DNA from: Paraburkholderia sp. FT54
GTDB lineage: Bacteria; Pseudomonadota; Gammaproteobacteria; Burkholderiales; Burkholderiaceae
Reading direction: 5' to 3'
DNA length: 64,000 bases
Assembly (NCBI RefSeq): GCF_031585635.1
Contig: NZ_CP134197.1
Location: 1-64,000 of the forward strand
A model generated the notes under the pieces. The model saw nothing but the letters and a program-made list of their open reading frames with translations. It made no database searches and was not told where the DNA came from. The stretch's first letter is position 1; each line of letters begins with the position of its first letter. Position numbers and translations under genes: made by a program. Shown here in pieces: positions 1 through 64,000 of this stretch.

Positions 1-195
1 GAGAGATAGTGTGCATTGGCGCTGATCCCAAATGTCGATGGTGCGCCAGCATGCACAAAATCCCTCACCTCTACGATTTCATCAACTTCAACCGCAGCGA
101 CCAGACCGTCAGACGATAGTCGCGGCGCGAGTGAAGTGGGCCGACGACGCTGCGTGCATCGGCTAGCGGTAGACGCTGCACACAATCTCTCACCT
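1..195 (-). repeat. left iteron cluster, mostly inverted orientation
   Basis: Two clear copies lie on the minus strand: 177-195 reads AGGTGAGAGATTGTGTGCA, and 52-70 reads AGGTGAGGGATTTTGTGCA. A partial plus-strand copy, GAGAGATAGTGTGCA, occupies 1-15 and is cut by the window edge. These face the plus-strand cluster at 517-758 across about 320 bp of spacer. Confidence 0.8.
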
Positions 196-429
196 TTGCG
201 GGAAGGAACCAGGAAAATCACTGACGCAATGCCGAATACATGGAGTGCGACACCGCCTAACATCACCCCATTCGAAAAGTGCCGCTTCGTCCCCGCACCC
301 CCGTAAAGCACGACAGGGCACTTGGCGTCACTGTCTTGAGCCAACGACTGCGGAGCCTCTTGGGGTTCCGCAACAGGTCGGACCTTCGTGATCGACTTTG
401 CGTAAAGTTAGCCGCTGACGTTAGCTGCG

Positions 430-510
430 GTTGGTTGGTTGTTTTTATAAAAAAACGAACTAACAAACCCACAAGCGAAACACCATTCCTTTGTTATCAA
501 ACAGTTATCA
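430..510. other. AT-rich candidate DNA-unwinding element
   Basis: This is the only markedly AT-rich stretch in the origin. It contains a GTTTTTATAAAAAAAC near-palindrome (about 440-456) and the words TTATCAAA and TTATCACC just before the first plus-strand iteron at 517. Location between two iteron arrays and composition suggest the melting site; this is inference. Confidence 0.5.
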
Positions 511-516
511 CCTGAG

Positions 517-758
517 AGGTGAGACCCAATGTGCCAAAGGTGAGAGAAAATGTGCACCTCGGGTGAGATATCTGGGGGCGGAAGGGGAGATTTATAGCTT
601 GCCGAGGTGAGAGCTAAAGATGCGTTTCGCCGAAGGTGAGAGATTTTGCCACGATACCTGTGGATAACCGGCTGAAACCCCATGCCATCGCAGGCCGGGG
701 GTCCGAACTTCGTACGAGTGGTGAGAGATGGTGTGCCAAAGGTGAGAGATGATGTGCA
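517..758 (+). repeat. right iteron cluster (about seven copies)
   Basis: Plus-strand copies sit at 517-535 (AGGTGAGACCCAATGTGCC), 538-556 (AGGTGAGAGAAAATGTGCA), 605-623, 634-650, 719-737 (TGGTGAGAGATGGTGTGCC) and 740-758 (AGGTGAGAGATGATGTGCA), with a half copy GGGTGAGATA at 561-570. Two pairs are spaced 21 bp start to start (517/538 and 719/740), two helical turns, which favours binding of initiator on one DNA face. The first half AGGTGAGAGA is better conserved than the TGTGC half. Confidence 0.85.
659..667 (-). promoter_or_regulatory. DnaA box
   Basis: TGTGGATAA is a perfect match to the reverse of the consensus DnaA box TTATCCACA. It lies between iterons inside the right cluster, as expected for an origin that recruits host DnaA. 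Confidence 0.75.
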
Positions 759-779
759 TGCGGATCGCCCCGGCGGCAA

Positions 780-824
780 AGGTGAGACTTTCTTGTTGAC
801 TTCTCACCTTCGTATGCCTAGAGT
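780..824 (+). promoter_or_regulatory. rep promoter overlapped by inverted half-iterons
   Basis: TTGACT (796-801), a 17-bp spacer and TAGAGT (819-824) form a plausible sigma-70 promoter 26 bp before the initiator start codon. AGGTGAGA at 780-787 and its exact reverse complement TCTCACCT at 802-809 flank and overlap the -35 element. In many iteron replicons Rep monomers bind direct iterons while Rep dimers bind an inverted half-iteron pair and repress rep, so this is the probable autoregulatory operator. Confidence 0.65.
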
Positions 825-849
825 CTGCTGAAATTTCCAGGGAACAGGC

Positions 850-2346
850 ATGTCCAGTAGCGTCGACCGACGGGTCACCCCTCTCCAATTTGCACTGGAC
901 CTATTCGTGGAGATGGCGCCGGCGCAACGGTCCATCGACGAGACAAGTCCGGATAAAGATATCGGTTATCAAAAGAACCGGGTCTTCGCACGCATTATCG
1001 GTTTAGGACTGTCCGCAAGACGTTTTGTCGATGCCGCTTACTTCATCGTCGCGCAGGATCCTGAAATTCAGGAAACCTACGACGTGACGCTCAGCTTTTT
1101 TAAATGGCTGATGCGCTATGACAGCAGGAACAAGAAGCATTTTTCCAGCGTCATCCGCAGCGTCAAATCTTCCATGCTCGAAGTGATGAGTGCGCCCGTA
1201 GTGTCCGTAGATTCGAAAGGAAGGATGCTGGAGGAGCCTCTCGAACCCGGCGAAGAGGGCAGCGCCGGTGATGACGATGCGGATGAGGACCTGGTCGTCC
1301 AGAATGAAGACGGGGACTGGCTCGAGTTGATCGGCCGGGTCAGCGTCAGAAATGGCCGGATTCGCTTCCGGGTGCCGATCGAGCTGCAACGCCTCATCAA
1401 GGACCCTGAGAACTCGTACTGGACTAGCCTGCTAGTCACCTCGAGATTTACGCTCATCTATGCCCGAGGCATTTACGACCATGTCTTGCCATCCGTTCCC
1501 AACGGGCTAACGGACTGGCTGTCACTCGACCTCGTTCGGAACTTGCCCGGTAAGTCATGGGCAAACAACGCTGAGTTCAAATACTTCAAGCGCGATTATC
1601 TCGAGCCAGCCGTCAACCAGATCAATGAACTGTCCGACATCGAGCTGTCGTATGAGACCCGTGCCGGAACGCCCGGCTCGCGAAAGAAAGACCAGATACG
1701 CTTCCGGCTCAAACGTAAAGAAGGGGCGTTGGCATCCAAAGCGGCCATGCTCAACTCGGTCGTGCTTTTCAAGATGCTCCAGGATGAATTCGGACTGTCT
1801 GAAAAACAGTTTGAAAAAATCGCCGAGAACAGGGTCGTCTGGACAGACGAGCGTATTCAACAAGCCATCGATTACACCCGGTGGACAATCAGGCAGGGTA
1901 TCAAGGTAAAAAGAGCATCCGCCTACTTGATGAGGGCTCTCTCAGACAACTATCGCGTATCCGATGCCGACAGGCAGGTTGAGTTGATTCAGGCTCAGAT
2001 CGTCGAGGCGGCGACCGGCGAGCAGGGAGCCAGGTCCGACAGGCAAAAGGCAGTCGAGGCCAGCCTGGCGGCAGCTAACGCGGCAGCGGATAAACGGCGG
2101 CAGGAGGAGATTCGCCTGGCGCGCGAATTCTTCGACACAGCGGACAAGAAGACACGGGAGGACCTCGTTCGCAAGTTTGTCGCGTCGAGCACAATGGGAC
2201 TGCGTGCTATTGAGCGTCAAATGCTCAAGCCGGCGAATGTCACTGAGGCCAACATTCTGAATCTGCCAGACGTTGCCAATACGTTCAGTTCGTACGTCGC
2301 CGGTGAAATTAGAAAAGCTGCACGGGTACGTGCGCGGAATTCATAG
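850..2346 (+). CDS. replication initiation protein
   Basis: The 498-aa product lies directly after the iteron origin and is read away from it, so it should bind the iterons and recruit the replisome. It has no signal peptide or membrane segment. About residues 1-110 and 175-370 look like the two winged-helix halves of a Rep_3/RepB-type initiator. A very acidic linker rich in Glu and Asp (about 125-155) separates them. The C-terminal 130 residues are Ala/Arg/Glu-rich and probably helical or coiled. ATG at 850 follows CAGGGAAC. I assign function from position and general resemblance rather than from a diagnostic motif. No parA or parB is seen in the window; they may lie left of the origin. Confidence 0.8.
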   Translation: MSSSVDRRVTPLQFALDLFVEMAPAQRSIDETSPDKDIGYQKNRVFARIIGLGLSARRFVDAAYFIVAQDPEIQETYDVTLSFFKWLMRYDSRNKKHFSSVIRSVKSSMLEVMSAPVVSVDSKGRMLEEPLEPGEEGSAGDDDADEDLVVQNEDGDWLELIGRVSVRNGRIRFRVPIELQRLIKDPENSYWTSLLVTSRFTLIYARGIYDHVLPSVPNGLTDWLSLDLVRNLPGKSWANNAEFKYFKRDYLEPAVNQINELSDIELSYETRAGTPGSRKKDQIRFRLKRKEGALASKAAMLNSVVLFKMLQDEFGLSEKQFEKIAENRVVWTDERIQQAIDYTRWTIRQGIKVKRASAYLMRALSDNYRVSDADRQVELIQAQIVEAATGEQGARSDRQKAVEASLAAANAAADKRRQEEIRLAREFFDTADKKTREDLVRKFVASSTMGLRAIERQMLKPANVTEANILNLPDVANTFSSYVAGEIRKAARVRARNS

Positions 2347-2576
2347 CGTTCTGCAAGGCCATCGGCAACGCGAGGCCTTTCAGCCTCTATCGATTTGCCG
2401 GACGGCCCGCATCAGCATCCGCGGTGCGTGCGTGCCGCGCGGCGCATGATTCGCTGACAAGCCGCGTGAGGAGGCCGACCGAAACCGCGCGGTGAGGCTC
2501 CGTCAGCAAGCGTGTCCAGATGCGGCTATGATTTCGTGCGGCGATCGGCGCCGAAACAGGAAAGGAAAAAATCCCG

Positions 2577-2885
2577 ATGATTCATGTTATTGCAACGATC
2601 ACTGCCCAGCCCGGTCAACGCGAAGCCGTGCTGGCGCTCTTCAACAAGAACCGTCCGGCGGTGCTGGCGGAAGAGGGGTGTATCAGCTACGAGGCCGTAG
2701 TCGACGTGCCGGACTTCGGGACGATTCAGACACCGCTCGGCACGGACACCTTTGCTGTAATCGAACGTTGGGAAAGCGCGGAAGCGTTGAAGGCGCATGC
2801 GGCCTCCGCGCATATGGCCGAATATGGACGCAATACTCGTCCGTTGCTCGTGAGCCGCGTCATCAACGTGCTTCAGGCCTGCTAA
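2577..2885 (+). CDS. antibiotic biosynthesis monooxygenase (ABM) family protein
   Basis: A 102-aa protein of YgiN/ABM type: a single ferredoxin-like alpha/beta domain. It starts MIHVIATITAQPG, which is the usual first strand, and carries the family's mid-sequence pattern (GCISYEAVVD, then FAVIERWES and a helix with AHAASAHM). Members are small cofactor-independent quinol monooxygenases or related oxygenases acting in the cytoplasm as dimers; the substrate cannot be told. Purine-rich AGGAAAGGAAAAA lies upstream of ATG. The gene stands alone between the initiator and a stretch with nothing recognisable. Confidence 0.85.
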   Translation: MIHVIATITAQPGQREAVLALFNKNRPAVLAEEGCISYEAVVDVPDFGTIQTPLGTDTFAVIERWESAEALKAHAASAHMAEYGRNTRPLLVSRVINVLQAC

Positions 2886-3203
2886 AGGGCTGGGCCCGTG
2901 CAGCCCTGCGTTTGATGAGCAGGGAATGTCTCAAGCAGTCGGGCACCTAAACGATCGATGACGCTGTGAGTACGTTCGCTGCGTATTGCCCGCAACGACG
3001 CGATGGATCGTGAATGCACAGGGTCGGGCCGATAGCCATCCGGTCGCGATCGAAGGCCGGCCGAGGTCGCGCAAACTCGCTGCCTCGGCATGGCAAACCT
3101 GGCGTTGATACGATCCATGAAGCCGATGATGGGCGGAATCATCATCTGCGGCAGCCGAAACCGTCTAGGCCTGATCGCCTGTTTCCGTGGAAATATCGGC
3201 CGC
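2886..3203. other. gene-free stretch
   Basis: No supportable gene, repeat or regulatory site is seen between the ABM gene and the convergent MBL hydrolase gene. A minus-strand open frame spans it but lacks recognisable protein features. Confidence 0.5.
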
Positions 3204-3971
3204 TTACCGGATCGGCGGTGGAGGATACACCTTGCGATCGAAAACCCGTGGCTCATGGGCTGGCAGCACTGTTGCTCCAAGCGCTGCGATGCGGCGGAAG
3301 CTTTCGTCGTATGCGCGCAGGTCCGTGTGGTTGCCGTTCGGGATCGGCTCGCTGCCGTCTTCCGGCCAGTTTTCGTAGAGCGGAATCAGGTCGCCCGCGA
3401 TGAGATACGGTCCTGCCTGCGTGTCGACCAGCACACCCTGTGAGCCCGCCGTATGCCCCGGCAGGCGCAACACGCGGACGCCGGGCACCACGTCGGCGTC
3501 ACCGAACGCCACGTCCATCCGGTCGAGAATGTCCACCCACGGTGGAGTGTGGCCGCGCTGGTTGGTTTCGTAGATCGGACGTTGGAACGGCACCGGCCAG
3601 ACCGCCTCTTTCAACTCCGCTTCCTGGACGTGAAAGCGCGCGTTCGTGAACAACCGCGCGCCGCCGACATGGTCGTTATGCAGATGCGTGAGAATGACCA
3701 GTTCGACGGAAGCCGGGTCGACGCCTTCGCGCGCCAGTCCGTATTGCAGCAGGTCGTCGATTCCGGCATCTGTCTCGGTGTAGCACTGCGGTGCGCGCGA
3801 GCGGGAACCCGGTCCAGCATCGACGACGATCGTATGGCTAGCGCTGCGCAGCAACCACGCAATACACGGCGCATGCAGGCGCGCGGAACCGCAGTTCTTG
3901 CGGTACAAAAAGCACGATCGCTCATGGTTGACGATATCGCCGCAGCGGATCGGTACGATGGTGAATGCCAT
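3204..3971 (-). CDS. MBL-fold hydrolase, N-acyl homoserine lactonase-like
   Basis: A 255-aa metallo-beta-lactamase-fold enzyme. The metal motif HLHNDHVGG (H-x-H-x-D-H) is intact, followed by the LPGHTAGSQG strand and a C-terminal PAHEP histidine, giving all ligands of a dinuclear zinc site. Within the superfamily it resembles the AttM/AiiB lactonase-like group, so hydrolysis of a lactone or ester is likely, but an acyl-homoserine lactone substrate is not proven. I use the ATG at 3971 (MAFTIVPI), which begins right at the fold; an in-frame GTG at 4007 without ribosome-binding site would add 12 residues. It may belong with the LacI operators 290-400 bp upstream. Confidence 0.8.
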   Translation of the reverse strand: MAFTIVPIRCGDIVNHERSCFLYRKNCGSARLHAPCIAWLLRSASHTIVVDAGPGSRSRAPQCYTETDAGIDDLLQYGLAREGVDPASVELVILTHLHNDHVGGARLFTNARFHVQEAELKEAVWPVPFQRPIYETNQRGHTPPWVDILDRMDVAFGDADVVPGVRVLRLPGHTAGSQGVLVDTQAGPYLIAGDLIPLYENWPEDGSEPIPNGNHTDLRAYDESFRRIAALGATVLPAHEPRVFDRKVYPPPPIR

Positions 3972-4031
3972 GTCTGAGGCTCGCTTCAACTGTTTTATGG
4001 TGCTCACGCAGGGCGGCCCGCTTGACGGGCT

Positions 4032-4070
4032 GGACCCTGCCCGAACCTGGACCCTGCCCGAACCTGGACC
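4032..4070. repeat. tandem 17-bp direct repeat
   Basis: GGACCCTGCCCGAACCT occurs twice head to tail (4032-4048 and 4049-4065) with a third partial GGACC. The region is non-coding, just upstream of the MBL gene. Likely replication slippage. Confidence 0.7.
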
Positions 4071-4258
4071 GGGAGCAGATGAATGACCGTGCGGCGAGTT
4101 CGGTCAGTTCGGTCGTTTCCCTTCCCACTAATACATGAGCAATGGTGACACTGCCGTCGTACTCGGTACACATGACCCCGCCGCGCGCATTCGTGGGGCG
4201 ATCAGTGCCTTGCGGCGGTCGCGGGTGTGGCCGTTCGGAAGCACAGTATAGGCGAATC

Positions 4259-4275
4259 AAGTAAGCGCTTTCTCT
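4259..4275 (+). promoter_or_regulatory. LacI-type operator, copy 1
   Basis: AAGTAAGCGCTTTCTCT has the AAGCGCTT core typical of LacI-family operators. It matches 16 of 17 bases of a second site on the other strand at 4354-4370. It lies about 290 bp upstream of the MBL gene and about 700 bp upstream of the LacI-family gene. Confidence 0.65.
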
Positions 4276-4353
4276 TGAAGTTCTCGGGGTTTCCCCGTAA
4301 ACTGCGGCAGAAATTTGGGCTTTGATTAAATTTCGACGGAAATTTCGAGTGGT

Positions 4354-4370
4354 AGAGAAAGCGATTACTT
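4354..4370 (-). promoter_or_regulatory. LacI-type operator, copy 2 (inverted)
   Basis: On the minus strand this reads AAGTAATCGCTTTCTCT, one mismatch from copy 1. The two are 95 bp apart, close to nine helical turns, and in inverted orientation, an arrangement compatible with a DNA loop held by a tetrameric or dimer-of-dimer LacI protein. The encoded regulator at 4982 is the natural candidate. Confidence 0.65.
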
Positions 4371-4981
4371 AAACTGCGCGCTTGATGAGCGCTAACTGGC
4401 GCGTGTGGCTGACTCCCGTCTGCGCACGTGGTGTCAAACGCGCGGTGTTCACGAGCTTGAATCACGCGGTGGGATTTCATCGACACGATCGGTTGATCGC
4501 CAACGCGGCCGGCTGGCTGAACGCGTAACAGACACATCATAACGGTCGCATGCATGCGGATCGACCGGGTTCATCCCGGCAATATGCCGACGGCGCCGCG
4601 TCACCTCTTCATATCGCTTGGCGACCACGACATGATGCAACTGACGCAACGCTGCATCGGTTATCCCGACGACCACTTCGTGATCGTGCCCGGTGTGTTG
4701 GGCAATGCGCGCAAGGACAAACCGTACGGCAGCGGGATTACGCGCCGGAGAATAACGCACGACGGTACGGTGTGCAGTTCACGGCCAAGAAGCGGATGTG
4801 AGATGGACGTGAAGCGCTCGTTCCGGCGACTTCGACTGACTCGTGCGCCGGACGCGGACGCTAACCGCACAGGGCAGGCGAAGGCCCGCGCCCAGCGGTG
4901 GCCATTTCTCAAGGTGCCGCGTTATAGTATGCCGCAAAGGGAAGGCGCGATCGTGCGCCTCGAGATCGGGCAGGGTGCAAG
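4371..4981. other. long leader or decayed region before the LacI gene
   Basis: About 600 bp without a gene I can recognise. A plus-strand frame at 4554-4800 has protein-like stretches (for example HLFISLGDHDMMQL and DDHFVIVPGVLGNARKD) and then loses coherence, so it may be the remains of a gene that the two operators once controlled. I could not identify a family. Confidence 0.35.
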
Positions 4982-6028
4982 TTGACCAACGAGGCAAAGA
5001 AAAGAGCGCCGCGTCGCAAATCGAATGCGATTTCCGTGATAGATGTCGCGCGCGCGGCAGGGGTATCGACTGCGACCGTTTCGCGCGTGTTGAACGGCAA
5101 CGCAAAGGTAGCGGCTGAACTGCAGAACCGCGTACGCGACATCGCCCAGGAACTCGGCTACACACCGCACGCCGCGGCGCGTGCGCTGGCATCGCAGCGC
5201 TCGAAAACGATCGGCGCGGTGATCCCGTCGCTGGAAAACCAGAACTTCGCGATCGGCGTGTTCGCGCTGCAAAAGCGCATCGGGGAGGCCGGCTACACGT
5301 TGCTGCTCGGATGCTCGTACTACGACCAGGAAGACGAACTGAAGCAGGTCCGCGCCTTGATCGCGGACGGCATCGCCGGGTTGATGCTCGTGGGCCGCAG
5401 CCACTCGCCCGCGCTCTACGAGCTGATCGAAAAGGAACAGATTCCGCTTGTCAATGGCTGGACAGTCGATCACCACTATCCGTATGTCGGCTTCGACAAC
5501 GTGGCGGTCGGCCGCCGCCTCGCCGATTATCTGCTCGATCTCGGGCACACGCGCTTCGGCATGATTACGCAAATGACGCAGCACAGCGACCGTGCGGCTG
5601 ATCGCATCATCGGCGTGCGCGCGGCGCTGCAATCGCGCGGACTGCAGTTACGCCACGAGCATCTGATTGAGATGCCGCACAAGATCATTGAAGGGCAGAT
5701 GGCGATGAAGGCGCTGATGAACGGCCCAGAGCGTCCCACGGCCGTCATTTGCGGCACCGATCTGCTTGCAATCGGCGCGCTGGCCGAGGCGCGCGAGTCG
5801 GGTATCGACGTGCCGGGCGACCTGTCGATCGCGGGCATCAACGACATCGAATTTTCCAGCTTCACGTCACCGCCGCTAACGACCATGCGGCTCGCCGCTG
5901 ATGAAATCGGCGCGCGCAGCGCCGAGTATCTGCTCGCACGGATCGAAGGACGGCCCGTGAGTTCGCAGTACATCGTGCCGACCGACCTGATCGTGCGTGG
6001 CACGACGGCGCGGCCTCGCAACGCCTAG
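4982..6028 (+). CDS. LacI family transcriptional regulator
   Basis: A 348-aa repressor. After a basic N-terminal arm, ISVIDVARAAGVSTATVSRVLNG (about residues 17-39) is the classic LacI helix-turn-helix, followed by the hinge helix ending AAARALASQRS. The remainder is a periplasmic-binding-protein-like effector domain (about 65-340). Start is TTG at 4982 preceded by CAGGGTGCAAG; no ATG lies before the HTH. Likely operators are the two AAGTAAkCGCTTTCTCT sites at 4259 and 4354. Effector unknown; the family generally senses sugars or sugar acids. Confidence 0.9.
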   Translation: MTNEAKKRAPRRKSNAISVIDVARAAGVSTATVSRVLNGNAKVAAELQNRVRDIAQELGYTPHAAARALASQRSKTIGAVIPSLENQNFAIGVFALQKRIGEAGYTLLLGCSYYDQEDELKQVRALIADGIAGLMLVGRSHSPALYELIEKEQIPLVNGWTVDHHYPYVGFDNVAVGRRLADYLLDLGHTRFGMITQMTQHSDRAADRIIGVRAALQSRGLQLRHEHLIEMPHKIIEGQMAMKALMNGPERPTAVICGTDLLAIGALAEARESGIDVPGDLSIAGINDIEFSSFTSPPLTTMRLAADEIGARSAEYLLARIEGRPVSSQYIVPTDLIVRGTTARPRNA

Positions 6029-6409
6029 GTCGCCGATGCGCGGCATGTTGCCTTATGGAAAGACGCAGAGCGGGGGCGCACGGACCGTGGCGCGCGGAGC
6101 GACGACGCGTCGGTGATTCGTAAGGCCGGGCGGAGGCTCAGATCCTCGCTGACTCCGACGACGCAATTGTGCGGCTGAAGCGTATCGCGCAGCATGCTCG
6201 GACCCAGCACACAACACGTGCGGCCGCGTTCGCACCGGCGGCAATGCCCGCCTCAGATTTCCCGGACAGCCACGGCAAGAATGCCCATCTGGCGACCTGC
6301 GCTGGCAAGTCCGATGCACGACATCGTGTAATGGAGTTTCTCCCAACGTCGCAACTCACGGTTGCAGCCCCTCATGAAGCTGACGCCAAACTATTCCTGC
6401 GCGTTCACG
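6029..6409. other. intergenic stretch
   Basis: No gene or convincing signal seen between the LacI gene and the RpiR operator at 6410. Confidence 0.5.
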
Positions 6410-6424
6410 TGAAATTTGTTTACA
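6410..6424 (+). promoter_or_regulatory. candidate RpiR operator upstream of the regulator gene
   Basis: TGAAATTTGTTTACA, one of three copies of TGAAATTTnnTTACA in this locus. It fits the imperfect palindrome TGwAA-N5-TTwCA. Its place about 75 bp before the regulator start suggests autoregulation. Confidence 0.65.
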
Positions 6425-6500
6425 CTGGTTAGTGCAAAAAACGTTGCCGGCAAAACTGCGTGCGGGGACAGGCGTGCGCACAAAATCAGCGAATTGAAGC

Positions 6501-7442
6501 ATGGATAACCTGCAGGTAGTACCTCACTCCACGACCGACACTCTGGCGAGAATCCGGGCGATTTCAGACTCTCTGCCTGATGCGCAGCAACAGGTGGGAA
6601 AAGCGATACTCGCCGAGCCGGAGTGGTCGGTGCGAGCCAATGTCGCGGAGATTGCGCACCGCGCTGGCGTCAGCGCGCCCACTGTCGTCCGATTCTGCCG
6701 CGCCGTGGGCTTCGAAGGATTGAGCGACTTCAAGCTGCAGCTTGCGCAGAGCCTGGCGGTAGGCACACCGTACCTTCATCGAGCGGTCAACGCCAAGGAT
6801 GACGTAGCGAGCCTCGTCCACAAAATCCTTTACGGAGCCGCCGCCGTGCTGACCAGTCTCGAGAGCCAGCTCGATGCCGACACGATCAGTCACGCCATCG
6901 AGAAGCTCGCCGCGGCTAACCGGATCGACTGTTATAGCGTGGGCAGCGTGTCGACTTTTCTCGCCAACGACGCGCAGTCGCGCTTCGCGCGCTTGGGTCT
7001 CACATCGAACGCTTATTTCGATCCGCATATGCAGGTCATCTCGGCAGCAGCGCTGTCGCCTCGGGATGTCGTGCTCGCGATCTCACACGTCGGACGTATG
7101 CCGACCCTGCTGGAGGCGGTAGCACTCGCGCGCGAACAGGGCGCGACGGTGATCGGCATTACCCGGCCCGACACACCGCTTGCGAAGCAGTGCAGCATTC
7201 CAATCGGAATGATCGTGCCCGAGGACGCCGCTGCGCGCGTGGGCACGGAGGCGTACCTCGCCGGACAGATACTCATCGAGGTCCTGATGGTCGGGGTTGG
7301 CTTGCGACTCGGCCCATCGGCGCTTGAGCGGCTCAAGCGAGTCCGGTCCGTGCTGCGCGAGAGGGGCGTCGATAGCGACGTCCACCCGGCGTTGCAGCGC
7401 GCTTGGTCGGAAGCGGAGCGCGACGCGCTCGGTGACGACTAG
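6501..7442 (+). CDS. MurR/RpiR family transcriptional regulator
   Basis: A 313-aa two-domain regulator. Residues about 10-85 form the RpiR helix-turn-helix domain, with VAEIAHRAGVSAPTVVRFCRA as the recognition motif and GFEGLSDFKLQL after it. Residues about 120-270 form a SIS sugar-isomerase-like domain (YSVGSVSTFLANDAQSRFARLG, then AISHVGRMPTLLEAV) that binds a phosphosugar-type effector in characterised members. It lies upstream of and in line with the D-aminoacylase/ABC operon. Sites at 6410, 7560 and 7778 share a palindrome and frame both promoters, so it very probably controls itself and that operon. Confidence 0.9.
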   Translation: MDNLQVVPHSTTDTLARIRAISDSLPDAQQQVGKAILAEPEWSVRANVAEIAHRAGVSAPTVVRFCRAVGFEGLSDFKLQLAQSLAVGTPYLHRAVNAKDDVASLVHKILYGAAAVLTSLESQLDADTISHAIEKLAAANRIDCYSVGSVSTFLANDAQSRFARLGLTSNAYFDPHMQVISAAALSPRDVVLAISHVGRMPTLLEAVALAREQGATVIGITRPDTPLAKQCSIPIGMIVPEDAAARVGTEAYLAGQILIEVLMVGVGLRLGPSALERLKRVRSVLRERGVDSDVHPALQRAWSEAERDALGDD

Positions 7443-7524
7443 ATGCATCTACCCGGCGGAATGGCCCTGGCGCAGCGTCCGCCGTGATTGGGCAGCGCCC
7501 ACCCAAAATTTACTTTTTTTCTTT

Positions 7525-7553
7525 TTGACATCAAAGGACCAAAGCATTACGCT
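7525..7553 (+). promoter_or_regulatory. promoter of the D-aminoacylase/ABC operon
   Basis: TTGACA (7525-7530), 17-bp spacer, TACGCT (7548-7553). The -35 is perfect. The operator at 7560-7574 starts where transcription should begin, the position expected for steric repression. Confidence 0.6.
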
Positions 7554-7559
7554 TGGTTC

Positions 7560-7574
7560 TGAAATTTAGTTACA
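7560..7574 (+). promoter_or_regulatory. candidate RpiR operator at the +1 region
   Basis: TGAAATTTAGTTACA, overlapping the predicted start site of the promoter at 7525-7553. The following bases TCAAG also resemble those at 7793 (TCTTA). Confidence 0.7.
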
Positions 7575-7777
7575 TCAAGAGGTATCGCAATACAGGGACG
7601 GTGATGGCTGACCGATACGGCAATCTTCCATTTCAATAGGACTACAAATTGATTTTATGCCGTAAACGGCGACGTTGCAGTGCGTTTCGCGCTGAGTCCA
7701 TTGAAACGCCGGGCGGCCGGCGGAACGGATGGGGTTCTTTTCTGGCAGCGCATAGCGACGATACCGAGCCTTGAGAA

Positions 7778-7792
7778 TGAAATTTACTTACA
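7778..7792 (+). promoter_or_regulatory. candidate downstream RpiR operator
   Basis: TGAAATTTACTTACA, 218 bp after the copy at 7560 and 41 bp before the deacylase ATG. A pair of sites at this distance could act by looping or by a transcription roadblock. Confidence 0.65.
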
Positions 7793-7832
7793 TCTTATCC
7801 ACAGCAACATTTGCCTTGGCGAAATTGGACCT

Positions 7833-9296
7833 ATGAACGGAACACCGGCAGCGCACGGCTCCACGCATTGGCTGTTTCAGGGCGGCTTCGTGATCGATGG
7901 TAGTGGGGCATCCCGTTTTCGCGCCGACGTGCGCGTCGAAAACGGCCGCATCAGTGAAATCGGCACGGACCTCGGGCCGCGCGGGGCGGCATGCATCGAC
8001 GCGTCCGGGCGCATCGTCGCGCCCGGCTTTATCGACGTGCACACGCACGACGACGAATCCGTCCTGTCGGCGCCGCAGATGCTGTCCAAGATAAGCCAGG
8101 GCGTGACGACCGTCGTGGTGGGCAATTGCGGGATCAGTCTCGCGCCGCTCGTGCATTCGAACGTGCCGCCGCCGCTGACTTTGCTGGGCGGCTCCGGCAA
8201 GCACGTCTTTCCAACGATGCAGGCCTACGCGCAAGCCGTCGACGCTGCACGCCCGGCGGTGAATGTCGCGGCCCTCGTTGGCCACTCGACATTGCGCGTC
8301 GCGACCATGGACGACCCCTACCGCGCCGCGACGCGCGCGGAGCAGGCGAGGATGGCGGAGTTGATGCGCGAAGCGATGGCCGCCGGTGCGACCGGGCTCA
8401 GCACGGGCCTTTTCTACGACACGAACGCGGCGGCGGACGTTGCCGAGGTCACCATGCTGGCGCGTATCGCCGCCGAAGCCGGAGGCGTTTATACCGCGCA
8501 CATCCGCAACGAAGCCGAGGACGTGATCGCCTCACTGGACGAAGCGTTCACGGCCGCGCGAGATGCCGCTCTGCCCGTGGTGATCTCACATCACAAGTGC
8601 GCGGGGCCGACCAACTGGGGACGCTCCGTCGAAACACTCGCACATATCGACGCCGCGCGGCGCACGCAGCCGATCGGCCTCGATGCGTACCCCTACATCG
8701 CCGGCTCGACGATTCTGCGCCCGGACCTGGTGGACGGCATCATCGAAATCATGGTGACGTGGTCGGAGCCTTACCCTGAAATGAGCGGGCGCTCGCTCGC
8801 CGACATCGCGCAGGAGTGGCAATGCAGCCAGAAAGAAGCTTGCGAGCGTCTACAGCCGGGCGGCGCGAGTTACTTCCAGATGCGTGAGGACGACGTGCGC
8901 CGCGTCCTGCAATACGAGGCGACGATGATCGGCTCAGACGGCCTGCCGCACGATCGTCATCCGCACCCACGCCTGTGGGGGACCTTTCCGCGCGTGCTAG
9001 GCCATTACGCTCGTGAACTGGGTTTGTTCCCGCTGGAGGAAGCCGTGCGCCGCATGACCGGCCTGTCCGCACGCCGTTTCAATCTGCTGGATCGCGGCGA
9101 GATCGCGGTCGGCAAGCACGCGGACCTCGTCGTGTTCGATCCGGATTTCGTGATTGACCGCGCCACCTATGCGCAGCCGACCACGCCGGCCGCCGGCATC
9201 GACAGTGTCATGGTGAGCGGCTCGATGACTTACCACGCACAGGGTCCAACCGGCATTCGGGCCGGCAGGTTCCTGCGTCTCGGGAACCGCTCATGA
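7833..9296 (+). CDS. N-acyl-D-amino-acid deacylase (D-aminoacylase family amidohydrolase)
   Basis: A 487-aa amidohydrolase-superfamily enzyme that should remove the acyl group from N-acyl-D-amino acids in the cytoplasm. Motifs in order: GFIDVHTHDD (metal His at about 70 and 72), VGNCGISLAP, TAHIRNEAEDV, VVISHHKCAG, and MIGSDGLPHDRHPHPRLWGTFPR near the end, the signature of D-aminoacylase rather than of dihydropyrimidinases. The frame is open from 7680, but ATG at 7833 matches the family N-terminus and lies after the operators. The stop overlaps the next start by 4 bp (ATGA), so it is translationally coupled to the ABC permease. Acyl and amino-acid specificity cannot be read. Confidence 0.9.
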   Translation: MNGTPAAHGSTHWLFQGGFVIDGSGASRFRADVRVENGRISEIGTDLGPRGAACIDASGRIVAPGFIDVHTHDDESVLSAPQMLSKISQGVTTVVVGNCGISLAPLVHSNVPPPLTLLGGSGKHVFPTMQAYAQAVDAARPAVNVAALVGHSTLRVATMDDPYRAATRAEQARMAELMREAMAAGATGLSTGLFYDTNAAADVAEVTMLARIAAEAGGVYTAHIRNEAEDVIASLDEAFTAARDAALPVVISHHKCAGPTNWGRSVETLAHIDAARRTQPIGLDAYPYIAGSTILRPDLVDGIIEIMVTWSEPYPEMSGRSLADIAQEWQCSQKEACERLQPGGASYFQMREDDVRRVLQYEATMIGSDGLPHDRHPHPRLWGTFPRVLGHYARELGLFPLEEAVRRMTGLSARRFNLLDRGEIAVGKHADLVVFDPDFVIDRATYAQPTTPAAGIDSVMVSGSMTYHAQGPTGIRAGRFLRLGNRS

Positions 9297-10231
9297 GACC
9301 ATCACTGTCGTTATCGTCCGGCAACCAGCGCGTGCGCAGCAAACGTATCGGCTACGATCGCCGCGCATTCGCCTGGCTGCTCAACACACCGGCGCTCCTC
9401 GCGATCGTCCTGCTTTCGGCGTTTCCGATAGCCTACTCGGCGTGGATCAGCCTGCACCGCTACAACCTCCAGCGTCCGCGGGCTTTCAAGTTCGTCGGCC
9501 TGTCGAACTACAGCGACATACTGCAGTCGTCCGAGTTCTGGGCCGCCCTGCGGATCACCGCCGTGTACACGGTGCTGGTGGTCCTGTTGGTGGTGGTGTT
9601 CGGCATCCTGATCGCGCTGCTGCTGAACCGCGAGTTTCCCGGCCGCGCGCTGGTGCGCACGCTGGTCCTGCTACCTTGGGCTATTCCGCCCGTGGTGAAC
9701 GGCCTGATGTGGCAATGGATCTATGACGCCAAGGTGGGCGCGCTCAACGGCCTGCTGGTCAGCCTTGGCTTGATCGACCAGTATCGCGGCTGGCTGTCCA
9801 CTCCCACCTCGGCCTTGCTCGCGCTCGTGTTCTCGGAAGTCTGGAGTCTGTTGCCGCTCGCCGTGATCCTGCTGCTCTCGGCGCTGCAGCGCATTCCCGC
9901 GGAGCTGTACGAGGCGGCAGGCATGGACGGCGCCAGCAGGTTCCAGCTGTTCCGCTACATCACGTTGCCGTGGCTTTCGCAGTCGCTGCTCGTCGTATTG
10001 ATCCTGCAGACGATGTCCGCGCTCCGGGCCTTCGACATCATTTATGTGCTGACAGCGGGCGGCCCCGGCACGGCCACTACCACGCTCACCTGGCAGACCT
10101 ACCTCACCACTTTCGACAACCTCGATTTCGGCCACGGCAATGCCTACGCCTGGCTGGTAAGCCTGATTACGCTGGGGCTCGCCCTGGCCTATTTCCGAGT
10201 GCTGTACGGACGTGGGGACTTTGAAGCATGA
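9293..10231 (+). CDS. CUT1 ABC transporter permease (MalF/UgpA-like)
   Basis: A 312-aa inner-membrane protein with six predicted membrane segments and the binding-protein-dependent transport motif EAAGMDGASRFQLFRYITLP that contacts the ATPase. LLNTPALLAIVLLSAFPIAYSAW is the first helix. Four-base ATGA overlaps couple it to the deacylase before it and to the second permease after it. It pairs with the MalG-like permease, the Tat-type binding protein and the MalK-like ATPase. CUT1 systems usually carry oligosaccharides or glycerol-phosphate, but the operon partners point to an acylated amino compound or amino-sugar conjugate. Confidence 0.92.
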   Translation: MRPSLSLSSGNQRVRSKRIGYDRRAFAWLLNTPALLAIVLLSAFPIAYSAWISLHRYNLQRPRAFKFVGLSNYSDILQSSEFWAALRITAVYTVLVVLLVVVFGILIALLLNREFPGRALVRTLVLLPWAIPPVVNGLMWQWIYDAKVGALNGLLVSLGLIDQYRGWLSTPTSALLALVFSEVWSLLPLAVILLLSALQRIPAELYEAAGMDGASRFQLFRYITLPWLSQSLLVVLILQTMSALRAFDIIYVLTAGGPGTATTTLTWQTYLTTFDNLDFGHGNAYAWLVSLITLGLALAYFRVLYGRGDFEA

Positions 10232-11127
10232 GCGCTCTTCTCAACTCGCTGGTCACACCTGCCGGTCGCCAATCGCGGCGCACGGTGTTCCTGATCGTGG
10301 CGGGGATTGCCGTCGCGGTCTACATCCTCGCGCCGTTCTGCTGGCTGCTGCTGACGAGTTTCATGCATGAACGTGACGCCCTGACAGTGCCGACGCAGTG
10401 GATTCCCCGCCATCCGACGCTCGAGCACTACAAGATGTTCTTTCATCCGTCGGGAACGAGCGCGATCGTCGGCGGCCGTGCTGCCGAGGAAATGCTTCCG
10501 GGCATGCTGAACTCGCTGATCGCCGCGCTCGGTACGGCCGCAGTCAACCTGGTGCTCGGCACGCTCGCGGGCTACAGCCTCGCTCGCCTGCGTTTTCGTG
10601 GGCAAGGCGCGCTGCTCGGTGTTTATCTCGGCTCGCGCATGGTCCCGGGTATCGCGCTGATCGTGCCGCTTTATCTGACGCTCAAGAATCTCGGTATGCT
10701 GGACCACCTGTCCGCGCTGGTCATCACCTATGTGACCTTCACGCTGCCGTTCACGATCTGGCTGCTGAAGAACTACTTTCAGACTATCCCGCGCTCGCTC
10801 GAAGAAGCCGCGCTGATGGACGGATGCAGCTGGTTTCAGATGCTCGTCAAGGTGCTGCTGCCCGTCGCCATGCCCGGACTCGTTTCTTCGGCCATGTTTG
10901 CGTTCATGACCGCGTGGAACGACTACCTGTTCGCCGTGATCCTGACGAGCACGACGGCGTCGAAAACCTTGCCGGTAGTCGTCGCGGGCTTCGCCACCGA
11001 CGTGACGACCCAACGGACGCTGATGGCGACGGGCGGCGTCCTGGCCATCATCCCGCCTCTGGCGCTGGCATTTCTGTTCCAGCGGCTGATCGTCCAGGGA
11101 CTGACAAGCGGTGCGGTGAAGGACTGA
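10228..11127 (+). CDS. CUT1 ABC transporter permease (MalG/UgpE-like)
   Basis: A 299-aa second permease with six predicted membrane helices and the EAA motif EEAALMDGCSWFQMLVKVLLP. The first helix follows a short basic N-terminus (RQSRRTVF). A 4-bp overlap joins it to the preceding permease. A periplasmic loop between the first two helices is slightly long compared with MalG. Confidence 0.92.
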   Translation: MSALLNSLVTPAGRQSRRTVFLIVAGIAVAVYILAPFCWLLLTSFMHERDALTVPTQWIPRHPTLEHYKMFFHPSGTSAIVGGRAAEEMLPGMLNSLIAALGTAAVNLVLGTLAGYSLARLRFRGQGALLGVYLGSRMVPGIALIVPLYLTLKNLGMLDHLSALVITYVTFTLPFTIWLLKNYFQTIPRSLEEAALMDGCSWFQMLVKVLLPVAMPGLVSSAMFAFMTAWNDYLFAVILTSTTASKTLPVVVAGFATDVTTQRTLMATGGVLAIIPPLALAFLFQRLIVQGLTSGAVKD

Positions 11128-11175
11128 CTATGGCAATCCGTTCAATGCAATCTCATGGCCTCAAGGAGGACCACG

Positions 11176-12522
11176 ATGTCGTCCAGTGAAGATTCCTATC
11201 ATGCGTTGTCCCGCCGCCGGTTTCTGACGATGTCCGCGCTCGCTGGCACGGGTGCGGCGCTCGGCGGCTTCGGGCTGATGTCCCCGGCGCGCGCAGCCGA
11301 AGTTTCGGTGCGATTCGCGGGCTGGGCGTTCGAGCCGCAGGTGGTCGAACAGCGGCTGCAGCAGTTCATGGCCGAGAATCCGGGCATCAAGGTGAACTAC
11401 TCGCCACTCGACATGCAGTTGTACAGCGAGAAGATGATCGCCCTGTTCAATGCCGGCTCCCAGCCGGACACGTTCTACGTACGTGACACGGACCTGGGCG
11501 CATGGGTCGACGCGGGCTGGCTGCAGCCGATCGACGGCTTGCCGAAGCTCGACGAATTGAATCGCGACATCTTTCCTTTCGACCGTCAGGCGCTTTTCTA
11601 CAAGGGCAAACAATACGGCACGCCATACTACGGCGACATCTACGTCTATATCTACGATCGCGCCGCGCTCGACAAGGCGGGTGTCAAAGCGGCGCCGGTG
11701 ACGCTCGATCAGCTCAAGAACGCGGCGCTGGAGGTCAAGAAAGCAGGCCTCGCCCAGTACCCGATCCTGAAGGGCTATAAAACGAACGTGGACGGGCTGA
11801 GCGAATTCTGGTCCATGGTGCTCGCCTCCGGCGGCCATCTGTTCAATCCCGCGATGGACCCCGTGTTTCCCAATGAAGACAAGACCGCGCTGACGGTGCT
11901 GCAATGGATGGTCGATGCGATGCATAGCTGGCAGATCCTCGATCCGCGTGGCCTCGAACTCGACGATACCCAGGTGCGCGACGCCTTCCTGAGTGGCCAG
12001 GGCATCTTCACGTCCAATGTCGGAAACGTCTTTCCTCGCTCCAACAATCCGCAGTACAGCAAGCGCGCCGGCAACATCCGCATGACGCGCTTTCCAGCCG
12101 TGAAGGATGTCGGCAAAGGACCGATGGGTTGGGCGCGCCTGTATGCCATGAGTTCGCAGACCAAAGCGCGCGACGCGGCCTGGCGTCTGATGTATTTCCT
12201 TGGCGGCAAGGATGCCAAGGGCCAGTACTCGTCCGCCCAGACGTGGTATCTCAAGTACGGCGTAGGGTATCCGTTCAAGCCGCTCGACAGTGATCCACAG
12301 ATCGCGGCCTCGCAGAAACAGTTGGGCTACGAGCCGGCGATCATCCAGCAGCAAATGGCGAATGCCCGCACACGCGAGAACATCGCCACGACCTGGTACA
12401 CCGAATGGGACCGCTTTACGCAGCAGCAGATTCAGGCTGTGTTGATGCGGCAGATCACGCCGATCGCGGCATTGACCGCCTCGGCGCAAAAAGCGCAACA
12501 ACTGAAGAAGGAAGCGAGTTAA
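11176..12522 (+). CDS. extracellular solute-binding protein with Tat signal (CUT1 family)
   Basis: A 448-aa periplasmic binding protein for the adjacent permeases. The N-terminus has SRRRFLTMSALAGTGAAL followed by a PARAAE cleavage region, a twin-arginine signal, suggesting folded export. The mature part begins VSVRFAGWAFEPQVVEQRL, the normal CUT1/UgpB-like first strand. The ATG at 11176 follows a perfect AAGGAGG (11163-11169) at 6 bp, better than the in-frame ATG at 11155. The stop overlaps the next start (TAATG at 12520-12524). Confidence 0.92.
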   Translation: MSSSEDSYHALSRRRFLTMSALAGTGAALGGFGLMSPARAAEVSVRFAGWAFEPQVVEQRLQQFMAENPGIKVNYSPLDMQLYSEKMIALFNAGSQPDTFYVRDTDLGAWVDAGWLQPIDGLPKLDELNRDIFPFDRQALFYKGKQYGTPYYGDIYVYIYDRAALDKAGVKAAPVTLDQLKNAALEVKKAGLAQYPILKGYKTNVDGLSEFWSMVLASGGHLFNPAMDPVFPNEDKTALTVLQWMVDAMHSWQILDPRGLELDDTQVRDAFLSGQGIFTSNVGNVFPRSNNPQYSKRAGNIRMTRFPAVKDVGKGPMGWARLYAMSSQTKARDAAWRLMYFLGGKDAKGQYSSAQTWYLKYGVGYPFKPLDSDPQIAASQKQLGYEPAIIQQQMANARTRENIATTWYTEWDRFTQQQIQAVLMRQITPIAALTASAQKAQQLKKEAS

Positions 12523-13313
12523 TGAGCGATTTCACACTTGAGCGCGACGGCGCTGATCCCACTGCCGTTTTCCTGCACGGGTTCTGTCAGTCGTCGGCGT
12601 ACTGGGAGCCAACCGCCGCGCGGCTCGCCGCCGCCGGCATTGCTTGTCTCGCGCCGGATCTGCCGGGCTTCGGCGCGTCGGCGGCCGAACCCGGTCCCTA
12701 CACGATGGCCGCGCTGGCGGACTCGGTCGCGCGTCTGCTCGATGCACGCGGCCTGTCCCGCATCACGTTGATCGGCGGATCGATGGGAGGCGTCGTTGCG
12801 CAGCAGTTCGTCTTGCGCTACCCGGAGCGCGTCACGCGCCTGCTGCTGGTCGCGACCGGCGCGATGGCAGCCGACCCCGCCGTGGCGCTCGCGAAGGCCG
12901 ATGCCATGGCGGCCGCGCCCTGGGATGAAGCCGCGGTCGAGCCAATCGTGAACGGGTTCTTCCTCCGTCCTCCATCGGCTTCTGATCTGGCGAGGTTTCG
13001 CCGTATCGCGCTGAGCGCGGCGCAAGCCGCCGCCATCGAAGCAGCACGCTCCAATGCATCGAATAACACGCTCGATCAGCTCGCCTCCATCCGGGTGCCG
13101 ACGCTGATCATCCAGGGTCGGCACGACCGCGCGCGCACGCCCGAGCATGGAGCGCAGATGCGGGCAAGGATTGCAGGTGCTGCGTTGGCCGTCATCGAGG
13201 ACGCAGGCCATACGCCGCAACTCGAACAGCCGGACGCATTTCATGACGTTGCGTTGCCTTTCCTGCTCGCCGCACGCGTCGATCAACCGGTCGTCGGCCG
13301 GACCACAGTCTGA
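12522..13313 (+). CDS. alpha/beta hydrolase
   Basis: A 263-aa alpha/beta-hydrolase-fold enzyme. Oxyanion region VFLHGFCQSS, nucleophile elbow IGGSMGG (G-x-S-x-G), acid in LIIQGRHDRARTP, and catalytic His in DAGHTPQLEQP make a full triad. No signal peptide. Start ATG overlaps the stop of the binding-protein gene by one base, so it is part of the operon. Likely an esterase, lactonase or amidase acting on the imported compound or its product; a dehalogenase or C-C hydrolase cannot be excluded. Confidence 0.88.
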   Translation: MSDFTLERDGADPTAVFLHGFCQSSAYWEPTAARLAAAGIACLAPDLPGFGASAAEPGPYTMAALADSVARLLDARGLSRITLIGGSMGGVVAQQFVLRYPERVTRLLLVATGAMAADPAVALAKADAMAAAPWDEAAVEPIVNGFFLRPPSASDLARFRRIALSAAQAAAIEAARSNASNNTLDQLASIRVPTLIIQGRHDRARTPEHGAQMRARIAGAALAVIEDAGHTPQLEQPDAFHDVALPFLLAARVDQPVVGRTTV

Positions 13314-13329
13314 ACCACGGAGAATGTAG

Positions 13330-14100
13330 ATGATTCTGAATGAAATCGCGGGCAAGGTCTGCCTGGTGACCGGTGCGAGCCGCGGGATCGGCGCGGCGGT
13401 GGCACGCGGCCTCGGCGCGCGTGGCGCGAAAGTGATGGTTCATTACCGCAGCGGGCGCGCGCAAGCCGAGGCCGTGGTCGCCGACATCGAGCAGCATGGC
13501 GGCATCGCCCGCCTCGTGGAAGGCGACATCGCGCTGCACGACACCCCCGAGCGGCTGATTCGCGAAACCGTCGAGACCTTCGGGCGGCTGGACGTGTTGA
13601 TCAACAACGCCGGCGACCAGATCTCGCGCGTCAGCATCGCAGATTTTCCCGACGAGCTCTTCGAGCGCCATATGGCGATCAACGTGCGGCCTGTGTTCGC
13701 CGCATGTCGCGCGGCCGTGCGCCAGTTTCGCAGTCAGGCGAGCGGCGGCAATATCATCAACGTCAGCTCCGTCGCGGCACGCACCGGCGGCGGCGCGGGC
13801 TCGGCGGTGTATGCCGGCTCGAAGGCGTTCATGTCGACGTTTTCGCGTTCGATCGCAAAGGAACTCGCGCCGGAAGGCATCAGGGTGAACGTCGTCTCGC
13901 CCGGCGTGATCAAGACTGACTTGCAGGACCGCGTCACCTCGCCCGAACAACTGAAGGCCACCACGACGCAGATCCCGATGGCGCGCATCGGCGATCCGGA
14001 GGACTGCGTCGGAACCTTCCTTTACCTGTGCTCGGATCAGTTGAGCGGCTACGTGACCGGCCAGGTCGTCGAGGTCAACGGCGGTCTGCTGATGCCTTGA
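13330..14100 (+). CDS. SDR family oxidoreductase (FabG-like)
   Basis: A 256-aa classical short-chain dehydrogenase. TGASRGIG near residue 16 is the nucleotide-binding Gly motif, NNAG at about 93, catalytic Ser in INVSSVA and the YAGSK catalytic Tyr/Lys, and a C-terminal SGYVTGQVVEVNGG. An NADP preference is plausible from the R in HYRSGRAQAE after strand 2. It sits 16 bp after the hydrolase and 45 bp before the ATPase gene, so it belongs to the same transcript and probably oxidises or reduces an intermediate. Confidence 0.9.
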   Translation: MILNEIAGKVCLVTGASRGIGAAVARGLGARGAKVMVHYRSGRAQAEAVVADIEQHGGIARLVEGDIALHDTPERLIRETVETFGRLDVLINNAGDQISRVSIADFPDELFERHMAINVRPVFAACRAAVRQFRSQASGGNIINVSSVAARTGGGAGSAVYAGSKAFMSTFSRSIAKELAPEGIRVNVVSPGVIKTDLQDRVTSPEQLKATTTQIPMARIGDPEDCVGTFLYLCSDQLSGYVTGQVVEVNGGLLMP

Positions 14101-14145
14101 CGCGAGCGTCCCGCCATTCAAGTCCCCATTCCTGGAGTCATCGCT

Positions 14146-15234
14146 TTGGCAAACCTCAGCATTCACAACGTCAAAAAGTCCTACGGCTCTCACTCCGTCA
14201 TTCAAGATATCAGCGTGGATATCCCGGATGGAGAATTTGCGGTGCTCGTGGGTCCTTCCGGCTGCGGCAAGTCGACACTGCTGCGGATGATTGCGGGCCT
14301 CGAGGACATCACGGCGGGACAGATCCGCGTGGCGGGGCAGGTAGTGAACGACGTGTCGCCCAAGAACCGCGACATGGCAATGGTGTTCCAGAACTACGCG
14401 CTTTACCCGCACATGACGGTTGGGCAGAACATGGGGTTCTCGCTCAAGATCAGCAACGTACCGAAGGCGGAAATCGAGCAGCGCGTCGGGCGTGCCGCCG
14501 AGATTCTCGCCCTCGGTCCGCTCCTTGGACGCTATCCTCGCCAGCTCTCGGGCGGGCAACGCCAGCGCGTCGCGATGGGGCGGGCGATCGTGCGCGATCC
14601 GCAAGTCTTCCTGTTCGACGAGCCGCTGTCGAACCTCGATGCCAAACTGCGCGTCGCCATGCGCACCGAGATCAAGCAGCTTCATCAACGCTTGCGGACG
14701 ACGACCGTCTACGTCACTCACGATCAGGTCGAGGCGATGACGCTGGCCGACAGGATCGTGGTGATGCGCGACGGTGTCGTCGAACAGGTGGGTGCGCCGC
14801 TCGAAGTGTACGATCAGCCGCGCAACGTGTTTGTGGCAGGGTTCATCGGCTCGCCGGCCATGAACTTCCTGCGGGGCGCGCTTGTCGATGGCGACAAGGA
14901 AACCGTGTTCCGTTCCGATAGCGGCTTGACGGTGCGCCTCGGCCGCCAACTCACGGCGGACCGTTCAAGACCGGTGATCCTCGGAATTCGTCCCGAGCAT
15001 TTCGTCACCACAGCGGACGGCACGCCGACCGAAGTCGTGGTCGTCGAGACGACCGGGTCGGCCACGCAGGTGAATGTGCGTTACGGCAGCGACGAGATCG
15101 TCTGCGAGTTTCGCGAACGCGTTCTCGCGCGACCGGGAGAGCGCCTGTGCATCGCTCCGCTCCCGGAGGCCATACACCTGTTCGACGCTCAGACCGGCCG
15201 ACGTCTGCCGGCGCTCGACCGCTCCCTGTCCTGA
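14146..15234 (+). CDS. sn-glycerol-phosphate/maltose-type ABC transporter ATP-binding protein (UgpC/MalK-like)
   Basis: A 362-aa ATPase: Walker [10 protein letters not shown] (about residues 37-45), Q-loop [11 protein letters not shown], signature [14 protein letters not shown], Walker [14 protein letters not shown]-loop VTHDQ, then a C-terminal OB-fold regulatory domain (about 235-360) with GIRPEHF as in MalK/UgpC. It energises the two permeases at 9293-11127. The start is TTG at 14146 after CTGGAG. Last gene of the operon; a hairpin follows at 15249. Confidence 0.93.
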
Positions 15235-15248
15235 TGAACACGCCTTAC

Positions 15249-15280
15249 GGCTATCTTGCGCTGTACGGCGCAAGATAGCC
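15249..15280. terminator. bidirectional hairpin between convergent genes
   Basis: A perfect 13-bp stem (GGCTATCTTGCGC and its complement) with a 6-nt loop, placed between the ends of the ATPase gene and the LysR gene. No long T run on either side, so it is a hairpin terminator candidate rather than a textbook intrinsic terminator. Confidence 0.6.
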
Positions 15281-15297
15281 CCACGCCCTCCCGCCGA

Positions 15298-16197
15298 CTA
15301 CCCCGGAATAAGCACGCGACTGCGCGTGAGCACCTCTTTGGCCAGCTCCACGATGGTATCCGCGCCACTAAGACACTCTTCCTGATAGGCGACAAAGAAC
15401 CCTTGCTGCGTGATTGGCCGTTCAGTGTTGAGCACGTGAATCAGGCCGGAATCGATCTCCGCGCGCATTATCGCGGGCGACAACACGGCTGCCGCATGTC
15501 CGGCCGCAACCAGCCGCGACATCATCGACAGGGAATTGCATGAGCTGATGTTGTCCGGATTGCAACCGGCGCTGCGAAACCAGTTCATTACCAGCGAATG
15601 ATTCGATGAGGGTTGTGAGACGGTGATGATCGGCACCGACGCAAGATCGTGAGGCGCGATCTTGTTGTTGGGCACGAGTTGCGGCGACGCCACCCAGTGC
15701 AGATCCGTGTAGCCGATGGCGGTCTCGACCACGTGGGGCGCATCGGTGGAATCGTTCAGTATCGCAATGTCGAGTTCGTGCGCACCGAGCTTGCGTCCGA
15801 GCGCGACACCCACATCGATCGTAAGTTCGATTTTCATGTGCGGATAGCGCGTCTTGAGTTGCGTCAGCAGATCTGCCAGCCCGGCGTGGGCGATGGACTC
15901 GATCGCGCCGAGACGTAGCAGCCCGTACATGGGATCGGTGCGCTTCGCGATCTGTTCGAGTTTCTCGGCGAGCTTCAGCACCTGTTCCGCATTGGCGAGC
16001 GCATCGCGGCCGGCGAGCGTGAGTTCGGAGCGCGTCCGGCTGCGCGTGAAGAGCTGCACGCCGAGATGTTCTTCGAACTCCTGGATGCGTGCCGATATGG
16101 TCGGCTGCGTCAGATGTTGATGCCGCGCCGCCGCATGAAATCCTCCTAACCGCGCCACCCAGTAAAAGGTTTCAATTTGCTGCAGAGAAATACGCAT
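15298..16197 (-). CDS. LysR family transcriptional regulator
   Basis: A 299-aa LysR protein: winged HTH at residues 1-60 (ISLQQIETFYWVARLGGFHAA, then TQPTISARIQEFEEHLG), a linker helix, and an effector-binding domain (about 90-290). It is divergent from the porin/MFS operon, the usual LysR arrangement. A conserved element, ACTTTnGATTATC followed by a TATACT -10, is found before the porin gene and again before the leftward MFS operon at 24.9 kb. I infer that this regulator controls both. Effector unknown. Confidence 0.9.
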   Translation of the reverse strand: MRISLQQIETFYWVARLGGFHAAARHQHLTQPTISARIQEFEEHLGVQLFTRSRTRSELTLAGRDALANAEQVLKLAEKLEQIAKRTDPMYGLLRLGAIESIAHAGLADLLTQLKTRYPHMKIELTIDVGVALGRKLGAHELDIAILNDSTDAPHVVETAIGYTDLHWVASPQLVPNNKIAPHDLASVPIITVSQPSSNHSLVMNWFRSAGCNPDNISSCNSLSMMSRLVAAGHAAAVLSPAIMRAEIDSGLIHVLNTERPITQQGFFVAYQEECLSGADTIVELAKEVLTRSRVLIPG

Positions 16198-16228
16198 GAT
16201 CGAAGGTTTCTATCAGATGGTCTCGCTA

Positions 16229-16267
16229 ACTTTGATTATCTCCCGGAAAAATTGCATTCGTATACTC
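16229..16267 (+). promoter_or_regulatory. shared LysR-type promoter element, copy 1
   Basis: ACTTTGATTATCTCC (16229-16243) lies 32 bp upstream of TATACTC (16261-16267), a good -10 without a recognisable -35. The same pair with nearly the same spacing occurs on the minus strand at 24932-24971. A site overlapping the -35 position suits a LysR activator. Confidence 0.55.
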
Positions 16268-16458
16268 GGTGCACTCTCTGGTTGCCTCTCTATTGACACC
16301 GAAGTGTGGTGCATCGCTGGTCACTTGCAGCCAGACAGTCCGTAGGCTCTGATTGCCCCGCGCGCAATCTAACACTTTCCGGTCTCGAGATACGAAATGG
16401 TGCGCGGCTTATCACAAGATCGGCATATGAATCCTCTGACGATGAATTGGGAATCCTT

Positions 16459-17592
16459 ATGATAAGGAAGTCACTGCTCGCGCTCGCACTCTCGAACGCT
16501 TTTGCCATGCCGGCATTTGCGCAAAGCAGCGTCACGTTGTACGGGATGATCGATGAGGGTCTGACCTACGTCAGCAACTCCGGCGGCCATAGTCAATGGG
16601 CCTTGCAAAGCGGGGTCGAGGGCGGCAGCAGATGGGGTTTGAAAGGCAGCGAGGATCTCGGCGGCGGCACGAAGGCGATCTTCCAGTTGGAAAACGGCTT
16701 CAATCTTTCTACGGGCACGCTCGGGCAGGGCGGTCTGCAATTCGGCCGTCAAGCCTACGTCGGCCTGACGAACCAGCGCTGGGGGACGCTGACCTTCGGC
16801 CGCCAGTATGACCCGATTGTCGACATGATCGGGCCGACCACTTCCAACGGCCAATGGGGCGGCCTGTTCTCGCACCCGAGCGATATCGACAACACGGACA
16901 ACGCTTTTCGCGTGAACAACTCGGTGAAGTATGTCACGCCGACCTGGGCAGGCCTGACGGCCGAAGCGATGTACGCATTTGGCGGCGTCGCCGGCGACTT
17001 CCGCCAGAAGAGCACGATCGCCGCCGGTGCGAATTATCGCAATGGTCCGCTGTACCTTGGCGCCGCATACTTTTACGCCACCGACCCCGCGCAACAGTTC
17101 GTGGACGGCGGTTTCAAGCCGAACGCCATACCGGGCGTGTCGAACGGCGAAGGCGCGTTCGGCTATGTCGGCAATCCGGGCAACATGCAGAACATCGGCG
17201 TGGGCGGTGCGTACGACATCGGGCCGGCGCGGATCACCCTGGCGTACACCAACACGAGGTTCGAGGACGCGAGCGGCGTGGCAGGTAACACGGTCACCTT
17301 CAGCAACTATGAGATCTGGGGGCAATACCACGTGACGCCAGCGACGACTCTGGGCGCCGGCTATACCTTCACGGAAGGCAAGGTGGACTACAACGGCGCC
17401 AAACCCAAGTACAACCAGATCAACCTGCTGGCGGACTACGCCCTCTCCAAACGCACCGACGTCTACCTGAACGCGGCATATCAGAAGGCTGCCGGCGGAG
17501 CGAACGCGGATATCTATCAGGGTTTCCCGGGATCGGAATCGAGCACGACGACGCAATGGGTCGCGCGTGCTGCCCTACGCATGAGATTTTGA
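16459..17592 (+). CDS. Gram-negative porin (Burkholderia OmpC-like)
   Basis: A 377-aa outer-membrane trimeric porin of the beta-proteobacterial type. Signal peptide MIRKSLLALALSNAFAMPAFA, then QSSVTLYGMIDEGLTYVSN, the standard first strand. Alternating strands follow, with the LSKRTDVYLNAAYQ motif near the C-terminus and a terminal ALRMRF ending in Phe for BAM recognition. The frame is open upstream, but the signal peptide fixes ATG at 16459. It leads an operon with an MFS transporter and two hydrolases, so it likely admits their substrate. Confidence 0.93.
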   Translation: MIRKSLLALALSNAFAMPAFAQSSVTLYGMIDEGLTYVSNSGGHSQWALQSGVEGGSRWGLKGSEDLGGGTKAIFQLENGFNLSTGTLGQGGLQFGRQAYVGLTNQRWGTLTFGRQYDPIVDMIGPTTSNGQWGGLFSHPSDIDNTDNAFRVNNSVKYVTPTWAGLTAEAMYAFGGVAGDFRQKSTIAAGANYRNGPLYLGAAYFYATDPAQQFVDGGFKPNAIPGVSNGEGAFGYVGNPGNMQNIGVGGAYDIGPARITLAYTNTRFEDASGVAGNTVTFSNYEIWGQYHVTPATTLGAGYTFTEGKVDYNGAKPKYNQINLLADYALSKRTDVYLNAAYQKAAGGANADIYQGFPGSESSTTTQWVARAALRMRF

Positions 17593-17637
17593 CAGCGCCG
17601 CTCGAGCGGCAACCACTACTGAAGCGGGGAAGTGAAC

Positions 17638-18933
17638 ATGAACACGAGAATGGCAGCGCTGGCGCACAGCCGTAAATCATCGGTTCGATGGAGGATCTTC
17701 TGGTTCCTGCTCGTGCTGATCACGATCAACTATGTGGACCGCGCTTCACTGTCGGTCGCGATGCCCCTGATCTCGAAGGAGTTCTCGCTCTCGCCGGTGG
17801 TGCAAGGCCTGATTCTGAGTTCGTTCTTCTGGTCGTACACGATCATGCAGATTCCGGCGGGCCTGCTGGTCGACCGCTTCAAGCCGCGCATCGTGATCAC
17901 CGTTGCGACGCTGGTCTGGGGAGGCTTCCAGGCCGGCGCGGGATTCTGCACGAACGCTGTTTCACTGCTGCTCATGCGCCTCGGTCTCGGGTTCGCGGAG
18001 GCGTCGATCGCGCCCGCCGGCGGTAAGCTCAATGCGCTCTGGCTGACGCGCAACGAACGCACAAGGGGCGCGTCGCTAATGGACGGCGGCGCGCCACTCG
18101 GCGCCGCGGTGGGATCGCTGCTGATCTCGGCGTTGATCGGCCTATTGGGCTCGTGGCGGCTAGCGTTTCTGGTCGCGGGTGTCGCCACGACGCTGGCCGG
18201 CGCCTTGGCCTGGGTCTTTATCCGTAATCATCCGCGCGAGCATCCGGCAGTCAACGAAGACGAAGCGTCGTTCATCGAGCGTTCGCACGAGGAAGAACTG
18301 GAGCGCGAGCCGGCCAACGCCTCCGGACGCGCAATCGACTTTCTGAAGTACCGCTCTTTCCTGTTCATGTTCTTCGGCTTCATGTGCTGCAACACGTTGT
18401 TCAACGGATTGCTCACCTGGATGCCGAGCTATCTGATCAAGGAGCACGGCCTCGATATCCGTCAAATGGGTGGGTCGAGCTTCATCATTTACTTTTCCGG
18501 CTTTGCCGGTGAACTCGTCGGCGCGTGGATTGCCGATAAGTGGCTGGCGGCCGGCGGCAGGCCGAACACGGTGTTACGTACGATTTTCGGCGCGGCCGGC
18601 GTGATCGCCACCATCTCGGTGTTCTCGGTGGCTTATCTGTCCAGCGCGACGCTGGTCGTCGTGCTGCTCTCGTGTACGGTTTTCTTCTTGCGCTGGGGCA
18701 ATCTGTACTGGTGCATTCCGCCTTTGCTTGCCACGCGCAACAAGGTCGGCGCGCTAGGTGGTTTTCTGAACCTGGGAGCGGCGGTGGGCGGCATTGGCGC
18801 GCCGATTCTGGTCGGCGGGATTGTCCAGGCGACCGGTTCGTATTTTCTCGCCATGATGTTCTTTGCGGCGACCGGCGTCGGCTTGCTGCTCTGCTCGCTC
18901 GGCATCGACTATGAGAAGAAGTTGCCTGTATGA
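17638..18933 (+). CDS. MFS transporter (anion:cation symporter-like)
   Basis: A 431-aa inner-membrane carrier with about twelve predicted helices. NYVDRASLSVAMPLI and GLLVDRFKPR carry the usual loop 2-3 motif of the ACS/GudP-like MFS group. It is a close relative of the MFS encoded at 23507-24808; long identical blocks include RGASLMDGG and SSFFWSYT. GTG at 17632 and ATGs at 17638 and 17650 are in frame; GGGGA at 17626-17630 has good spacing only to 17638. Second gene of the LysR-linked operon. Confidence 0.9.
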   Translation: MNTRMAALAHSRKSSVRWRIFWFLLVLITINYVDRASLSVAMPLISKEFSLSPVVQGLILSSFFWSYTIMQIPAGLLVDRFKPRIVITVATLVWGGFQAGAGFCTNAVSLLLMRLGLGFAEASIAPAGGKLNALWLTRNERTRGASLMDGGAPLGAAVGSLLISALIGLLGSWRLAFLVAGVATTLAGALAWVFIRNHPREHPAVNEDEASFIERSHEEELEREPANASGRAIDFLKYRSFLFMFFGFMCCNTLFNGLLTWMPSYLIKEHGLDIRQMGGSSFIIYFSGFAGELVGAWIADKWLAAGGRPNTVLRTIFGAAGVIATISVFSVAYLSSATLVVVLLSCTVFFLRWGNLYWCIPPLLATRNKVGALGGFLNLGAAVGGIGAPILVGGIVQATGSYFLAMMFFAATGVGLLLCSLGIDYEKKLPV

Positions 18934-19079
18934 GGTCGGCGAGACGCGGGGTGGATCTGGACGTCGTGGCGGGCGCCGCACTGCTCGACAACCATCCGCT
19001 ACGGGTGACTCGCCGATCGACTTGAATTTCCCGAGCGCTTTCCAGTCTTAAACCAACAACCGTCAGTAAGGACGTTTTG

Positions 19080-19988
19080 ATGAACCCAGATGACTCGCAT
19101 AACCAGCCTTGGCAATGGCCCGAACCCCATTGGCGCAAGCTGGTCGACCAGGTACGCGCGGGACGCGCGCTTCGCCCCAATGGCTGGCCCGATGGAGCGC
19201 GCTGCGCGGTGGCGCTGTCTTTCGATTGCGACCACGAAACCAGTGAATTGCGCGAGGGCGGAAAGTCGATCGGCCGGCTCAGCTGGGGACAGTATGGTAG
19301 CCGGGCGGGCATGCCGCGCATTCTCGACGTGCTGCGCAAATATGCCGTGCCGGCCAGCTTCTTCGTACCCGCGGTCACTGCGCTTTTGCATCCGGAAGAG
19401 GCGCGCCGCATCATCGGCGACGGCCATGAAATCGGCCTGCACGGCTGGATTCATGAACTGAACTCGGTGCTCCCGCATGAGGCGGAACGCGATCTGTTGC
19501 TACGCTCGGCGGACACGCTCGAGACCATCACCGGGCAGCGTCCGGTGGGCATGCGCACGCCGTCATGGGATTTCAGCCCGCATACGCTTTCCATCGCGCG
19601 CGAGATGGGGTTGCGCTATGACTCGTCGCTGATGGCCGACGTCGACTGCTATGAGCTGCTGGAGGCCGGTGTGCCGAGCGGTCTCGTCGAACTGCCGGTC
19701 GAGTGGATTCGCGACGACGGCGCGTATCTGATCATGAATCGCTTCGAGGCGGTGCGGCCTTACACGTCGCCGGCCGACGTCTACGATATCTTTCGCCGTG
19801 AGTTCGACGCGGCCTATGCCGAGGGTGGCATCTTCCAGTTGACGATGCATCCGCACGTCACCGGCTACCGGTCGAGGATATGGATTCTGGAAGAAATCAT
19901 CCGGCACGCGCAGTCGTTGCCGGGAGTCTGGTTCGCGACACATCGCGATGTCGTCGAATGGGCACTTGAACATGCACAACCGACATGA
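19080..19988 (+). CDS. polysaccharide deacetylase family protein
   Basis: A 302-aa NodB-fold metal-dependent deacetylase/amidohydrolase. Motifs: LSFDCDHET (Asp general base and metal Asp), HEIGLHGWIHELN (metal His pair), RTPSWDFSPHTL, and a late LTMHPHVTGYRSR. No signal peptide, so it is cytoplasmic, like PuuE-type allantoinases and imidase-like members rather than cell-wall deacetylases. ATG at 19080 (after GTAAGGAC) is chosen over the adjacent TTG. It probably opens or deacylates a small N-acyl compound or cyclic imide imported by the MFS. Confidence 0.85.
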   Translation: MNPDDSHNQPWQWPEPHWRKLVDQVRAGRALRPNGWPDGARCAVALSFDCDHETSELREGGKSIGRLSWGQYGSRAGMPRILDVLRKYAVPASFFVPAVTALLHPEEARRIIGDGHEIGLHGWIHELNSVLPHEAERDLLLRSADTLETITGQRPVGMRTPSWDFSPHTLSIAREMGLRYDSSLMADVDCYELLEAGVPSGLVELPVEWIRDDGAYLIMNRFEAVRPYTSPADVYDIFRREFDAAYAEGGIFQLTMHPHVTGYRSRIWILEEIIRHAQSLPGVWFATHRDVVEWALEHAQPT

Positions 19989-20838
19989 GCACAGTGTGCG
20001 ATCGGGCGGAGCCGGGCAGCCGGGCTTTCCGGTTCCGCCGAAGGCGACCGATAGTCATCACCATATCTACGATGCGCGCTATCCAGTCGATCCGTCAGCG
20101 CAATTGCAGCCGCCCGACGCAACGGTCGCCGACTACCGCGCGCTGCAGCGCAGGCTCGGCATCGAGCGACATGTCGTCGTTCAACCGTCTACGTATGGAA
20201 CCGACAACCGTTGCCTGCTCGATGCCTTATCGCAGTTCGGAAAGACCGCGCGCGGTATTGCAACCGTGCCCGTCACCGTGACGGATGGTGAGCTGGCCGG
20301 TCTTCACGATATGGGCGTACGCGGGCTGCGCTTTAACCTCGAATACCTGGTCGGCGTGACGGTATCGATGATGGAGCCGCTCTCGAAGCGGATCGAACCG
20401 CTCGGCTGGCACATTCAGGTCAATGCCACCGCTGCGCAGCTACTCGAGCACCGGCAGTTGCTTGCGAGTCTGTCCTCGCCGCTCGTGATCGATCATATGG
20501 GGCAGATCCCGCAACCGGGCGGCACGGAGCATGCCGCGTTCGGCATGGTGGAGGCGCTGTTGGCCGGCGGCCGTACCTGGGTCAAGTTGAGCGGTCCTTA
20601 TCTCGCGTCGCAAAGCGGAGCGCCGGTCTACGCCGACGCCGGTAGGGTCGCGTTCAGGTTTGCCCAGCTTGCCGCGGACAGGATGCTGTGGGGATCGGAC
20701 TGGCCTCATCCGACGCAAGCGGCAGACAACAAGCCGGATGCTGCCCACTTGCTGGATGATCTGGCGCTGTGGATACCCGATGAATCGACGCGGCATCGAA
20801 TCCTCGTCGAGAATCCTGCGAGGCTTTACGGCTTTTAG
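19972..20838 (+). CDS. LigI-like TIM-barrel amidohydrolase (2-pyrone-dicarboxylate lactonase family)
   Basis: A 288-aa amidohydrolase-2 protein. ATDSHHHIYDARYP carries the metal His pair, VVVQPSTYGTDN and VIDHMGQIPQPGG follow, and LWGSDWPHPT is the conserved C-terminal Asp motif. Closest in pattern to 2-pyrone-4,6-dicarboxylate lactonase (LigI), so a lactone, cyclic imide or similar is the likely substrate. It overlaps the end of the preceding gene by 17 bp if ATG at 19972 is used; an in-frame start at 19948 is less likely. Ends in a hairpin that includes its stop codon. Confidence 0.85.
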   Translation: MHNRHEHSVRSGGAGQPGFPVPPKATDSHHHIYDARYPVDPSAQLQPPDATVADYRALQRRLGIERHVVVQPSTYGTDNRCLLDALSQFGKTARGIATVPVTVTDGELAGLHDMGVRGLRFNLEYLVGVTVSMMEPLSKRIEPLGWHIQVNATAAQLLEHRQLLASLSSPLVIDHMGQIPQPGGTEHAAFGMVEALLAGGRTWVKLSGPYLASQSGAPVYADAGRVAFRFAQLAADRMLWGSDWPHPTQAADNKPDAAHLLDDLALWIPDESTRHRILVENPARLYGF

Positions 20839-20859
20839 CGGGCATGCGTGCTAAAAGCC
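20830..20859. terminator. bidirectional terminator hairpin
   Basis: A 10-bp perfect stem GGCTTTTAGC/GCTAAAAGCC with a 10-nt loop lies between the convergent amidohydrolase and RidA genes. The TTTT/AAAA in the stem gives weak T runs in both directions. Confidence 0.6.
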
Positions 20860-20871
20860 GCGCTGCCTGGT

Positions 20872-21270
20872 TCAGCGCTTGCCGATGTAGGCAACCACGT
20901 CGATCTCTACGAGCACACCTTGCAGACCGGCTTCGACGGTGGTTCGCGCCGGCTTATGCTGGGCAAAACAGTTTGCGTAGAGCGCGTTGAAGCGGCTAAA
21001 AAGCGTCAAGTCGGTCAGATAGACCGTGACCTTGACGACATCCTCCAGTCTCGCGCCGGCGGCGGCCAGCACCCGCTCGACATTGGCGAGCGTTGCACGG
21101 GTCTGCTCTTCAATGGAGTCGCCGATCACCTTCCGGTCGGCGTCACGCGGCGTCTGGCCGGACAGGAAGACGAAGTCGCCCGCGATCATCGCGGAAGAGT
21201 AGTGCCCGCCTTGTTTGAAGTCGGCTGGATTGACGCTACGCAATGCGTGGGGCGTGTCACTGTCGTTCAT
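20872..21270 (-). CDS. RidA family protein
   Basis: A 132-aa YjgF/YER057c/UK114 protein. FLSGQTPRDAD, the helix with ATLANVERVLAAAGARLEDVVKVTVYLTD, and VEIDVVAYIG are family hallmarks. RidA trimers hydrolyse reactive enamine/imine intermediates released by PLP enzymes, which fits its place as last gene after a PLP-dependent D-threonine-aldolase-like gene. The Arg that is essential in RidA proper should lie in the ARTTVE segment (PARTTVEAGL), and it is present. Confidence 0.9.
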   Translation of the reverse strand: MNDSDTPHALRSVNPADFKQGGHYSSAMIAGDFVFLSGQTPRDADRKVIGDSIEEQTRATLANVERVLAAAGARLEDVVKVTVYLTDLTLFSRFNALYANCFAQHKPARTTVEAGLQGVLVEIDVVAYIGKR

Positions 21271-21380
21271 CTATTTCCCTTTGTCGTGATCTGGTGTTTT
21301 CCGACTTGCCGCATGACGTGCGTGGCCGCGTTGCGTTGTATCGCTTCAAGCGACCCCCGACCGCCGCGTGCCCTTGCGGC

Positions 21381-22481
21381 CTATCGACGGCTCCCAAGTT
21401 GCTCACGCACTTCCCACGACCCTTCCGTGTTAAGCACCAGCGCGCTGGGGTAGAGATAAGCAGTTGTGCAAGCGTGGCGCGGCATTAGCATCACCCGGTC
21501 GCCGACAGCCAGATCGGTGTTTTCGACCACGACGTGCTCTTCGCTCATCATGACGATCTTGCCGTCCCAGCGAAAGCGCTCGGCCAGCGGCTTGTCCGGC
21601 GAGATCGCCTTCGAACCCGCATCGAGCGTGGCGGTCGTGCTGGTGCGTGAAATCACCGTTGCCAGTACATAGGCGCTCGGCGTCCAGCCGAGCGCGGGCA
21701 AGTCCAGGTCGTGTTGAGCGCTTGAATAGGTCCAACTGCCCGCGGACACGAAATCGACGAGTGTGCGCGGCCATAGATCGAACGTGTAGCTGCCCCCGGC
21801 GATGAGCTTTGTCGACAGTCCCTCTGCATCGGCGGCGCGCGTCAGCGCCGCTACTTGTTCCACGATGGCGGCCACCCGCGCGCGGCGTGTGGCATTGTCG
21901 AGATCATGGATATGGCCGTCGTAGAGATGCCATCCGCCAAAGCGGCCGATCGCGGCCAGTTCACGGGCCAATTGCAGCGTTGCCATGGCTATCGGCGCAC
22001 CGGTTCTGCCCATGCCGGCGTCCAGATCGACAAGCAGCGCGAGATTGGGCAACTGCGCGCCATTCGTCGCGAGACGCCACGCGGCTACGCCTGCCGCCGA
22101 ATCGACGAGCGCTTCGACCCGCGCGTCGGGATGAGCGTGCGCAAGCGAGAGCACGGTACGGATATGAGCAGGGTTGACGGTCGGATACGCCCAGACGACG
22201 CGTTTCGCGCCGGCCTCGAGCACCATCGCGACTTCCGCCACGGTAGCGGCCTTGAAGGCGGTGACGCCCTCACGAATCAGTCTCTTGACGATCCATCCGG
22301 CGCGATGCGTCTTCACGTGCGGCATGAGCCGTCCCACCCCTCCACACGCACGGGCGGTCGCATGCAGGTTATCAACGATGCCGCGCTCGGATACGATGAA
22401 ACACGGTGTCTGCAATTCTTCTGGCAAGCTGGCGGCCCACGACGGCGCACGTTTAAGAGTGGTACTCGAAAGGTCGGACAT
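21381..22481 (-). CDS. D-threonine aldolase/D-serine dehydratase-like PLP enzyme (alanine racemase N-terminal fold)
   Basis: A 366-aa fold-type III PLP enzyme. RLMPHVKTHR holds the PLP lysine (Lys57), and the TIM-barrel phosphate-binding region is LIAGGSYTF. The C-terminal domain has PRHACTT, the H-x-C metal-binding motif of D-threonine aldolase and eukaryotic-type D-serine dehydratase. The reaction should be metal- and PLP-dependent cleavage or dehydration of a D-beta-hydroxy amino acid. The frame is open to 22595, but ATG at 22481 begins at the family N-terminus. Lies between the DUF4392 and RidA genes. Confidence 0.88.
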   Translation of the reverse strand: MSDLSSTTLKRAPSWAASLPEELQTPCFIVSERGIVDNLHATARACGGVGRLMPHVKTHRAGWIVKRLIREGVTAFKAATVAEVAMVLEAGAKRVVWAYPTVNPAHIRTVLSLAHAHPDARVEALVDSAAGVAAWRLATNGAQLPNLALLVDLDAGMGRTGAPIAMATLQLARELAAIGRFGGWHLYDGHIHDLDNATRRARVAAIVEQVAALTRAADAEGLSTKLIAGGSYTFDLWPRTLVDFVSAGSWTYSSAQHDLDLPALGWTPSAYVLATVISRTSTTATLDAGSKAISPDKPLAERFRWDGKIVMMSEEHVVVENTDLAVGDRVMLMPRHACTTAYLYPSALVLNTEGSWEVREQLGSRR

Positions 22482-22516
22482 GGTTGGTGGGTTAAGAGAG
22501 GAAAAGGGCGTCGCGC

Positions 22517-23488
22517 TCACGAGTGCGACGGTGCTGCGAGGTAGCCGTCGACGTGAGCTCTGAGCTGACTCAGCACTTGCGCATGCTGTTCCCACGACAG
22601 CCGGTCGACGCTCATCTTCGGCGTAGCGGGGCGGTCGATGCGGCTATCGTCAACCGCCTGACCGACGTCGACGGCCGCGGTGAGATACGCCCGGTCGCGC
22701 TCTGGCGTGAAATCGACGAGCAGCCGCGCCGCCGCGTCGCGCGGCGCGACCATCGCCATCGCGGATACCAGTCCCCAGCCGCCCCAGTTCGAAACGCTGG
22801 AAACGATCAGATAGTCCGCGGGAATCGCTGCGCTGATCAACGGGCCGTTGGGAATGTCGTCGTGGACGATTTCCTGGGGCAGCACACCCATGCCGATTTC
22901 ATTGCCGCCGTCGCCGATGCCGATCGTGACCCACGGGCGCGGCCATTCGGGATCCTCGAACAGAAGATGCAGCGGAGCCGTATCGTCGGACATGTCCGCG
23001 CCGTACTCGCGGTGCGGCTTGCCGTCGCTCGCGGGCGATACCCGCTCGATTGCGATCATATGCGTGATCGGACGTTCAGCCTCGCTTAGCCGGGCTCTGA
23101 GCGATTTGACCGATGCCGCGCTCACCGAGGTGATCTCGAAGGCCACGTCTTTCGGCAATTCCGTGGTAACCGCCCAGACCGCCTTGCAGCATGGCGCGTC
23201 CGAGATCACCGTCACCGGTATGCCGAAGTTCGACAGTGCGGCGGCCAGGTGGGCCATGCCGCCGAGCCCGTCGGTTTCCGGCGAGGGCGGGACGGCATTG
23301 CGGATGAAGAAGCCAGTCACGATACCGACGTGGGCATTCGGCGTATTCATGATCGAACGCGCGGCTGCTTCCAGCTGACCTTCAACGAACCGTTTCATGC
23401 GGCCAATGTCGCGCCGGACGGTTTGACCAATGATGTCTTCGACTTTTGCTATTCCCATTTTCCCGATCTCAGTAGCAACGTTGTTCAT
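22517..23488 (-). CDS. DUF4392 (D-glutamate cyclase-like) protein
   Basis: A 323-aa cytoplasmic protein of the DUF4392 family, whose vertebrate member is the D-glutamate cyclase (D-glutamate to 5-oxo-D-proline). Seen here: GIVTGFFIRN near residue 55, ETDGLGGMAHLAAAL, DAPCCKAVW, and the glycine-rich GIGDGGNEIGMGVLPQE, which looks like a substrate- or metal-binding turn. It begins 18 bp after the MFS gene and is followed 35 bp later by the PLP enzyme. Operon company supports a role in D-amino-acid breakdown; the exact reaction in bacteria is inference. Confidence 0.8.
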   Translation of the reverse strand: MNNVATEIGKMGIAKVEDIIGQTVRRDIGRMKRFVEGQLEAAARSIMNTPNAHVGIVTGFFIRNAVPPSPETDGLGGMAHLAAALSNFGIPVTVISDAPCCKAVWAVTTELPKDVAFEITSVSAASVKSLRARLSEAERPITHMIAIERVSPASDGKPHREYGADMSDDTAPLHLLFEDPEWPRPWVTIGIGDGGNEIGMGVLPQEIVHDDIPNGPLISAAIPADYLIVSSVSNWGGWGLVSAMAMVAPRDAAARLLVDFTPERDRAYLTAAVDVGQAVDDSRIDRPATPKMSVDRLSWEQHAQVLSQLRAHVDGYLAAPSHS

Positions 23489-23506
23489 GCGAGGCGCGGC
23501 GACGGC

Positions 23507-24808
23507 TCAGACCGGAATCTTCGTTTCATAATCGATTCCGATCGAACAGAGCAGCAGGCCGACGCCCATTGCGGCGAAACACATCAGCGCGAGGAAATAG
23601 GAGCCCGTGAATTGAACGATCGCGCCGATCGCGATCGGAATCACCATGCCGCCGATATTCCCGCCGAAGTTGAGCAGACCGCCGAGCACGCCCACCTTGT
23701 TGCGCGAGGCGAGCATGGCGGGGATCGACCAGTACAGACCGCCCCAGCGCAGAAAGAAGAGCGTGATGGACAGCAGGATCACGACCATCGTGGGACTCGT
23801 CGCATGCGCCACCGAAAACACCGCAATCGTGGCAACCACGCCGGCGATACCGAAGAAAGTGCGCATGACGCGGTTCGGCGCGGCGCCGCTGGCGAGCCAC
23901 TTGTCGGCGACATAGGCCCCGGAGAGTTCGCCGATGAAGCCACAGAAGAAAATCACGAAGCTGGCGCCGCCCATCTGTTGAAGGTTAAAGCCCTGCACTT
24001 TCTGCAGATAGGTGGGCATCCACGTCAACAGGCCGTAGTAAAGCGTCGTGCAACACATGAAGCCGACGAACATCAGTAACACTGAGCGATAGCGGAAGAA
24101 ATCGAGCGTATTGCCTGACAGGTTATCGGCTTCCTTTTCATCTTCCTTGCGCCGGGCCCGCTCGATATGCTCCGCTTCTGCTTCATTGACCCCGGCGTGA
24201 TCGCGCGGTTGATTCTTGATGTAGTACCACGCGCCGATGCCGCACAGAACCGTGCCGACGCCGGCGATCGCGAACGCTGTGCGCCATGAGTGCGCGACCA
24301 CGATCAGCCAGGTGATCAGCACCGATCCCAGCGCTGCACCGAGTGGCGAGCCGCCGTCCATCAGCGATGCGCCGCGGACCCGTTCATGCTGTGTGAGCCA
24401 CATCGCATTGAGCGCACCTCCCGCCGAGGCCACGGGCGCTTCCGCCACACCGAGTCCGAGCCTTGTAGCGAGCAGGGACATCGCGTTGGTCGTCAATGCG
24501 CCAAGACCCTGGAAGGCGCCCCAGAGAAGAGTGCACAGCGCGAGGACCAGACGCGGCTTGAAGCGGTCGACTGCCATACCGCCCGGAATCTGCATCAGCG
24601 TGTACGACCAGAAGAACGAACTCATGATGAGGCCTTGCATGACCGGCGTCAGCGTGAACTCGCTTGCGATCATGGGCATCGCGACGGACAGGGATGCACG
24701 ATCGATGTAGTTGACTGTGACGAGCAGCAACATGATGAGAAAAATCTTCCAGCGAACCGATGTCTTCGGCTGGGCATACGCCACGACGGCTGCGGGTGCT
24801 CTGCTCAT
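23507..24808 (-). CDS. MFS transporter (anion:cation symporter-like), paralogue
   Basis: A 433-aa twelve-helix carrier, first gene of the leftward operon with DUF4392, PLP enzyme and RidA. NYIDRASLSVAMPMI and GGMAVDRFKPR are the MFS signatures. It is strongly similar along its whole length to the MFS at 17638-18933, suggesting duplication inside the locus and related substrates. AGGAGA precedes ATG. Its promoter region shares the ACTTTnGATTATC/TATACT element with the porin operon. Confidence 0.9.
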   Translation of the reverse strand: MSRAPAAVVAYAQPKTSVRWKIFLIMLLLVTVNYIDRASLSVAMPMIASEFTLTPVMQGLIMSSFFWSYTLMQIPGGMAVDRFKPRLVLALCTLLWGAFQGLGALTTNAMSLLATRLGLGVAEAPVASAGGALNAMWLTQHERVRGASLMDGGSPLGAALGSVLITWLIVVAHSWRTAFAIAGVGTVLCGIGAWYYIKNQPRDHAGVNEAEAEHIERARRKEDEKEADNLSGNTLDFFRYRSVLLMFVGFMCCTTLYYGLLTWMPTYLQKVQGFNLQQMGGASFVIFFCGFIGELSGAYVADKWLASGAAPNRVMRTFFGIAGVVATIAVFSVAHATSPTMVVILLSITLFFLRWGGLYWSIPAMLASRNKVGVLGGLLNFGGNIGGMVIPIAIGAIVQFTGSYFLALMCFAAMGVGLLLCSIGIDYETKIPV

Positions 24809-24931
24809 GCCTGTCTCTCCTGATTCGCTGTCTGAACGTCACGGACATGGCCGGCGCGTTGCGCGTCGGCGATAGATGAACCGGTCACCTGCCACGCTGC
24901 AGGGGGCTCACTTCGTGACGCTGGAAAAATT

Positions 24932-24971
24932 GAGTATAGGTGCGACGCTCTGAGTGGTGATAATCGAAAGT
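24932..24971 (-). promoter_or_regulatory. shared LysR-type promoter element, copy 2
   Basis: On the minus strand ACTTTCGATTATCACC (24971-24956) is followed at 33 bp, start to start, by TATACTC (24938-24932). Copy 1 at 16229 has ACTTTGATTATCTCC and TATACTC at 32 bp; the 1-bp difference is the extra C inside the motif, so GATTATC to -10 spacing is identical. Places a transcript start about 120 bp before the MFS ATG. Confidence 0.55.
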
Positions 24972-25054
24972 GACCCGGGCAGTCGATAAAAATTGCTGAT
25001 CATGCGTGCTCGTATCGGGCGCGGTTTTTTGTTCCGTACGGCATTGCTGAAGAC

Positions 25055-25083
25055 ACAAGGGCCGCCTTAATGGCGACCCTTGT
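25055..25083. terminator. hairpin downstream of the OxlT-like gene
   Basis: ACAAGGGCCGCC and GGCGACCCTTGT pair with one mismatch around a TTAAT loop. It lies 100 bp after the leftward OxlT-like gene and upstream of the next leftward promoter, so it may end that transcript. T run is weak. Confidence 0.5.
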
Positions 25084-25182
25084 CATTGATGTCATGACCG
25101 ATGCGAGAACGAGCGGTCATGCGCTTTCAGGTGTTGTGACATGCCTTGCCTGTAGAAGGCAGGTTGCCCGCGAATAGACTTG

Positions 25183-26466
25183 TTATCCTTGTGCTCCGAC
25201 AAAACGCGCGCGCACCGGCTTCAACACGAACATCGCCAGCACGGCGGTGCTCAGATCGAGCGCGATCGCGCATCCGAACACCGGCGACCAGCTGCCGGTC
25301 TGCTGATGCAGCAGCGCGGCCAGCGGGCCGCCGAAGATCGAGCCAATCCCGAACGAGATGTAAAGCCAGCCATAGTTCGCGGTGGCAAAGCGAGTACCGA
25401 ACGTGTCGGTCAGGGTCGAAGGGAACAGCGAAAAAATCTCACCCCAGCCGAAGAACACCACGCCGGACAGCAGCACGAACAGGACCGCGTTGTCGCGCGT
25501 CAGCAGCCAGAGCGCCATTGCCACACCTTCCAGCGCGAATGCAAAACACATCGTGTTTTCGCGCCCCAGGCGATCCGATATCCAGCCGAACAACGGACGG
25601 GTCAAACCGTTCGTGAAACGGTCGATCGTCAGTGCCAGCGGCAACGCGGCGAGCCCGAAGACCAGTACCTTGCTGACGCCGAAGTCGGTGGCGAAGCTTG
25701 CCATCTGCGAAGTGACCATGAGACCCGAAGTGGACATCATCGTCATCATCAAGAACATCAGCCAGAACAGCGGTGTCTTGAGCATCTCGGACGGGCGGAA
25801 GTCGCGCGTCGAGACCGCCGTGCGAGATACGGCCGAGCCGAAACTGGCTGTCGCGGGCGGTTCTCGCAGGCCCTGCGAGGCGAGCAGGCCGACCGCCGCG
25901 AAGATGATCCCATACAGCCACAGCGTGGATTCGACGCCGTGCGTGGCCAGCGATGCGGAGATCGGAAAGGTCGTGACAATGGCGCCCATGCCGTAGCCCG
26001 CGGCCGCTACACCGGCGGCGAAACCGCGTCGATCGGGAAACCAGCGAACGACGAAACCCACCACGCCGACATACACGATGCCGGTGCCGAGACCGCCGAC
26101 GCAGCCATACGTGAGGTACAGCATCGACGTACTGTGCGCATAAGAAGCCAGCACCCAGCTCACGCCAGCCAGCAACGTACCGATCGAGATCAGCAGGCGC
26201 GGCCCGAAACGATCAATCAGCGCACCCTGGAACGGTGAGAAGAACGCCTGCAGCAGTACCAGCAGTGAGAAAGTGACTTGCAGTTCCGGCAGAGCGATGC
26301 CGAGCTTGGCCATGAGCGGCTTCGTCATCAGAGTCCATACGTATTGGGGACTCGAGATCGTCATCATGCAAACGAGGCCGAGTCCGAGCTGGATCCAGCG
26401 GGTATGCGCGGCTGTTTGCGCGACGGGCGAGGCGACGCTTTTCAGTGATTGCGTGCGGGTGTTCAA
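25183..26466 (-). CDS. OxlT-like MFS transporter (oxalate/formate antiporter family)
   Basis: A 427-aa MFS protein of the oxalate/formate antiporter type, twelve predicted helices. TLMTKPLMAKLGIALPELQVTFSL is the characteristic first periplasmic loop and second helix, and FFGWGEIFSLFPSTLTDTFG the late motif. The TTG at 26466 has GGAG at 7-bp spacing; the frame runs on to a TTG at 26499. It is paralogous to the MFS at 32237-33523. Likely exchanges or imports a small carboxylate or amino-acid derivative for the neighbouring hydrolases. Confidence 0.88.
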   Translation of the reverse strand: MNTRTQSLKSVASPVAQTAAHTRWIQLGLGLVCMMTISSPQYVWTLMTKPLMAKLGIALPELQVTFSLLVLLQAFFSPFQGALIDRFGPRLLISIGTLLAGVSWVLASYAHSTSMLYLTYGCVGGLGTGIVYVGVVGFVVRWFPDRRGFAAGVAAAGYGMGAIVTTFPISASLATHGVESTLWLYGIIFAAVGLLASQGLREPPATASFGSAVSRTAVSTRDFRPSEMLKTPLFWLMFLMMTMMSTSGLMVTSQMASFATDFGVSKVLVFGLAALPLALTIDRFTNGLTRPLFGWISDRLGRENTMCFAFALEGVAMALWLLTRDNAVLFVLLSGVVFFGWGEIFSLFPSTLTDTFGTRFATANYGWLYISFGIGSIFGGPLAALLHQQTGSWSPVFGCAIALDLSTAVLAMFVLKPVRARFVGAQG

Positions 26467-26602
26467 TAGATTTCTCCGTTCGGATTGAAGTATCGGCAAA
26501 TGGGCGGACGTGCGCCGTCCTTGCCGTCGGCGCGAACGCTTGCGGCTCGTCGATTCAAAAGGGCGCGGGCGGCGCGGGCCGCCCGCCGTTTAGCAGGCGT
26601 GC

Positions 26603-28222
26603 CTACCAGCCAGCCGCGGCGCCATCGCTGCGCGGGTCATAGCCTGCTTCCAGAGATCCGTTGCCGTGCCGCACGATCGCACCGGCGTGGCCCATCGCTT
26701 CGTCGTATGGCCGCATCTGCTCGACGTCATGGCCGAGACGACGCAACGCATTGAATGTGTCGACGGGAAACCGCGCCTCCAGCTTGAGTGACTCATTGGT
26801 TTGCCCCCAGGTCCGGCCCAGCAGCCAGCGAGGCGCATCGATGGCGGCTTGCGGATTCCAGCCGAAGTGCGCGATCCGCGAGAACACGGCGCTTTGCGAT
26901 TGCGGCTGGCCGTCGCCGCCCATGTTTCCGTACACCATCGTGCGTCCATCGGCGAAGCGCGCGAGCGCCGGGTTCAGCGTGTGAAATGGCCGTCGTCCCG
27001 GCGTAAGCGGATTGCGCGCAGAGGGATCGAGCGAGAAGCTGCAGCCGCGGTTTTGCCAGTTGATACCTGAATCCGGAAGCACGAGGCCGCTGCCGAACTC
27101 GTGGTAGATGCTCTGGATAAAGCTGACGGCCACGCCATCGGCGTCGATCACGCCGAGCCACACTGTGTCGGCTGGTCCGAGACCGCGTCCCCAGGGCGCT
27201 GCCGTGGACATCGAAATCTGGTCGGCCATCGCGTCGAGCACGTGCGGTGCAAGCAGCGCTTGCGGATCGACGTCCATGTGGTCCGGGTCGGTAATGTGCT
27301 TGTCGCGTATGGCGAAGGCGAGCTTGGTCGCCTCCACGCACGCATGGACGTACTCCGGCCCGAGCGGATCCATATCGTCGCGCAGGACACGGTCGAGCAC
27401 ACCCAGAATCTGCAGCGATACAAGCCCTTGCGTGGGCGGCGGCATGTTGTAGATCGTACCGAGCGAATGCGTGAGTGCCAGCGGCGTGCGCAGCCGTGCG
27501 CGATGCTGTTCGAGATCCTCCAGCGACAGTGGACTCTCGAGCGCACGCAGGTCGGCCGCGATGCTGCGCGCTAGGTCGCCATGGTAGAAGTCGTCGAGAC
27601 CCGCGTGCGCGAGACGCTCGAGCGTCGCGGCGAGGCGGGGCTGCCTGAAGCGCTCGCCGACGGCCGGCACGCCCAGCGGGTTGTCGCTCGTCAGAAACGT
27701 CTCGGCGAACCCCGCGACTGATTCGAGCTCGTGCCGCTTGAGTTCGACGCACTGGGACTGGCTGCGCGTGACCGGAATGCCATCTCGCGCGTAGGCGATG
27801 GCATCTTCCAGCAGGCGCGCAACCGGAAGCTTGCCGCCGAGTGTGTCGGTCGACCAGCGATGCGCCAGCGACCAGCCCGATACTGTTCCGGCTACCGTAT
27901 TGGCCGCGAGCGGGCCGCGAAACGGGATGGATTGCAGGCCGCGTGCGCGGTAGGCGTCGATTGTCGCCGCCGATGCCGCCGCTCCGCACGCCTCGATGCC
28001 GATGGGCTCTTCGCCCGGCCGCGAAATCAACCAGAAGCCGTCGCCGCCGATGCTGTTCATATGCGGATACACCGCTGCGATGGTCGCCGCGGCGGCAATC
28101 ATCGCTTCGACGGCATTGCCTCCGTCGCGCAGGATCGCGAGCGCGCTTTGCGACGCCAGCGCATGGGGTGTGACTGCCATCCCGCGGATGCCCCGCACAG
28201 GGTTTAAAAATTCTGCTGACAT
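26603..28222 (-). CDS. gamma-glutamyltransferase family protein
   Basis: A 539-aa Ntn-hydrolase proenzyme. N-terminal half: ASQSALAILRDGGNAVEAMIAAA, HMNSIGGDGFWLI, GTVSGW. The autoprocessing nucleophile is the Thr of ADTVWLGVIDADGVAVS at about residue 355, after which the small subunit begins. GSGLVLPDSGINWQNRG and YGNMGGDGQPQ complete the active site. No signal peptide is evident, unlike periplasmic Ggt of enteric bacteria, so the enzyme appears cytoplasmic. Usual reactions are hydrolysis of gamma-glutamyl or related acyl amides (cephalosporin-acylase-like members also exist). GAGGA precedes ATG. Confidence 0.9.
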   Translation of the reverse strand: MSAEFLNPVRGIRGMAVTPHALASQSALAILRDGGNAVEAMIAAAATIAAVYPHMNSIGGDGFWLISRPGEEPIGIEACGAAASAATIDAYRARGLQSIPFRGPLAANTVAGTVSGWSLAHRWSTDTLGGKLPVARLLEDAIAYARDGIPVTRSQSQCVELKRHELESVAGFAETFLTSDNPLGVPAVGERFRQPRLAATLERLAHAGLDDFYHGDLARSIAADLRALESPLSLEDLEQHRARLRTPLALTHSLGTIYNMPPPTQGLVSLQILGVLDRVLRDDMDPLGPEYVHACVEATKLAFAIRDKHITDPDHMDVDPQALLAPHVLDAMADQISMSTAAPWGRGLGPADTVWLGVIDADGVAVSFIQSIYHEFGSGLVLPDSGINWQNRGCSFSLDPSARNPLTPGRRPFHTLNPALARFADGRTMVYGNMGGDGQPQSQSAVFSRIAHFGWNPQAAIDAPRWLLGRTWGQTNESLKLEARFPVDTFNALRRLGHDVEQMRPYDEAMGHAGAIVRHGNGSLEAGYDPRSDGAAAGW

Positions 28223-28315
28223 ATTTCCTCGAAAATCAATCGATCATTGCTGCCCGCTCAGCCGCTACGGGTTCGCATGATCACGTGATACTTGCTGCAC
28301 ACAACGAAGCTGGCA

Positions 28316-29683
28316 TCAGCGAGAAGCAACCGCCATGTTCCAGCCGGTTCTACCTTCAACCCATTCCGCAAGCGATAGCAACGCGGCATCGTGCTGACTT
28401 GCACCGACCAGTTGCACGCCAAGCGGCAGTCCCTCCGGACCGAAGCCGACCGGTAACGTCACCGCCGGCACGCCGAGGAAGGTCCAGGGCGTGCAGAACG
28501 CCGCATCGCCCGTATAGTCGAGCCCGCGAGGGGCCTCGCCCGATGCCGGCGCGACCAGCAGCGCGTCCAGTCCCGCCACTTCGGTGAGCCAGCGGTCGAA
28601 GCGCAGCGCCATCTTTATCTGCAATGCCTTGGCTTTCGCGTACTCGGTCGCGGGCAATGCGCGGCCTTCTTCGACGAGAGCCGTGAGCGGTGCGCTGACA
28701 AGAGCTGGCGAACGGTCCACCAGTTCGCCGTGTGTCAATGCTGCTTCAACCGCGAGCAGGATCGAAGCATGCCGCGCAGCGTCGGCCACTTCGGCGGGCA
28801 GGTCGGCAGCGACGATTTCCGCGCCGTCAGCACGCAAACGTAAGGCAAGTTGATTCAGCACATGCTGCTGCGCTTTGTCGATCGGTCCACCAATCTGCTC
28901 GCGCAACACGCCGATGCGTGGCGGCCGGTTTGCAGCATCGCCAGCGACTTTCCCGTGGTGACTGTGATGCGACGTGTGGGGATCGTCCGCGTCGCTACCC
29001 GCGAGAATGGATAGCGCGTGAACTGCGTCAGCAACATTGGTGGTGAAAACGCCAAGGTGATCGAGCGACCCTGACAACGGCAACACGCCGGTCCGCGCAA
29101 TCGTTCCGTAACTCGGCTTTACCCCGACCACGCCGCAATACGCGGCGGGACGGATGACGGAGCCGAACGTCTGCGTGCCGAGCGCGAGTGGCACGATGCC
29201 TGCCGCAACGGCGGCAGCGGAGCCGCTCGACGAGCCGCCTGGCGTGTGATCGCTATTCCACGGGTTGGTCGTGGCGCCGGGCTGACGCCAGGCGAACTCG
29301 GTGGTGACCGTTTTGCCGAGTATCGTGGCGCCGGCTTCGCGCAACCGGGCAACCACCCATGCGTCCTTGTCGGGCCTGCGCCCTTCGTAGGCCGGCGATC
29401 CATACGCGGTGGGCATATCAGCCGTGTCGATCAGGTCTTTTATGCCGACAGGGACGCCCGCGAGCGGCGCGTCGCGATCGGCACGATTGACGATCGGCGA
29501 CGTCGGCAGATGGATGAACGCTTGCAACTCCGGCTGCAGCCGTTGCGCGGCGTCGAACGCGTGTTGCACGGTCTGCTCGACGGTGCGCGTTCCCGCGCGG
29601 ATCGCGTCACGGATTTCGCGGATACTGGGAGAGGGAGACGAATGGGTCATTTCGCTGCTTCGCAACGCTACTTGTACTGGCAT
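28316..29683 (-). CDS. amidase (amidase signature family)
   Basis: A 455-aa amidase-signature hydrolase. The catalytic Lys is in VGIKDLIDTADMPT, the cis-Ser in GGSSSGSAAAVAAG and the nucleophile Ser in QTFGSVIRPAAYCGV, completing the Ser-cisSer-Lys triad. ATG at 29683 has GAGGA at good spacing; ATG at 29650 (MTHSSPSPS) would also give a full domain. Ends AEWVEGRTGWN. Similar to AtzF/GatA-like amidases that free ammonia or amines from linear amides. A copy of the MarR-type composite promoter lies upstream at 29835-29890 and points at this gene. Confidence 0.9.
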   Translation of the reverse strand: MPVQVALRSSEMTHSSPSPSIREIRDAIRAGTRTVEQTVQHAFDAAQRLQPELQAFIHLPTSPIVNRADRDAPLAGVPVGIKDLIDTADMPTAYGSPAYEGRRPDKDAWVVARLREAGATILGKTVTTEFAWRQPGATTNPWNSDHTPGGSSSGSAAAVAAGIVPLALGTQTFGSVIRPAAYCGVVGVKPSYGTIARTGVLPLSGSLDHLGVFTTNVADAVHALSILAGSDADDPHTSHHSHHGKVAGDAANRPPRIGVLREQIGGPIDKAQQHVLNQLALRLRADGAEIVAADLPAEVADAARHASILLAVEAALTHGELVDRSPALVSAPLTALVEEGRALPATEYAKAKALQIKMALRFDRWLTEVAGLDALLVAPASGEAPRGLDYTGDAAFCTPWTFLGVPAVTLPVGFGPEGLPLGVQLVGASQHDAALLSLAEWVEGRTGWNMAVASR

Positions 29684-29834
29684 GCTGGTCCTCAGTGCCG
29701 AACCTGAATCACATTGCGTTTCGCTTACGTGTTCACTTCGCGTATTGTCAGTACACGGCTGGCTGAGGCTTGTGAAACGCATGTCCTGGAGGGCCATTCA
29801 GTTGTCGGCTTTGCCGGTTGTCGGCGAAATATAG

Positions 29835-29890
29835 ATGCAAAGTGCAACAATTGAAATGTCCACGTTGATTTAGTTTGCACAAAACGTGCC
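29835..29890 (-). promoter_or_regulatory. MarR-regulon composite element, copy 1 (amidase)
   Basis: On the minus strand GGCACGTTTTGTGCA (29890-29876) is followed by CAATTGTTGCACTTTGCAT (29853-29835). The same two blocks occur at 30162-30214, 32002-32059 and 33702-33753. The first block is a near-perfect palindrome of GGCACG-nnn-CGTGCC; the second has TTGCAnnTTGCA repeats. Confidence 0.65.
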
Positions 29891-30161
29891 ATGAAGCGAA
29901 AACACAATGTACATGTAAGAATCGCCTACTTTCAGGCGGCAGTGGGCGCCCTGCATGTTCAGGAATTGTGCAGATGCGCGCAAGGACGGTGCATCGGGCA
30001 CGGCAAAATTGATTGCGCACCGTCTCTGGGCGAAACGCAAACGTGCGGCGCCGAAAAGCCGCTGCGAGGGTGCGCTCGATTCAGCGCTTGGCCAGTTCGA
30101 TCTGGCCGCGCGCTCATGTTAGAACGTGACCTGCCCATACGCATTGGATTTACCGCATAAT
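29891..30161. other. divergent intergenic stretch
   Basis: Between the amidase promoter element and the element in front of the MetX-like gene. Nothing coding recognised. Confidence 0.5.
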
Positions 30162-30214
30162 GGCACGCTTCGTGCCTATAAGCATGTGAACTGCAATTGT
30201 TGCAAGTTGCAATT
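30162..30214 (+). promoter_or_regulatory. MarR-regulon composite element, copy 2 (MetX-like gene)
   Basis: GGCACGCTTCGTGCC (30162-30176) is a perfect 6-3-6 palindrome. TGCAATTGTTGCAAGTTGCAATT (30192-30214; longest uninterrupted piece TTGCAAGTTGCAA) follows 30 bp later start to start. It lies about 160 bp upstream of the MetX-like start codon. Confidence 0.7.
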
Positions 30215-30374
30215 AATACGGCACCGTGAAGTCGGAGATCAGCCTGTCGCAGGCACATCTCGGCACTTCCGCCAGGATGCAATCGACGCACGGGGCTGAG
30301 TCGCGCGTCGATACCTTCTGTCTGACTTTTTCAGTTATCCGCTCATCACATTTCACCAAGAGGGATCCCGACCC

Positions 30375-31388
30375 ATGCAGGACTATTTTGTATTCAATGC
30401 CGGAAACGTGGTGTTGCAATCTGGTATCACGTTCAGAGATGCCAAGCTCGCCTATCAAACCTACGGAAAGTTGAACGCAGAAAAATCGAATGCCATTCTG
30501 TACATGACGTCATTTTCCGCGCATCACTATGACATCGAGTGGATGGTCGGTCCGGGCAAGGCGCTAGACACCGACAAGTACTTTGTCGTGATTCCGAACC
30601 TGTTCGGCAATGGACTGTCGTCCTCGCCCAGCAACGCAATCGAGCCCTTTAGCGGAAGCCGCTGGCCGAATTTTACGATCGCTGACAACGTCGCGATTCA
30701 ACATCGGCTCCTGACGCAAGAACTCGGCATCCACGTATTGCAGTTGGCGTGCGGATGGTCGATGGGCGGCTTGCAGGCGTATCAATGGGCGGCAATGTAT
30801 CCGGAGATGGTCAGGCGCCTCGTCGTGCTCTGCGGCGCGGCAAAAACCTCGCCGCACAATCAGGTGTTCATCGAGGGTGTGCGTGCGACCCTGACGACGG
30901 ATCCCGCTTTTCAAAACGGCACATTCGTCCAGCGTCCCGAGCGCGGTCTGCGGGCCATGGGCCGCAACTACGCCGCCATGGCGATGTCGCAGACGTTTTA
31001 TCGTGACGAGGTGTGGCGGCAGGCCGGGTTTTCCTCGCTCGAAGATTTTCTCGTGATGTCGTGGGAAGCGAATTTCCTCAAGCGCGATGGCAACAATCTG
31101 CTGGCTCACCTGTGGACGTGGCAGCATGCGAACATCGCGGCCAACTCCAAATATAACGGCGATTTTCACGCGGCGTTGAAAGCAATTACGGCAAAGGCGC
31201 TGATCATGCCTAGCGAAACCGATCTGTATTTTCAGGTGGAAGACAATCGTCTCGAAGTCGAGCAAATGCAAAACGCCAGGCTCCTTCCCATTTCGTCGAT
31301 ATGGGGCCATCGCGCCGGGTTGCCGACAGCCAATCTGGACGATGCCGCGTTTATTTCCGCTGCAATTACCGGGCTTCTTGAGGACTAA
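30375..31388 (+). CDS. alpha/beta hydrolase, homoserine O-acetyltransferase (MetX)-like
   Basis: A 337-aa MetX-superfamily protein. [17 protein letters not shown] and the long insertion before [14 protein letters not shown] are typical, [15 protein letters not shown] has the nucleophile Ser (G-W-S-M-G), and [15 protein letters not shown] supplies the late His (WGHRAG). True MetX genes cluster with methionine genes and have a conserved cap; here neighbours are an amidase and an OxlT-like carrier, so an ester/amide hydrolase or acyltransferase role in this catabolic regulon is more likely. GAGGGA precedes ATG. Confidence 0.85.
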
Positions 31389-32001
31389 CGTGCTGGACAT
31401 GCTGCTGCGGCGTCTCGTGTTTCTCGTGCAGTCTTTCATCGGCATTGCAGACCCCTGCGCCGATGCTGTCGAAAAACATTGCGGAAATCGCTGAAGCAGA
31501 TGCGCGTGCGACTGCCCATGTCGGTTGGAACGTCACAGGCGTCCCCGGCATGGCAATCATCCGGCTCAACGAGCCCTGATCCCAGATCGCACGACTCTCT
31601 CCGCATGCATTCGAAGCGGGCCATTTCGCACGCATGGCGTGCTGCCTGATGCAGCAACCGGCGCGGCTCTCAGACCGCTAACGCATCAAGGACGGTTCAC
31701 ACGAACCGGCGGCGTTCTTCATCATCGGTAAGCGTCGGGAACGACATACTGCGCATCGCGGCGAACGGCGTCGGGTGTTTTCGGCGGATTGCATCTTCGC
31801 ATTGGAAACGTTCCTTTGGATCGTCGCAGCCGCACGGGCTCGACGACTGCCAACGTTGGGCCCGGAATCGGTGCAACGGTGATCTCGCCTCGCGCAGTGC
31901 ACCTTTCTCGCGCACCGCGCATGGTTTTTGCGCATGGCCGCGCTTTCATCGCGGTATGAAAAACGCCTGATTTGTCCATGAACAGAGGGTTATTGGGACA
32001 T
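31389..32001. other. gene-free stretch with a possible short remnant
   Basis: A 38-codon frame at 31463-31579 (ATG to TGA) looks coding-like but is too short to classify. The rest shows no supportable gene. It separates the MetX-like gene from the next promoter element. Confidence 0.4.
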
Positions 32002-32059
32002 GGCACACTTCGTGCAAATTGAAAGCACATGTAAATGCAAATTATTGGAAATTGCAACT
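32002..32059 (+). promoter_or_regulatory. MarR-regulon composite element, copy 3
   Basis: GGCACACTTCGTGCA (32002-32016) followed by the second block at 32036-32059, whose core reads TTGGAAATTGCAACT. It precedes the truncated marR copy and the OxlT-like gene. Confidence 0.65.
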
Positions 32060-32079
32060 ATATCGACGTGATGCGGACG

Positions 32080-32215
32080 CACTGACGGATCGTCGAAAGG
32101 TGCCGTTTTCACGGCTGGGTCATCTGAACTTACGTTTCGATGTACTGAGCGCGCTGTCCAGGAGCGTCGCGTCAGGCCTTCGGGCAAGCACGCTGCCTGA
32201 GTCATTTCGTGTCAC
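32080..32215 (+). pseudogene. truncated marR-family gene remnant
   Basis: The frame here encodes VPFSRLGHLNLRFDVLSALSRSVASGLRAS, which matches the N-terminus of the intact MarR protein at 33783 (APYPRLEHLNFRLDVLSELAKGVASGL) almost residue for residue. It then loses similarity exactly where the DNA-binding core should begin and runs into the start of the MFS gene. It is the 5' end of a duplicated marR gene that kept its promoter, with the body lost; the promoter now drives the MFS gene. Confidence 0.75.
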
Positions 32216-32236
32216 TTATTCGTACGGAGTTCAAGC

Positions 32237-33523
32237 ATGAGCACCCAGAATTTCGGCGCCCGCACCCGCGCGCCGCTTGTCCTTTCGCTACACAGCCGCT
32301 GGTGGCAATTATTGTGCGGCCTCGTGTGCGCGATGGTCGCGTCCAATCCCCAATACATCTGGACTTTGCTGACGCGCCCGTTGACCGCCCAGCTCGGTGT
32401 GTCGCTGCCGGGTCTGCAGGTCACTTTTTCCATCCTCATTGTTTGCCAGACGTTTCTGTCGCCGCTCGAGGGCTATCTGATTGAGCGCTTTGGGCCGCGC
32501 TGGTTGCTCTCCGCGGGTGGCGCGATCACGGGACTTAGCTGGGTACTGACGAGCCGCGCGGAATCTCTGCTGTCCGTTTATCTCTGCTATGGCGTTCTCG
32601 GGGGAATCGGCGTTGGCATTGTCGTGGTCGGCACGATCGGGCTGATGGCACGCTGGTTCCCAGACCGTCGCGGTTTTGCAATCGGCGTGGTGATGGCAGG
32701 CTTCGGCATGGGCGCGATGCTCACCACATTTCCGATCACCAATAGTATCGCCCGGTACGGCTATCAGCATACGCTGGTCGTCTATGGTGTGATCCTTGGC
32801 GTGGTCGGCATACTTGCCGCCCTCGGCATGAGGCTGCCGCCTCCCGGCTATATGGCTGACTGGCGGCCGCAGAGAGCCGCCGCGGCCGTACCCGACACGC
32901 GGCCCGGCAATATGCTGCGCACTCCGCTGTTCTGGCTGATGTTTGTGATGATGTCGATGATGGCGACCTCCGGCCTGATGGTGACCTCACAAATGGCAGT
33001 CTTCACGCGAGATTTCGGCATGGCGGGGGTCACCGTGTTCGGTCTCGCCGCGCTGCCGCTTGCGTTGACGATCGATCGCGTGGCGAACGGCGTGACGCGG
33101 CCTATGTTTGGATGGATCTCCGATCTGATCGGCCGCGAGCATACGATGCTGATCGCGTTCGGGATGGAAGCGATAGCGATGACCTTGTGGCTCACGTCGC
33201 GGCACGACCCGTTGTTGTTCGTGCTGCTGTCGGGCGTCGTTTTTCTCGGCTGGGGGGAGATTTTTTCGCTTTTCCCTTCGACGCTTACGGACACGTTTGG
33301 CGGCAAGCATGCGATCGTCAACTACGCATGCCTGTCTTATGCGCAAGGTATCGGTTCGATCCTGGGCGGACCGGTGGCGGCGCTACTCCACGAGCATACG
33401 GGCGGTTGGGACGCGGTGTTCGGCACGGCAATCGCATTGGATAGTTGCACCGCCGTGCTCGCGATCGCCGCACTCAAGCCGATGCGCCGCGCGTGGTTTG
33501 CCCGTGCATCCAGGCGTTCGTAA
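32237..33523 (+). CDS. OxlT-like MFS transporter, second copy
   Basis: A 428-aa carrier of the oxalate/formate antiporter type, paralogous to that at 25183-26466: both share SNPQYIWTL- or SPQYVWTL-like first loops, LQVTFS, and GWGEIFSLFPSTLTDTFG. Twelve predicted helices. GGAG precedes ATG. Lies behind a MarR-type promoter element with a remnant marR in the leader, upstream of the intact marR gene. Confidence 0.9.
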   Translation: MSTQNFGARTRAPLVLSLHSRWWQLLCGLVCAMVASNPQYIWTLLTRPLTAQLGVSLPGLQVTFSILIVCQTFLSPLEGYLIERFGPRWLLSAGGAITGLSWVLTSRAESLLSVYLCYGVLGGIGVGIVVVGTIGLMARWFPDRRGFAIGVVMAGFGMGAMLTTFPITNSIARYGYQHTLVVYGVILGVVGILAALGMRLPPPGYMADWRPQRAAAAVPDTRPGNMLRTPLFWLMFVMMSMMATSGLMVTSQMAVFTRDFGMAGVTVFGLAALPLALTIDRVANGVTRPMFGWISDLIGREHTMLIAFGMEAIAMTLWLTSRHDPLLFVLLSGVVFLGWGEIFSLFPSTLTDTFGGKHAIVNYACLSYAQGIGSILGGPVAALLHEHTGGWDAVFGTAIALDSCTAVLAIAALKPMRRAWFARASRRS

Positions 33524-33701
33524 TGCAATTGGCCACGTCGAGGGCCCGAGGCGGTTGACGAAGGGACGACGGGTTAATCAGCATCCGTCCGCTCGCCGCA
33601 TTGGCATCGTGCGTGCTTGCCCCATTCGTGCGCATTGCGGTACGCTCGTGCCGTTTGGCAAGCCCCCGGCTTGCCTGCACGCATGGGAGTTTCCATACGA
33701 C

Positions 33702-33753
33702 GGTACGTTTTGTGCACGGAACGCGTAAACTTTAAAAATTGCAGTGTGCAACT
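33702..33753 (+). promoter_or_regulatory. MarR-regulon composite element, copy 4 (marR)
   Basis: GGTACGTTTTGTGCA (33702-33716) and TTGCAGTGTGCAACT (33739-33753), the second block being itself an inverted repeat (TTGCA-gtg-TGCAA with offset). About 30 bp before the MarR start codon, a position suited to autoregulation. Confidence 0.65.
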
Positions 33754-33782
33754 GAATCAGAATAGCTGAATGGGAGAACAGC

Positions 33783-34268
33783 ATGTCGAAGGCGCCGTAT
33801 CCAAGACTGGAGCATTTGAACTTCCGCCTCGATGTACTGAGCGAGTTGGCCAAGGGTGTGGCGTCCGGCCTTTACGAAGCCGAATGTGACGTAACCCTGC
33901 GCGACCTGCGCGTACTGCGTTTCATCGATATGCAGCCGGGCATTTCGCTCGGCCCGCTGATTGAGCTGACGTACCTTGAAAAGACGCTGGTTTCGAAGCT
34001 GGTCACCACGCTGGCTAATCGCGGCTTGCTCACACGCTCTACCGGCACGACGGACGCACGTGTCATCAACCTGAACTTGACCAGGAAAGGCAAGGCAATT
34101 GTCCGCAAGTGCGATCGGATCGGCAAGATCTTCGACGAGCAACTTATGTCCGTTTTGTCAGCGGAGGAAAAGCGAGTGCTTTTTGACTGCATCAACAAGC
34201 TGACGGAACACGTGGAGGAGGGCGGTGAATGGACGCTCCCGCCGACACGGCGCAAACGCACTGCCTAA
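33783..34268 (+). CDS. MarR family transcriptional regulator
   Basis: A 161-aa winged-helix regulator. LRDLRVLRFIDMQPGISLGPLIELTYLEKTLVSKLVTTLANRGLLTRST is the DNA-binding core (about residues 38-88), TTDARVINLNLTRKGKAIV the wing, and the C-terminal helix gives the dimer interface. GGGAG lies upstream of ATG. Because its own promoter shares a composite element with those of the amidase, the MetX-like gene and the OxlT-like gene, it is the likely regulator of all four. Confidence 0.9.
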   Translation: MSKAPYPRLEHLNFRLDVLSELAKGVASGLYEAECDVTLRDLRVLRFIDMQPGISLGPLIELTYLEKTLVSKLVTTLANRGLLTRSTGTTDARVINLNLTRKGKAIVRKCDRIGKIFDEQLMSVLSAEEKRVLFDCINKLTEHVEEGGEWTLPPTRRKRTA

Positions 34269-34483
34269 TCGCGACGCCGAGGCGGGACAGGCGGTCCCAG
34301 CGCGGCCATAAGAGCGGCGGCATGAGGCGGACGCCGGTCGCCATGCCCGTGCGTTTCCTTTGGAGAGTAGTGGGGCAAGAGTCGTGATATAGGCGCTGGC
34401 GACGATCAACGCAATGACGACGGACTGGCGGCTTGACAAAGAGATGGGCGGAAAACGGAATTCCGATGTGCGACAGGATCTCG

Positions 34484-34506
34484 AACGCCTCAGATCGAGG
34501 CGTTTT
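34484..34506 (+). terminator. intrinsic terminator
   Basis: AACGCCTC-agatc-GAGGCGTT followed by TTC: an 8-bp perfect stem, 5-nt loop and short T run, about 215 bp after marR and before the convergent SDR gene. Confidence 0.6.
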
Positions 34507-34583
34507 CAAGGGGTATTCAAAGATGAGGCTCGCTTCGCGGCAGCCTGAGATGGCGCATCGCTGCGCCCGCCCGCAGCAGGGCC

Positions 34584-35348
34584 CTACCCGCGCCCCACAA
34601 ATGGCATATTGCTGGCCATAACCGTCATGTTCAGAACGTTGGCGCTCAAGGGCAGGCTGGCGATGTAACGGACCGCTTCTGCGACATGTTTCACATCGAT
34701 CATGGGTTCCGCTGCCATCGTTCCGTTTGCCTGAAGTACGCCGCGCGTCATGCGCTCGGACAATTCCGTTAGCGCATTGCCAATGTCGATCTGACTGCAG
34801 ACGATGTTGAACTCGCGGCCATCGAGCGCGATACTCTTCGTGAGGCCAAGCACTGCGTGCTTGCTAGCCGTGTAGGGCGAAGTGAAGGGGCGTGGCGTAT
34901 GTGCCGAGATCGACCCGTTGTTGATAATCCGGCCGCCCTGCGGCGATTGCTTTCTCATCAATCCGAAAGCAGCGCGCGCACACAGGAAAACACCGGTCAC
35001 GTTGGTATTGATGAGATTCGTCCAGGTTTCAACGGGTAGCTCGTCCATCGGCACGGCGGGCGCATTGACTCCCGCATTGTTGAACAGAACGTCGAGTCTG
35101 CCGTAGGTGCGGTCGATGGTGTCAAAGAGGGCATCAACACTTGCTGCATCACGAACGTCGGTCACGACTGCCAGTGCTTCCTGGCCCGCGGCCTTTGCAG
35201 TCTCGACGAGCTCCGCGAGGGGCTCGGCACGGCGGCCAGCAAGCACGACGCTGAAGCCGTCGGCGAGAAGCGCCGTCGCAGCGGCTCGGCCAATACCGCT
35301 GCCCGCGCCGGTAACGAGCGCGATCCTTTTGGTGCTTGATTCAGTCAT
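34584..35348 (-). CDS. SDR family oxidoreductase
   Basis: A 254-aa classical [11 protein letters not shown] near residue 15 (nucleotide binding), FNNAG at about 90, NNGSISAH catalytic Ser region, and YTASKHAV catalytic Tyr/Lys. AGRR after strand 2 suggests NADP(H). GGAGAG precedes ATG. It resembles 3-hydroxy-acid dehydrogenases of the YdfG group. Stands alone; substrate unknown. Confidence 0.9.
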
Positions 35349-35939
35349 GATCTACTCTCCGAGAATCAGGTTGATAGGTGATGGGCTGGTGTCGATTCGA
35401 ATGGCTTGAATGCCTTGATATTCCGGTCGGAATTCGCCTTGTGGCAGCCATGACTCTGCCGGAAGCGCCTGGAGAAGTACGCTTCGTCTGTCAATCGGCA
35501 ACGCGTTGCGACGGGGTTCGCTGGCCTGGAACTGTTGATCCAAATGAGTTCGCGCCCAAAGTCATGCGTCGCTTAAGGACAAGATCGGATAGAGTTTCGT
35601 CCGATACAAAGTTGTTACGGCGGTTGATACCTCAAGTATATGCAATCAGCCTTGACGCAACCTGGACGCAACAGTGTGCGTCCAGGACAGATCAACGCAA
35701 GTTGAAAACTGTACCGCTCAAGTCCAGGGACTGATTGGCGCAATCACGACGCCGTATTCGACGCGGCATCGTTCGATAACATGACCACCATGCCGGCGAG
35801 CTCGCGGATGGGCGCTCACGCATCTCGGCGATAGAAATGTCGGCTCTCGGACGATCGCGGTCGCAATCGTCGTAACGCGGACCAGCTGCGTGCAGCGTGT
35901 GTGATTAGCGCGCGGCCTGCGCGCAAGATTAACGCACGG
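35349..35939. other. gene-free stretch
   Basis: About 590 bp with no recognisable gene. Frames on both strands lack protein-like features. It would hold the leftward SDR promoter. Confidence 0.5.
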
Positions 35940-37094
35940 CTATCGCGCACATGCGTCGCGTGTACCGGATGAATTGCCAGGCTCGCTCGGATCGTCGAGC
36001 TGGATCATCTGTCCATGGTGCAGCACCGTGAATGCTTCGGCGGGCAGGCCGGCTTCACGCGTGGCTGCGGCGAGCTTGTTCGGCGGTTCGTCGAGTGGCT
36101 CGTCGGCGAGTTCGAACGTTCCCCAGTGAATGCCGATCGCTTTTTTTGCGTGCACGTCCCGGAAAATTTGCACAGCCCGTTGCGGGTCGACGTGCTGCGG
36201 GCCCATGAACCAGCGCGGCGCATACGCGCCGATCGGAATCAGCGCGAGGTCGAAGCAGCCGAACGCCGCGCCGATCCGCCTGAAATCGCCGGAGTAGCCG
36301 GTGTCGCCCGCGAAATACAGCGAGAACGGATGCGCTGCGCGCGGCGGTGTCTTCAGGACCCAGCCGCCCCATAGCGTCTCGTTTCGATCGGTGAGGCTGC
36401 GCGCGGACCAGTGCGTCGCGGGCACGAACCAGAAGTCGAGCCCCGACGCTTGCGTGCGGTCGCCCCAGTCCAGTTCCTGCGCGTTGGTGATGCCTTTTTT
36501 TGCCAGCCACTCCTTGATGCCGAGCGGCACCAGAAAGAGAGGCGGGCCGCCCGGCTGACCGTTCAATGCCTGAACGCTTTGCGCGTCCAGGTGGTCGTAG
36601 TGGCTGTGTGAGATCAGCACGACGTCGATATGCGGCAGTTCGGCGAGCGTCAGACCGGGAGCCACGCGCCGCTTCGGCCCGATGAAGGAGAACGGTGACG
36701 CGCGTTCGGAAAACATGGGGTCGGTCAGGATGTTGGCGCCGTCGATCTGCAGCAGCGCGGTCGCGTGGCCGATCCACGTCATCGTATTTTCGCTGCGATT
36801 TGCCTTGAGCCATTCGACATCCGGGTGATCGGTGGGAAACGCGTAGCCATTCTCGGGCGGCGGCGGCAGACGATGAATCAGCCGATTCCAGCGCCACTTC
36901 CAGACCGAGGCGCGCGCGAGCGGACCATCGTTGTTTTCGAAGCCATCTTCCGTGTGCTTTGCATGATGGATGCCGCTCGCGGAGAGGCGGTCGGGCGACG
37001 GGCCGAGTGCCTGCGCGCGAGCAGAGCAGATTGTCGTCGCGGCGCAAACGGCGAGGACTGTATAAAAGAGAGGCAGGCTTAACGGATGTGGCAT
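35940..37094 (-). CDS. exported MBL-fold metallohydrolase (RomA/NAPE-PLD-like)
   Basis: A 384-aa protein with a signal peptide (MPHPLSLPLFYTVLAVCAA, Ala-x-Ala region SARAQA). The MBL core shows MTWIGHATALLQIDG, DPMFSERASPFSFIGPKR, HSHYDHLD (H-x-H-x-D-H), ATHWSAR, YFAGDTGYS and IHWGTFEL, the order seen in RomA and N-acylphosphatidylethanolamine-phospholipase-D-like proteins. Likely a periplasmic or lipid-facing phosphodiesterase/hydrolase. Start ATG at 37094 is chosen for the signal peptide; the frame is open to 37226. Confidence 0.85.
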   Translation of the reverse strand: MPHPLSLPLFYTVLAVCAATTICSARAQALGPSPDRLSASGIHHAKHTEDGFENNDGPLARASVWKWRWNRLIHRLPPPPENGYAFPTDHPDVEWLKANRSENTMTWIGHATALLQIDGANILTDPMFSERASPFSFIGPKRRVAPGLTLAELPHIDVVLISHSHYDHLDAQSVQALNGQPGGPPLFLVPLGIKEWLAKKGITNAQELDWGDRTQASGLDFWFVPATHWSARSLTDRNETLWGGWVLKTPPRAAHPFSLYFAGDTGYSGDFRRIGAAFGCFDLALIPIGAYAPRWFMGPQHVDPQRAVQIFRDVHAKKAIGIHWGTFELADEPLDEPPNKLAAATREAGLPAEAFTVLHHGQMIQLDDPSEPGNSSGTRDACAR

Positions 37095-37291
37095 CGCGAA
37101 CGGGAGGAAGTGGGTGGGCTTCCGTTGCACAGGCGTTTCAACGACAGTATAGGGCGGCTGCCGTTCTCTTCGCACCATCGAACCGGCGCAAGGCGGCGAA
37201 TTGTTGGCGGACGTTCGTGTCGGCAAAGTCCGGCGACGCCATTCGAATACTGACAGCTAACCTAAGCAAATTTTGTTGGATTGATTGCCGC

Positions 37292-38062
37292 ATCATCGAT
37301 CCGCTTCATCAACTGCTCCGGCAGGTCTCTGCTTTTGCGCTCTTTCCGGTGTTCATGCTGTTCCTCGGGATCGGTGAGTCGTCGAAGATCGCCATCATCG
37401 TGTGGGCTGCTTTCTGGCCCGTGCTGCTCAATACGATTTCAGGCGTGAAGCAGGTCGAACGAGTCTTCATCGACTGCGCGCGTTCGATGGGCGCGTCCCA
37501 GGGATTCATCTTCACGAAGGTGGTGCTGCCCGCCGCGCTGCCCCAAATACTCACGGGCATCCGGCTGGCCAGCGCTTACAGCATCACGGCGCTGGTCGCG
37601 GCGGAGATGATCGACGCCCGCTCGGGGCTCGTCTTGCGGCACGGCAACGTTCATGCGTGGAGCGACCTGAAGAACCGCTCCATCTGCGCATCGCGGCGAA
37701 GTCTCTTCGCCGCGCGCGCCGCGCAACGGGGGCAGGCGACATTGCAGAGTTTCGACCGTCCACTCGATGCATTGCTCGCTTTCCAGGCGGGCGAATGCGC
37801 AGCGCTCGTCGACGACGAGTACGTGATCCGTGCTTTGCTCGAACAGCCGGACTGGGCCTATTACCGTGAATTGCCGGACCGCGTTGCGCCCGCATCCGCG
37901 TTCATTGCATCGCGCGGTGGCGACGTCGTGAGTGCCGTCTTCATCGAACGTACCGTGGGTGACTGGCGGCGTGAGCGCTGGTTGTCGACGGTGCGCCACG
38001 ACCAGGCGACTCGGCTCGCGTTCGACATGTTCAATGCCGACAACGATTTGTATTGCCACTAG
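37292..38062 (+). pseudogene. chimeric remnant: ABC permease fused to ABC binding-protein fragment
   Basis: One open frame joins two unrelated ABC fragments. From 37292 to about 37630 it encodes part of an SsuC/TauC/NitT-type permease (LFPVFMLFLGIGESSKIAI, the EAA-like loop DCARSMGASQGFIFTKVVLPAALPQILTG, ASAYSITALVAAEMI), ending where the last helices should be. From about 37658 to the stop it encodes the C-terminal half of a family-3 solute-binding protein (WSDLKNRSICAS, LLAFQAGECAALVDDEYV, YYRELPDRVAPASAFIASRGGD). No start codon or signal peptide serves either part. The frame 5' of 37292 is a shadow of the MBL gene. Deletion-fusion debris. Confidence 0.75.
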
Positions 38063-38157
38063 CGCCGCCGAGGAACTACCGATCCATTCGATGTACGGCG
38101 CTGCTCCACGGGGTCAACCCTGGTTGCGCCGACGCCTCTCCACGTCTATCTTCTACA

Positions 38158-38169
38158 TCATACGTATGA
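38158..38169. promoter_or_regulatory. GntR operator palindrome
   Basis: TCATACGTATGA is a perfect 12-bp palindrome 15 bp before the GntR start codon. FadR-subfamily regulators bind short palindromes of this kind; autorepression is likely. Confidence 0.6.
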
Positions 38170-38184
38170 CCTAGAGAGTGAACG

Positions 38185-38904
38185 GTGGCGACGCTACATA
38201 GACAGGTCCTGAATCAGATGGGCGAGCAAATCTGCTCAGGCAAATTCATGCCCGGCGACATCCTGCCCGCCGAGCCCGTACTCGCCGAACAGATGCAGGT
38301 GAGCCGCATCACGATCCGCGAGACGATGAAGTCTCTCTCGGCCAAGGGCATGCTGCAGGTGCGCCGCCGCTACGGCACGATCGTGCTGCCGCGCTCGCAA
38401 TGGCAACTGTTCGATCCCGATGTGATCACCTGGCGCGCGCGCGCCGGCACGATCGAACCGGGACTCATCGAAGATCTGATGGAGTTGCGGCTGATCATCG
38501 AGCCGAACGCGGCCAGGCTCGCCGCGAAACGCGCGACGCCGGAAGACCGCGTCGCCGTGCGGCGAGCCTTCAAGGCGATGGAGCGCGCAGTGGCCGGCCA
38601 CGGCGAATACGTTCCCGCCGACCTGGCGTTTCACGGCGCCATTCTCACGGCATGTCACAACCAGTTCGTCCAGCAGATGCAGAACGCGCTCTCGGCGATC
38701 CTGCGTACGAGCTTCGAACTCAGTTCTGAAATTGCCGGCGGCCCGGCCCGTTCGCTGCCGATGCACGAGGCGTTATGCGTCGCGGTCGAGCAGGGCGATC
38801 CGGACGCGGCCGAACAGGCGGTGCTGACGCTGATCAAACGCGCCGAGCAGGATTTCGAGGATCGCGCCGCATTGAACGCCACCGCCAACGATAAACCGAC
38901 CTGA
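38185..38904 (+). CDS. GntR family regulator (FadR subfamily, FCD domain)
   Basis: A 239-aa regulator. The winged HTH (about residues 8-75) shows LPAEPVLAEQMQVSRITIRETMKSL and the wing VRRRYGTIVLP. The FCD effector domain (about 90-225) has metal-binding residues in DLAFHGAILTACHN and the late MHEAL. GTG start after GAGAGTGAAC. It heads a rightward run of SDR, MFS and sugar-acid dehydratase genes, so it probably responds to a sugar acid such as mannonate, gluconate or galactonate. Confidence 0.9.
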   Translation: MATLHRQVLNQMGEQICSGKFMPGDILPAEPVLAEQMQVSRITIRETMKSLSAKGMLQVRRRYGTIVLPRSQWQLFDPDVITWRARAGTIEPGLIEDLMELRLIIEPNAARLAAKRATPEDRVAVRRAFKAMERAVAGHGEYVPADLAFHGAILTACHNQFVQQMQNALSAILRTSFELSSEIAGGPARSLPMHEALCVAVEQGDPDAAEQAVLTLIKRAEQDFEDRAALNATANDKPT

Positions 38905-39013
38905 CGCAGTCCTGTCACGCCGATAGCGAACCAAAGTCACTTGCAACGCGACGTGTCGATCCGTCGCGAGGGGCGCACTCGCGCCTTCTCCTGAAACACA
39001 CTGAGGATTCAGC

Positions 39014-39781
39014 ATGACCCATCTATTCGATTTGAGCGGCCGCACGGCGCTTGTCACCGGCTCGGCACGCGGTATTGGCTACGCCCTGGCCGAGGGATTG
39101 GCGGCGGCGGGCGCAAGCGTCGTGCTCAACGGCACGCGGGCCGATACGGTCGCCGAATCCGTCAGCAAACTCGCCGGCAAGGGCTACAAGGCGCAGGGCC
39201 GAGCTTTCGACGTCACCGACGAAGCGGCCGTCGCCGAGGCTTTCGCGCAGTGGGACAACGACGGCGTGCAGATCGACATCGTCGTGAATAACGCGGGCAT
39301 CCAGTTCCGCAAGCCGCTCGTTGACCTCGAACTAAGCGACTGGCAGCGCGTGATCGACACCAATCTGACAAGCGCGTTCATTGTCGCCAAGCAGGCCGCG
39401 CGCCGCATGATCGAGCGCGGCACGGGCGGCAAGATCATCAACATAGGTTCGCTCACCAGCGAAGCGGGCCGCGCGACGGTTGGCGCATACACGGCGGCGA
39501 AGGGTGGCATCAAGATGCTGACCCGCGCAATGAGCGCCGAGTGGGCGGTCTCGAACATCCAGGCGAACGCGATCGGGCCGGGTTACATCCTGACCGACAT
39601 GAACAAGCCGCTAATCGAAAACGCAGCCTTCGACGCATGGGTAAGGAGCAGCAACCCCTCGCAACGCTGGGGCAAGCCGGAAGAACTCGTCGGAACGGCG
39701 GTCTACCTCGCGTCGCCCGCGTCGAGCTATGTGAACGGTCAGATCATTTACGTGGACGGCGGCTGGCTGGCCGTACTTTGA
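39014..39781 (+). CDS. SDR family oxidoreductase (gluconate 5-dehydrogenase-like)
   Basis: A 255-aa SDR. TGSARGIGYALAEGL at about residue 16, VNNAGIQFRKPL at about 92, IINIGSLTSEAGR and the YTAAKGGIK catalytic pair, ending NGQIIYVDGGWLAVL. The IQFRKPL segment and C-terminus are typical of gluconate/2-keto-gluconate 5-dehydrogenases (IdnO/Gno). GAGGA precedes ATG. With the dehydratase downstream it fits a sugar-acid pathway. Confidence 0.88.
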   Translation: MTHLFDLSGRTALVTGSARGIGYALAEGLAAAGASVVLNGTRADTVAESVSKLAGKGYKAQGRAFDVTDEAAVAEAFAQWDNDGVQIDIVVNNAGIQFRKPLVDLELSDWQRVIDTNLTSAFIVAKQAARRMIERGTGGKIINIGSLTSEAGRATVGAYTAAKGGIKMLTRAMSAEWAVSNIQANAIGPGYILTDMNKPLIENAAFDAWVRSSNPSQRWGKPEELVGTAVYLASPASSYVNGQIIYVDGGWLAVL

Positions 39782-39878
39782 AGCAGTCTTGAATGCAGGT
39801 CCGCGCGAGTACAGCAAAACAAGAAAACGACTCGCGCGCAGTCAACCGTTGTATGCGCCGTACCGATCCGGAGACATC

Positions 39879-41171
39879 ATGGAAAGCGTCAAGCCCGTAG
39901 CAACCCAGAGATGGTGGTATCTGATGCCCATCATCTTCATCACATACAGCCTCGCCTATCTCGACCGCGCGAACTACGGCTTTGCCGCGGCGGCCGGGAT
40001 TGACAGGGACCTCGGCATCACGCACGGCACGTCCTCGCTGATCGGCTCGCTGTTCTTTCTCGGCTATTGCCTGTTCCAGGTGCCCGGCGCGATCTACGCG
40101 CAGCGCAACAGCGTCAAGAAGCTGATCTTCTTCAGCCTGATCCTGTGGGGACTGTGTGCCGCCGCAACCGGCATGGTGAGCAACATTCCGATGCTGATGA
40201 TGTTGCGTTTCACGCTCGGCGTGGTGGAAGCCGCCGTGATGCCGTCGATGCTGATGTACATCAGCCGCTGGTTCACGCGCACCGAACGCTCCCGCGCCAA
40301 CACGTTCCTGATTCTCGGCAATCCGGTGACGGTGCTGTGGATGTCGGTGGTGTCGGGCTATCTGGTGCGCAGCTTCGGCTGGCGCGAGATGTTCGTGTTC
40401 GAAGGTGCGCCTGCGCTGATCTGGGCGGTGGTGTGGTGGTTCACGGTGAAAGATCGCCCGGCCGACGCGCCGTGGATGAGCGACGCCGAAAAGACCGAAC
40501 TCACGGCACGCCTCAAAGCCGAGCAGGCCGACATTGCCCCGGTGCGCGACTACAAGGCGGCGTTCCGTTCGTCGATCGTGATGAAGTTCTGCGCGATTCA
40601 TGCGCTGTGGAGCATCGGCGTGTACGGCTTCATCATGTGGCTGCCGTCGATTCTCAAGGCGGCGTCGACAATCGATATCGTTTCGGTCGGCTGGCTTGCC
40701 GCGGTGCCGTATCTCGCGGCTATCGTTCTGATGCTGCTGGCCTCGTGGCTTTCGGACAAGACGCACAACCGCAAACTTTTCGTGTGGCCACTGCTGCTTG
40801 TCGGAACCGTTGCGTTCGTCGCTTCGTACCTGATCGGCGGTTCGCATTTCTGGATCTCGTTTGCGCTGCTGGTGGTGGCTGGCGCAAGCATGTACGCGCC
40901 GTATGGCCCGTTCTTCGCGCTGGTGCCCGAGCTGATTCCGAGCAACGTGCTGGGCGGCGCGATCGGTCTGATCAACGCATGCGGCGCATTGGGCGCATTC
41001 GCGGGTTCGTGGGTGGTGGGTTATCTGAACGGCGCGACCGGCAGCCCGGCGGCTTCGTACATCTTCATGGCGGGCGGCTTGCTGCTCTCCGTCATCCTGA
41101 TGATGACCGTGCCCGCGCATTCCGATCAGCGCAGCAAGCGTGAAGCGCAGCTGTCGCTGCATCGCACGTAA
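39879..41171 (+). CDS. MFS transporter (sugar-acid permease, ACS family)
   Basis: A 430-aa carrier, twelve predicted helices. YLDRANYGFAAAAGID and the loop APGAIYAQR-like sequence (VPGAIYAQRNS) match the GudP/DgoT/galactonate family. ATG at 39879 with GGAG at proper spacing; the frame is open to 39789. Placed between a gluconate-dehydrogenase-like SDR and a ManD-like dehydratase. Confidence 0.88.
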   Translation: MESVKPVATQRWWYLMPIIFITYSLAYLDRANYGFAAAAGIDRDLGITHGTSSLIGSLFFLGYCLFQVPGAIYAQRNSVKKLIFFSLILWGLCAAATGMVSNIPMLMMLRFTLGVVEAAVMPSMLMYISRWFTRTERSRANTFLILGNPVTVLWMSVVSGYLVRSFGWREMFVFEGAPALIWAVVWWFTVKDRPADAPWMSDAEKTELTARLKAEQADIAPVRDYKAAFRSSIVMKFCAIHALWSIGVYGFIMWLPSILKAASTIDIVSVGWLAAVPYLAAIVLMLLASWLSDKTHNRKLFVWPLLLVGTVAFVASYLIGGSHFWISFALLVVAGASMYAPYGPFFALVPELIPSNVLGGAIGLINACGALGAFAGSWVVGYLNGATGSPAASYIFMAGGLLLSVILMMTVPAHSDQRSKREAQLSLHRT

Positions 41172-41224
41172 AGCTGCACCCGAGCAGTTTTGTTTTCCCC
41201 GATTCGCTTTTTAGCAGGCTGAAA

Positions 41225-42472
41225 ATGGCAACCCTGATTACCGATGTAAAGGTCATCCTGACCGCGCCGGAAGGCATCAACCTGATCGTCGTGAAGGTGG
41301 AGACCAACCAGCCGGGTCTGGTCGGCCTCGGCTGCGCGACCTTCGCGTACCGACATGTGGCGGTCAAATGTCTCATCGAAGAATATCTGCGGCCGCTGCT
41401 GATCGGACGCGATGCCGAGGCGATCGAGGAAATCTGGCAACTGATGCATCAGAACGCGTACTGGCGCAACGGACCGATCGAGAACAACGCGATCTCCGGG
41501 GTCGACATGGCGTTGTGGGACATCAAGGGCAAACTGGCGAATATGCCGTTGTATCAGTTGTTCGGCGGCAAATGCCGTGAAGGCGTGCCGATCTACCGGC
41601 ATGCCGATGGCCGCGACCTCAACGAGCTGTGCGAGAACATCCAGAAGTATCGCGAGCAGGGCATCGCGCATATTCGCTGTCAGAGCGGTGGCTATGGCGG
41701 AGGCGCTTACGGCAGGGCGCCGTCGAGTGCGCCTTCAGGTTCGGCGGACGGCGTGTATCTTGACAGCAGGAGGTATATGCGCGAAACGCTCAAGCTGTTC
41801 GACGGCATCCGCAGCAAGATCGGTTTTGACGTCGCGCTATGCCACGACGTGCACGAACGCCTGAAACCCGTTGAAGCAATCCGCTTCGCATGTGAACTGG
41901 AACAGTACGATCTGTTCTTTCTCGAAGACGCAATCCCGCTCGAGGACGGCGAATGGATGCGCCAGTTGCGCGCGAAGACAACCACGCCGCTCGCACAAGG
42001 CGAGCTCTTCAATAACCCCTACGAATGGCGCTTTCTCATCACCGAGCGCCTGGTGGACTATATCCGCGTGCACCTGAGCCAGATCGGCGGCATCACGGCG
42101 GGGCGAAAGCTGCAGATATTCGCCGAGCAGTTCGGCGTCAGGACGGCGTGGCACGGACCAGGCGATATGTCGCCGATGGCGCACGCGGCAAACATCCACA
42201 TCGATCTGGCCTCGCGAAATTTCGGTGTGCAGGAATGGTCCGGTACCGAACCGCCCAACTTCGTGATCCAGGAACTGAAGGGACCGCGCGCGGCATTGCT
42301 GGACGTATTCGCGGGTCTGCCCGAGTTCCGCGACGGCTACGTATATGCCAACGACAAGCCCGGTCTGGGCGTGGACATCGACGAAACCGAGGCGGCGAAA
42401 TATCCGTGCGTGAATAACGTCACGACGTGGACTCAGACCCGGTTGAAGGACGGGACGTTGCAAACACCGTGA
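41225..42472 (+). CDS. D-mannonate/D-gluconate dehydratase-type enolase superfamily protein (ManD/RspA-like)
   Basis: A 415-aa enolase-superfamily dehydratase. Seen in order: the capping domain with TFAYRHVAV; the barrel base region HIRCQSGGYGG; metal ligands in CHDVHERL, FFLEDAIP and AQGELFNNP; and TAWHGPGDMSPMAHAAN with the late His. Length and motifs match the ManD subgroup, which dehydrates D-mannonate and/or D-gluconate to 2-keto-3-deoxygluconate, though many ManD members are weak or promiscuous. The sequence alone does not decide the substrate. Last gene of the GntR cluster. Confidence 0.88.
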   Translation: MATLITDVKVILTAPEGINLIVVKVETNQPGLVGLGCATFAYRHVAVKCLIEEYLRPLLIGRDAEAIEEIWQLMHQNAYWRNGPIENNAISGVDMALWDIKGKLANMPLYQLFGGKCREGVPIYRHADGRDLNELCENIQKYREQGIAHIRCQSGGYGGGAYGRAPSSAPSGSADGVYLDSRRYMRETLKLFDGIRSKIGFDVALCHDVHERLKPVEAIRFACELEQYDLFFLEDAIPLEDGEWMRQLRAKTTTPLAQGELFNNPYEWRFLITERLVDYIRVHLSQIGGITAGRKLQIFAEQFGVRTAWHGPGDMSPMAHAANIHIDLASRNFGVQEWSGTEPPNFVIQELKGPRAALLDVFAGLPEFRDGYVYANDKPGLGVDIDETEAAKYPCVNNVTTWTQTRLKDGTLQTP

Positions 42473-42600
42473 GCGCCTGCTGGTGCTCCTGATCACGGAA
42501 CCGGGATACCGTGCGTGCCGAGTTTGAGACGCGTACGAAGTGTATTGTCCCGGTTCGCGCGTTTGTCTCTATCATGGCGTGTGCCGCGGCACGCGATGAA

Positions 42601-43371
42601 TCAATTGGCCGGTAAGACGAGGTCGAATCCGTTCGCCTTCAAAGACGTTTGCACTGTCGGTCCGGTGAGATAGGAAAGGAGCTTTTTCGCTGCGTCCGGA
42701 CGCTCGCTCTTTGTACCTATTCCCGCTGCGTAGGTCGTCACGAGTTGCAAATCTTCCGGGATTGGCCCGACGAGGGTGACACCATGCACGGGCTTGATTT
42801 CGCTGATCTGTCCCAATCCGAGGGACACCTCGCCTCGTGCCATCGCTTCCATGGCGGTTTGCCCTTCCGGATAATATTTGACCTTGAGACCCACCGTGCC
42901 GCCAACGCCCAGACGGTCAATCAGCCGGGCCAGATAGATGCCCGAGGTAGCGCCGGTGGCAGGGTCGGCCATACCGATCGAAGGGGCATCGAGCAGCACT
43001 TTCGTGAACGCCTGGTCGTCATTGATCCCGGGCAACGCGGCACCAGCTTTGACCGCGACTCCGAGCCGCACGCGCGCGATATCTACCTGTGAACCCTTTT
43101 CAACAAGATGGCGCTCGGTCAGTTTGGCGAGGGGCTCGGATGGAACTATGACGAGATCGAACGCCTGGCCCGATACTGCCCGGTCACGCACCTGTCCCGC
43201 CGTGCCGTAAACGAGGCGCACGTGATCACCCGTTGCGGCCAGATATTGTTCGGGCAGGTTCTCCAGTGCGCCTTTCATCGCTGCCGCTGAAAGAACGATC
43301 AGATCCGCCGCGTGAGCGGACTGCATCATGACCAACAGTGTGGCAAGCAGAAGTCCTGTTTTGCTTTTCAT
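42601..43371 (-). CDS. ModA-like extracellular solute-binding protein
   Basis: A 256-aa periplasmic protein with signal peptide MKSKTGLLLATLLVMMQSAHA. The mature start LIVLSAAAMKGALENLP and DPATGATSGIYLARLIDRLG are the molybdate-binding-protein (ModA/Wtp-like) pattern. No modBC permease or ATPase gene lies nearby, so it is an orphan binding protein; the bound anion is uncertain. GGAG precedes ATG. Confidence 0.85.
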   Translation of the reverse strand: MKSKTGLLLATLLVMMQSAHAADLIVLSAAAMKGALENLPEQYLAATGDHVRLVYGTAGQVRDRAVSGQAFDLVIVPSEPLAKLTERHLVEKGSQVDIARVRLGVAVKAGAALPGINDDQAFTKVLLDAPSIGMADPATGATSGIYLARLIDRLGVGGTVGLKVKYYPEGQTAMEAMARGEVSLGLGQISEIKPVHGVTLVGPIPEDLQLVTTYAAGIGTKSERPDAAKKLLSYLTGPTVQTSLKANGFDLVLPAN

Positions 43372-43658
43372 CAGAATGGGCTCCGGTAAGCGTCACTGCG
43401 TACTATAGGCCCCAATGCATCGGCCGCACGGACCGCCCGTCTTCGGAAACGGTACGACTGGAGAGTGGGCCGCCGAACCGCCGACGAAGCCGCGATGGAA
43501 GCGAAGTGTCCGAGGACGAAGGTCATCGCGTCCAGCGCATGCAGCGTCGGTTCGTGAACGGTGGTCGCACTGGTATTGAGCCTATACGTAATGCAGCTGC
43601 TTGAGCACTTCCTCACAGCAGGATTCAGTTCTTGCTTCATCATCAAATCGTTCGTCCA

Positions 43659-44759
43659 TCACGGCATTAAATCAAGGCGACCATATACGCCACTCGTGGG
43701 TGTCGGACCTGCCGCGAAGAACAACGTGTTGAGCGGCTGACTATCCACGTTGTTGCCGAACGAGATTCCCCAGATACCTGGCTGCTTGAAGACGGTTCCA
43801 TCGCTCTGCGTAAGCGCACCAACGAATGCACCGCTGCTCGGATTGAACGCGTCGATCGTGCCGTCGCCGAAGTTGCCCACCAACAGGTCGTTGCTGGCCG
43901 CGCCGAAATTCGCCGGCGCGAGCGCCAAGCCCCACGGCGAATTCAGCGTGTTGCCGGTCGCGATGCGCTTGACGAAGTTACCCGCGCTATCGAACGCATC
44001 GACGACGCCGTTGCCCGGGCCGTTCATCTGCGTGTGGCCATCGGGTCCGAGCACGGCGTACGCCACGTAGACGGTGCCGCCGATTGCCGCGATGCCGAAC
44101 GGCGACAGGCCAGCGGGCAGACTCGGGTCGCTGAAACTGCCGGCGAGCTGAACCTTGTTGAATGACTTGTCGAACACATCAACCTTCTTGTTGTGGAAGT
44201 CGGCCGCGTAAAGCAGGTTCGCGCCGGCGTTCACGCCGATTGCAAGGCCTTTGTACACGGCGCCGCCCGCGCCATCGTCATGCACCGTGACAGCCTGGGT
44301 CGGCAAGACCTTTGGTGACCAGCCAGCGATGGTGCCGGCGTCCGTCGCCCAGATGAAGAGCGCGTTGGACATTGCACCGCCGTTGGCGCTGATCTGGAAA
44401 TCGGTGCTCCCGTTGAATACGATGCCGGTCGGTCCCGCGGCTTGACCCGCAGCATTCGGCGGGATGGTGACCACGAGTGATTGCACTACGCCGTTGCCGT
44501 CATAGAGAGTCGACTTCTTCGTGTTGTTATCCGATACCCATACCGGCCCGGTCGGATTGAACGCGATCCCCCAGCCGTTCTTCAGGTTCGCGTCGGTGTG
44601 CGGTGCGCTGACGCTGCCGTCGGACACGAGAATCGTGGATTTGAACTGCGGGGCCATCGTACTGTTGTTGCTGTTGTTGTCGTTACCGCCGCATGCCGCG
44701 AGCGTTGCTACCGTCAAACCTAAGGCAACTGTATGTACCGCTCGTTGGTGAAGTTTCAT
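43659..44759 (-). CDS. TIGR03118 family lipoprotein
   Basis: A 366-aa exported protein. The N-terminus ends VATLAACGGN, a lipobox (L-A-A-C), so it is a predicted lipoprotein; an Asn-rich NDNNSNNS linker follows. Repeats such as LKNGWGIAFNPTGPVWVSDN, NGGAMSNALFIWATDAGTIAGW and LNSPWGLALAP suggest an NHL-like beta-propeller, typical of the TIGR03118 family of unknown function. AGGAG precedes ATG. No operon partner. Confidence 0.85.
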   Translation of the reverse strand: MKLHQRAVHTVALGLTVATLAACGGNDNNSNNSTMAPQFKSTILVSDGSVSAPHTDANLKNGWGIAFNPTGPVWVSDNNTKKSTLYDGNGVVQSLVVTIPPNAAGQAAGPTGIVFNGSTDFQISANGGAMSNALFIWATDAGTIAGWSPKVLPTQAVTVHDDGAGGAVYKGLAIGVNAGANLLYAADFHNKKVDVFDKSFNKVQLAGSFSDPSLPAGLSPFGIAAIGGTVYVAYAVLGPDGHTQMNGPGNGVVDAFDSAGNFVKRIATGNTLNSPWGLALAPANFGAASNDLLVGNFGDGTIDAFNPSSGAFVGALTQSDGTVFKQPGIWGISFGNNVDSQPLNTLFFAAGPTPTSGVYGRLDLMP

Positions 44760-45103
44760 TTGAACGTTCTCCTTTGATGGACAGAATGGCGCCCCGGCAC
44801 CGGCGTGTCTCCACTGCGATGTCCGGCGAACGGACGACCGCGAGCCGCTAACCTTGCGCTAGCCTTTGATGCACTGGATCCTCCGTGCATAAACGTTCGT
44901 CGCGGCGATCTATTCCAAAATATTTCGCCACTCCGCCATGGGGAATCGACGCAGACAGATCGGTTGATGATTACTGATTCAACAAGTCGCTCGACGGTCA
45001 GATTGCGGACTTGAAAAGTGCCATTTGATGCTCGAAAGAAAGTCATTCGCTGTTGAGTTATTTACAGACGACAGTCCGTTGAACTGGCGATTTTTACGCA
45101 AAC
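44760..45103. other. divergent intergenic stretch
   Basis: Between the leftward TIGR03118 gene and the promoter of the PTS IIA gene. No gene seen. Confidence 0.5.
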
Positions 45104-45131
45104 TTGACGTCGATCTGGGTAACCTTAAAAT
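45104..45131 (+). promoter_or_regulatory. promoter of the PTS IIA-type gene
   Basis: TTGACG (45104-45109), 16-bp spacer, TAAAAT (45126-45131); start site about 45138, then a strong AAGGGGG ribosome-binding site before ATG at 45153. Confidence 0.6.
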
Positions 45132-45152
45132 AAGCAACTGAAAGGGGGCGAT

Positions 45153-46022
45153 ATGACGCATCCACTGGCGGGCCTGCGGGCTCTCCTCACATCTGGCAAG
45201 ACCCCTCCTGTCCACCGACGGTCGCGTGCCGTGCCGGGCCGCAATGTGATGATGCACGTCACCCTCGACGCCCAACACGCCACTCCATTACGTCAGGCTC
45301 TGATCCGCGATTGCGCCGGTCAACCGTGGACCATTCGCCTCGCACCGCTGCCCGGAACGGACCGCATGCGGCTTTCGCTCTATCTGCCCAGGGACGCAAT
45401 GAGCGATGCGATCCAGCGGGTCGTCCATCTGGCGCCGACCGCCGAACTAGGGCAATTGCTTGAAGTCCCGGACACCCCCACCGACGCCTGGCGGGATTTG
45501 ATCAACCCAGCGTCCCCTCCGTATGCCGGCTCGGTCGTTCAACCGGACGAAATGGCAGGTGCAAAGCGCACTATTGCGCAACTCCTGTCTCGTGATCATG
45601 TCCTGCTCGGTCTCGACGTGGCTGACCGTGACTCGCTTTTCGTAGAGCTTGGCCGCTTCTGTGAACAACGTTTCGGGCTGCCAGCGGCGACCGTGACCGC
45701 GGGACTTGAAGCGCGCGAAGCGTTAGGCTCAACCGGGCTGGGCCAAGGGGTTGCCGTTCCACACAGTCAAATCAGGGGTTTACGTGGGGCCATGGCTTTG
45801 TATGTTCGTCCGGCGACACCCATTCCCTTTGATGCGCCCGACGGAAACCCTGTGGCCGACATGGTCGTGCTATTGGTCCCGGAATGGGCCAATACCACGC
45901 ATCTGCATCTGCTGGCTGACGTAGCGCAGCGCTTTTGCGACCATCACTTCCGCGACCGGCTCCATGCCTGTGTCGACGCGCAGGCCGTGTGCCAGTTGTT
46001 CGTCGGCTACGACACACTGTAG
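45153..46022 (+). CDS. PTS IIA (PtsN-type) domain protein with N-terminal extension
   Basis: A 289-aa protein. Residues about 135-285 are a PTS EIIA type-2 domain (LLSRDHVLLGLDVADRDSLFVELGRF, then STGLGQGVAVPHSQI with the phosphorylatable His). Standard PtsN is about 150 residues, so the N-terminal 130 residues are an extra region without an assigned family. It could couple nitrogen-PTS phosphorylation state to an unknown target. No other PTS gene is near. Confidence 0.82.
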   Translation: MTHPLAGLRALLTSGKTPPVHRRSRAVPGRNVMMHVTLDAQHATPLRQALIRDCAGQPWTIRLAPLPGTDRMRLSLYLPRDAMSDAIQRVVHLAPTAELGQLLEVPDTPTDAWRDLINPASPPYAGSVVQPDEMAGAKRTIAQLLSRDHVLLGLDVADRDSLFVELGRFCEQRFGLPAATVTAGLEAREALGSTGLGQGVAVPHSQIRGLRGAMALYVRPATPIPFDAPDGNPVADMVVLLVPEWANTTHLHLLADVAQRFCDHHFRDRLHACVDAQAVCQLFVGYDTL

Positions 46023-46209
46023 GCCACATTGGATGGGCTGCAGAACCACTATGCCTTCCGCACGGTAACCCCCGCTCGCGCGTTGGGGCAGTCTTGCCGG
46101 CCATTGCTTTCTCGTGACCCTAGCGCGCTGTGCGAGTTCGTTCGACCGGCGACGATACGCATGCGTTTAGTCGCCGGCCGGCTTGTTCTTGACAGTTCTG
46201 AAGGATTGC

Positions 46210-46540
46210 AGACGAGCTCGTACTGACTATGGTGGCATTCGCTATTCGAACATCACCGCGCTTAGTTGGAGCCGCGCGGATTTCAACGATGCGGAAGTCA
46301 GCCTGCAATACCTGATTGCCCGGATTGGTCGGTTGGAGCGGCCTTTAACTTCCCGAAAGGGAACGCGGTGACTCAAACCATTGGGGAAGCTAAATACGAT
46401 CAGATCTCCGCTGGTGTGAATCACACGCTGTCCAAACGCCCCGATGTCTATATTTCAGGCGAGTGGCAGACGGTTAGCGGAAACGACTCGACCGGGCAAG
46501 CGGCGGTCGCGAACATTGCCGATTTGCCGCCTTCTTAGAA
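46210..46540 (+). pseudogene. porin pseudogene fragment
   Basis: Two frames together give the C-terminal part of a beta-proteobacterial porin. The first encodes YGGIRYSNITALSWSRADFNDAEVSLQYLIA; a frameshift near 46320 leads into WSVGAAFNFPKGNAV, then YDQISAGVNHTLSKRPDVYISGEWQ, the segment aligning with YNQINLLADYALSKRTDVYLNAAYQ of the intact porin at 16459. The last strand and terminal Phe are missing, as is the 5' half. Confidence 0.8.
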
Positions 46541-46835
46541 TCATCATCAAGCGGTCGCTCGGATCGGAATCCGGCATAGGTTCTAGTCTCACTGTGCGCG
46601 ACTGGGCAGCTGAATGCACTGACTGTCCGGACTCGCTTGCTGAAGAGCCGCGGGCTCACGCGATCACGTCCCAGACAGTGGCGAGATCCCCCTGTAAAGG
46701 CTCACCTCTGCGCCTTTGATGGAACTCAGATACGCAACTAACGGTCAGTCCGTGACGCCTCCACCTCAAAATTCGCCAGTGAGATCCGGCGCCGCGCTGA
46801 CTTGAACATTGCCGGCATCTTTGTCGACCCATCGC
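46541..46835. other. gene-free stretch
   Basis: No supportable gene between the porin remnant and the small leftward gene. Confidence 0.5.
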
Positions 46836-47084
46836 TCACGCCGCAAGCGGGTAAGCACGCATTACGGGCCCGTCCGCCTTTGCCGGGAACACGTTCCACG
46901 AACCGTCATCGTGCCGGAAGAAAACGATCGTCAAACTTTCATCCGCACGCGCCGCGCCGATGCGCACGTAACGCCTTCGATCCGTTCCTGTGCGACTGAA
47001 CTCCATCACGCGTAGCGTCGCCACCGCGGAAGATCCAAACCACTTGCTGACCAGCGTTCGCAAGCACTTCTCGCCGGCACCCAT
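46836..47084 (-). CDS. small conserved-looking hypothetical protein
   Basis: An 82-aa protein of unknown function. The ATG at 47084 has a strong AGAGGAGA ribosome-binding site at proper spacing, the main reason to call it. The product has LVSKWFGSSAVATLRVMEFSRTG then a beta-rich RRYVRIGAARAD, LTIVFFRHDDGSWNVFP, a possible small beta fold. No signal peptide or membrane segment. The frame is open further upstream, which I regard as non-coding. Confidence 0.6.
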   Translation of the reverse strand: MGAGEKCLRTLVSKWFGSSAVATLRVMEFSRTGTDRRRYVRIGAARADESLTIVFFRHDDGSWNVFPAKADGPVMRAYPLAA

Positions 47085-47467
47085 CTCGCTCTCCTCTGAC
47101 CGCGACGCTACCATCAGCGCTACTCCTACGCTTTGACAGTAGTACGCGCGACACAAGGTGTCTATTACATGAATCTGGAAGCAGCCCCAGCGAAGCGGGT
47201 GACGCTCGACGCCTGGTGAGCAATGAGGCCACGCATCTGGACGTGCCTCGGATTACATAAACATGCAATGTCCCGATCTCGTACAACGTCATATGCTGTC
47301 GACGTGCCAGTGCGGATTGTGAAATTCGCGCTCAAGCTGTGGGGCAAGCCGTTCGCGTCTGCCTTGCCGATACAACGTCACTGAACTCATCCACTAACCG
47401 GACACTGACACGGTTGCCTTCGTGCAACCGTGCGGGTCCCTCGCATTCTCGTGAATTGGAGCTACTC
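47085..47467. other. divergent intergenic stretch
   Basis: Between the small leftward gene and the isochorismatase-family gene; would contain both promoters. No strong hexamer pair recognised. Confidence 0.4.
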
Positions 47468-48103
47468 ATGGCCTATGAACTGTTGACGCCCGACACATGC
47501 GCGCTCGCGCTTATCGACCATCAGCCGCAGATGTTCTTCGGCACGCACTCGCACGAGCGCACCACCATCCTGCACAACATCCAGATCCTCGCGAAGAGCG
47601 CGAAGCTCTTCAAGGTGCCGACCGTTCTGACGACAGTCGCCGCCGACTCTTTCAGCGGCCAGTTGCTGCCGGAAGTGCAGTCGGTGTTTCCGGAGATCAA
47701 GCCGATCGACCGCACGTCGATGAACTCGTGGGAAGACAAGAACTTTCGTGACGCGATCAAGGCGACGGGCCGCAAGAAAATCGTGATCGCGGGCTTGTGG
47801 ACAGAAGTGTGCGTCGCCTTCCCGACCGTGCAGATGCTGGCCGAAGGCTTCGAAATCTACGTGCCGACGGACGCCTGCGGCGACATCACTGGAGAAGCCC
47901 ATGAACGTGCCGTGCAGCGCGTCGTGCAGGCGGGCGCGGTGCCGCTGACGTCGGTGCAGTTCATGTGCGAACTGCAACGCGATTGGGCGCGCGGTGAAAC
48001 GTACGAAGGCTGCATGGAGATTTTCAAGGCGCACACCTCGTATGGCATTGGCGTGCGTTACGCGAAGCAGATTCTCGGCGGCCACGCGAGCGAGGCGCGC
48101 TGA
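47468..48103 (+). CDS. isochorismatase family cysteine hydrolase (YcaC-like)
   Basis: A 211-aa cysteine hydrolase. The catalytic triad is visible: Asp17 in ALIDHQPQ, Lys in GRKKIVIAG, Cys in WTEVCVAFPT; the cis-peptide region follows. YcaC-type proteins hydrolyse small amides or related compounds; the true substrate is unknown. ATG at 47468 after TGGAG; frame open to 47339. First gene of a rightward group ending with an AlgE-type porin, although a hairpin separates it from the next gene. Confidence 0.88.
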   Translation: MAYELLTPDTCALALIDHQPQMFFGTHSHERTTILHNIQILAKSAKLFKVPTVLTTVAADSFSGQLLPEVQSVFPEIKPIDRTSMNSWEDKNFRDAIKATGRKKIVIAGLWTEVCVAFPTVQMLAEGFEIYVPTDACGDITGEAHERAVQRVVQAGAVPLTSVQFMCELQRDWARGETYEGCMEIFKAHTSYGIGVRYAKQILGGHASEAR

Positions 48104-48139
48104 TCGGCCCTGATCTCCCCATGTAGTCCTTGCCCTACG

Positions 48140-48170
48140 TCACGGGCGACGCTGCTGTCGTCGCCCGTGA
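48140..48170 (+). terminator. hairpin between isochorismatase and amidohydrolase genes
   Basis: A perfect 12-bp stem (TCACGGGCGACG and complement) with 7-nt loop. No T run, so it might be a weak terminator, an attenuator or an mRNA-processing/stability hairpin within the operon. Confidence 0.5.
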
Positions 48171-48203
48171 AACGCGCCTGACCCAACACCACGGAGAGCG
48201 ACG

Positions 48204-50081
48204 ATGACCGCACCCATTCCGCCGGCCCGCATTGCGGAGCTGGTGATCTACAACGGCAAGATTGCGACGCAGGACGACAGGCGTTCGTTCGTGACGGCGC
48301 TTGCCATCGCGCAAGGCGAGATCGTCGCGAGCGGCAACGACCACGACATGATGCAGTGGGCGAGCGATTCCACGCGCCGCATCGACCTGAAGGGACGCAC
48401 GGTCATTCCCGGTCTCAACGATTCGCATCTGCATGTCATTCGCGGCGGTTTGAATTTCAATCTCGAACTGCGCTGGGATGGCGTGCCGTCGCTGCGCGAT
48501 GCACTCGACATGCTGCGCGCGCAGGTCGCGCGTACGCCCGCGCCGCAATGGGTGCGCGTAATCGGCGGATGGAATGAATTCCAGTTCGCGGAGAAGCGCG
48601 GGCCGACGCTCGAAGAGATCAACGCGATCGCGCCCGATACGCCCGTCTTCATCCTGCACCTCTACGACAGCGCACTGCTCAATGCGGCGGCGCTGCGTGC
48701 CGTCGGCTATGACCGCGACACGCCGAATCCACCCGGCGGCGAAATCCAGCGCGACCGCCGCGGCAATCCCACGGGCATGCTGATCGCGCGCCCGAACGCG
48801 GGGCTACTGTATGCGACGCTTGCCAAAGGACCGAAGCTCCCGTTCGACGATCAACTGAACTCGTCGCGCCAGTTCATGCGCGAGCTGAATCGTCTGGGCG
48901 TAACGAGCGCTATCGATGCGGGCGGCGGCTATCAGTCGTATCCCGACGACTACGCGGTCATCATGGAACTCGCTAAGCGCAACGAACTGACGGTGCGCAT
49001 CGCGTACAACCTGTTCACGCAGAACGCAAAGAAGGAAATCGAAGACTTCGCGAAGTGGGTCAAACTCACCAAGCCCGGCGACGGTGACGACTTTCTGAAA
49101 ATGAACGGTGCGGGCGAAATGCTGGTGTTCTCCGCCGCGGACTTCGAAGATTTTCTGGAGCCGCGCCCCGACCTGCCGGGCGCGATGGAAAGCGAACTCG
49201 AAGCAGTCGTACGGCTGCTGGTGCAAAACCGCTGGCCGTTCCGGCTGCATGCAACGTACGACGAATCGATCGACCGTTTTCTCAACGTATTTGAGCGCGT
49301 GAACAAAGACACGCCTTTCGACGGCCTGCGCTGGTTCTTCGACCACTGCGAAACGATTTCGACGCGCAATATCGAACGCATTGCGGCGTTGGGCGGCGGT
49401 ATCGCCGTGCAGCACCGGATGGCCTATCAGGGCGAATACTTTATCGAACGCTATGGCGTCGAAGCAGTAGCGCACACGCCGCCCATCCGGAAGATGCTCG
49501 CGGCGGGGCTACCCGTCGGCGCGGGGACTGACGCGACGCGTGTCGCGAGTTTCAATCCGTTCGTTTCGCTGTATTGGCTCGTTTCGGGACGCACGGTGGG
49601 CGGCACGCAGATGTACGCGGCGCACGACCGGCTGGACCGCATGGAAGCGCTGCGCCGATATACGGTCGGCAGCGCATGGTTCTCGAACGACGAGACGAGG
49701 AAGGGCGCTCTCGTACCCGGCCAGCTTGCCGATTTCGCAGTGCTCTCGGACGACTATTTCACGATCGGCGAAGACGCCATCAAGCATCTGAGTTCGGTGC
49801 TCACGGTGGTCAACGGACGCGTCGTCTACGCCGCCGACGAGTTCGAAACGTTCGGCCCGCCCGCGCTGCCCGTCAGCCCGGCGTGGTCGCCCGTCGCGGA
49901 GTACGGCGGCTATGCGCGCTATCGTCCCACGGCGCCGCTGCAGCAGTCGTGCAACGACGCCTGCGTGAACCTGTGCGGCGTGCATCGTCATGCGCATGCA
50001 TGGGCGTGGCGCAGCAACGTGCCCGCCGGCGATGCGAACACGTTCTGGGGAGCGCTCGGGTGCAGTTGCTTCACGTTCTAG
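48204..50081 (+). CDS. YtcJ-type metal-dependent amidohydrolase
   Basis: A 625-aa amidohydrolase-3 family protein. GRTVIPGLNDSHLHVIRGGL gives the metal His pair, then YDRDTPNPPGGEIQRD, FRLHATYDESIDRF, FDHCETIS, AAGLPVGAGTDATRV and GALVPGQLADFAVLSDDYF. No signal peptide. The C-terminus after about residue 570 carries an unusual Cys/His-rich tail (CNDACVNLCGVHRHAH and ending GCSCFTF) not seen in typical YtcJ proteins; it may bind a metal. GGAGAG precedes ATG. Followed at 14 bp by the DoxX gene. Confidence 0.85.
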   Translation: MTAPIPPARIAELVIYNGKIATQDDRRSFVTALAIAQGEIVASGNDHDMMQWASDSTRRIDLKGRTVIPGLNDSHLHVIRGGLNFNLELRWDGVPSLRDALDMLRAQVARTPAPQWVRVIGGWNEFQFAEKRGPTLEEINAIAPDTPVFILHLYDSALLNAAALRAVGYDRDTPNPPGGEIQRDRRGNPTGMLIARPNAGLLYATLAKGPKLPFDDQLNSSRQFMRELNRLGVTSAIDAGGGYQSYPDDYAVIMELAKRNELTVRIAYNLFTQNAKKEIEDFAKWVKLTKPGDGDDFLKMNGAGEMLVFSAADFEDFLEPRPDLPGAMESELEAVVRLLVQNRWPFRLHATYDESIDRFLNVFERVNKDTPFDGLRWFFDHCETISTRNIERIAALGGGIAVQHRMAYQGEYFIERYGVEAVAHTPPIRKMLAAGLPVGAGTDATRVASFNPFVSLYWLVSGRTVGGTQMYAAHDRLDRMEALRRYTVGSAWFSNDETRKGALVPGQLADFAVLSDDYFTIGEDAIKHLSSVLTVVNGRVVYAADEFETFGPPALPVSPAWSPVAEYGGYARYRPTAPLQQSCNDACVNLCGVHRHAHAWAWRSNVPAGDANTFWGALGCSCFTF

Positions 50082-50095
50082 GCGCCAGGCAGGTC

Positions 50096-50521
50096 ATGAA
50101 CCGTTTTTCCGCCCCCGACGCCGCGCTGCTGTTTCTGCGTGTCACCGCGAGTGTGCTCGTGCTGCTCGTGCATGGACTGCCAAAGGCGATCCACTACGCG
50201 AGCCAGCTCCAGGCAATCGAAGACCCGTTGCATTTCGGCAGGACGCTAACGCTAGGCTGTGCGATCTTCGCGGAGGTCGTGTGCCCGCTGCTGATGATCG
50301 CGGGCATCGCGACGCGGCTCGCAGCGTTGCCGATCATGCTGGTCTGCGTGATCGCGCTGGGTCTCGTGCATCGCGAATGGACGCTGGACCAGGGGCAATT
50401 CGCGTGGATGCTGCTGATCATGTTCGGAACGATCGTGATTGGCGGCGCGGGACGCTACCGGATCGCAGTGTGGCCGCACGCGCGCGGGCAAGCGCAGGCC
50501 CGCACGGCATGTGAGGAGTGA
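50096..50521 (+). CDS. DoxX family membrane protein
   Basis: A 141-aa inner-membrane protein with four predicted helices: ALLFLRVTASVLVLLVHGLPK opens the DoxX domain, then TLGCAIFAEVVCPLLMIAGIATRLAAL and FAWMLLIMFGTIVIGGAGRYRI. DoxX proteins are linked to quinone/thiol redox reactions; role here unknown. The start at 50096 is the first ATG after the amidohydrolase stop. Ends 3 bp before the XapX gene, so co-transcribed. Confidence 0.88.
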   Translation: MNRFSAPDAALLFLRVTASVLVLLVHGLPKAIHYASQLQAIEDPLHFGRTLTLGCAIFAEVVCPLLMIAGIATRLAALPIMLVCVIALGLVHREWTLDQGQFAWMLLIMFGTIVIGGAGRYRIAVWPHARGQAQARTACEE

Positions 50522-50524
50522 AAC

Positions 50525-50761
50525 ATGTCATATCTGATTGCATTAGGCGCGGGCCTCGTGGTCGGCCTGCTGTATTACCTCGTGCGCGTGCAATCGCCCG
50601 CGCCGCCGCTGATCGCGCTCGCGGGGCTGCTCGGCATTGTCATTGGCGAGCATGCGATTCCGTTCGTGCGGGCGCAGATCCGCACACCCGATGCGCAATC
50701 CCAAAGCGCCCCGCCCGTCGCGAGCAGCAAGCCGACTTCGTTATGCAGCGACGATCAATAG
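50525..50761 (+). CDS. XapX domain protein (DUF1427)
   Basis: A 78-aa membrane protein: one or two hydrophobic segments, YLIALGAGLVVGLLYYLVRVQSPAPP followed by LIALAGLLGIVIGEHAIPF, the exact XapX layout. A polar Ser/Pro-rich tail follows. GAGGAG precedes ATG. XapX proteins are small and uncharacterised, common next to catabolic hydrolase genes in Burkholderia. Confidence 0.88.
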   Translation: MSYLIALGAGLVVGLLYYLVRVQSPAPPLIALAGLLGIVIGEHAIPFVRAQIRTPDAQSQSAPPVASSKPTSLCSDDQ

Positions 50762-50870
50762 GCACGGACGCGTGTTTCGCCGTGCAGGCGCGCAAGACGG
50801 GCGCGCCGCAAGCCGGAATCTGACTGCGCCGCGCGAGGCGCGGCATCCATCACCAGCAAGGAGTGTTTTT

Positions 50871-51806
50871 ATGAGTACCGTCAAGATGGTTCGATTGTTG
50901 CGGGCCGCCGTGGTGTCGATCGCGGCGCTCGGCATGGCGCTGGCCGGCTCGCCGGCATTCGCCGAGGCCGATCATCAGAACGCGGGCAAGAGCATGCTTG
51001 TCGTGTCGGTTGGCCCGCAGTACGACACGACGCACGTTTATGTGGCGAGCCAGGACATCGACGCCTTCGTCGACAGCTTTGTCGCGACGTTCGGCGGCAA
51101 GGCTTCGCCGCGCGCGGTGTTCACGGTGACGCCGACGCCGAGCAAAACCGCTTCGCAGTATGTGCAGACGCCTGTCGGCATGTTGTCGGTGTTCGCGTTC
51201 CAGACGCCCATACCGTATCCGTTCGGCAGCGAACGCACCGGCTATCTCGTGACCGACATGGACAAGGCCGTGCGTGCCGCGCGCGCCGCGGGTGCGGACG
51301 TGGTCGTCGAGACGTTCGACGATCCGATCGGCAAGGACGCAATCATCCAGTGGCCGGGCGGCCTGAACATGCAGTTGTACTGGCACACGAAAGCGCCGTC
51401 ATATGGTCCGCTCGAAACAGTGCCGGACAATCGCGTCTATGTGTCCGCGCAATCCGCGGACAACTTCATCAGGCGCTTCCTGCGCTTCTCGCACGGCAAG
51501 GTCGTGTCCGACAATCGTCATGCGGATGGCGTCGAAATCGGCCGGTCCGGCGACACGATCCGGCGCGTGCGCATTACCTCCGGCTTCGGCAACATGCTCG
51601 TGTTCGCGACCGATGGCAAGCTGCCGTATCCGTTCGGACACGAGGTGACGGGCTATCAGGTCGCCGATCTCGATGCGACGCTCGCCAAGGCGCAGGGAGT
51701 CGGCGTACAACTGCTGTCGCCGGCGAGCCGCACGGTCGAAGGGCGCACCGCGATGGTCGAGTTTCCCGGTGGCTATGTCGCCGAAATTCACGAACTGACG
51801 AAGTGA
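50871..51806 (+). CDS. exported tandem VOC (glyoxalase-like) protein
   Basis: A 311-aa protein with signal peptide (MVRLLRAAVVSIAALGMALAGSPAFAEA). Two VOC halves follow: about residues 50-170 (VYVASQDIDAFVDSFVATFGG, GYLVTDMDKAVRAARAAGADVVVE, WPGGLNMQLYWHTK) and 175-310 (VYVSAQSADNFIRRFLRFSHG, GYQVADLDATLAKAQGVGVQLL, FPGGYVAEIHELTK). The usual VOC metal ligands are only partly apparent. Export of a VOC protein is uncommon; a periplasmic binding or isomerase role is possible. AAGGAG precedes ATG. Its stop overlaps the next gene (GTGA). Confidence 0.82.
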   Translation: MSTVKMVRLLRAAVVSIAALGMALAGSPAFAEADHQNAGKSMLVVSVGPQYDTTHVYVASQDIDAFVDSFVATFGGKASPRAVFTVTPTPSKTASQYVQTPVGMLSVFAFQTPIPYPFGSERTGYLVTDMDKAVRAARAAGADVVVETFDDPIGKDAIIQWPGGLNMQLYWHTKAPSYGPLETVPDNRVYVSAQSADNFIRRFLRFSHGKVVSDNRHADGVEIGRSGDTIRRVRITSGFGNMLVFATDGKLPYPFGHEVTGYQVADLDATLAKAQGVGVQLLSPASRTVEGRTAMVEFPGGYVAEIHELTK

Positions 51807-53272
51807 CGGTGCGACGGTCGGTGAAATGCGCGATGCGGCGCGCCACGTCGAAGGCGGCCGCTTGCGCGACGCTCGCCGTGTGCGGATTGATGGACGGCGC
51901 GAACGCATACGCCGCCGACAACACGGCAGACGCGGTCGCCGTGCCTCAATGCACTGCGAAGCGGCCGTCGTCGCTGTCGTTCAACCGCTGGCAGGAAGAC
52001 TGGTCGGTGCTGGCGAATCCGTGCGTGCCGCGCGAGCCGTTCGATGCCCTCAAGTACATGCCGACGAGCACTGATCCGTCGACGTATCTGTCGCTCGGTG
52101 CGAACCTGCGTGAGCGCTTCGAACTGAACAACACGCCGCTTTTCGGACTCGGCAGCGCGCGGCCCGACAGCTACGTGATCCAGCGCGCCGAAGTGCATGC
52201 CGACGCTCGCATCGGGCAACATGTGCAGGCCTTCTTTCAGTTCGAAGACGCGCGGGCCTTCGGCAAGGATTCGGTGTCGCCTGTCGACAAGAATCCGCTC
52301 GATATCGAGCAGGCGTTCGTCGCGTTCGTCTATGGCGTCGGCGGCGGCACGTTCAAGACGCGCGTCGGCCGCCAGGAAATGGCGTTCGACTTGCAGCGGT
52401 TCGTCTCGGTGCGCGATGGGCCGAACGTGCGTCAGGCATTCGACGCGTTGTGGGCCGACTATGAAATCGACAAGTGGCGCTTTATCGGCTATATGACGCA
52501 ACCCGTGCAGTATCGCGACGTCACCGTGTTCGACGATGTGTCGAACCGGCATCTCACGTTTAGCGGCGTGCGCGTCGAACGCGCGAGCACGGGGCCGGGC
52601 GATCTGTCCGCGTACTGGTCGCGCTACACCCGCGACAACGCGCGCTTTCTCGACGCGGCAGGCACCGAGCATCGCGATGTGTTCGACGTGCGTTACGCGG
52701 GCAAGGCTGTCCCATTCGATTGGGATGCCGAAACGATGGTGCAGACGGGGCACGTCGGCAAGGACACCATCGGCGCTTGGGCGTTCGGGTTGCTGGGCGG
52801 CTATACGTTCGCGTCGGTGGCGGGCTCGCCGCGATTGGGCTTGCAAGTGGATGGCGCATCGGGCGACCGGCATCCGGGCGATGGACGCGTGGAAACCTTC
52901 AATCCGCTGTTTCCGAACGGCTACTACTTCACGCTTGCCGGATACACGGGCTATAGCAATCTGATACACGTGAAGCCGTCCATCACGTTCAAGGTGTCGC
53001 CCAAGGTCACGCTGCTCACGGCGCTCGGTTTCCAGTGGCGCGCGACGACGGCCGATGCGATCTACGGCCAGGGCTCGGCCGTGGTGCCCGGCACGGCAGG
53101 GAAGGGGACGCGTTGGACGGGAATGTATGCGCAGATCCGCGCCGACTGGCTCGTCAGCCCGAACGTCGCCTTCGCGCTGGAAGCGGTGCATTTCGAAGTC
53201 GGCGATTCGATCCGCGCTTTAGGGGCGCGCAACGCGGACTATGTGGGCGTCGAAGCGAAATTCGGATGGTGA
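51803..53272 (+). CDS. AlgE-type (alginate export family) outer-membrane channel
   Basis: A 489-aa beta-barrel protein. Signal-like N-terminus ends ANAYAADN. YMPTSTDPSTYLSLGANLRERFELNN, the plug/first strand RAEVHADARIGQHVQAFFQFEDARAFG, TRVGRQEMAFDLQRFVSVRDGPNVRQAFD and VEFKFGW-like terminus (AKFGW) are typical of the alginate-export superfamily, whose members often act as substrate-specific porins. GTG at 51803 overlaps the preceding stop by 4 bp. Likely admits the substrate of the cluster. Confidence 0.85.
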   Translation: MTVRRSVKCAMRRATSKAAACATLAVCGLMDGANAYAADNTADAVAVPQCTAKRPSSLSFNRWQEDWSVLANPCVPREPFDALKYMPTSTDPSTYLSLGANLRERFELNNTPLFGLGSARPDSYVIQRAEVHADARIGQHVQAFFQFEDARAFGKDSVSPVDKNPLDIEQAFVAFVYGVGGGTFKTRVGRQEMAFDLQRFVSVRDGPNVRQAFDALWADYEIDKWRFIGYMTQPVQYRDVTVFDDVSNRHLTFSGVRVERASTGPGDLSAYWSRYTRDNARFLDAAGTEHRDVFDVRYAGKAVPFDWDAETMVQTGHVGKDTIGAWAFGLLGGYTFASVAGSPRLGLQVDGASGDRHPGDGRVETFNPLFPNGYYFTLAGYTGYSNLIHVKPSITFKVSPKVTLLTALGFQWRATTADAIYGQGSAVVPGTAGKGTRWTGMYAQIRADWLVSPNVAFALEAVHFEVGDSIRALGARNADYVGVEAKFGW

Positions 53273-53561
53273 CCGGGAAGTCGCGGCGATAGGCGGCAAA
53301 CCCCGTTCGTGGTCCGCGAAGATATCGTTTGTAGCGTTTAACTAGCACTGTCTCGATACTGGGCCGGGTGGCAACTTCCTTAACGGTTTGCTTTCTTGTC
53401 TCTTGCATTTGTCTGCGTTCTGCCTATTCTCAATCGTACTTCGACCCAGCACGAAGCTATCGGCGTTACGCACGTTCCATGAACTCAGTGACAAAGCAGC
53501 CACGCGTGCTCACGAATCCCGGTGCAAGTTCGAATAACTGCAATCACTCGCGGAGCGACTC
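53273..53561. other. gene-free stretch
   Basis: No gene recognised between the AlgE-type gene and the small gene at 53562. Confidence 0.5.
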
Positions 53562-53801
53562 ATGAAGTCCACCGAATTTAAAATCACCGTTTCCGGCGCG
53601 GCATTGGAAAAAGGGCAGGTCGCTCATGCTTCGGCGCAGATGAATGTTGCGCTCCTCACAGCCTTGGTCGGCGAGGGGCCCGCGCCGGTAAAGGGACCTG
53701 TTTGGTCGAACATTCTCTTGAACGGCGGCAGAATATTTTTGGGTGAACTAGCAGAAAAGCTTCAAAAGGCTGCGGACCAGGAGCTAGGTGGCGGGGGCTG
53801 A
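53562..53801 (+). CDS. small unknown protein, partner of the Cys-rich protein
   Basis: A 79-aa product of no family I know. It starts MKSTEFKITVSGAALEK, has a mostly hydrophobic-amphipathic centre and a Gly-run C-terminus (ELGGGG). GGAG precedes ATG at 7 bp. It ends inside or 1 bp before the next gene, so the two are translationally coupled. No signal peptide or double-glycine leader. Confidence 0.6.
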   Translation: MKSTEFKITVSGAALEKGQVAHASAQMNVALLTALVGEGPAPVKGPVWSNILLNGGRIFLGELAEKLQKAADQELGGGG

Positions 53802-53802
53802 G

Positions 53803-54252
53803 ATGGCGTCCCCTTCAGGGTGCAGTGCCAATGCGGTCGAAGGCGATGTCGGCCTCGGTCCACTAGGCACCTGTCCAAGCGCGCCGGCCGAAGCGGCATC
53901 AGCCGTCCTTGGGGCCGTGATGGAAAATGGGACCGTCGCGTATATCAGCCCAAAAATCCCGGTGAGCGATACGCTGCTGAGCGGTCTTCGTGCGAATGGT
54001 ATTCCGCTTGAAAATCGCATCCGATTCCTCGGGCCGTGCATGGGTGGAGCATGCGCGCAGTGGACGGGTCATCGTTGTGGACTTGTCGATGCTATTGTCG
54101 CTGCCCCGGCGGTTCTTTCCGAGCCCGAGGACGGAATGCCTAAATGTGGTATTCGAGGCACCTGCCGATGGTATGCCCAACATGCGCATGCAGCGTGCGT
54201 GCAATGCCCCATCGTGATTTACGACCCGCACGGCACGAACGAGACCCGTTGA
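53803..54252 (+). CDS. Cys-rich unknown protein
   Basis: A 149-aa protein of unknown family. The N-terminal half is ordinary; the C-terminal half has seven cysteines at residues 79, 84, 92, 115, 121, 132 and 135 in the spacing C-x4-C-x7-C ... C-x5-C-x10-C-x2-C, within GPCMGGACAQWTGHRCGL and CGIRGTCRWYAQHAHAACVQ. This suggests a metal or Fe-S site in a cytoplasmic protein. ATG at 53803 with GGGGG is used; GTG at 53788 after AGGAG is an alternative. Coupled to the small gene before it. Confidence 0.65.
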   Translation: MASPSGCSANAVEGDVGLGPLGTCPSAPAEAASAVLGAVMENGTVAYISPKIPVSDTLLSGLRANGIPLENRIRFLGPCMGGACAQWTGHRCGLVDAIVAAPAVLSEPEDGMPKCGIRGTCRWYAQHAHAACVQCPIVIYDPHGTNETR

Positions 54253-54414
54253 CATACGGGTTCCTCGTTCGATAGGTCAATTGCAGTAGTGGTACCGGGT
54301 GGGCGCGTGACGCCGGGCAATCGGCTTCTCGCGCCTTTTTTCTGTGCAACGCCAACCGGACCGCCGCGCTCGTCATGGTCGGTGACCCCGGCTCTTTAGC
54401 ATGCGAGTAATTGC

Positions 54415-54588
54415 GGACACCATCTGGCTTTCTTCGTGGACGATATCGAGGCGCCGGTTGCGTATCTGGGGGGTCACGGACTTAAGGTGTCGGGCGCTCC
54501 CGAATACAAGACGAACAGCCCGTACATTGACGAGGCTTGGGTGTACTTCGTGTCGCCTTGGAAAATGCAGCTTGAGCTTGTGAGTTGA
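54415..54588 (+). pseudogene. VOC-family (glyoxalase) gene fragment
   Basis: Frame at 54415 encodes GHHLAFFVDDIEAPVAYLGG then EAWVYFVSPWKMQLELVS and a stop, clearly the C-terminal part of a VOC/glyoxalase domain. Upstream in frame a stop (TAG) occurs 18 bp earlier and no other N-terminal part is seen, so the gene is truncated at its 5' end. Confidence 0.7.
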
Positions 54589-55229
54589 AGTGTGTTACCG
54601 AGACCAGGCTGCGTTGATTCGCACCACGCGAACATGAACCGTCTTTGAATCTCTTCCCATCACGAATGTCTGATTATCGCTTTTCGGTCAATCAGAAAAC
54701 TCCTCGCGCTTGGGCACAATGGCTATCGACGACTGTTTCCAAGGCTGCCTTTCTGCCCGGGTTATCCGCATAACGGGTACTCGCAACAACGGTCGTCGCG
54801 GCAAGCCGCTGGGAACGCCAGTTCACAGCATGTGAAGTTTCTGTCCGAGTCAGCCTGGCGAATGTCTTGCACATCTGCAGCAACTCCCTACGCTGGTGTG
54901 CATGCTTGGGATATTCCGCTCAGTATCCGGGTAAGCCATTGGGTGTGAGGTGACGCACGAGCATGCGCTGTCGAGGCGCACTTACTGCGTTGAACCGAAA
55001 GCAGCTACTGCGGGTAAACGTGGAAGTTTCCCGAACAGATTTCCGCCGATACGGAATCAACGGCAAGCACTGGATTGATGGAACCGTCGCACCAACGGTG
55101 GCCGCGGACAATTTGAGGTCGACTTGTAGTTGCATGTCGGTGCTTCTTTCACGATAGCCCGAATGAACGACGCGATTCACGGAGGGCGTCCGCCCGAGTT
55201 CGCAATAACAAGAACCTGAGAGAAGACAA
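54589..55229. other. gene-free stretch
   Basis: About 640 bp with no supportable gene. It precedes the diguanylate cyclase gene and may include decayed sequence. Confidence 0.45.
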
Positions 55230-57119
55230 TTGGGACAGCCATCCGAGAAGCCGCCTACCCGGTTGAGCGCACTGATCGAAGCAATGCTGTCACCAGGCTG
55301 GGACAACGCTGTCCGGGCCATGGTGCTCGCATTGGCGGTGACGACGGTGACGAGCCTTGTCAGCAGGGCGCTCAAGGTGACGGCCGGAGAAATCGGTCCA
55401 ATCTGGTTGACCAATGCCGCCCTCCTTGCGCAAATGATAGTAGTACCGCACAGACTGCGATGCTGGGCATTTGCCGGGGGCATGCTGGGCTATCTAAGCG
55501 CCAGCCTGCTGGTTGGTGAACGTTTATTTGTGTCCGTTTCATATTTGTGCGCCAACCTCCTTGAGGTGCTGGTGGCGCTGGCATTCGCCCCGCCTGTCTC
55601 AACGGTCGTCGAATTTTTTTCTCCGAAGCCTCTCGTGAAATTCATGGCCGGTGCTGTGTTGCTCGCGCCGGTTGTATCCGGACTGCTTGTGACGTCCATG
55701 CTGCACGGACAGTTAGTCGGCCATCTGCTGCAAAACTTTTGCAAATGGGTCCTCTCGGATGCCTTGAGCCTTGCGATATTGACGCCCGTCGCCATCGTCT
55801 TCTGGACCGGCGAGGTGACCCAACTGCTGCGTGTCGAGCGTCGGCGAAGGACGGGGTGCCTCCTGCTCCTGGTTTGCGTCATCACGACGGGCGTATTCGG
55901 GCAAAATCACTTTCCGCTGTTGTACTGGGCGCTCCCGCCCATCGTGCTACTGGCGCTTCAGGCAGAAATGGCAGGCTTGATGGTGGGGTTGCTCCTGTGC
56001 CTGGGGATTGCGGTGTCGTTTACCGTTCGCGGGTCGGGACCGCTCTGGACGTTTCCGTATGGGGACTTGGCCACCCGCGTCTTTGCGCTCCAATTTTTTC
56101 TCGTCGCGGCGATGGGCATTGCTTTACCTATCAGCGCTACGCAGATGGGGCGTTGCCGCCTTCTTGCAATGTTCCGCGACCTCGAGCAGCGATACCGGAT
56201 ACTGGCAGAGAACGCGACCGATATCGTCATGAGCATGGCGCCCGATGGCAGGCTCACGTACGTTTCACCACGCGCTACGGCCGTGATAGGAATTGCCCCT
56301 GAAAACCTTGTTGGTTTGCAGCTCCCGGACCTGGTTCTGTCCGACGACCGCGATGCCCTTGCTGCAGCAATCAAGAGCATGGCGATGGGTGCGTCCAGGG
56401 CTTCCCAGGTGATTCGCTTCCGGCGCATGGATGGCCAGGTCGTGTGGATGGAATGTACCTTCGCCCTGTCATCGAAAGGTTTCGCGGCAAGCCCCCACGC
56501 GCTCACGGCGACAGCGCACGACATTACGGAGCGCTGGGCGGCAGAGCAACGCCTCGCAGATGAGCGAAGTCAATTACATGCGTTTGCCTTCCGGGACGGA
56601 CTGACCGGCGTTTTTAACCGTCGGTACTTCGACCGCGAAATGGCACTTCAAGCGCAGCCGGAGTTCTGGGCAGAAGGTCGCAGTTTTGTCGGGATTGTCA
56701 TGGTCGATATCGACGGATACAAGAGCTACAACGACCGATACGGTCACCAGGCTGGCGATGAATGTATGCGCGCGATAGCGCAAGCTATTGCATCCTCGGC
56801 GAAACGTCCTGGAGACATAGTCGCGCGCTACGGTGGGGACGAGTTTGCATTGATTCTGAAGGAAACCGACCCGGACGGAGCGCGCGTAGTTTCCGAGCGC
56901 ATCCGGCAGACCGTTGAAAGTCTCCAGATTCCACATGTCGCGTCCCCCGCGGGTATTGTCACGGTCAGTTGCGGAGTGGCGGCACAACAACCGGACAGTG
57001 TTGGCGACAGCCTTAACCTGGTTGCAGCCGCGGATAGAGCGCTATATGCGGCGAAGCGGCGAGGACGGAACCAGACTTGTGTGGCCGGGGCCGACGAGAA
57101 AGATGACGCAGGATTGTGA
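55230..57119 (+). CDS. membrane diguanylate cyclase (MASE1-PAS-GGDEF)
   Basis: A 629-aa signalling protein. Residues about 25-300 form an integral-membrane MASE1-like sensor of about eight helices (GEIGPIWLTNAALLAQMIV, CANLLEVLVALAF). A PAS domain follows at about 315-440 (ILAENATDIVMSMAPDGRLTYVS, VVWMECTF, TAHDITER). The GGDEF domain (about 455-620) has DGLTGVFNRRYFD, VDIDGYKSYND, RYGGDEFALIL and ADRALYAAKRRGRN, an intact active site; no RxxD inhibitory site is obvious before it. Start TTG at 55230 after GAGAGAAG. Makes cyclic di-GMP; the signal is unknown. Confidence 0.9.
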   Translation: MGQPSEKPPTRLSALIEAMLSPGWDNAVRAMVLALAVTTVTSLVSRALKVTAGEIGPIWLTNAALLAQMIVVPHRLRCWAFAGGMLGYLSASLLVGERLFVSVSYLCANLLEVLVALAFAPPVSTVVEFFSPKPLVKFMAGAVLLAPVVSGLLVTSMLHGQLVGHLLQNFCKWVLSDALSLAILTPVAIVFWTGEVTQLLRVERRRRTGCLLLLVCVITTGVFGQNHFPLLYWALPPIVLLALQAEMAGLMVGLLLCLGIAVSFTVRGSGPLWTFPYGDLATRVFALQFFLVAAMGIALPISATQMGRCRLLAMFRDLEQRYRILAENATDIVMSMAPDGRLTYVSPRATAVIGIAPENLVGLQLPDLVLSDDRDALAAAIKSMAMGASRASQVIRFRRMDGQVVWMECTFALSSKGFAASPHALTATAHDITERWAAEQRLADERSQLHAFAFRDGLTGVFNRRYFDREMALQAQPEFWAEGRSFVGIVMVDIDGYKSYNDRYGHQAGDECMRAIAQAIASSAKRPGDIVARYGGDEFALILKETDPDGARVVSERIRQTVESLQIPHVASPAGIVTVSCGVAAQQPDSVGDSLNLVAAADRALYAAKRRGRNQTCVAGADEKDDAGL

Positions 57120-57192
57120 CGTCGACAATGCATAGCAAACCACGGACAGCGGCCGTGAGTATGCGTTCAGCGAGTTGCAGCGTGATGTTTCG

Positions 57193-57531
57193 CTACAACT
57201 GCGTCTGCATGATGTCGGTGTAGGCGCTTACGAGTCTATTACGGATCTGGAGTGATTCCTGAAACATGATGCCGGCCTTCGCCCCGTCGATCATCGCATC
57301 ATTGAGCGAGACGTTCGGTGCGCCCACTTCGAATGCCTGCATCTCACCATTTGCCGACGCCTGACTGGCGCTGACCTTCGCGAGCGACTGTTGGAGTAGC
57401 TCCGAGAAGCTAACGGGGCCGGTCGCGGGCGAAACTAACGCCGAAGAGTCTGGCGACTGCGCATTCGTCGCCTCAGTCGCCATTACTTGCATCTGCTGCA
57501 GAGCAGATGCGATCGGATTTACGGGCACCAT
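57193..57531 (-). CDS. fliE: flagellar hook-basal body protein FliE
   Basis: A 112-aa protein with the FliE pattern: N-terminal IASALQQMQVMA, SFSELLQQSLAKVSASQ, then LNDAMIDGAKAGIMFQESLQIRNRLVSAYTDIMQTQL, nearly identical in layout to true FliE, which joins the MS ring to the rod. AGGAGA precedes ATG. No other flagellar gene is nearby, whereas fliE normally leads fliFGHIJ, so this is an orphan, perhaps duplicated, copy next to a diguanylate cyclase gene. Confidence 0.9.
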   Translation of the reverse strand: MVPVNPIASALQQMQVMATEATNAQSPDSSALVSPATGPVSFSELLQQSLAKVSASQASANGEMQAFEVGAPNVSLNDAMIDGAKAGIMFQESLQIRNRLVSAYTDIMQTQL

Positions 57532-57917
57532 CGTTATCTCCTGTCATTACGACACGGGCAGACTTAACCTTCTAGAGCCGCACATGTGTGAGCCGGTTTC
57601 GTCTGTAAGAGCTCGCTTCTGGACCGCCATTCCAAGCGGCGAGTCATTATTGAGGGCTCTTCATGACGCTGAGCAGGCAGGCAGATTACGATTTTGTTAT
57701 CTCGAAGCTCGCAACCACGATGATCGTGTGATCGACCGCTCCGACAAGTGGATGGTGTACCCAGGAAACCGGCCGTCCCGATGATGCTCACAACCGGACG
57801 GATCCACCGCATAACTTCAAGGACCTCAAGATCAGCGGCTTTCACCACCTTGGAAGCGCAAAGTACGGCGGTGAAAACGTCTCAGTCGTTAGCGCAGTAC
57901 GGACGTACACATCCAGC
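57532..57917. other. gene-free stretch
   Basis: Between fliE and the PPC-domain gene, which read in the same leftward direction. No gene I can support; short open frames on both strands lack family features. Confidence 0.45.
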
Positions 57918-58325
57918 CTATTCCGCGGGTGGTTCATTTCGTATCACCAGTTCCATGAATCCTGAACTTAAGTCGCGCTCCCGGGAGAAGCGATGTTCGG
58001 GAAGAAGAGCCAGCAATATTTCCGCAGTTGTACGCACCGTGCAACCGCGTCCCACATGACCACCGAACACTCGACCGCGCGGGTCGGCGACCGACATGTG
58101 CAGATGCGCTCCATCAGGTGATATGGATCCGGCGAGCGTCAGGATTTCCAGATCGTCGCGCAGCTCAGTCGGATCCTCGGCCCCGGCAAATCTCAATTGG
58201 GCAACGCTGAGGCTCCCGATGCCCTGGATCACGAAGGCCGCTTGCAACTTGACCTGACGAAGCACATCTTCTAGGGCGACACGCAGATCGTCGCCAGGAA
58301 AGAGACGCAAAGGATGTGCTTGCAT
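57918..58325 (-). CDS. PPC domain-containing protein (DUF296)
   Basis: A 135-aa protein. PGDDLRVALEDVLRQVKLQAAFVIQGIGSLSVAQLRFAG, EILTLAGSISPDGAHLHMSVADPRGRVFGGHV and CTVRTTAEILLALL match the PPC/DUF296 fold, which is found in plant AT-hook proteins and in small stand-alone bacterial trimers. The bacterial role is unknown. The HLHMSVAD histidines are in place for the metal site seen in some members. GGAG precedes ATG. Confidence 0.88.
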   Translation of the reverse strand: MQAHPLRLFPGDDLRVALEDVLRQVKLQAAFVIQGIGSLSVAQLRFAGAEDPTELRDDLEILTLAGSISPDGAHLHMSVADPRGRVFGGHVGRGCTVRTTAEILLALLPEHRFSRERDLSSGFMELVIRNEPPAE

Positions 58326-58779
58326 CGCGCTGCTCCAGGCGGGGGTGGCGATGGGTTAGGGGATTGAGTTCGGCCACAACTGAGCGTCAGCTTCGCACAT
58401 AACGCCGTCGTTGGGGCGGAAATCGGGCAACTCGGGCAGTTCGGCATCGGGACAGGGTTCCGGCCACGAACCGGCACTCGCAGTTACATTTCCATCGAAT
58501 TCCTTTGGCGATGAGCTAAGCTAATCTGGTGGCGATCGGACCAACGCGGTCGTCTTTTGAAGCACGATCCGGGGCCGCCATCGCTGGTCGTCGTCGTACG
58601 TTGGCGTCCGCTTCTGAACACGTAAAAAGACCCTCACTGACCGCTTTGAAGCGGTGCATAAGAAGGGCCAAAAGCAATGGGCATTCGTCGCCGCTGCTCC
58701 AGTTGTTGCTTGCTGATTCGCTAGCCCGTCCAAAACGGTAAGCGTTCCGGCGACATCAATGTTTAAAAGGAGGATGGCA
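58326..58779. other. gene-free divergent stretch
   Basis: Separates the leftward PPC gene from the rightward DUF3303 gene. Nothing coding recognised. Confidence 0.45.
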
Positions 58780-59094
58780 ATGAAATACGTGATTAGCTGG
58801 TTCGAACGCACACAAGGTTCGCCTATAGAGTACGAGAATGCCCAGAAGCGAATCCTTGATGTATTCAGTCAGTGGAAGGCACCTGAGAACTTCAAGATCG
58901 AGTTTTTCGTGGTGCGTGTGGGAGAGTGGGGTGGGCACATGTTGGTTGACTGCGACGATCCGTTGACGGTTCACAAAGTTTGCTCGACATTCCCTGCGTT
59001 TGAATTTCGGGCGGATCCCGTAGTTGCCGTTGAGGACGCAGTCCGGGTCGAACTCGAAGCGATTGCCTGGCGAGACGGACTGAAAAGTAAGTGA
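58780..59094 (+). CDS. DUF3303 family protein
   Basis: A 104-aa protein beginning MKYVISWFERTQGSP. The single alpha/beta ferredoxin-like domain shows KRILDVFSQWKAPENFKIEFFVVRVGEWGG and a VVAVEDAVRV end, matching DUF3303. A perfect AAAAGGAGG lies at 58765-58773; ATG at 58780 has 6-bp spacing, while the ATG at 58774 abuts it. Function unknown. Confidence 0.8.
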   Translation: MKYVISWFERTQGSPIEYENAQKRILDVFSQWKAPENFKIEFFVVRVGEWGGHMLVDCDDPLTVHKVCSTFPAFEFRADPVVAVEDAVRVELEAIAWRDGLKSK

Positions 59095-59537
59095 CGTCCC
59101 TTCACGGCGAGTGAACCCGAGACACGGTCCTCCCGTTTGAGGTGGCCAGCGGCGTGGCACTGCCGCCGAACTGCGGGCTAGACCCCCGCTCAGTCGGACG
59201 GCCAATGGCCTGCACCCGCGGGCGCGTGCATGAATGCGACGGTGTCCACTTCGTCCACCGGCCTTGGCGAGGGACGGCGTGTTTGTTCATGCCGTCTCAA
59301 AGGATCATATCGGTCCAGAGCCTGCCCGAGCGAAGAGCGGCAGCGTCAAATCGCTCGAGGTGATTCGTGGCTGCGATGATCAGGACATCTGGCGTGCGCC
59401 CGCCCGCACCATGAGCGCGGCGCCTGCTTTTTATGTCGAATATCTACGCATGACTAAACATGTGCGGTTTCCCCCGTCAGACGCGACAATGCCCCAGCGG
59501 CTTCTTGAACTGTCCAGGGCATCTACTCCATGCTGCT
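59095..59537. other. gene-free stretch
   Basis: No supportable gene; frames on the plus strand lack family features. Possibly decayed DNA. Confidence 0.45.
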
Positions 59538-59759
59538 CTAGGGTGGCGGCCCGGCGGAGCCGTCGCAGTTCAGACCGTTCTGACGCCCGATGTTACCGAG
59601 ATACTGCGAAAGCCCTTGAACGTAATCGCTCACCGTCATGCCGGCTTGGGCCTGTGGGCCGGGTGCACAGGCGCCGATAATTCCGCCGTGTACGTTCTTC
59701 ATGGTTTGACGATCCAACGTCTCGACCTTGGATAGGTCCTGGATTGCGAGGGTAGTCAT
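59538..59759 (-). CDS. double-glycine leader peptide (bacteriocin-like precursor)
   Basis: A 73-aa product: MTTLAIQDLSKVETLDRQTM then KNVHGG, a classic double-glycine leader ending at residue 26, followed by a core that starts IIGACAPGPQAQAG, has a short amphipathic helix, two cysteines, and a Gly/Pro-rich tail (GLNCDGSAGPPP). Such leaders are cut by peptidase-containing C39 ABC exporters, and precursors of this kind occur as bacteriocins or RiPP-like peptides. No transporter or immunity gene is next to it. AGGA precedes ATG at 59759. Confidence 0.7.
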   Translation of the reverse strand: MTTLAIQDLSKVETLDRQTMKNVHGGIIGACAPGPQAQAGMTVSDYVQGLSQYLGNIGRQNGLNCDGSAGPPP

Positions 59760-59932
59760 GGCAACTTTCCTGGAAAGCACGTTTAGGTTGGTTTGAGCAG
59801 TTTGGCTTGCTCGCCCAACATATCGCAATCATTGTGCCAGTTGGTCAAACACCATCAATAAATGAGGGATGACGCACCAGCGCTAGTCGTGACACGCAAC
59901 CCCGCAGGCATTTGGAAAAAGGTGGATGGCTT

Positions 59933-60420
59933 TTAGCCAACTTCGAGCGGTATCTGTTGGCCTGGTGGCGACATTGCGCCGCTCACGCCCACGTGGTCGA
60001 AGTTCGTATCGTCGAGCACGAACACCGACGACTTGCCGCCGAGTTCTCGCGTCGCGCGTTTCAACGTATCGGCTCCGGCACGCAGAATCGTCTTGCCGAC
60101 TGCCATGGAGCCGGTGAACGACAGTTTCGCGACATCCGGGTGTGTGAGCTGATCTGGTCGCCGACCTTTTCACCGCGCCCCGTAACGATGTTGAATACGC
60201 CCGCCGGCAAGCTGGGATCAACGCATTGACGTCGCCAAGGAACCCTGCCACTGGGGCGCACGTGAAGCAGGACACCCGGTGGACGTCGCATAGGCTTGTG
60301 CGAACTCTTTGGCGCGCTCTGGTCTCGCAAACAGAAAGCCCTGTGCGAGCGGCCGTGGACGCCTCTTCGACCAGCGCCGCGTTCTGGCGAGCATCACGAG
60401 CATGGGCGCCGAAATCATGA
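59933..60420 (-). pseudogene. aldehyde dehydrogenase pseudogene (betaine-aldehyde dehydrogenase-like)
   Basis: Minus-strand fragments in shifting frames give LPAGVFNIVTGRGEKVGDQISSH, then DVAKLSFTGSMAVGKTILRAG and TLKRATRELGGKSSVFVLDD. These are the cofactor-binding region and the ELGGK catalytic-Glu segment of an aldehyde dehydrogenase of the BADH/succinate-semialdehyde type. Several frameshifts, no start, and a TAA (59933-59935) before the catalytic Cys region show it is dead. Confidence 0.75.
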
Positions 60421-61309
60421 GTACCCTGTGTCTGTTTTGAATCCGACTGCCGCATCACATTGCGGTGTCAGCGTATCTTCACGGGGCATAACACCATCTT
60501 GTGGTCACAATGAAAAAATCTTCATGCGTGCCTTGATCGTCAAAAAGCGGTCGAACGTGGGGCATTCGCAGGCTAATGTCGAAGGGCTTGCCGTCGCACA
60601 AAACAAAGGCTGCGCCGCGAATAGGGGGCGTTGCTTGAACACGGCTGATCGGCTCATGCGCCCGAGAGCAGCGGGACAAGACTGTTGGGATGATAGGAGA
60701 CCAGTACCCAGATGCACTGACGCCGCTCCGATATCCCGGATAAAGCCAGTGGCCGTAGGATGAGTTCCTCGAGATGAATTTATTTTCACGATTTCACAAT
60801 CGACCCGCCAGGCGCAAGCGGCTACGCTTTCGCTTGACCGATCTGCAAACAGCCACCGCTCGAGGAATCGGTCGTACACTCTGCGCACTTGCGGATATTG
60901 CAAATGAAATACTTGGCGAGCGCAATGGCATTTGCCGGAACTTGACGGCAGCATCCGCGTTTGCACAGTCGACTCCCTCAGTCGACACGCAATCGACGAA
61001 CAGAGCAACGTTGAGTGCGCCGAATTCGCCCGTTCGGATTCTCATCGAGTGAGCAATCTTTTGCTACGATGGGCAAGGACGCAGTTGAAGGTCCGCCAAA
61101 CTCTCACCATCGCCTGGGCAAATACCGCTTTGGCATGACCTTCGGGTGAACGACAACGATTCTGCGGCGGCTTGCTTCAACAATCCGGATGCAAGCGAGT
61201 GGTCGCGGAAGAAGCAGGTGAAGCGCACATCGAGCTTGCCCGCATTTTGGTGAGCGTTGGCCGCGTGAGTCCGACGCTCGCAAAACCTATATTACGTTAG
61301 CCTATCATC
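60421..61309. other. gene-poor stretch
   Basis: About 890 bp. Open frames on both strands overlap one another and show no family, signal peptide or ribosome-binding site, so none is called. TATATT at about 61288 could be part of a promoter for the next gene. Confidence 0.4.
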
Positions 61310-61639
61310 ATGATTTACGTAGACGAATTGAGAAGCGGCGCCTGGAGCGCTCGCGGTCAGCAAGCCCAACATTGCCGGCTGTTTTCGGACGATCCGACGC
61401 CCGATGCGCTGTTTGCAATGGCCTTGCAAATTGGACTTGATCCCGCCTCATGGATCCCCGCACGCGCGGCCGACGGCACCTTCACGCCGAAGGGTGCGCC
61501 GTACTACTGGATTCGCCTCGACGTGCGAGCGAAGGCTGTCGCTGCCGGCGCACTGCGCCTGAAGAACAAGGACGCGGACCGACTTCTGGCGCAAGTCACG
61601 GTCGATGTCTCGAACATGCCAATGCCGGTTGCGGACTAG
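61310..61639 (+). CDS. DUF4031-like protein
   Basis: A 109-aa protein beginning MIYVDELRSGAW, with HCRLFSDDPTPDALFAMALQIGLDPASW, then a YYWIRLDVRAKAVAAGALRLKNKD helix, the DUF4031 layout (a small fold with alternating strand and helix). No clear ribosome-binding site before ATG. It is immediately followed by the IS110-type element, whose left end begins about at the stop codon. Confidence 0.75.
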   Translation: MIYVDELRSGAWSARGQQAQHCRLFSDDPTPDALFAMALQIGLDPASWIPARAADGTFTPKGAPYYWIRLDVRAKAVAAGALRLKNKDADRLLAQVTVDVSNMPMPVAD

Positions 61640-61723
61640 ATGCTATGTGGGAGGGCAGCGACAGAAAGCCCGACTGGAGTAAAACGGGACTTGCACACTC
61701 GTTTTCTCCGAAGGAGCACGCAA

Positions 61724-62875
61724 ATGGATACGCCTGACACAGCCCTCCGTGGGCAGAATACGACGGCAGGTGGCCGCCTGTACATGGCTTTTGAACTGGG
61801 CGAGAAGAACTGGAAGCTCTCACTCGGTGATGGCCAGCGCGCGCCCAGCCGCTGTACGGTCGCCGCCGGCGATACCGCCGCGGTTCTCACCGCCATCGCC
61901 AACGCCAGGGCGCGTTGCCATCTCGGCGCCGACGCACCCGTCTACAGCTGTTATGAAGCAGGCCGCGACGGTTTCTGGCTGCACCGCTGGCTGGCTGAAC
62001 AGGGCATCGTCAATCTCGTGGTGGATTCGGCCAGCATCGAGGTGAACCGCCGTGCGCGTCGCGCCAAGACAGACCGGCTTGACAGCGACAAGCTGCTGTC
62101 GATGCTCATGCGCTATTACGCGGGCGAGCGGCGCGTGTGGGCGGTGGCACGCATTCCCACGCCCGAGCAGGAGGACGACCGGCGCCTGCACCGCGAGCTC
62201 GAACGCCTGCGCAAAGAGCAGACCGCACACACCAACCGGATCCGCTCCCTGCTGGTACTGCACAACCTTCGGGTCCGGTCTGTCGGCGGCCGCATCTGGA
62301 CGCACTGGTGGACCCGTCAGCGCGAGTTGCTGGCGCCCGGTCTGCGCGCCGAGATTGACCGCGAATGTGAGCGGCTCGTGCTGGTGCACAAGCAGATCCG
62401 TCTGCTCGAAGTGCAGCAGGAGCGGCAGGTGCGCAGCGGCGCACATCCCGGCATGGCGCTGCTCGCACAGCTTGCCGGCATCGGTGCCGGCAGCGCGTGG
62501 ACGCTCGTCAGGGAACTGTTCGGCTGGCGGCAGTTTCGCAACCGCCGCGAAGTGGCCGGCTGTCTGGGCCTGACGCCCACGCCGTACGCCAGCGGCACCA
62601 GCGAGGTTGAACTCGGTATCAGCAAGGCGGGCAACCGGCGATGTCGCTGGCTGATGGTCGAGCTCGCCTGGAGCTGGCTGCGCCTGCAGCCCGGCAGCCA
62701 GCTCAGCCACTGGTTCAACGAGCGCTTTGCCGGTACCGGCAAGCGGATGCGGCGCATCGGTATCGTCGCGCTCGCACGCCGTCTGGCGATCGCCCTGTGG
62801 CGTTATCTCGAGCACGGCGAGATCCCCGCCGGTGCGCTACTCAAACCGCGCGACGTCAACACCGTGAGGGCCTGA
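61724..62875 (+). CDS. IS110 family transposase
   Basis: A 383-aa RNA-guided DEDD transposase. N-terminal RuvC-like domain: MAFELGEKNWKLSL (first acid is Glu rather than the more common Asp), CYEAGRDGFWLHRWL, and AKTDRLDSDKLL with the last two Asp. A long helical linker (ERLRKEQTAHTNRIRSLL) follows, and the C-terminal transposase_20 domain has LAGIGAGSAWTLVRELFGWRQFRN and the catalytic Ser in GISKAGNRR. Perfect AAGGAG precedes ATG. It appears intact. Confidence 0.9.
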   Translation: MDTPDTALRGQNTTAGGRLYMAFELGEKNWKLSLGDGQRAPSRCTVAAGDTAAVLTAIANARARCHLGADAPVYSCYEAGRDGFWLHRWLAEQGIVNLVVDSASIEVNRRARRAKTDRLDSDKLLSMLMRYYAGERRVWAVARIPTPEQEDDRRLHRELERLRKEQTAHTNRIRSLLVLHNLRVRSVGGRIWTHWWTRQRELLAPGLRAEIDRECERLVLVHKQIRLLEVQQERQVRSGAHPGMALLAQLAGIGAGSAWTLVRELFGWRQFRNRREVAGCLGLTPTPYASGTSEVELGISKAGNRRCRWLMVELAWSWLRLQPGSQLSHWFNERFAGTGKRMRRIGIVALARRLAIALWRYLEHGEIPAGALLKPRDVNTVRA

Positions 62876-63290
62876 ATCACTGAATGACATCGGATGCAGC
62901 AACAGCATGTAAAGGTCAACGCGCCCGGAACACGCTCGGGCTACCCATTGCGGGTGGCCGTTTCCCTAGATGGGGCGCGTCGGTAACAGGGTAGCGCCAG
63001 CGCTTCGCGCATGCGGCATGAGGTGACCGGCCTGTCAGGCCGGCACGGATAGAAGGTCGACCCGGCACTGACCGGTCAACAGACACCCTGACCTGAATGA
63101 CATTGACATGCCAAGGCTGCAACAAGGTGTACGCGATGAGCTTCGGTACCGTCCTTTACGCAACGGTCTCTACGGCCGGCCTGCGCCTGGTCATGGTAGG
63201 TGACCGCGCAGGCCGGCCGTAGAGACCGGACAAGGAGGTTTACTTCGCATAACAGAATGTTTAGAACCGGGCTTGACTTTCAGCTCCCCA
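62876..63290 (+). ncRNA. candidate bridge RNA region of the IS110/IS1111 element
   Basis: In IS110-family elements a non-coding end encodes the bridge (seek) RNA that pairs with target and donor DNA; in the IS1111 group it lies 3' of the transposase. This end has several strong hairpins, among them CCGGCCT-gtc-AGGCCGG at about 63025-63042 and a very long one at 63164-63228. Exact RNA limits and guide loops are not resolved. Confidence 0.5.
63164..63228. repeat. long perfect inverted repeat in the IS 3' end
   Basis: Two 23-bp arms (63164-63186 and 63206-63228), exactly complementary and containing GGCCGGCC, enclose a 19-nt loop that itself holds GGTCA/TGACC. It is the strongest hairpin in the window, either a bridge-RNA domain, a palindromic target or the element's terminator. 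Confidence 0.8.
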
Positions 63291-63505
63291 TAGAAGGGCG
63301 TGTTCGCACCAACCGCAGTTGAGCGTATCCCGATTCGACAAACGGACGTCACGTTCGTCCCCTTTATCGACTTCGCACTCGTCGTCGATGGCCTCGGAAG
63401 ATTGAGGAAAGCGTTCAGCGATACCTCGGCGCGATTGAAACCGCAGACCGGATTAGGAAAATCCGGTTAAGTACTCCGCTGTTAACTCTGGCCGTGCCGA
63501 CTTCG

Positions 63506-64000
63506 TCAGTCGATGTAGCGCAGGCCGAGTTCCTTCAGAGGCTCGCGCATCTGGTACATGTCGAGACCGAGCACGCCTGACGCGAGCTTCGCACGCTTTT
63601 GAGCTTCGTTTGCCTCGCGTGCGCTAGCTTTTTCGAGCGTCTCCAGCCCCTTTGCGGAGGGGACTACGGCCACGCCATCCTGGTCGGCAACGATCACGTC
63701 ACCGGGCGTCACGAGCGCGCCCGCGCAAACGACGGGGATGTTGACCGAACCGAGCGTCGCCTTGATCGTCCCTTTCGACGAAATTGCCTTGCTCCAGACA
63801 GGGAAGCCCATCTCGGCGAGCACGCTCACGTCGCGCACACCGGCGTCGATGATGAGCGCACGCGCGCCGCGGGCCTGGAAGCTCGTCGCGAGCAGGTCGC
63901 CGAAATAGCCGTCGGTGCAGTCGGCCGTGACCGCGGCGACAACCACGTCGCCGGGCTGGATCTGCTCGGCAGCGACGTGCAGCATCCAGTTGTCGCCGGG
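63506..64000 (-). CDS. RraA-type aldolase (4-carboxy-4-hydroxy-2-oxoadipate aldolase-like), partial
   Basis: The right window edge cuts this gene; 165 codons of the C-terminal part are seen, and translation runs on past position 64000 ([14 protein letters not shown]). [33 protein letters not shown] is the RraA/HMG-aldolase core with the Gly-rich phosphate/pyruvate site and the conserved Asp-x-x-x-Arg. [38 protein letters not shown] follow. Most like LigK/GalC-type class II pyruvate aldolases of protocatechuate/gallate breakdown. Catalytic Arg and Asp appear present. Confidence 0.85.

Follow-up and report, generated by a model that had tools for sequence, protein, structure and literature searches.

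Predicted sigma-54 promoters with putative MarR operators below the start in a gene cluster of Paraburkholderia sp. FT54

In the first 64,000 nucleotides of contig NZ_CP134197.1 of Paraburkholderia sp. FT54, a probable soil bacterium (this stretch is the window below), a composite element of two blocks occurs four times within 4 kb. Its first block is best read as a sigma-54 (RpoN) -24/-12 promoter, and its second, TTGCA-N3-TGCAA, which is found at +13 to +31, shortly after the predicted start, as the probable operator of a MarR-family repressor encoded in the same cluster. We consider this pairing of sigma-54 promoters with MarR operators quite likely, whichever the activator may be. An earlier note, made from the letters alone, had described the four copies as promoter elements of a single MarR regulon, placed before an amidase gene, a MetX-like gene, an OxlT-like gene (through a marR remnant) and marR, with 37-43 bp from the start of the first block to the second. 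Positions, distances and gene order all agreed when re-measured, and the copies very probably are promoters that as a group behave as one regulon. The 15-mer reported for the first block, GGCACGnTTnGTGCC, is exact in C2 only, with one mismatch in C1 and two each in C3 and C4, and the element proved larger than described. The four copies are as follows.

C1, minus strand, before the amidase-GGT-OxlT1 run, into which it would read: core 29891-29876, a predicted sigma-54 promoter (TGGCACG-N4-GTGCA; predicted +1 about 29865); block 29847-29835, a putative MarR operator (TTGCACTTTGCAT; about +19 to +31); start to block 43 bp.
C2, plus strand, before the MetX-like gene: core 30161-30176, a predicted sigma-54 promoter (TGGCACGCTTCGTGCC; predicted +1 about 30187); block 30200-30212, a putative MarR operator (TTGCAAGTTGCAA, perfect; about +14 to +26); start to block 38 bp.
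C3, plus strand, before OxlT2 through a marR remnant: core 32001-32016, a predicted sigma-54 promoter (TGGCACACTTCGTGCA; predicted +1 about 32027); block 32045-32057, a putative MarR operator (TTGGAAATTGCAA; about +19 to +31); start to block 43 bp.
C4, plus strand, before marR: core 33701-33716, a predicted sigma-54 promoter (CGGTACGTTTTGTGCA; predicted +1 about 33727); block 33739-33751, a putative, presumably autoregulatory, MarR operator (TTGCAGTGTGCAA; about +13 to +25); start to block 37 bp.

The genes that these promoters would serve are listed below.

25183-26499, minus strand: OxlT1, oxalate/formate antiporter family (TIGR04259, 409.6 bits against a cut-off of 335).
26603-28222, minus strand: gamma-glutamyltranspeptidase (GGT) family protein (PF01019; at 311.6 bits it falls short of the NCBIfam GGT cut-off, 357.85).
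28316-29650, minus strand: amidase-signature enzyme, its start likelier at 29650 than at 29797.
30375-31388, plus strand: MetX-like alpha/beta hydrolase (NF005757, PRK07581; 490.9 bits against a cut-off of 332).
32092-32180, plus strand: marR remnant, matching marR nucleotides 3-90 at 78% identity over 89 nt.
32237-33523, plus strand: OxlT2, oxalate/formate antiporter family (TIGR04259, 403.9 bits against a cut-off of 335).
33783-34268, plus strand: marR, the proposed repressor (PF12802, PF01047).

The MetX-like protein resembles the NF005757/PRK07581 MetX-like hydrolases, whose cut-off it passes, and matches 5d6o, a structure named homoserine O-acetyltransferase, but it falls below the cut-offs of the models for MetX proper (165.9 against 331 and 159.1 against 500 bits). 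The MarR carries a winged-helix domain (PF12802, 37.5 bits, cut-off 27; PF01047, 30.8 bits, cut-off 24.6) and a conserved EKTxxSKLV stretch.

A scan of the home genome with the pattern GGNACRNTTNGTGC-N20-34-TTGNANNNTGCA returned four matches in 8,645,533 bases, all inside the 4 kb, and the same pattern read backwards returned none. With up to three mismatches allowed, neither block on its own shows enrichment in the window (core, 30 matches against 35.4 expected; TTGCA-N3-TGCAA, 25 against 21.5). Among 25 loci of up to 21 kb around MetX relatives (L052-L076), the composite is present in all six that have a close MarR and absent from all 19 without a MarR match; it tracks the close MarR. As the earlier note supposed, MarR is very probably the regulator. 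Fetched loci were also rescanned with strict patterns. A family-wide pattern count places the composite in at least 2/398, a lower bound because the pattern misses G100, which has it twice in a looser form. Plasmid pBN1 of Paraburkholderia aromaticivorans, found later, repeats the layout once, in one strong composite. The layout, its conservation, its co-occurrence with this MarR and the marR remnants can thus be read directly from the sequence.

We aligned 23 copies from 8 genomes, leaving out the L054 marR promoter, which has lost GG and kept the operator, and pBN1, which was scored later; these copies were picked with a degenerate consensus and share descent, so that counts over them are not independent. 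Within this set, all 23 copies keep GG at -25/-24 and, after a spacer of exactly 10 bp, GC at -13/-12, as well as A at -22 and T at -14, and the leading T is found in 22; the box varies by C/T at -23 and -21 and by G/A at -20. In the resulting consensus, TGGYAYR-N5-TGC, the TGGYAYR half fits the sigma-54 consensus, given in passages of published accounts as TGGCACG-N4-TTGC(W), and the same passages report a validated Xylella glnA promoter, TGGTATG-N4-TTGC (PMC3224663, PMC4482717, PMC3538637). The -24 half of the latter is that of relatives' marR promoters, the five C4 copies of relatives all beginning TGGTATG. The other half departs from the consensus at -15, which is a purine in every copy in place of T. 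The marR promoter of pBN1 has a different sigma-54-like box and has kept the operator. RpoN (PF04552) was matched twice in each of the seven genomes searched, a set that leaves L053's genome outside; one of the two Pseudomonas matches is weak and has an internal stop.

The earlier note had taken the first block for a regulator's palindrome, and had suggested either two regulators or one that uses both blocks. A reading of this kind, in which the palindrome would be bound as a dimeric operator by another regulator, or by MarR as a further site, with ordinary sigma-70 promoters around the TTGCA block, seems to us unlikely. It can point to the exact 15-mer of C2, and to an inner Y-T-T-Y-R that is conserved beyond the needs of sigma-54: YTTY at -19 to -16 is more constant than sigma-54 requires, and position -15, a T in the sigma-54 consensus, is G or A in 23/23 copies. 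It can also point to TATAT or TATAA, a possible sigma-70 -10, after the block in 8 of the 23 copies (three of the four C1, all four C3 and one Pseudomonas copy), and to related MarR genes, whose operator, by eye, lies inside a -35/-10-like promoter. Yet the palindrome arms are intact over five bases in only 3/23 copies and over six in 2/23, the outermost pair is matched in 8/23, and changes in one arm are unmatched in the other, while GG and GC are kept throughout; on the five-base count we rejected the dimer operator as the main reading. A sigma-70 promoter at the block was likewise set aside: no C2 or C4 copy carries TATAT or TATAA, and in a consensus scan of 29700-34000 the only sigma-70-like match, at 31696, lies away from the copies. 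This reading would, in addition, leave the paired upstream sites described below unexplained. We can practically dismiss the idea that the blocks belong to a dispersed repeat family, the circumstance that the earlier note had set against its own proposal, or that they match by chance. The lack of single-block enrichment in the window would suit it, but the scan for further members of the set yielded, at its stringency, only these four copies in the home genome, with the reversed control at zero, on which we rejected a dispersed repeat, and the composite is kept before related genes in other species. It is also very improbable that the similarity is a residue of promoter duplication and that some copies have no present function. 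Shared descent is indeed indicated by marR remnants behind C3 and C2, but within-class pairwise identity between species is 84-97% for the core and 81-96% for the operator, against 62-86% for the linker and 33-60% for the stretch from -260 to -170. A sigma-54 -24/-12 promoter accounts for the first block better than a regulator's palindrome does, and MarR would therefore be expected on the second block only; of what the earlier note proposed, the involvement of two different DNA-binding systems is retained.

The element has a further part that the earlier note missed: pairs of 17-bp sites of NtrC type, some 80-106 bp above the box. In the window these are as follows, with matches to the ten palindrome positions.

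29956-29972, minus strand: C1 upstream site B, an NtrC-type 17-mer (TGCACAATTCCTGAACA; 8/10).
29977-29993, minus strand: C1 upstream site A, an NtrC-type 17-mer (TGCACCGTCCTTGCGCG; 8/10), 21 bp from site B.
30016-30032, minus strand: a weaker third C1 site (CGCCCAGAGACGGTGCG), positioned by its homology to sites in the other C1 copies and lying 39 bp above site A.
31859-31875, plus strand: third C3 upstream site (GGCCCGGAATCGGTGCA; 8/10).
31898-31914, plus strand: C3 upstream site A (TGCACCTTTCTCGCGCA; 9/10).
31918-31934, plus strand: C3 upstream site B (CGCATGGTTTTTGCGCA; 7/10), at a distance of 20 bp from site A instead of 21.
33597-33613, plus strand: C4 upstream site A (CGCATTGGCATCGTGCG; 7/10).
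33618-33634, plus strand: C4 upstream site B (TGCCCCATTCGTGCGCA; 8/10), 21 bp from site A.

An apparent single 21-bp element was resolved into these separate 17-bp sites. C2 of the window has no upstream pair of its own, and C1 site A may also serve this divergent promoter; the pair is present in all five C2 copies of relatives. Two TGCAC-N7-GTGCA-like sites, each of at least 7/10, stand 21 bp apart between -170 and -50 in 16/23 copies, against a mean of 0.22 of 23 in dinucleotide shuffles (largest value 2 in 100 runs), and site pairs 39 bp apart occur in 12/23. The usual position is -100 to -106, where 17 copies have a pair, 14 of them at 21 bp and three, all C3, at 20 or 22. Among the 16 exact 21-bp pairs, the one in C3 of the window stands away from this position, and the one in C4 of L017 is shared, as a single stretch of DNA, with its divergent neighbour. 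No pair at 20-22 bp was found for C2 of the window, C3 of L053, C4 of L070 or the two Pseudomonas copies. The best site scores 8 or 9 of 10 in 22/23 copies and 10 in none, 5.2% of composition shuffles reaching 8; in pBN1 the upstream sites score 9 and 8, at -104 and -83.

The most likely activator is NtrC, the reporter of nitrogen shortage. The sites have the 17-bp TGCAC-N7-GTGCA geometry of the NtrC box TGCACCAnnnTGGTGCA, as given in part of a published account (PMC8743547), a P-II (glnK-like) gene of the home genome carries TGCACATTTTTTGTGCA above a TGGCATG-N4-TTGCT box, and an NtrC gene is present (TIGR01818, 669.5 bits against a cut-off of 558.6). Another enhancer-binding protein acting on the same sigma-54 promoters with MarR operators is a real but lesser possibility, and, being a sub-case of our preferred explanation, overlaps with it in probability. 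Of the 23 activator (PF00158) matches listed for the home genome, 17 are strong, several activators there have PAS, GAF or PrpR-type sensor domains, and the second half of site A reads GCGC in C1-C3; the shared geometry argues the other way, as does a search for a co-transferred activator. This compared 15 home with 20 Pseudomonas proteins, drawn from every strong home match (17) and from 23 of 28 Pseudomonas matches (34 of 39 activator stretches gave 35 proteins by motif filter; L124, L127, L139, L148 and L153 gave none). NorR gave the closest pair (70%), followed by a PAS activator (57%) and NtrC (56%), and since none reached the 79-87% identity of the MarR and MetX common to both genomes, the comparison revealed no co-transferred activator. 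Nor is an activator gene linked to the copies: the window contains none of the 23 listed PF00158 matches, and the motif scan of fetched loci gave activator matches in L043 and L044 only. A scan of seven genomes for the upstream site gave 12 matches, against 6 in the reversed control; the coordinates of 8 of the 12 fall in these promoters, and the scan named no activator; nor did the site matrix, run over the 39 activator stretches, point to any activator gene. The exact NtrC palindrome TGCACYNNNNNRGTGCA occurs once in the home genome (control 0), nowhere in G399 (control 4) and three times in G398 (control 2). The home occurrence lies above a gene that by eye resembles one for a branched-chain amino acid binding protein.

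All eight MarR relatives at 44-49% identity have GTTGC-N5-GCAAC upstream at 8/10 or better, and none of the eight has an upstream GG-GC box of 9/12 or better; of two relatives at 36-37%, neither has a convincing operator-like site. The system here thus resembles autoregulated MarR-family genes in that marR stands behind TTGC-N5-GCAA and that its product probably regulates its own gene and catabolic genes nearby, and differs in that the operator lies below a sigma-54 box, the 44-49% relatives having, by eye, an ordinary promoter. With glnA and glnK-amtB, sigma-54 promoters with NtrC enhancers, it shares the GG-N10-GC box, the paired 17-bp upstream sites and genes that fit nitrogen uptake and release; a MarR operator below the start, a purine at -15 and the GCGC of site A in C1-C3 set it apart. 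In Xylella fastidiosa, the MarR gene XF1354 likewise stands behind a sigma-54 box of TGGTACG type, predicted there as here, and the passages of that account give no MarR operator or regulon layout (PMC3224663). Among the papers found by full-text search of a literature with few subscription journals, none, judged by its title and the opening of its abstract, describes a MarR operator on a sigma-54 promoter.

Remnants of marR lie behind C3 in 4/4 genomes and behind C2 in 4/6, and C1 has the same layout with no remnant. The presence of remnants behind two promoter classes suggests that the regulon grew by duplication of the marR promoter: at least one, and probably two, of the four promoters look like copies of it, C3 and, in relatives, C2 probably having arisen in this way before the extra marR decayed. 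The direction of copying, from the marR promoter to the others, is what we infer from these scars.

Control of a sigma-54 promoter is usually ascribed to its activator. In the mechanism that we propose, an NtrC-type enhancer-binding protein would bind the paired 17-bp sites and remodel sigma-54 RNA polymerase at the -24/-12 box, and a MarR dimer on TTGCA-N3-TGCAA, at about +13 to +31, would block initiation or promoter escape until released by a ligand. That the promoters use sigma-54, which protein activates them, that MarR binds its block and answers to a ligand, and that it acts as a roadblock are all inferences from the sequence. An activation signal and an inducer would then act in AND logic over an uptake and amide/peptide-hydrolysis regulon that includes marR itself. 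If so, a ligand-responsive repressor adds substrate control to a sigma-54 promoter, expression is easily predicted from two inputs, and the marR scars are a readable record of a regulon gaining members. More tentatively, and with somewhat less than even confidence, we suggest that the sigma-54 promoter may be a portable platform, made up of an RpoN box, NtrC-type enhancers and an exchangeable repressor operator below the start, which here is MarR's, and that the regulon grew through copying of marR, the decay of each spare marR leaving a ready AND-gate promoter.

Sister MetX clusters have a more canonical predicted sigma-54 site, of TGGCACGGACATTGCC type, and a different palindrome, CTGACG-TT-CGTCAG, similarly placed; the palindrome was found in six loci, exactly in four and with one mismatch in two. 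L071-L076 carry sigma-54-like candidate sites, and in L074 opposite-strand ORFs lie between the site and the MetX gene.

We re-located four composite promoter elements in the window, at the places and with the spacing given in the earlier note. Each consists of a first block, a 16-bp core originally read as a palindrome, and a second block of the form TTGCA-N3-TGCAA:

C1, minus strand, before the amidase-GGT-OxlT1 genes
C2, plus strand, before the MetX-like gene
C3, plus strand, before the second OxlT-family gene (OxlT2)
C4, plus strand, before marR

Neither block is unusual by itself within the window (30 matches versus 35.4 expected for the first, 25 versus 21.5 for the second). The whole-genome motif scan for further members proposed in the earlier note returned only these four matches to the two-block pattern in the 8,645,533 bases of the home genome, and none to the reversed pattern. 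The same scan placed no composite at the four MetX-like paralogues outside the regulon (G000, genome positions C3:340128, 453522, 466338 and C4:144977; identities 76-77% and 55%). A looser exact pattern, run on 398 genomes of the family, was positive in two: G371 and the home genome itself. That count is a minimum, because the pattern passes over G100, whose two copies carry weaker blocks.

To follow the composite into relatives, a genome_contigs scan with the window's MetX-like protein, whose closest match is from Paraburkholderia elongata (96%), was used to collect 27 loci. Window proteins were sought in 25 MetX loci (L052-L076) and five further loci (L017-L021); in L077 and L078 the search was for the composite alone, which they lack. 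A close MarR (79-96% identical) was found in six of the 25 (L052, L053, L054, L055, L056 and L070), all six of which have the composite; the other 19 have no composite, and their locus DNA, as far as it was compared, gave no match to MarR at E 1e-8. L017 (MarR 91%) has the composite twice, once by a relaxed pattern, and it is absent from all four of L018-L021 (MarR 42-50% identical). Among the carriers is Pseudomonas sp. TH41 (L056), with two copies, where genes for an OprD porin and an M20 peptidase, marR and the MetX-like gene lie downstream of one composite in the same direction (6626-11014), a cluster probably gained by horizontal transfer.

The composite promoter regulon claimed in the earlier note is real. 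We read its promoter type differently: the copies are likely to be sigma-54 promoters carrying a MarR operator, with proposed NtrC-type enhancers upstream. Behind the window's composites lie genes for an amidase, a gamma-glutamyltranspeptidase-family protein, two OxlT-family carriers, a MetX-like hydrolase and MarR. In L052 and L056 the neighbouring genes encode a dipeptide-type ABC transporter, a second amidase, M20 peptidases, a beta-lactamase-family protein and an OprD porin. The natural reading is that the regulon would let the cell take up an amide or peptide as a nitrogen source and break it down.

The first block was aligned across 23 copies from eight genomes, gathered with a degenerate 16-mer plus the second block without requiring GG or GC; the L054 marR promoter, which has lost GG, was left out. 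All 23 copies have GG and GC 10 bases apart, A at -22, TT at -18/-17 and T at -14, and in 22 a T precedes GG. The sigma-54 consensus is given as TGGCACG-N4-TTGC(W) (PMC3224663, PMC4482717, PMC3538637); the copies depart from it in a purine at -15 (23/23) and a conserved YTTY. The palindrome pairs, from outermost to innermost, are matched in 8, 23, 17, 23, 12 and 11 of the 23, with the five outer pairs all intact in three copies and all six in two. In relatives the marR promoters have the form TGGTATG...TGC, in which the palindrome is lost and a fair sigma-54 box is kept; TGGTATG also appears in the validated Xylella glnA promoter (PMC3224663). RpoN matches were found in all seven genomes searched. 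TATAT or TATAA below the second block could instead be a sigma-70 -10 element, and follows it in 8 of 23 copies (3/4 C1, 4/4 C3 and one Pseudomonas copy), but the C2 and C4 copies lack it, and a consensus scan of 29700-34000 gave a single sigma-70-like promoter, located away from the composites.

In the window's copies the second block falls between about +13 and +31 (counting the C of GC as -12). It is predicted to be the operator of MarR, because palindromes precede MarR relatives and the recognition region of MarR is conserved. Ten more distant relatives were checked. Upstream of all eight at 44-49% identity we found a GTTGC-N5-GCAAC palindrome (score at least 8/10, two perfect; shuffle P 0.000 to 0.063). 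None of the eight has a GG-GC box at ≥9/12, and the two relatives at 36-37% had no convincing upstream palindrome (P 0.33 and 0.37). In L054 (13305-13450) the marR promoter has lost the sigma-54 GG and retains the predicted operator, so that nature has here separated one block from the other.

Both blocks of the earlier note's composite are present, and a third part had been missed: upstream 17-mers resembling TGCAC-N7-GTGCA. The best of them scores 8 or 9 out of 10 in all but one of the 23 copies, and a score of at least 8 is reached by 5.2% of composition shuffles. Pairs exactly 21 bp apart, both scoring ≥7, occur anywhere between -170 and -50 in 16 of 23 copies, compared with a mean of 0.22 and a maximum of 2 in 100 dinucleotide shuffles; a 39-bp pair of 17-mers is present in 12 of the 23. 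Fourteen of the 16 sit at a common place (start -100 to -105); window C3 scores through another pair, and the pair counted for L017 C4 is the very DNA that forms the pair of the divergent copy next to it. At the common place three C3 copies have a pair spaced by 20 or 22 bp, making 17/23 there. No pair at 20-22 bp was found for window C2, L053 C3, L070 C4 or either Pseudomonas copy; window C2 could use the sites of C1, some 170-205 bp upstream in their common intergenic region. The 17-mers share the form of the NtrC box TGCACCAnnnTGGTGCA (PMC8743547) and of a site above a P-II gene of the home genome; a TGGCATG-N4-TTGCT box precedes that gene as well. An NtrC gene was found in the home genome. 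Neither home-genome matches nor fetched loci revealed an activator gene linked to the composites, and NtrC therefore stays a proposal, to which we give roughly even chances.

A MarR search of plasmids returned one record, pBN1 of Paraburkholderia aromaticivorans, which was scored after the promoter model had been made. Its one strong composite precedes an annotated ABC transporter-amidase-GGT-oxlT run and has upstream sites of 9/10 at -104 and 8/10 at -83. At the pBN1 marR promoter the operator is kept and the usual box is gone, its place taken by TGGCGCA-N4-TTGCG, which may be chance. An asparaginase gene lies divergently beside this marR (L172, 14912), where the replacement is the sigma-54-like TGGCGCAACTGTTGCG.

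Remnants of the 5' part of marR lie behind C3 in all four genomes (76-83% nucleotide identity over 68-89 nt). Behind C2, marR remnants were seen in four of six (L052, 75% over 132 nt; L053; L055 and L070, 38 nt each), and both promoters therefore probably derive from that of marR. No convincing remnant was seen at C2 of the window or of L054, and none was found at C1. Between species the core (84-97% identity) and the operator (81-96%) rank high in conservation without always leading: the core is surpassed at C1 by the upstream sites (90.5 and 87.5%), the operator at C3 by one upstream stretch (88%) and by -49 to -20 (86%), and at C4 the stretch running into marR is equally conserved. Identity falls to 33-60% at -260 to -170. 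A coding-like stretch at window 31460-31580, present upstream of C3 in L052 too, may, judged by eye, be a decayed gene end.

In L071-L076, whose MetX relatives are 51-53% identical, a sigma-54-like site, TGGCACGGACATTGC(C/G) (TGGCGCG...TTGCT in L071), lies 4-6 kb upstream, and below it is a different palindrome, CTGACG-TT-CGTCAG, exact in four of the six and with one mismatch in two. Those of these loci that were scanned contain acetamidase/formamidase and ABC genes.
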